From DASVDK01 sp036381125 [NCBI: Thermodesulfobacteriota bacterium] (GTDB lineage: Bacteria; DASVDK01), in assembly GCA_036381125.1 (NCBI GenBank), contig DASVDK010000129.1:1-18099 (forward strand): a stretch of DNA of 18,099 nucleotides, in the 5' to 3' direction. Shown piece after piece: positions 1-18,099 of this stretch; the stretch's first letter is position 1; every line of letters begins with the position of its first letter. The notes under the pieces are model-generated. The model worked only from the letters and a program-made list of their open reading frames with translations, made no database searches and was not told the DNA's origin. Both the position numbers and the translations under genes were made by a program.

Positions 1-1
1 C

Positions 2-1432
2 CACCCGTACACCTGGAGCGTCCCGGCGGCGCCGGCCGCGCTGCTCGGCCTGCTCGAGCGCTTCGGGACCTGGACCTTCGCGGACGTGGCGGCCCCGGCG
101 ATCGACCTCGCGCGCCGCGGCTTCCCCATGCACCCCGGCCTGCGAGGGCCGGGCGAGAACCTCTCGATCGCGGGCGACCGGGAGAAGTTCCTCGCGCGGT
201 GGCCCACGACCGCGGCCCTCTACCTGCCCGGCGGCGAGCCGCCGCCGCTCGGCGCGCTCTTCGCCAACCCGGCCCTGGCGGCGGTGCTCGAGACGATGGC
301 CGAGGCGGAGCGCCGGGGGGGCGGCAGCCGGGCGGCCGGCCTCGGCCGCGCCCGCGACGCCTTCTACCGCGGCGCGCCGGCCGAGGCGGCGCTCCGCTTC
401 GCGCGCGAGCAGGGCTCGCGCCTCGATCGGGTGGACTTCGAGCGGTACGAGGCGCGCGTCGAGCCGGCGGTCGAGCGCGCGTTCGAGGGCCTCACGGTGC
501 ACAAGTGCGGGCCCTGGACGAGCGGCCCGGTCTTCCTGCAGACGCTCGCGCTCCTCGACCCGGCGTCGCTCCGCGCGGCCGGCCACAACTCGCCGGACTA
601 CCTCCACGCCGTCGTCGAGGCGCTCAAGCTCGCGTTCGCCGACCGGGAGCAGTACTACGGGGACCCCGGCGCCGTCGACGTGCCGATCGAGGCGCTCCTG
701 TCGGACGCCTACGCGTCGCGTCGCCGGTCGCTGATCGACCCGTTGCGCGCCTCCCTCGAGCAGCGGCCCGGAGACCCCCGGCGGCTCGCCGCTCGCCTCG
801 ACGGGCCGCCGGTGCCGGCGGCGCCCTGGGGGCACGGGACGACCCACGTGAACGTCGGCGACCGCGCGCGGAGGGTGGTCTCGGCCACGGCGAGCGGCGC
901 CTGGATCGGCGCGTCGCCGGTCGTCCCGGAGCTCGGGTTCCCGCTCACGACGCGCTGCCAGACCTTCGCGCTCCACCCGGCCCATCCGAACGTGGTCGCC
1001 CCGGGCAAGCAGCCGCGCACGACGCTCTCCCCGACGCTCGTCACGCGGGGCGGCCGTCCGGCCATGGCGCTCGGCACGATGGGGGGCGACCACCAGGACC
1101 AGTGGACGCTCCAGGCGTTCCTGAACCTCGTCCTCTTCGGCATGGAGCCGCAGGACGCCGTCGAGGCGCCGCGGGTGAGCACGCAGCACCCGCCGAACTC
1201 GTTCCATCCCCACGAGGCGAAGCCGGGGCAGATCCGGGTCGAGGCGCGCGTCCCCTACGAGGTGCGCCGCGCGCTCCAGGCGCGCGGCCACCGGATCGAG
1301 CTTCGCCCCGAGTGGGCCGAAGGTTACGTCCTCGCCATCGTCGTCGACGAGACCCGGGGGATCCTGCGTGGCGGCGCGGACCCCCGCGGCGAGGTGGCCG
1401 GCGTCATCCCCGCCTATGCCATCGGCTGGTAG
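2..1432 (+). CDS. Gamma-glutamyltransferase family protein, 5' end missing
   Basis: Ntn-hydrolase of the gamma-glutamyltranspeptidase family; members cleave gamma-glutamyl bonds (glutathione, gamma-glutamyl peptides) after autocatalytic cleavage into two subunits. The frame is open from base 2, and the first codons (HPYTWSVPAAPAALLGLLER) already match the family interior, so the true start lies upstream of the window. The ATG at 86 is internal. The nucleophile motif GTTHVNVGD is present, with the first Thr codon at 839-841 the expected processing site and nucleophile. Downstream are a PNVVAPGKQPRTTLSPT block and a GGDHQDQWTLQAFLN block, both typical of the small subunit. The usual LNN/LQNR-like motif reads LTTRCQTF here. 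Whether a signal peptide exists cannot be seen. It ends 22 bp before a peptide-type binding protein, which suggests the pair handle the same compound. Family assignment is firm; substrate is unknown. Confidence 0.9.
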   Translation, partial: HPYTWSVPAAPAALLGLLERFGTWTFADVAAPAIDLARRGFPMHPGLRGPGENLSIAGDREKFLARWPTTAALYLPGGEPPPLGALFANPALAAVLETMAEAERRGGGSRAAGLGRARDAFYRGAPAEAALRFAREQGSRLDRVDFERYEARVEPAVERAFEGLTVHKCGPWTSGPVFLQTLALLDPASLRAAGHNSPDYLHAVVEALKLAFADREQYYGDPGAVDVPIEALLSDAYASRRRSLIDPLRASLEQRPGDPRRLAARLDGPPVPAAPWGHGTTHVNVGDRARRVVSATASGAWIGASPVVPELGFPLTTRCQTFALHPAHPNVVAPGKQPRTTLSPTLVTRGGRPAMALGTMGGDHQDQWTLQAFLNLVLFGMEPQDAVEAPRVSTQHPPNSFHPHEAKPGQIRVEARVPYEVRRALQARGHRIELRPEWAEGYVLAIVVDETRGILRGGADPRGEVAGVIPAYAIGW

Positions 1433-1442
1433 GAGCCAGGAG

Positions 1443-1450
1443 AAGGAGGA
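1443..1450 (+). promoter_or_regulatory. Ribosome binding site fixing the start at 1455
   Basis: The AAGGAGGA run is a near-perfect Shine-Dalgarno four bases before ATG 1455. It supports that start over in-frame codons further upstream that would overlap the preceding gene. Confidence 0.8.
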
Positions 1451-1454
1451 ACCG

Positions 1455-3029
1455 ATGCGACCCACGGGAGGCAGATGGGCGTGGCTCGCGGCGTGGCTCG
1501 CCGCCGCCACGATCGCCGCGGCGCCGGCCGCGGCCCAGGAGACCCCGCAGCGCGGGGGCCGGGTGCTCGACTCGCTCATCTCCGAGCCGGACAGCCTCGA
1601 CCCGGCTCGCGCGACGCTCCTGGTCTCGTCGTACGTCCTCGGTCTCCTCTACGACCGGCTCGTCTACATCGGGCCGGACGGCAAGCCGAAGCCGTGGCTC
1701 GCGGAGTCGTGGAGCGTCGACAAGGGGGGGCGGGAGATCACCTTCACGATCCGCAAGGGGATCCGCTTCACCGACGGCACGCCGGTCGACGCCGAGGCGG
1801 TGCGGTACTCCCTCGACCGGTTCCTCGAGCTCTCCAGGCGCAAGGCCGACGTGGGGCCGCTCGAGAAGGTGGAGGTGGTCGCGCCCGACAAGGTGCGCCT
1901 GACGTTCGGCAAGCCGTTCGCCGCGATCTTCGTGGCGCTCGACTCGTCCTACCTCGGCATCGTCTCCAAGGCCGCGGCCGAGAAGGCCGGCGACGCCTTC
2001 GGGCGGCAGCCGGTCGGATCGGGGCCGTACGTGCTGAAGGACTGGAAGCCGGGCAGCACGCTCCTCTTCGCGCGCAATCCGAACTACACGAGCCTGCGCG
2101 ACGACGTGACGAACAAGGGCCCCGCCTACCCGGACGAGTGGCAGATCCAGATCGTCAAGGAGGAGGGGACCCGGATGGCCGCCCTCGAGACGGGCGCGCT
2201 CCACATGTCGTGGGCCCCCTTCGAGGAGGTCCCCCGCATCAAGGCGCACCCGGACCTCCAGCTCATCGAGCGGGAGAAGGGCACCTCGTACATCTACCTC
2301 GAGTTCAACACGAAGAAGCCCCCCTTCGACAACGCGGACCTGCGCCGGGCCATCGGCTACTCGGTCGATCCGAAGGAGGTGCTCGACGCGTCGTACCTGT
2401 ACGGGACCCTCGTCAGCGCGCCGATGCCGATCGGCGTGCCGGGCTACTCGAAGGCGGTGGGCGACCGGTACGGGTACCGGCCCGACGAGGGGAGGGCGGC
2501 CGAGTACTTCAAGAAGGCCGGCTACACGAAGGGGAGCGACGGCAAGCTGCGCGACGCGAGCGGCCGTCCGCTCGAGGTGACCCTCACGACGTGGGTCGCG
2601 CCGCAGATCTCGCGCGCGGCGCAGATGATCCAGGCGCAGCTCCAGATGGCGGGGATCGACGTGGACCTGTCGCAGACCGAGGCCGGCGTCTTCCTCGCGA
2701 AGCTGCCGGAGGGGAAGCACGACTTCGACCTCATGCGGCAGACGTACGCCGACCCGCAGGGGCTGACCCGCCTGGTCCACTCGCCCGGCCGGTGGAACCA
2801 CTACGGCAACCCGAAGCTCGACGCGCTCCTCGAGCGGGCCGACGCCGAGCTCGACCCGGACAAGCGCTTCGCCCTCCTCGAGGAGGCGCAGCGGATGGTG
2901 CTCGAGGACGCGGCGATCGTCCCGCTCTTCAGCGACACCTTCATGATCGCCGCGCGCAAGGAGGTGCGGGGCTACAAGTTCGACGCGACGGGCACGCCGC
3001 TCTACCACGACGTGTGGCTCAAGAAGTAG
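1455..3029 (+). CDS. ABC transporter solute-binding protein, family 5 (peptide/nickel type)
   Basis: Periplasmic binding component of a Dpp/Opp-type importer, 524 residues, normal for the family. Residues 1-27 form a signal peptide: arginines at 2 and 7, a hydrophobic stretch at about 9-24, and a likely cut after Ala-Ala-Ala at 25-27 before Gln28. The mature protein shows the SBP_bac_5 pattern: an early EPDSLDPA segment, a LLYDRLVYIGPDGKPKPWLA stretch, then FTIRKGIRFTDGTPVDAEAV. The C-terminal part carries the usual EEAQRMVLEDAAIVPLF. The start has a strong ribosome binding site. It is followed after one base by the first permease, so translation is probably coupled. Ligand cannot be read from sequence; the neighbouring gamma-glutamyltransferase and amidase suggest a peptide or amide. 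No cysteine lipobox was seen, so it is probably soluble or membrane-tethered only through the permeases. Confidence 0.93.
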   Translation: MRPTGGRWAWLAAWLAAATIAAAPAAAQETPQRGGRVLDSLISEPDSLDPARATLLVSSYVLGLLYDRLVYIGPDGKPKPWLAESWSVDKGGREITFTIRKGIRFTDGTPVDAEAVRYSLDRFLELSRRKADVGPLEKVEVVAPDKVRLTFGKPFAAIFVALDSSYLGIVSKAAAEKAGDAFGRQPVGSGPYVLKDWKPGSTLLFARNPNYTSLRDDVTNKGPAYPDEWQIQIVKEEGTRMAALETGALHMSWAPFEEVPRIKAHPDLQLIEREKGTSYIYLEFNTKKPPFDNADLRRAIGYSVDPKEVLDASYLYGTLVSAPMPIGVPGYSKAVGDRYGYRPDEGRAAEYFKKAGYTKGSDGKLRDASGRPLEVTLTTWVAPQISRAAQMIQAQLQMAGIDVDLSQTEAGVFLAKLPEGKHDFDLMRQTYADPQGLTRLVHSPGRWNHYGNPKLDALLERADAELDPDKRFALLEEAQRMVLEDAAIVPLFSDTFMIAARKEVRGYKFDATGTPLYHDVWLKK

Positions 3030-3030
3030 G

Positions 3031-3954
3031 GTGCGCGCGTACGTCCTCCGGAAGTGCCTGACGATCGTCCCGCTCCTCGCGGTCGTCAGCCTCCTCGTCT
3101 TCTCGATGCGGGTCCTCGTCCCCGGCGACCCGGTCGAGATCATGATGATGGGGCAGGCGGCCGACCGGGAGACGCTCGAGCGGGTGCGGCAGGAGCTGGG
3201 GTGGGACCGGCCGCTCCTGGTGCAGTACGGCGACTACGTGCGCGGGCTCCTGCGGGGCGACCTCGGGACCTCGATCCGCAACGGCCGGCCGGTGGCCGAG
3301 GACCTGGCGGCCCGCTACCCGCTCACGATCCTCCTCGCCGTGGCGAGCCTCCTGGTGGCCGTCACGCTGGGGCTCGGCCTCGGCGTGGCGGCCGCCGTCA
3401 AGCGGGAGCGGGCGCTCGACGCCGTCGCCACGGCGCTCGCGGTCGTCGGCATGTCGATGCCCCCCTTCTGGCTCGGCCTGCTCCTCATCTCGCTCGTGAG
3501 CGTCAGGTGGGGGCTCCTCCCGGTCATGGGGGCCGAGTCGTGGCGGCACCTCGTCCTGCCGGCCCTGACCCTCGGCCTCGTGTCGGCCGCCTCCATCGCG
3601 CGGCTCGTCCGGTCGAGCGTGCTCGAGACGCTCGGGCAGGACTACGTCCGGACCGCGCGCGCCAAGGGGCTCCCCGAACGGCTCGTCGTGGCGAAGCACG
3701 CGCTGCGCGGCGCCCTGAACCCGGTCCTCTCCATGATCGGTCTCCAGTTCGGCTTCATGCTCTCGGGCGCCTTCATCGTCGAGGTGGTCTTCGCGTGGCA
3801 CGGGGTGGGGGAGCTGGCGGTCATCGCCATCCAGAACCGCGATTTCCCCCTCGTCCAGGGGGTGGTGGTGATCGTGGCCCTCACCTACGTCGTCGTGAAC
3901 ACCGGCGTCGACCTCCTCTGCGCGTGGCTCGACCCGAGGGTGGCGGTCTCCTGA
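3031..3954 (+). CDS. ABC transporter permease, DppB/OppB type
   Basis: Inner-membrane permease subunit of the family 5 importer, 307 residues. Hydrophobic segments at roughly 9-29, 98-121, 133-158, 174-195, 233-260 and 280-300 give the usual six-helix layout. The N-terminal LVPGDP motif after helix 1 is characteristic of DppB-like proteins. The cytoplasmic coupling loop is DYVRTARAKG at 204-213, which contacts the ATPase. Translation starts at GTG 3031, one base after the binding-protein stop. The stop overlaps the next permease start (ATGA at 3954), so the genes are translationally coupled. The partner ATPase is not in the window. Family assignment is secure, substrate unknown. Confidence 0.94.
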   Translation: MRAYVLRKCLTIVPLLAVVSLLVFSMRVLVPGDPVEIMMMGQAADRETLERVRQELGWDRPLLVQYGDYVRGLLRGDLGTSIRNGRPVAEDLAARYPLTILLAVASLLVAVTLGLGLGVAAAVKRERALDAVATALAVVGMSMPPFWLGLLLISLVSVRWGLLPVMGAESWRHLVLPALTLGLVSAASIARLVRSSVLETLGQDYVRTARAKGLPERLVVAKHALRGALNPVLSMIGLQFGFMLSGAFIVEVVFAWHGVGELAVIAIQNRDFPLVQGVVVIVALTYVVVNTGVDLLCAWLDPRVAVS

Positions 3955-4796
3955 TGCGTGTGGGCGAGGTCCTCCGCGGGACCGGCCGCTCCTGGTCCGG
4001 GCGGATCGGGCTTGCCATCGCGCTGCTCGTGCTCGCCCTCGCGACGGTGGGTCCGCTCCTCTACCCGGTGGACCCCTACAAGATGGCGGTCCGCGAGCGG
4101 CTCAGGCCGCCGTCGGCGGCCCATCCCTTCGGGACCGACGAGTTCGGCCGGGACCTCCTCGCCCGGGTGATCCACGGCAGCCGGCTGACCCTCTCGGTCG
4201 CGGTGATCAGCGTCGGCATCGCCGGCGTCGTGGGGACCGGGCTCGGCCTGGCCGCCGGCCTCGGGGGGCGGCACGTGGACCTGGCCGTCGGGGCCGTGGT
4301 CGACGTGATGCTCGCCTTCCCGGGGTTCCTCCTCGCGCTCGCCATCGTCGCCGTCCTCGGGCCCAGCCTCGAGAACGCCATGATCGCGATCGGCATCCGA
4401 CGCATCCCGGTCTTCGTGCGCGTCGTCCGCGCCGGCGTCCAGCAGGTGGCGTCCACGGAGTTCGTGGTGGCGGCGCGCGCCCTCGGCGCCGGCGTCGCTC
4501 GCGTGGCCGGCGTCCACGTGCTGCGCAACGTCGCCCCGACGCTCGTCGTGCTGACGACCCTGCAGTTCCCCGAGGCGATCCTCGTGGCCGCCGGGCTCTC
4601 CTTCCTCGGCCTCGGCGCGCAGCCCCCCCTGCCCGAGTGGGGCGCGCTCCTCGCCACGGCGCGCGTCTACATCGCGCGCGCGCCCTGGCTCGTGAACTTC
4701 CCGGGGCTCGCGATCCTCCTCACCGTCCTCGGCCTCAACCTGCTCGGCAACGCGCTGCGGGACGTCCTCGACCCGCGGCTCTCGAGGAGCGCCTGA
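3954..4796 (+). CDS. ABC transporter permease, DppC/OppC type
   Basis: Second inner-membrane permease subunit, 280 residues, expected to form a heterodimer with the preceding permease. The DppC signature HPFGTDEFGRD is at 57-67, just after helix 1 (about 17-37). The coupling loop EFVVAARALGAG is at 169-180. A late SFLGLGAQPPLPEWGALL stretch is typical of the family's C-terminal part. ATG 3954 was chosen because it overlaps the upstream stop by one base and gives the standard N-terminal length; the in-frame sequence before it does not resemble the family. It also overlaps the nitrilase start by one base. Assignment is firm; substrate not known. Confidence 0.94.
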   Translation: MRVGEVLRGTGRSWSGRIGLAIALLVLALATVGPLLYPVDPYKMAVRERLRPPSAAHPFGTDEFGRDLLARVIHGSRLTLSVAVISVGIAGVVGTGLGLAAGLGGRHVDLAVGAVVDVMLAFPGFLLALAIVAVLGPSLENAMIAIGIRRIPVFVRVVRAGVQQVASTEFVVAARALGAGVARVAGVHVLRNVAPTLVVLTTLQFPEAILVAAGLSFLGLGAQPPLPEWGALLATARVYIARAPWLVNFPGLAILLTVLGLNLLGNALRDVLDPRLSRSA

Positions 4797-5575
4797 TGCC
4801 TCCGGTCCGCGTCGCGCTCGCCCAGCTCGCGCAGGTCGTGGGAGACCCGGCTGCCAACCTGCGCCGCGCCCTCGACACGCTCGGCGAGGCGGCCGCCCGG
4901 GGCGCGCGGCTCGTCCTCTTCCCCGAACTCCACCTGCAGGGCTACGCCGCCGACGAGGCGTTCGCGTCGCTCGCCGAGACGGTCCCGGGCCCGTCGACGA
5001 CCGCCCTCGTCGAGGCGGCCGGCCGGCACCGCGTCGAGGCCGTCGTCGGCATGGCGCGCCGCGACCCCGCGTTCCCGCACGGCGTCTACAACAGCGCCGT
5101 GCTCCTCGACGGATCCGGCGTGCGCGCGGTGTACGACAAGGTGCACCTCGGCACGTTCGGGCCGTTCCGGGAGGGGTGCTGGTTCGCGCCGGGTCGCGGC
5201 GCCGAGGTGGTCTCGACGGCGCTCGGGCCCTCGGGCTTCGCCATCTGCTACGACTGCTCGTTCCCGGAGCTGCCGCGCGGCCTCGCCCTCGGCGGCGCCG
5301 AGAGCCTGCTCGTCGTCTCGGCCGGCCCGGTCGCGGCGCGAGACAAATGGGGCCACCTCCTCCGCACCAGGGCCTACGAGAACGCCATGTGGGTCCTTTA
5401 CTGCAACACCGTGGGCCGGCAGGGGCCGTACGAGTTCTTCGGCGGCAGCCGCGTCGTCGGGCCGAACGGCGAGGTGACCGTCGAGGCGCCGGCGGGGGAG
5501 GAATCGCTGCTCGTCGCCGACCTGGCGCCCGAGGCGGTGGCGCAGGAGCGCTACCGCCGCCACCCGTTCCGCTAG
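4796..5575 (+). CDS. Nitrilase-family (carbon-nitrogen hydrolase) amidase
   Basis: Cytoplasmic carbon-nitrogen hydrolase of 259 residues, the short form seen in omega-amidases, N-carbamoyl hydrolases and aliphatic amidases. The Glu-Lys-Cys triad is visible: Glu44 in LVLFPELHLQGY, Lys115 in VYDKVHLG, and Cys151 in FAICYDCSFPE. The N-terminal VRVALAQLAQVVGD strand and the terminal LLVADL segment complete the single domain. ATG 4796 overlaps the DppC-like stop, so the enzyme is coupled to the transporter and sits where DppD/DppF ATPase genes usually are. It may hydrolyse an amide imported by this system or released by the gamma-glutamyltransferase; that link is inference. True nitriles are less likely than amides for this short form. 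Substrate is not assignable. Confidence 0.9.
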   Translation: MPPVRVALAQLAQVVGDPAANLRRALDTLGEAAARGARLVLFPELHLQGYAADEAFASLAETVPGPSTTALVEAAGRHRVEAVVGMARRDPAFPHGVYNSAVLLDGSGVRAVYDKVHLGTFGPFREGCWFAPGRGAEVVSTALGPSGFAICYDCSFPELPRGLALGGAESLLVVSAGPVAARDKWGHLLRTRAYENAMWVLYCNTVGRQGPYEFFGGSRVVGPNGEVTVEAPAGEESLLVADLAPEAVAQERYRRHPFR

Positions 5576-5592
5576 CTCCATAGCGATGGGGC

Positions 5593-5624
5593 GCCCCGCG
5601 AAGCGGGGCCCGGGCGAAGCCCGG
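5593..5624. other. Double GAA-loop hairpin in repeat unit 1
   Basis: Two back-to-back perfect hairpins. GCCCCGC pairs with GCGGGGC (5593-5609), and CCGGGC pairs with GCCCGG (5610-5624), each closed by a GAA triloop. Both contain the heptamer GCGAAGC, a sequence known for unusually stable DNA mini-hairpins. Confidence 0.85.
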
Positions 5625-5693
5625 AGCGCCGGCAGTGCGGTCCGTGGGCGGCACGCGAGGACGGGAGCCGATCCTCGGCCCGCGCAGCGGGGC

Positions 5694-5708
5694 CGGGCCG
5701 AAGGCCCG
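5694..5708. other. GAA-loop hairpin in repeat unit 2, stem changed but still paired
   Basis: CGGGCC pairs with GGCCCG around a GAA loop. Relative to units 1 and 3, the second and fifth pairs from the loop are swapped (G-C to C-G and C-G to G-C), so pairing is kept. The first hairpin of this unit (5679-5691) is reduced to five pairs with a GCA loop. Confidence 0.75.
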
Positions 5709-5768
5709 AGCGCTGTGACGCGGGTCCGTGGGCGGCACGCCGGCACGAGAGCGGGGCCGATCCCTCGT

Positions 5769-5800
5769 GCCCCGCGAAGCGGGGCCCGGGCGAAGCCCGG
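5769..5800. other. Double GAA-loop hairpin in repeat unit 3
   Basis: Same two hairpins as unit 1: a seven-pair stem at 5769-5785 and a six-pair stem at 5786-5800, both with GAA loops and both containing GCGAAGC. Confidence 0.85.
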
Positions 5801-5893
5801 AGCGCCGGCAGTGCGGCCCGTGGGCGGCACGCCGGCACGAGAGCGGGGCCGATCCCTCGCGCCCCGCTCGGGGGGTCGCCGGCGACGCGCGGG

Positions 5894-6655
5894 TCAGATC
5901 GCCTCGCGCACCTTCCGGTACGTCGCGGCGGCGGCGTCGGCGAGGAGCTTCGAGTCGGTGACCACGGCGATGAAGGTGACGCCGTCCCTGATCCGTGCGA
6001 GCGCGGCGTCGGCGCCGGTGGTGAGGTAGCCGACCGCCTTGCCGTGCGCCTTTGCCGCGGCGACGATGCGGGACACCGCCGACGTGAACTCCGGCCGGTC
6101 GAACTGCAGGTAGCCGCCGAGGCTCGCCGAGAGGTCGTTCGGCCCGATGAAGAGCACGTCCACGCCCGGGACCGCGGCGATCCGCTCGACGTTCTCCACC
6201 GCCTCGCGCGTCTCGACCTGCACGACCACGAGGGCGTCCTCGTTCCACTCGTCGAAGTAGCGCTTCGCGTCGAGCCCGTAGCGCGATGCGCGGGTGCCGG
6301 CGATGCCGCGGATCCCCTCCGGCGGGAAGCGGCAGGCCGCGACGGCCGCCGCCGCCTCCTCGGCGGTGTTCACCATCGGCACCAGGACGCCGGCCGCGCC
6401 GCGGTCGAGCGCCCGCTTGATGAGCGCGGCGTTGTTCTCGCCGACGCGGACCATCGGGACGACGCCGTGGGGCGCGATCGCGCGGATCACGTTCTCGACG
6501 TCCGCGTAGCTCGCCGGCCCGTGCTCCGTGTCGACGAGCATCCAGTCCATGCCGAAGCCGGCGAGCAGCTCCGCCACGTCGGGCGAAGGGAAGCTGAGCC
6601 AGTGTCCGACGGCCGGCTCTCCCCGGCGGAGCAGCGCCTTCACGCGATTGGCCAT
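5894..6655 (-). CDS. HpcH/HpaI-type class II aldolase
   Basis: Metal-dependent pyruvate-type aldolase of 253 residues, close to the 250-260 usual for HpaI, GarL and RhmA relatives. These cleave 2-keto-3-deoxy acids to pyruvate plus an aldehyde. Visible family motifs are LVDTEHGPASY with His45, PMVRVGENN with Arg70, LVPMVNTAEEA, the metal ligand Glu148 in VQVETRE, and Asp174 in FIGPNDLSASLG. ATG at 6655 is supported by a strong AGGAGGA at 6662-6668. The start overlaps the end of the upstream dehydrogenase by 16 bp, so the two are one transcript and probably coupled. HpaI, GarL and RhmA functions cannot be told apart by eye. The gene ends against the repeat array. Confidence 0.92.
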   Translation of the reverse strand: MANRVKALLRRGEPAVGHWLSFPSPDVAELLAGFGMDWMLVDTEHGPASYADVENVIRAIAPHGVVPMVRVGENNAALIKRALDRGAAGVLVPMVNTAEEAAAAVAACRFPPEGIRGIAGTRASRYGLDAKRYFDEWNEDALVVVQVETREAVENVERIAAVPGVDVLFIGPNDLSASLGGYLQFDRPEFTSAVSRIVAAAKAHGKAVGYLTTGADAALARIRDGVTFIAVVTDSKLLADAAAATYRKVREAI

Positions 6656-7632
6656 GTCCGGTCCTCCTGTGCGTAGATCTCCGGGTTGGCGACGTGCGGC
6701 GGCCGGCGCCCGTGGAGCGCCTCGGCGAGCCCGTCGGCGGCCGCCACCGCCATCCGCATCGCGCACTCGGCCGTGAGTGCGGCGGCGTGCGGGGTGACGA
6801 GGACGTTCGGGAGCGCGAGGAGCGGGTGGCCCGCGGGGACCGGCTCCTCGTCGAAGACGTCGATGGCGGCGCCGAGGAGCCGGCCGGCCGCGAGCGCCTC
6901 GGCGAGCGCCGCCTCGTCGACGATCCCGCCGCGCGACGTGTTGACGAGGATGGCCGAGGGCTTCATCCGCGCGAGCGCCTCCCGGCCGAGGAGGCCGCGC
7001 GTCGCCGGCGCGAGCGGGACGTGCAGGCTCACGACGTCGGCGGCGGCGAGGAGGGCGTCGAGGTCGGGCGCCGGCTCCGCGCCGGCCGCCCGGATGGCGT
7101 CCGGCGCGAGGAGCGGGTCGTAGCCGAGGACCCGCATGTCGAAGGCGGCCGACGCCTTGCGCGCGACGAGCCGGCCGATGCGGCCCATGCCGACGATGCC
7201 GATGACCTTCCCGTCGAGGTCGACCGCCCGCAGCGTGTCGCGCACCCGCCAGTCGCCCGCGCGGGTCCGCGCGTCGTACTGCGCGAACCCCCTGGCGACG
7301 GCCGCCATGGCCGCGACGACGTGCTCGGCCACGGAGACGGTGTTCGCCCCCGGCGTGACGACGACCGGGATCCGGCGCCGGGTGGCGGCCGCCATGTCGA
7401 TGTTGTCGACGCCGACGCCGGTGCGGGCGATCCCCTCGAGCCTGGGCGCCGCCGCGATCACCTCGGCCGGCAGGGGGGTCGTCCGGACGACGATCCCGGC
7501 CGCGTCGGCGACCTCGCGCGCGAGGGCTGCCGGCGCCGGGTCGGGCGCCACGCGGACGGCGAAGTCCGACTCGAGGCGCGCCACCCCGGCCGGATGGATC
7601 GGTTGCACGAGAAGGACCACCTTGCGCGTCAC
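6640..7632 (-). CDS. D-isomer-specific 2-hydroxyacid dehydrogenase (phosphoglycerate dehydrogenase-like)
   Basis: NAD-dependent D-2-hydroxyacid dehydrogenase of 330 residues. It has the split catalytic domain around a Rossmann core: GMGRIG at 148-153, Asp172 after YDP favouring NAD, and catalytic Arg234 (NTSRGGIVDE), Glu263 (DVFDEEP) and His282 (VTPHAAAL). ARTGVGVDNID at 70-79 is also typical. The GTG at 7632 is preferred because the family begins at VVLLVQPIHPAG. An upstream in-frame ATG at 7683 would add 17 residues (MRTFDSQSV...) of no family likeness; no clear ribosome binding site settles it. The protein lacks an ACT domain, so it is probably not the serine-pathway SerA. Together with the downstream aldolase and the divergent SDR it suggests hydroxy- or sugar-acid catabolism. 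Confidence 0.9.
   Translation of the reverse strand: MTRKVVLLVQPIHPAGVARLESDFAVRVAPDPAPAALAREVADAAGIVVRTTPLPAEVIAAAPRLEGIARTGVGVDNIDMAAATRRRIPVVVTPGANTVSVAEHVVAAMAAVARGFAQYDARTRAGDWRVRDTLRAVDLDGKVIGIVGMGRIGRLVARKASAAFDMRVLGYDPLLAPDAIRAAGAEPAPDLDALLAAADVVSLHVPLAPATRGLLGREALARMKPSAILVNTSRGGIVDEAALAEALAAGRLLGAAIDVFDEEPVPAGHPLLALPNVLVTPHAAALTAECAMRMAVAAADGLAEALHGRRPPHVANPEIYAQEDRTWPIA
6662..6668 (-). promoter_or_regulatory. Ribosome binding site of the aldolase
   Basis: AGGAGGA on the - strand, six bases before ATG 6655. It lies just beyond the overlap with the dehydrogenase stop and fixes the aldolase start. Confidence 0.8.
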
Positions 7633-7674
7633 GCGTACTACGATGCCGTGCGGACGAACGGATTGCGAGTCGAA

Positions 7675-7691
7675 GGTACGCATACCGTACC
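7675..7691. promoter_or_regulatory. Candidate IclR operator in the divergent gap
   Basis: A 17-bp dyad, GGTACGCATACCGTACC, has perfect six-base arms GGTACG/CGTACC. It lies 42 bp before the dehydrogenase GTG and 23 bp before the SDR ATG, so one bound dimer could control both. Read on the - strand it matches the element over the iclR start at 14 of 17 positions. Confidence 0.55.
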
Positions 7692-7714
7692 GCGCTCGCC
7701 TCGGAGGTCGGCGT

Positions 7715-8479
7715 ATGACGGGGGAGTCGGTCGCGATCGTCACGGGAGGGTCGCGGGGGATCGGCCGCGCGGTGTGCCGGGCGCTCGCCCGGGACGGGCA
7801 CGTCGTGGTGGCGGTGGGGCGGGACGCCGGGGCGCTCGCCGAGACGGTCCGCGCGGTGACCGCCGACGGCGGCCGCGCCGACGCCGAGGTGGCCGACGTG
7901 ACCGACTCCGGCAGCGTGGACGCCTGCGTGGCGGCGGTGCTCGCCCGGCACGGCCGCGTCGACGTGCTGGTGAACAACGCGGGCGGGGGGAGCGAGGGCC
8001 GGCCGACGCCGGCCGACCGCGTGAGCGACGAGGAGTGGCGGCAGAGCCTCGAGGCGAACCTGCTCGGCGCCTACCGTACCTGCCGTGCCGTGCTCCCCTC
8101 CATGATGGCCAGGCGCTCGGGCGCGATCGTGAACGTGGCCTCCATCGCGGCCAGGCAGGCGAGCCACCTGTCGGGGCTCGTCTACACCGCGGCGAAGTCG
8201 GGCCTGGCCGGCATGACGCGCCACCTCGCGCGGGAGCTCGGGCCGCACGGCATCCGCGTCAACACGGTGGCGCCGGGCCTCGTCCGGTCCGAGCGCGTCG
8301 GCGCGAAGTTCGACCGCCTCCCGGCGGCGGAGCGCGAGGCGATCCTCGCGCGCATCCCGCTCGGCCGGATCGGCGCCGTCGAGGAGGTGGCCGACGTGGT
8401 CGCGTTCCTCGCGGGACCGAAGGCGGCGTACGTGCACGGCGCGATCATCGACGTGAACGGCGGCCTCTTCATGCCTTGA
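7715..8479 (+). CDS. Short-chain dehydrogenase/reductase (FabG-like)
   Basis: NAD(P)-dependent oxidoreductase of the classical SDR family, 254 residues. The cofactor loop TGGSRGIG is at 10-17, the NNAG motif at 87-90, and the catalytic set is Asn114, Ser143, Tyr157 and Lys161 (YTAAK). The C-terminal GAIIDVNGG is the usual family ending. Start ATG 7715 has GGAGG at 7703-7707, seven bases upstream. It is divergent from the dehydrogenase/aldolase pair across an 82-bp gap that holds a candidate operator, and is followed after 108 bp by iclR. An Arg in the glycine loop (Ser-Arg) and Arg36 near the end of strand 2 hint at NADP(H), but this is weak. It likely oxidises a hydroxyl on the pathway's substrate; a role in fatty acid synthesis is less likely in this setting. 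Confidence 0.92.
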   Translation: MTGESVAIVTGGSRGIGRAVCRALARDGHVVVAVGRDAGALAETVRAVTADGGRADAEVADVTDSGSVDACVAAVLARHGRVDVLVNNAGGGSEGRPTPADRVSDEEWRQSLEANLLGAYRTCRAVLPSMMARRSGAIVNVASIAARQASHLSGLVYTAAKSGLAGMTRHLARELGPHGIRVNTVAPGLVRSERVGAKFDRLPAAEREAILARIPLGRIGAVEEVADVVAFLAGPKAAYVHGAIIDVNGGLFMP

Positions 8480-8494
8480 ACCCCATCGCGCCGC

Positions 8495-8520
8495 GGTCAC
8501 GTGAAAAAAAGCACGTGGCC
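8495..8520. terminator. Inverted repeat with poly-A loop between SDR and iclR
   Basis: GGTCACGTG pairs with CACGTGGCC (one G-U wobble as RNA) around the loop AAAAAAAG. It starts 15 bp after the SDR stop and ends just before the iclR -35 hexamer, in a striking A-rich spot. No U run follows the stem, so it is not a standard intrinsic terminator; it could stop SDR transcription weakly or bind a protein at the CACGTG sites. Confidence 0.4.
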
Positions 8521-8526
8521 TGCGCC

Positions 8527-8556
8527 TTGACACCCCGCGACCGCCGCGTCAGGAAT
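8527..8556 (+). promoter_or_regulatory. Candidate sigma-70-type promoter of iclR
   Basis: A perfect -35 hexamer, TTGACA, lies at 8527-8532. The best -10 match is AGGAAT at 8551-8556 with an 18-bp spacer, only three of six bases. The start site would be near 8563, placing the palindromes at 8571-8596 just downstream, a layout that fits autorepression. Confidence 0.4.
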
Positions 8557-8570
8557 AGCAGAACGGAATT

Positions 8571-8585
8571 CGAAACGACGGTTCG
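8571..8585. promoter_or_regulatory. Second palindrome overlapping the iclR operator
   Basis: CGAAACGACGGTTCG is a 15-bp dyad with one mismatched pair (CGAAxCG-N-CGxTTCG). It overlaps the element at 8580-8596 by six bases, so the region before iclR carries two staggered palindromes. Confidence 0.4.
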
Positions 8586-8596
8586 CAATGCGTACC
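8580..8596. promoter_or_regulatory. Candidate IclR operator over the iclR start codon
   Basis: GGTTCGCAATGCGTACC is a 17-bp dyad in which seven of eight arm positions pair. The iclR ATG (8588-8590) lies inside it. It shares ATGCGTACC exactly with the - strand of the site at 7675-7691. Confidence 0.55.
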
Positions 8597-9406
8597 CGGC
8601 GCAAGAACACGTTGCAGTCGCTCGAGCACGCGGTGGCGCTGCTCGAGCTGCTCCGCGACCACCCGGCCGGCCTCGGGCTGACGGAACTCGCGCGGCGGCT
8701 CAGGCTCACGAAGCCGAGCACGTTCCGGATCCTCAACACGCTGCTCGAGTGCCGGTACCTCACCAGGAGCGACACCGACGGGCGGTACGCCCTCGGGGTG
8801 AGGCTCTGGAGGCTCGGCTGCGCGGCCGTGGAGCGCGAGGCGTCGTTGCGAGAGGCCGCGGCGCCGGTCCTGCGCCGGCTGGCCGAGCAGACGCACGAGA
8901 CGTCGAACCTCAGCATCTACGACCACGGCCGGATCGTCTACATCGACTCGGTCGAGAGCCAGCAGTCGCTCCGGTTCGCGGCGCGGATCGGCGAGAGCGC
9001 GCCGGCCCACGCGGTCGCGACCGGCAAGGCGCTGCTCGCCTTCCAGCCGCCCGAGGAGATCGAGCGGGTCATCCGGGCGGGGCTCGAGGCGCTCACGCCG
9101 AAGACCATCGTGACGGCGGCCGACCTCATGCGGGAGCTCGCCGCGATCCGCGCGAGCGGCGTGTCGCGCAACCTGGGCGAATCGCACCCCGGCGTCGGCG
9201 CCATCGCGGTGCCGATCTTCCGGCCGGACGGCCGCGTGCTCGCGGCGATCTCGGTCGCCGGGCCGCTCATCCGGCTGTCGGGGCCGCGCATGCGGACCTA
9301 CGAAGGGCTCCTGCGCGAGGGAGCGGCCGAGGTGACGCGGCGCCTCGGCGGGGGGCGTCCCGCTCCGGTGGCGGCCGGCGGCGCGCGCCGGGGCCCGCCG
9401 CGGTGA
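8588..9406 (+). CDS. IclR-family transcriptional regulator
   Basis: DNA-binding regulator of 272 residues with the two IclR domains. The winged helix-turn-helix is at about 9-70 (QSLEHAVALLELL opening, recognition helix TKPSTFRILNTL at 41-52). The effector domain is at about 85-250 with APAHAVATGKALLA at 138-151 and GVGAIAVPIF at 202-211. The family opening lies eight residues after ATG 8588, which supports that start even though no good ribosome binding site precedes it. The Pro/Gly/Arg-rich tail after 254 is unstructured-looking. Two staggered palindromes overlap the start, implying autoregulation, and one has a close copy in the divergent gap upstream. IclR proteins usually control adjacent catabolic genes in response to a small aromatic or organic acid; effector unknown. 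Confidence 0.93.
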   Translation: MRTRRKNTLQSLEHAVALLELLRDHPAGLGLTELARRLRLTKPSTFRILNTLLECRYLTRSDTDGRYALGVRLWRLGCAAVEREASLREAAAPVLRRLAEQTHETSNLSIYDHGRIVYIDSVESQQSLRFAARIGESAPAHAVATGKALLAFQPPEEIERVIRAGLEALTPKTIVTAADLMRELAAIRASGVSRNLGESHPGVGAIAVPIFRPDGRVLAAISVAGPLIRLSGPRMRTYEGLLREGAAEVTRRLGGGRPAPVAAGGARRGPPR

Positions 9407-9458
9407 CGGGCGGAGCCGCGTGGTTCGACGGCACGAGGGGAGGGGGAAGCGACGCCAC

Positions 9459-10790
9459 ATGGCCGACGCGACGACGGTAAAGGTGCTCAAGGGGAGCCGG
9501 CTCATCGACGGGACGGGCCGGGAGGTCTCGAAGGACGCCGTGGTGGTGATCGACGGCGACACGATCCGCCAGGTCGGCGCGGAGGCGGACGTGCGGGTCC
9601 CGCCGGGCGCCCACGTGGAGGAGTTTCCCGGCTGTACGCTCATGCCCGGCCTCATGGACTGTCACCTCCACCTGACCGCGCACAACGTCCTCACGTTCAA
9701 GAACTACCGGGCCGCGGGCGGCGAGACCTCGCCGCAGCAGATGCTCCTCTACGCCCTCTTCCACGCGCAGCTCTGCTTCGAGATGGGCTTCACGACGCTG
9801 CGGCACCTCGGCTGGGCGAGCGGGCACGGCCTCGACGTCGACGAGATGGTGGCCCTGCGCGAGGCGATCGAGGCGGGCATCGTCGCGGGGCCTCGCCTCA
9901 GGGTGGCCGGGTGGACGGTCATCACGGGCTCCCATCTCGACCTCTGCCTGCCGCGCCGCGGCTTCCGGACCGACCCGGACCAGACGGCCGACGGGCCGTG
10001 GGCGCTGCGCCGGCTCGCCAGGAAGCACCTGCGCACCGGGACCGACTTCCTGAAGACCTGCGTCTCCGGCGGCGGCGGGACCGACAAGGAGGAGCCCGAC
10101 GTCCGGAACATGACGCAGGAGGAGCTGGACGCGATCGTCGACGAGGCCCATGCCTTCCACAAGCGGGTGGCCGTCCACTGCTTCACGCCCCAGGCGCAGA
10201 AGATGGCCATCCGGGCCGGCGCCGACACGATCGAGCATACGGTCTTCACCGACGACGAGGCGCTGGCCATGATCCTCGAGCGCGACGTCCCGGTGACGCC
10301 GACGCTCATGCATCGCACCGATCACGCCATCGACGTCCGCCGCCGGAACGGGACGCCCGAGTTCGTCACGCGGAAAATGAAGACGATCCAGCCGCACGCC
10401 TACGAGTGCTTCAAGCGGATGCACCGGGCGGGCGTCACGCTGGCCATGGGCACCGACACCCAGCTCGACCCCGAGATGGGGGCCAACGCCGGCGAGCTGG
10501 AGCTGTACGTGAACCTGGGGATGACCCCCATGGAGGCCATCCAGACGGCGACGCGCAACGCCGCCCGGGCGATCGGGGTGGACGCGATCACCGGGACGCT
10601 GGTGCCCGGGAAGCTGGCCGACGTGATCGCCGTGGAGGGCAACCCGCTCGCCGACGTCCGCTTGCTTCAGGAGCGCGAGAAGATCAAGCTCGTCATGAAG
10701 GAGGGGAAGATCTTCGTGGACCGTCGGCCGGGCCGGCGCAAGGAGGTCATCCACGACGAGTCTCGCGACTGGATCCAGATCGACGCGTAG
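9459..10790 (+). CDS. Metal-dependent amidohydrolase (imidazolonepropionase/prolidase-like)
   Basis: Amidohydrolase-superfamily enzyme of 443 residues. An N-terminal beta-sandwich strand region precedes the TIM barrel. Metal-binding residues are visible: His69 and His71 in MDCHLHL, Lys199 in DFLKTCVSGG (the likely carboxylated bridge), His240 in VAVHCF, His260 in TIEHTVF, and Asp333 in AMGTDTQ. The C-terminal GTLVPGKLADVIAVEGNPL strand returns to the sandwich domain. This pattern fits the binuclear group that includes Xaa-Pro dipeptidase-like and related amidohydrolases. ATG 9459 is chosen because homology-like sequence begins there; a G-rich run at 9435-9447 is a weak, distant ribosome binding site. 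It follows iclR by 52 bp and precedes a transporter by 30 bp. It may hydrolyse a cyclic or peptide amide taken up by that transporter, which is inference. Confidence 0.92.
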   Translation: MADATTVKVLKGSRLIDGTGREVSKDAVVVIDGDTIRQVGAEADVRVPPGAHVEEFPGCTLMPGLMDCHLHLTAHNVLTFKNYRAAGGETSPQQMLLYALFHAQLCFEMGFTTLRHLGWASGHGLDVDEMVALREAIEAGIVAGPRLRVAGWTVITGSHLDLCLPRRGFRTDPDQTADGPWALRRLARKHLRTGTDFLKTCVSGGGGTDKEEPDVRNMTQEELDAIVDEAHAFHKRVAVHCFTPQAQKMAIRAGADTIEHTVFTDDEALAMILERDVPVTPTLMHRTDHAIDVRRRNGTPEFVTRKMKTIQPHAYECFKRMHRAGVTLAMGTDTQLDPEMGANAGELELYVNLGMTPMEAIQTATRNAARAIGVDAITGTLVPGKLADVIAVEGNPLADVRLLQEREKIKLVMKEGKIFVDRRPGRRKEVIHDESRDWIQIDA

Positions 10791-10820
10791 GGCCCGCGGC
10801 GGGGCCCCGAGGGGACGGCG

Positions 10821-11594
10821 ATGAAGCCGGCGATCGAGCGAACGCTCTGGTTCGTGGCGCCCTTCCTGGTGATCGGGCTCGCCTGGGAGGCGATCGCCCG
10901 GTTCGGCCCCTTCCCGCCGAAGCTGTTCCCCGGCGTGGAGGCGGTCGCCGCGGCGCTCGGGCGACTGGTCGCCTCCGGGGTCCTCTTCGAGCACATCGGC
11001 GGCACGCTCGTCCGCCTCGTCGTCGGCTTCGCCATCGGCGCCGTCGTGGGGCTCGTCGTGGGGGTGCTCATGGGGCGGTATCGGGCCGCCGAGGACCTCT
11101 GCCTCCCGCTCGTCAGCATCGGGGCGCCGATCCCCGGGCTCGCCTACGCCCCGCTCTTCATCCTCTGGTTCGGCCTCGGCGACCGGTCAGCCGTGCTCCT
11201 GGTGGCCTTCGCCACGACCTTCCCGGTCGTCACCAACGTCTGGACCGGAGTCAAGACCGTCCGCCCCGTCTGGATCCGCGCGGCCGAGGCGATGGGGCTC
11301 TCCGATCGGCAGCTCTTCCGGAAAGTCATCCTGCCCGCGGCGCTGCCGCTCTCGCTGACCGGCCTGCGCCTCGGGCTGGCGCGGGCGTGGCGCGTGCTCG
11401 TCGCGGCCGAGATGCTCACGGCCGTCCCGGCCGGCCTCGGCTGGCTCATCTTCGGCGCCCGGGAGTTCCTGAACACCGACGTCATGCTGGCCGGCATCGC
11501 GGTCATCGGCCTGATCGGCCTGGCCCTCGAGAAGCTGGTCTTCGAGCGGATCGAGCGGTTCACCGTGGTCCGCTGGGGGATGGTCACGGCATGA
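10821..11594 (+). CDS. ABC transporter permease, TauC/SsuC type, copy 1
   Basis: Inner-membrane permease of the nitrate/sulfonate/taurine-type importers, 257 residues. Hydrophobic stretches lie at about 9-24, 62-84, 96-117, 123-142 and 222-240. The coupling loop with the EAA-like motif IRAAEAMGLSDRQLFRKV is at 152-169, followed by ILPAALP. It is about the standard length for SsuC/TauC. Its stop overlaps the start of a second, clearly related permease (ATGA at 11591), and the ATPase follows. Substrate classes for this family range from sulfonates to pyrimidines and aromatic acids, so none is assigned. Confidence 0.93.
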   Translation: MKPAIERTLWFVAPFLVIGLAWEAIARFGPFPPKLFPGVEAVAAALGRLVASGVLFEHIGGTLVRLVVGFAIGAVVGLVVGVLMGRYRAAEDLCLPLVSIGAPIPGLAYAPLFILWFGLGDRSAVLLVAFATTFPVVTNVWTGVKTVRPVWIRAAEAMGLSDRQLFRKVILPAALPLSLTGLRLGLARAWRVLVAAEMLTAVPAGLGWLIFGAREFLNTDVMLAGIAVIGLIGLALEKLVFERIERFTVVRWGMVTA

Positions 11595-12358
11595 GGCGCG
11601 TGCGTGGAGCGGCCGGAATCGTCCTGGCGGCGCTCGCCTGGGAGGCGCTCGCGCGAAGCGGCGTCTTCCCTCGCGCCCTCGCGCCGGACCTCCGGGCCGT
11701 CGGCGGCGCACTCTGGCAGATGGCGCTCGACGGGACGCTGGCCATGCACATCGGCTGGACGCTCGCACGGATCCTCGTCGGGCTCGCCATCGCGGCGAGC
11801 ATCGGCATCCCGCTCGGCCTGCTGATGGGGCGGTTCCGGCCGGTGGAACGCTTCGTCGCGCCGATCGTCAACGTCCTCATGCCGATCCCGTCGCTCGCCT
11901 GGGTGCCGATGCTGATCCTCTGGTTCGGCCTCGGCAACACGGCGACGATCGCCCTGGTCGTGTACGCGGCGAGCTTCCAGTTCGTCTACAACGCCTGGGC
12001 CGGCGTCCGCGCCGTCAACCCCATCTGGATCCGCGCGGCCGTCGCCATGGGCGCCGACGAGCGCACCCTCTTCCGCCGCGTGGTCCTCCCCGGGGCGCTG
12101 CCCTACGTCATCACCGGCTTCCGGCTCGCCTTCGCGCGCTCGTGGATCGCCGTCGTCGGCGGCGAGATGATCGCCGCGAGCCAGTGGGGGCTCGGCTGGG
12201 TCATCTTCGACGCCAAGGAGTTCCTGAACGCCGACGTCATGATGGCCGCCCTCCTGGTGATCGGTCTGCTCGGCCTCGCGTTCGAGCGGTTCGCCTTCCA
12301 GGGGATCGAGCGACGGACGGTCGCCCGGTGGGGCATGGTCCGCACGGCCGCCGCGTGA
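11591..12358 (+). CDS. ABC transporter permease, TauC/SsuC type, copy 2
   Basis: Second permease of 255 residues, paralogous to the preceding one: the two align from end to end, sharing LILWFGLG (113-120 in copy 1), the IRAA-AMG coupling loop (147-154 here), the EFLN-DVM segment and the closing RWGMV. The start ATG 11591 overlaps the copy 1 stop, so both are translated together. This suggests a heterodimeric membrane core rather than the homodimer common for this family. The two differ in the helix after LILWFGLG and in the segment after the coupling loop, where substrate-path residues might diverge. Sixteen bases separate it from the ATPase. Confidence 0.92.
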   Translation: MRRVRGAAGIVLAALAWEALARSGVFPRALAPDLRAVGGALWQMALDGTLAMHIGWTLARILVGLAIAASIGIPLGLLMGRFRPVERFVAPIVNVLMPIPSLAWVPMLILWFGLGNTATIALVVYAASFQFVYNAWAGVRAVNPIWIRAAVAMGADERTLFRRVVLPGALPYVITGFRLAFARSWIAVVGGEMIAASQWGLGWVIFDAKEFLNADVMMAALLVIGLLGLAFERFAFQGIERRTVARWGMVRTAAA

Positions 12359-12374
12359 GGCACGGAGACCCGCC

Positions 12375-13145
12375 ATGAGCCAGATCGAGGTCCAGCACGT
12401 CACGCTCGAGTACGAGGCGGAGGGCAGGCGCGTCACGGCGCTGCGCGACGTGAGCGTCGAGGTCGGGACGTCCGAGTTCCTCTGCATCCTCGGGCCGAGC
12501 GGCTGCGGGAAGACGACGCTCCTCAACATCCTGGCCGGGTTCCTCGAGCCGACCGCGGGCCGGGTGCGGATCGGCGGCCGGCCGGTCGTCAGGCGGGGGC
12601 AGGACCGCGGGGTCGTCTTCCAGGACTTCGCCCAGCTCTTTCCCTGGCGGACGGCGCGCGGCAACGTCGAGTTCGGCCTCGAGATCCGCGGCGTCCCGAC
12701 CGATCGCCGCCGGGAGACGGCGCTCGAGTTCCTGCGGCTGGTGAAGCTCGAGGCCTTCGCGGACGCCTATCCGAGCCAGCTCTCCGGCGGCATGCAGCAG
12801 CGGGTCGCCATCGCCCGGGCGCTCGCGTACAGCCCGGCCGTCCTCCTCATGGACGAGCCGTTCGCGGCGCTCGACGCCATGACCCGTGACGACATGCAGC
12901 GCCTGCTCGTGGACGTCTGGCAGGCGACGCGCAAGACGGTCGTCTACGTGACGCACAACGTGGCCGAGGCGGTCTACCTCGCCGACCGGATCGTCGTCAT
13001 GGCGCCGCACCCCGGGACGGTGAAGGCCGAGCTCCGGGTGCGCATCGCGCGACCGAGGGACCCGCTCGGGGCCGAGTTCGTCGACACGCAGCGGCGGGTC
13101 CTCACGGAACTCGGCGCGCGCGCCGGCGCGGCCGAGGTCGCCTGA
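12375..13145 (+). CDS. ABC transporter ATPase, TauB/SsuB type
   Basis: Nucleotide-binding subunit for the two upstream permeases, 256 residues. All motifs are intact: Walker [10 protein letters not shown] at 40-48, Q-loop Gln83, signature LSGGMQ at 136-141, Walker B LLMDEP at 157-162 and switch His194 in VTHN. The [15 protein letters not shown] stretch after the Q-loop is typical of TauB/SsuB/NrtD relatives. One ATPase gene serving two permeases means an ATPase homodimer on a permease heterodimer. The binding protein is encoded separately at 15074, two genes further on. Family firm, substrate unknown. Confidence 0.95.
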
Positions 13146-13163
13146 CGGACGGGGAGGCGCCTC

Positions 13164-14222
13164 GTGACGGGTCATCGCGCCGCCGTCCTCTACGGGCCCG
13201 AGGACCTGCGGGTGGTCGAGGTCGAGCGGCCCGGGGCCGGGCCGGGCGAGGTCGTGGTGCGCGTCATGGCGACGGCGCTCTGCGGTTCGGACGTGCACGC
13301 CTACCTCGGCCGGCTGCCCCGGATCCGCTTCCCGCAGATCCTCGGGCACGAGCTGGCCGGCGTCGTCGTCGAGGCCGGCGCCGGCGTCGCCGCCCTGCGC
13401 GTCGGCGACCGCGTCTGCATCGAGAACCACATGCACTGCGGCGCCTGCGAGTTCTGCCTCGAGGGCCGGATCAACATCTGCCGGCAGGCGCGCTCCATCG
13501 GCTTCAGCCTCCCGGGCGGCTTCGGGCAGCACGTCGTCGTGCCGGAGCGGTTCGCCGTCCTTCTGCCCGACTCGCTGTCGTTCGAGGCCGGCGCGCTGAT
13601 CCAGCCGCTCAGCGTCGCCTACCACGCCGTGGTCCGGCGGGGGCGGGTCACGCCCGGCAGCCGCGTCCTCGTCATCGGCAGCGGGTCGATGGGCCTCTGC
13701 GCGCTGGCCGTGGCCGCGGCGTGCGGGGCCGAGGTCTACCTGAGCGGGTCGTCGCCGAACCGCCTCGAGCTGGCGCGGCGGATGGGCGCGGCCGAGACCC
13801 TCGACGTCCGCGAGGCGGACGCGTACCGACGGGTGCGCGACCTCACCGGCGGCCGCGGCGTCGACGTCGCCTTCGAGTGCGCGGGCGGGGACCAGGACGC
13901 GACGCTGCGCCAGGCGCTCGGCGCGGTCAAACGGGGCGGGCGGGTCGTCCAGGTGGGCACGTTCGCCGAGAACCGCGCCACCGTCCCGGCGAACGACCTG
14001 CAGGACCAGGAGCTGGAGCTGCTCGGCGCCCGCGGCCACCCGAACGCCATCGAGCCCTGCATCCGGCTCGTGGCCGACGGGATCGTCGACGTCGCGCCGA
14101 TGGTCACGCACCGCGTCGGGCTCGAAGGGGCGGCGGACGCCCTCCGGATGATGGCCTTCGAGCGGAGCCGCGGGGTGAAGACGCTGCTCCTCCCGAACGG
14201 CGCCGCCGGCGCCGCGGGCTAG
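13164..14222 (+). CDS. Zinc-dependent alcohol dehydrogenase (MDR family)
   Basis: Medium-chain dehydrogenase of 352 residues, of the sorbitol/threonine dehydrogenase branch. Catalytic zinc residues are Cys40 (ALCGSD), His62 and Glu63 (GHE). The structural zinc site is complete: Cys92, Cys95, Cys98 and Cys106. The Rossmann loop is GSGSMG at 172-177. The branch's usual Glu in the EPL motif is Gln147 here (LIQPLSVAYHAV). Strand 2 ends in SGSSPNR without the acidic residue expected of strict NAD enzymes, so NADP use is possible. Translation begins at GTG 13164, seven bases after GGGGAGG. It sits between the transporter ATPase and the MBL hydrolase with gaps of 18 and 11 bp, so it is part of the same transcript and probably acts on the imported compound or a product. 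Confidence 0.92.
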   Translation: MTGHRAAVLYGPEDLRVVEVERPGAGPGEVVVRVMATALCGSDVHAYLGRLPRIRFPQILGHELAGVVVEAGAGVAALRVGDRVCIENHMHCGACEFCLEGRINICRQARSIGFSLPGGFGQHVVVPERFAVLLPDSLSFEAGALIQPLSVAYHAVVRRGRVTPGSRVLVIGSGSMGLCALAVAAACGAEVYLSGSSPNRLELARRMGAAETLDVREADAYRRVRDLTGGRGVDVAFECAGGDQDATLRQALGAVKRGGRVVQVGTFAENRATVPANDLQDQELELLGARGHPNAIEPCIRLVADGIVDVAPMVTHRVGLEGAADALRMMAFERSRGVKTLLLPNGAAGAAG

Positions 14223-14233
14223 CGGAGACCGGC

Positions 14234-14971
14234 ATGCGACTCCTCGACGGCGTGTACCTCGTCGGCAGCGGCACGATCGGGCTCTCGGCGCCCACCGACT
14301 GCAACGTCTACGTCGTCGACGCCGGCGAGTCGCTCGTGATGGTGGACGCCGGCTCGGGCATGGCGCCCGCGGACATCCTGGACAACCTGCGGGCCGACGG
14401 CCTGGACCCCGCCCGCCTCTCCCACATCGTGCTCACCCACTCCCACTGGGACCACGTGCGGGGCTGCCGGGCGCTCGCCGCCGGCGGGGCCGCCGTGCTG
14501 GTCCACGAGGCGGGGCGCGCCGTCGTCGAGGAGGGGCCGTATGCCCGCCGCGACGTCTCCGTCGAGCCGGTCCGCGTGAGCCGCACCCTCACGGGCGGCG
14601 AGCGGCTCGCGATCGGACGCGTCGACCTCGAGGTCGTCGCGCTGCCGGGCCACAGCCTCGACTCGATCGCCGTCCGGCTCGTGGCCGACGGCCGTTCGGT
14701 CTGCTTCACCGGCGACACGGCGCTCGCCATGGGGATCTGCGGGCCGACGGCGCCGGAGGACATGGGGACGCTCAAGTCCAGCGTGGCGCGGCTCGACGCG
14801 CTCGGCATCGACGCGCTGCTGCCGGGCCACGGCCTCTTCGTGCTGCGCGGCGGCCGCGATCACGTGGCGCTCCTCGATCGAAAGCTCCGAGAGCGCTGGT
14901 ACGACGCCTACGTGCACCCGTCCCCGTTCTCGCCCGCCTGGCACCTCGCCAGGGGGGCGGCGCCGGGGTAG
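14234..14971 (+). CDS. Metallo-beta-lactamase-fold hydrolase
   Basis: MBL-fold metal hydrolase of 245 residues. The full set of metal residues is present: HSHWDH at 69-74 (His69, His71, Asp73, His74), His140 in LPGHS, Asp161 in FTGDTAL and His199 in LLPGHG. The layout resembles glyoxalase II and quorum-lactonase relatives; neither can be picked from sequence. No signal peptide, so it is cytoplasmic. It is 11 bp after the zinc dehydrogenase, which suits a dehydrogenase making a lactone or thioester that this enzyme opens; that is inference. It is followed by a 102-bp gap before the binding protein. Confidence 0.9.
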   Translation: MRLLDGVYLVGSGTIGLSAPTDCNVYVVDAGESLVMVDAGSGMAPADILDNLRADGLDPARLSHIVLTHSHWDHVRGCRALAAGGAAVLVHEAGRAVVEEGPYARRDVSVEPVRVSRTLTGGERLAIGRVDLEVVALPGHSLDSIAVRLVADGRSVCFTGDTALAMGICGPTAPEDMGTLKSSVARLDALGIDALLPGHGLFVLRGGRDHVALLDRKLRERWYDAYVHPSPFSPAWHLARGAAPG

Positions 14972-15040
14972 CGCGTGCGGTCGGCCGGGCGCACGTCGGG
15001 GAGCGGCCACCTGCGGTCGTCGAACTCTCGAGAGGCGGGC

Positions 15041-15056
15041 GTGACGCGACTGTCAC
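15041..15056. promoter_or_regulatory. Short dyad upstream of the solute-binding protein gene
   Basis: GTGAC and GTCAC are separated by six bases, 17 bp before ATG 15074, in the widest gap of this operon. A 10-bp palindrome, CTCTCGAGAG, is at 15025-15034. Either could be a protein-binding site, but arms this short arise by chance. No convincing promoter hexamers were seen. Confidence 0.2.
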
Positions 15057-15061
15057 CGAGC

Positions 15062-15068
15062 AAGGAGG
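15062..15068 (+). promoter_or_regulatory. Ribosome binding site of the second binding protein
   Basis: AAGGAGG five bases before ATG 15074. It favours this start over an in-frame GTG at 14975, whose extra 33 codons do not look like a signal peptide. Confidence 0.8.
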
Positions 15069-15073
15069 AGGAG

Positions 15074-16069
15074 ATGAAGGCACTCCACACGACCAGGCGC
15101 GAGGCGATCGGGATGATCGGCTGCGCGACGCTCGCGGCCGGCTGGCTCTCGCGCGCCGGCAGCGCGGCGGCGGCGAGACCCGCGATCTCCTTCGGCTATC
15201 AGGCGACGCTCTGGGGGGCGCCGGCCATCGTGGCCGAGGACGAGCGGCTCTTCCAGGGGCTCGGCGCGGACGTCCGGATGAAGCGCTTCTCGTCGGGCAA
15301 GGCGATCCGGGACGCCATGATCGCGGAGGGGGTCGACATGGGATCGCTCGGCGGCACCCCCTTCATCGTCGGCGTGGCCAAGGGCGAGGTGGCCGCCGTC
15401 GCCGCCATGGCGTACGCGGGGCGCACGCTCATGGTCGTCGCCCACAAGGACGCCGGCATCACGAGCATCGCGGACCTCAAGGGGAAGAAGGTCGGCTCGC
15501 AGCGCGGCTCGAGCACCGACCACATCTTCCAGAACACGATCCTGCCCGCGTTCGGCCTGTCGAAGGGCGACGTGCAGATCGTCAACGTGTCGTTCCAGGA
15601 CCACGTGTCCGCCCTCGCGAGCCGGTCGGTCGACGCCTTCGCCGGCGTGGACCCGTACCCGACCATCACCGAGCACATGGGGATCGGCGTCGTCCTGACG
15701 GACTACTCGAAGTACGATCTCACCCCGGTGCTCATCGCCGTCAACCGGCCGGTCCTCGAGAAGAGCCCCGGCGCCGTGGTGGAGTTCCTGAAGGGGTGGC
15801 TCCGGAGCGTCCGGATCTTCAAGGAGGGCCCGGAGCGGGCGACGACGGTCGTCTGGAACAACTTCAAGGCCCAGGGCTACGACGTGCCGAAGGCGGTGAT
15901 CAAGACCTCCCTCTCGCACATGGCGATCACCCCGGAGTTCATCCCGGAGCTCAAGCCGTACCTGATCGAGCAGTCGAAGCTCCTCGTGGAGCAGCGGCAG
16001 ATCGACAGGGTCCCGGACTGGGACCGTGAGCTCGTCCGGGGGCCGCTCGCGGAGGCGATGAAGGCCTAG
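15074..16069 (+). CDS. ABC transporter solute-binding protein, SsuA/NMT1 type
   Basis: Binding component matching the TauC/TauB-type membrane complex, 331 residues. The N-terminus has a twin-arginine-like signal: Arg8-Arg9 in TTRREAIG, a hydrophobic run at about 11-26, and a likely cut around Ala34 before RPAISFGYQ. Cys16 follows MIG, so a lipoprotein is a less likely alternative. The mature domain shows the family pattern: [30 protein letters not shown], the hinge segment [18 protein letters not shown], then [19 protein letters not shown]. Gene order (permeases, ATPase, dehydrogenase, MBL hydrolase, then this) puts it in the same operon despite the 102-bp gap. A strong hairpin follows at 16078. 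Ligand is unknown. Confidence 0.92.
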
Positions 16070-16077
16070 CGGCCCCG

Positions 16078-16109
16078 GCCCGGGGCGCATCCGCGGGGGC
16101 GCCCCGGGC
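16078..16109 (+). terminator. Strong hairpin after the transport operon
   Basis: A perfect 11-bp stem GCCCGGGGCGC/GCGCCCCGGGC with a 10-base loop (16089-16098), nine bases past the binding-protein stop. No U run follows, which is common in high-GC genomes but lowers certainty. It separates the catabolic operon from the NAD synthetase. Confidence 0.55.
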
Positions 16110-16148
16110 GATACAATCCTCTCCGGGACACCGAGCCAGGGGGGGACC

Positions 16149-18099
16149 GTGCGTCCGGGCGACCCGTTCTTCAACCTCTACTCGCACGACTTCGTCAGGG
16201 TCGCCGTGGCGACGCCCGAGGTGCGGGTGGCCGACCCGGCCTTCAACGGCCGGGAGACCGCCCGGCTCCTCGAGCGGGCCGCGGCCGAGCGTGCCGTCCT
16301 CGCCGTCTTCCCGGAGCTGGGGCTCTCGGCCTACACCTGCGAGGACCTCTTCCACCAGCGCGCCCTCCTCGACGCCTGCGAGCGAGCGCTCGGCACGCTG
16401 CTCGACGCCTCGCGGGCGCTGCCGGTGACCGGAATCGTCGGCATGCCGGTGGCGGTCGACTCCCGGCTCTACAACTGCGGGGTCGTCCTGCACCGGGGCG
16501 AGATCCTCGGCGTGGTGCCGAAGACCTACCTGCCGACCTACAGGGAGTTCTACGAGGGCCGGCACTTCGCGCCGGGCGACCAGGCGGCGCGGCGGACGGT
16601 CGACCTGGCGGGCCGCCGCGACGTCCCGTTCGGACCCGACCTCCTCTTCCGGGCCGAGGGCCAGCCGCTCCTCACGCTCCACGTCGAGATCTGCGAGGAC
16701 CTCTGGGTGCCGATCCCGCCCTCGTCGTACGCCGCGCTCGCCGGCGCGACGGTCCTCGTCAACCTCTCCGCGTCGAACGTGACCGTCGGCAAGGCGGAGT
16801 ACCGCCGCCAGCTCGTCGGCAACCAGTCGGCACGCTGCCTCGCCGCCTACCTCTACTCGGCCGCGGGGCCGGGCGAGTCGACGACCGATCTGGCGTGGGA
16901 CGGCCACGCCCTCGTCTGCGAGAACGGCCGGGTCGTCGCCGAGTCTCGCCGCTTCGATCGGGGCGGGCAGCTCCTCCTCGCCGACCTCGACCTCGAGCGC
17001 CTGGCGCAGGAGCGGATGCGGCAGACGACCTTCGCCCAGGCGGCGGCCCGGTCGCTCGACCGGGCGCGCGCGTTCCGCACGGTGGCGCTGCCGTTCGAGC
17101 GGCCGCGCGACGCCCGGCTCGCGCTGCTCAGGCCGCACGACCGGTTCCCGTACGTCCCCTCCGACCCGGCGACGCGCGACGAACGCTGCCGCGAGGTCTA
17201 CGAGATCCAGGCGCAGGGCCTCGCCACGCGCCTCGAGGCCTCCGGGGTGCCACGCGTCGTGATCGGGGTGTCGGGCGGGCTCGACTCGACCCAGGCCCTT
17301 CTCGTCTGCGCCAGGGCGATGGACCGGCTCGGCCGGCCGCGCCGCGACATCCTCGCCTACACGATGCCGGGGTTCGCCACGAGCCCGCGCACGCTCGACC
17401 AGGCGCGCCGCCTCATGCACGCCATCGGCTGCCGCGCCGAGGAGATCGACATCCGGCCGTCGGCCGAGCGGATGCTGCGCGACATCGGGCACCCGTTCGC
17501 GGAGGGCCAGGCGGTCTACGACACCACCTTCGAGAACGTGCAGGCGGGCGAGCGGACGAGCCACCTCTTCCGGCTCGCCAACCTCCACGGCGGCCTCGTC
17601 GTCGGGACGAGCGACCTGTCGGAGCTGGCCCTCGGCTTCTGCACCTACGGCGTGGGCGACCACATGGCCCACTACCACGTGAACGCGAGCGTGCCGAAGA
17701 CGCTCGTGCAGTACCTCGTCCGGTGGGTGGCGGCCTCCGGGCAGCTCGGCGCCGAGGCGAGCGCGGTGCTGGCCGAGATCGCGGCCACCGAGTTCAGCCC
17801 CGAGCTGGTCCCCGGCGATGTCGACGGCACCGGGCCCGCCCAGCGGACCGAGGCGCTGATCGGGCCGTACGAGCTGCACGACTTCGCGCTCTACTACATC
17901 CTCCGCTTCGGGTACGCGCCGCCGAAGGTCGCCTTCATGTCCCACGAGGCCTGGGGCGACGCCGGCCGCGGCGCCTGGCCGGACGTCCCGCCCGAGCGGC
18001 GCCGCGCGTACCGCCTCGGCGAGATCAAGCGAACGCTCGCGGTCTTCCTGCGACGGTTCTTCGAGACGAGCCAGTTCAAGCGAAGCTGCATCCCTGACG
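16149..18099 (+). CDS. nadE: Glutamine-dependent NAD+ synthetase, 3' end missing
   Basis: Makes NAD+ from nicotinic acid adenine dinucleotide, ATP and glutamine. An N-terminal glutaminase (nitrilase fold, about 15-290) carries Glu56 ([13 protein letters not shown]), Lys125 (VVPKTYLPT) and Cys182 ([10 protein letters not shown]). The C-terminal ATP-PPi synthetase domain has SGGLDST at 375-381 and [12 protein letters not shown] at 486-497. The [19 protein letters not shown] pattern matches the long mycobacterial-type enzyme of about 680 residues. The frame is open through the right edge; 650 codons are visible and end at the conserved QFKRSC segment near the normal C-terminus, so only a short tail is missing. 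GTG 16149 follows a G-rich run at 16139-16145. TACAAT at 16112-16117 could be a -10 element, but no -35 is visible. Confidence 0.94.

Follow-up and report, generated by a model that had tools for sequence, protein, structure and literature searches.

The described elements closest to the array studied here are intrinsic terminators, the REP2 repeat of Neisseria and REP/BIME sequences. Intrinsic terminators combine a single GC-rich hairpin with a T-run soon past a stop codon, and Neisseria REP2, a dispersed repeat near genes, carries a ribosome-binding site and a start codon. REP/BIME elements are extragenic palindromes near gene 3' ends with short GC-rich stems (5-13 bp) and short loops, often clustered, and carry an unpaired GTAG or CGTC tag at one end of the stem; typically a genome has many copies and a RAYT (TnpA-REP) gene. 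In the part of PMC3733652 that was available, most convergent REPs in REP-rich genomes are placed within 20 bp of the 3' end of the upstream ORF, REP families are described as having alternative complementary stem residues between units, clusters as being reiterated in tandem together with flanking DNA, and the degenerate tags GYAG and GTGG as being allowed in some families.

The array lies in a window of 18,099 nt (the whole stretch of DNA that was analysed; GC 73.5%), in which a 318-bp gap with 82% GC separates the stop codon of a CN-hydrolase gene from that of a convergent HpcH/HpaI aldolase gene (Table 1). The gap (5576-5893) is made up of three head-to-tail units and the decayed start of a fourth. 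The tandem repetition is unmistakable and was reported by TRF at 5649-5867 with a period of 92, 2.4 copies and a score of 286, the highest among its 10 rows; an earlier, sequence-only reading of this DNA had described three tandem units, correctly, except that they measure 84, 92 and 92 bp and not the claimed 86-92 bp. Each unit runs from two neighbouring GNA-triloop hairpins through a less regular part holding a 15-base core to a stem that reaches the unit boundary. The exact core occurs three times in the window, every copy inside the array, and with three mismatches allowed there were 11 matches against 7.63 expected, which is no enrichment. GC content by codon position was flat across the array (0.80-0.84 in all three forward frames), whereas the flanking genes gave 0.78/0.53/0.96 and 0.73/0.48/0.97. 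A step of 92 bp also shifts the reading frame (the 84-bp step keeps it), and both features indicate that the array is noncoding.

Table 1. Coordinates of the array, its parts and the two flanking genes in the window.
Feature	Position	Strand	Basis
CN-hydrolase gene, upstream neighbour	4796-5575	+	PF00795, E 7e-52; inferred start
Unit 1, 84 bp	5591-5674	+	Repeat detection and unit alignment
Unit 1 hairpin 1, 7 bp, GAA loop	5593-5609	+	Hairpin scan and unit fold; lost in whole-gap fold
Unit 1 hairpin 2, 6 bp, GAA loop	5610-5624	+	Hairpin scan and folds
15-base core, copies 1-3	5642-5656, 5726-5740, 5818-5832	+	Exact matches
Unit 1 boundary stem, CGAGGA paired with TCCTCG	5656-5677	+	Letters checked; also in unit 1 fold
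Unit 2, 92 bp	5675-5766	+	Repeat detection and unit alignment
Unit 2 hairpin 1, GCA loop, one mismatch (columns 4/18)	5677-5693	+	Unit alignment and hairpin scan; lost in whole-gap fold
Unit 2 hairpin 2, GAA loop, two compensated pairs	5694-5708	+	Unit alignment and whole-gap fold
Unit 2 boundary stem, GGCACGAG paired with CTCGTGCC	5742-5749 with 5764-5771	+	Letters checked; pairing by eye
Unit 3, 92 bp, head like unit 1 and tail like unit 2	5767-5858	+	Mosaic
Unit 3 hairpin 1, 7 bp, GAA loop	5769-5785	+	Hairpin scan and unit fold; whole-gap fold keeps it on - strand only
Unit 3 hairpin 2, 6 bp, GAA loop	5786-5800	+	Hairpin scan and folds
Unit 3 boundary stem, one mismatch	5834-5841 with 5856-5863	+	Letters checked; pairing by eye
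Fourth unit, decayed, start only	5859-5873	+	Family D2 fourth copy 5859-5892 at 74%; end set by eye
HpcH/HpaI aldolase gene, convergent neighbour	5894-6655	-	PF03328, E 3.1e-43; inferred start

In location and design the likeness to REP/BIME elements, proposed from the letters alone, is a fair one. This noncoding palindromic array stands between convergent gene ends, hairpin 1 of unit 1 starting 17 nt past the CN-hydrolase stop codon, and it agrees with REP/BIME elements in its short GC-rich stems, small loops, clustering and extragenic position within 20 bp of a gene 3' end; with REP families, as the available part of that source portrays them, it also shares alternative complementary stem residues between units. 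The difference lies in the tag, since no GTAG or CGTC abuts hairpin 1 or hairpin 2. No GTAG, CTAC or CGTC occurs on the forward strand in 5576-5893, and GACG is found on that strand at 5660, 5717 and 5884, in no case abutting either hairpin. The degenerate forms present in the gap, which are expected at 82% GC, are GCAG at 5632, 5684 and 5808 and GTGG at 5644, 5728 and 5820; they adjoin neither hairpin, save for the GCAG within hairpin 1 of unit 2, but those at 5632 and 5808 lie at the foot of the third stem.

The array resembles an intrinsic terminator in setting GC-rich hairpins soon past a stop codon, but it has several hairpins in tandem and no T-run; no hairpin with a U-tract was found in 5400-6100, and this candidate was dropped. 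Two perfect hairpins were also seen past other stop codons of the window, GCCCCGGCCCGGGGC at 16072-16086, 2 nt past an NMT1-like gene, and CACGTGAAAAAAAGCACGTG at 8498-8517, 18 nt past an SDR gene, neither followed by a T-run, and hairpins of this kind may be usual at gene ends in this genome. Neisseria REP2 is like the array a repeat near genes, but nothing similar to its ribosome-binding site and start codon is present at the unit ends in the window. A known Rfam RNA was likewise dropped, with no match in the window at the gathering score and, in a relaxed search of 5560-5910, a best hit with an E of 1.5 that scored 15.6 bits where the gathering score is 71.

The hairpin layout is beyond chance. 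When unit 1 was shuffled 20,000 times with its dinucleotides preserved, double GNA-triloop hairpins (stem of at least 5, gap of at most 3), of which the array has three, never arose, and any two GNA-triloop hairpins with stems of at least 5, whatever the gap, arose in 4 shuffles. A comparable double GAA hairpin was present in one of the 199 loci scanned early (L070), and two GCGAAGC tips within 25 nt of each other in none of 26 loci around NAD synthase matches, on the forward strand. Looser adjacent hairpins (stem of at least 6, loop 3-5, gap of at most 12, any loop type) are not rare, eight unrelated doubles having been counted in five of six comparison loci taken from those 26. That the units open with two adjacent GAA-loop hairpins, as had been claimed, is right for units 1 and 3, where the two hairpins abut; in unit 2 the loop of hairpin 1 is GCA, and the perfect stems of 5 and 6 bp lie 2 nt apart.

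We set out as the preferred reading, at a probability of a little under one half (about 0.47), a REP-like noncoding intergenic palindromic repeat, tandemly expanded by unequal exchange, that structures the 3' ends of both convergent transcripts. A REP-like palindrome would have been multiplied in tandem through unequal exchange; transcription entering from either side would then allow the array to take up a compact GC-rich fold, and this fold might limit read-through into the opposite gene, shield mRNA 3' ends from exonucleases, or both. The tandem anatomy, the noncoding composition, the convergent position, the hairpin layout and the exchange between units are observed; transcription through the array, the 3'-end function and any selection on the fold we infer. 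In favour of this reading, the array fills the convergent gap close to the upstream stop codon, is noncoding, folds well as a whole on both strands and keeps hairpin 2 in that fold, its double GNA hairpins exceed chance, and unit 3 records exchange. Against it stand the loss of hairpin 1 from most of the whole-gap fold, the uneven folding of single units and the absent U-tract and tags.

The predicted folds bear on both sides of this question. The whole 318-nt gap was more stable than its shuffles on the forward strand (z -4.37, 0 of 100 as good) and on the reverse strand (z -2.80, 0 of 100), and in its minimum-energy fold every unit, whichever strand was folded, retained hairpin 2 complete (6 of 6 pairs). 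Hairpin 1 was lost (0 of 7 pairs) from every unit of the forward strand and, on the reverse strand, from all but unit 3; the lost hairpins had a mean pair probability of at most 0.02, and their arms paired with other parts of the array. The double hairpin may thus form only locally or during transcription, and the modelled whole-gap fold speaks against its being the form at work within a long RNA. Folded singly, with a few flanking bases included, units 1, 2 and 3 gave RNA z values of -2.35, -1.63 and -3.20 on the forward strand and -1.57, -0.88 and -3.36 on the reverse strand, and for unit 2 14 of 200 forward and 32 of 200 reverse shuffles folded as well.

The chief rival to the REP-like 3'-end array is a neutral palindromic satellite, in which a GC-rich quasi-palindrome was copied by slippage or unequal exchange, had its arms matched by template switching and serves no function; we regard this as a serious possibility. 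It concerns directly the stem changes from which the sequence-only reading had argued for selection on the fold rather than drift. The changes are real: in hairpin 2 of unit 2 the pairs at columns 21/33 and 24/30 are changed on both arms and pairing remains at 100%, and sliding the structure by 1-3 columns lowered the number of doubly changed pairs from the 2 of the true register to 0 or 1, which favours the earlier reading. Other stems decayed uncompensated, as at column 4 of hairpin 1 in unit 2 (partner column 18) and in the third stem (columns 38-52 with 57-70), which has no compensated pair and in which 9 of 13 pairs fail, six of them in unit 2 and the other three in unit 1. Across the whole structure the covariation score was reached in 48 of 500 shuffles and the number of doubly changed pairs in 129 of 500; doubly changed pairs are thus no commoner here than among shuffles.

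Unit 3 is a recombinant, a mosaic that differs from unit 1 at two positions over columns 1-66 and is identical to unit 2 over columns 52-92, and therefore only two hairpin versions exist rather than three independent copies. The two versions of hairpin 2 differ by a shift of one base in the register of each arm, and a change in one arm followed by a single template-switch copy into the other could give it. According to the available part of PMC8794818, template switching in DNA replication can create or mend stems, multibase compensatory changes included. Since shuffles match the doubly changed pairs, other stems break, units 1 and 3 are dependent in the head and template switching could account for the symmetry, the stem changes, real as they are, do not demonstrate selection for the fold. 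Covariation cannot be shown with three tandem copies between which sequence is exchanged, and template switching alone can produce symmetric changes in a stem. The exchange seen in unit 3, the decayed fourth unit and the fate of hairpin 1 in the whole-gap fold also suit a neutral satellite, but neighbouring GNA hairpins in three of three units and the good folding of the whole gap fit constraint at least equally.

The unit had been said to belong to no named family, and the searches of Rfam, plasmids, phages, viral contigs and distant genomes agree; titles and abstract openings in the literature held no description of it. Array DNA had no blastn match in plasmids and phages, and four longer unit patterns had none in viral contigs. 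The exact 15-base core was found in at least 119 viral-contig stretches, as a single match in each of the 80 listed, so that the core alone is not diagnostic, and a loose double GNA-hairpin pattern matched six viral stretches with flanks different from those of the array. Adjacent GNA mini-hairpins in viral contigs, CCGCGNAGCGG beside GGGCGNAGCCC, lie in loci L289, L290, L292 and L294, with a near-identical copy including flanks in L290 and L294.

Among genomes, a search with array DNA at E ≤ 1e-3 gave matches in 10 of the 149 relatives of G059 covered, of which seven were chance-like inside genes (by eye, without annotation) and three were a Burkholderiales cassette considered below; among 386 relatives of G001 two matched at E ≤ 1e-4, each looking like part of a gene by eye, and among 64 relatives of G305 none. 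Covariance model R1 at E ≤ 1 recovered only the three units in the window, and in 250 genomes of G158's order nothing at E ≤ 0.001, a threshold that G158's own cassette also misses. Because the genome sets overlap, with at most 2 to 17 candidates scored per genome, and because all these genomes are distant from the window, absence elsewhere was weakly tested and is weak evidence. Gene content and the GC of 73.5% prompted a tentative guess of Rokubacteria for the window. NAD synthase identity was 57% in G009, up to 67%, 65% and 62% in further searches and between 61% and 69% within G059's order (30 of 240 genomes, E ≤ 1e-230); this plateau suggests that the window lies outside that order (presumably Burkholderiales). 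The same protein gave a 703-bit alignment, spanning 2-641, to 3dla (deposited as glutamine-dependent NAD(+) synthetase) and was met at two viral-contig loci with 40-41% identity. For the aldolase 125 stretches were confirmed in genome contigs, the best 80 at 33-49% identity; the CN-hydrolase reached at most 42% among the 20 plasmid matches listed, and the substrate-binding protein was found in 0 of 290 at the very strict threshold of E ≤ 1e-100.

The cassette, of about 110 bp, is dispersed and often tandem in genomes that appear to be Burkholderiales (L259-L288 and L200-L228; for example L260:1502-1727, L263, L271, L219 and L226), and a search at E ≤ 1e-6 found it in 20 of the 70 G158 relatives covered, the loci used holding 48 distinct units or fragments. 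It spans one ATGA to the next, with an RBS-like GGAGGCGGCGGC and a hairpin whose loop is mostly GNA (GAA, GCA, GTA, GGA) with a few others. An ORF of 36-38 aa with its stop codon at the following ATGA or next to it was found in 24 of the 26 cassettes, from the 48, that start with ATGA and reach at least 110 nt. Among 26 distinct arrays in L259-L288, 14 lead from the last ATGA into an ORF of at least 80 aa, 12 follow an ORF of at least 80 aa ending at the first TGA, and seven do both; the cassette looks like an element inserted at start/stop overlaps within operons with translational coupling kept. In two subtypes (MSLGAGAPRSGDAT... and MSREQGPREAGMRPAA...) the reading frame across the same hairpin DNA differs while the ORF length is kept, which suggests that DNA or RNA structure, and not the peptide, is conserved over the hairpin. 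Composite cassettes (L205:1441-1730 and L225:1390-1600) contain, by eye, an inserted segment with further inverted hairpins, some reading as GNRA-type loops (GTAA, GCGA), with stems that differ between the same flanks. The cassette is more striking than the array.

That the array is a diverged, decayed relative of this cassette, stranded between convergent genes, seems unlikely. Both can be tandem and have a similar unit length, the GNA-loop hairpin has the same sequence as the array's first, blocks like CCCGGGCGAA and CGCCGRCAGYGCGGTC occur in the same order, the best match of the cassette profile in the window is unit 1, and the cassette accounts for three of the ten genomes with weak DNA matches. 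That best match, however, has an E of 0.82 with 20 bits removed for composition, so the sequence relation is not significant, and model R1 gives the cassette at most 22.2 bits, little above the 20.1 and 19.2 bits of other loci. The cassette has an RBS-like stretch, ATGA at both ends, the mini-ORF and its ~110-bp period and often sits between operon genes, whereas the array has no ATGA, RBS or open mini-ORF at its unit ends and occupies a convergent gap. It is improbable that tandem hairpin cassettes, mostly with GNA loops, form an undescribed superfamily across distant high-GC lineages, uniting the Burkholderiales mini-ORF form at start/stop overlaps with the convergent 3'-end array of the window.

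We judge it very improbable that the array is a single-stranded DNA substrate whose d(GCGNAGC) mini-hairpins would be recognised by a transposase, nuclease or replication protein. GCGAAGC occurs 15 times in the window against 6.0 expected (as many in 0 of 200 shuffles), with 4 of the 15 inside the array, and the six hairpin tips of the three units comprise four GCGAAGC, one GCGCAGC and, in hairpin 2 of unit 2, CCGAAGG; five of six are thus, by their letters, predicted GCGNAGC DNA mini-hairpins and the sixth falls outside this form. In favour of such a substrate, a 1994 paper, cited in PMC10527192 as reference 16, reportedly terms d(GCGAAGC) extraordinarily thermostable in its title. Two solved GCGAAGC structures given in a table in the available part of PMC5430850 count on the same side, as does the DNA fold of unit 3 on the forward strand (z -4.03, 0 of 200 shuffles as good), but the corresponding folds of units 1 and 2 are near their shuffles (z -1.45 and -1.16, with 26 of 200 as good for unit 2), and the Pfam scan of 10 window ORFs gave no transposase. 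A repetitive protein-coding segment was dropped as extremely improbable, for although long open frames span the array they are expected at 82% GC, and the flat codon-position GC and frame-breaking 92-bp step stand against it.

In kind the array looks ordinary, an unclassified bacterial palindromic spacer repeat. If the reading as a REP-like array at convergent 3' ends is right, it adds one more intergenic palindromic repeat; if the unit proved abundant in its own genome, a high-GC lineage not yet sampled would gain a REP-like family that lacks the usual abutting tags.
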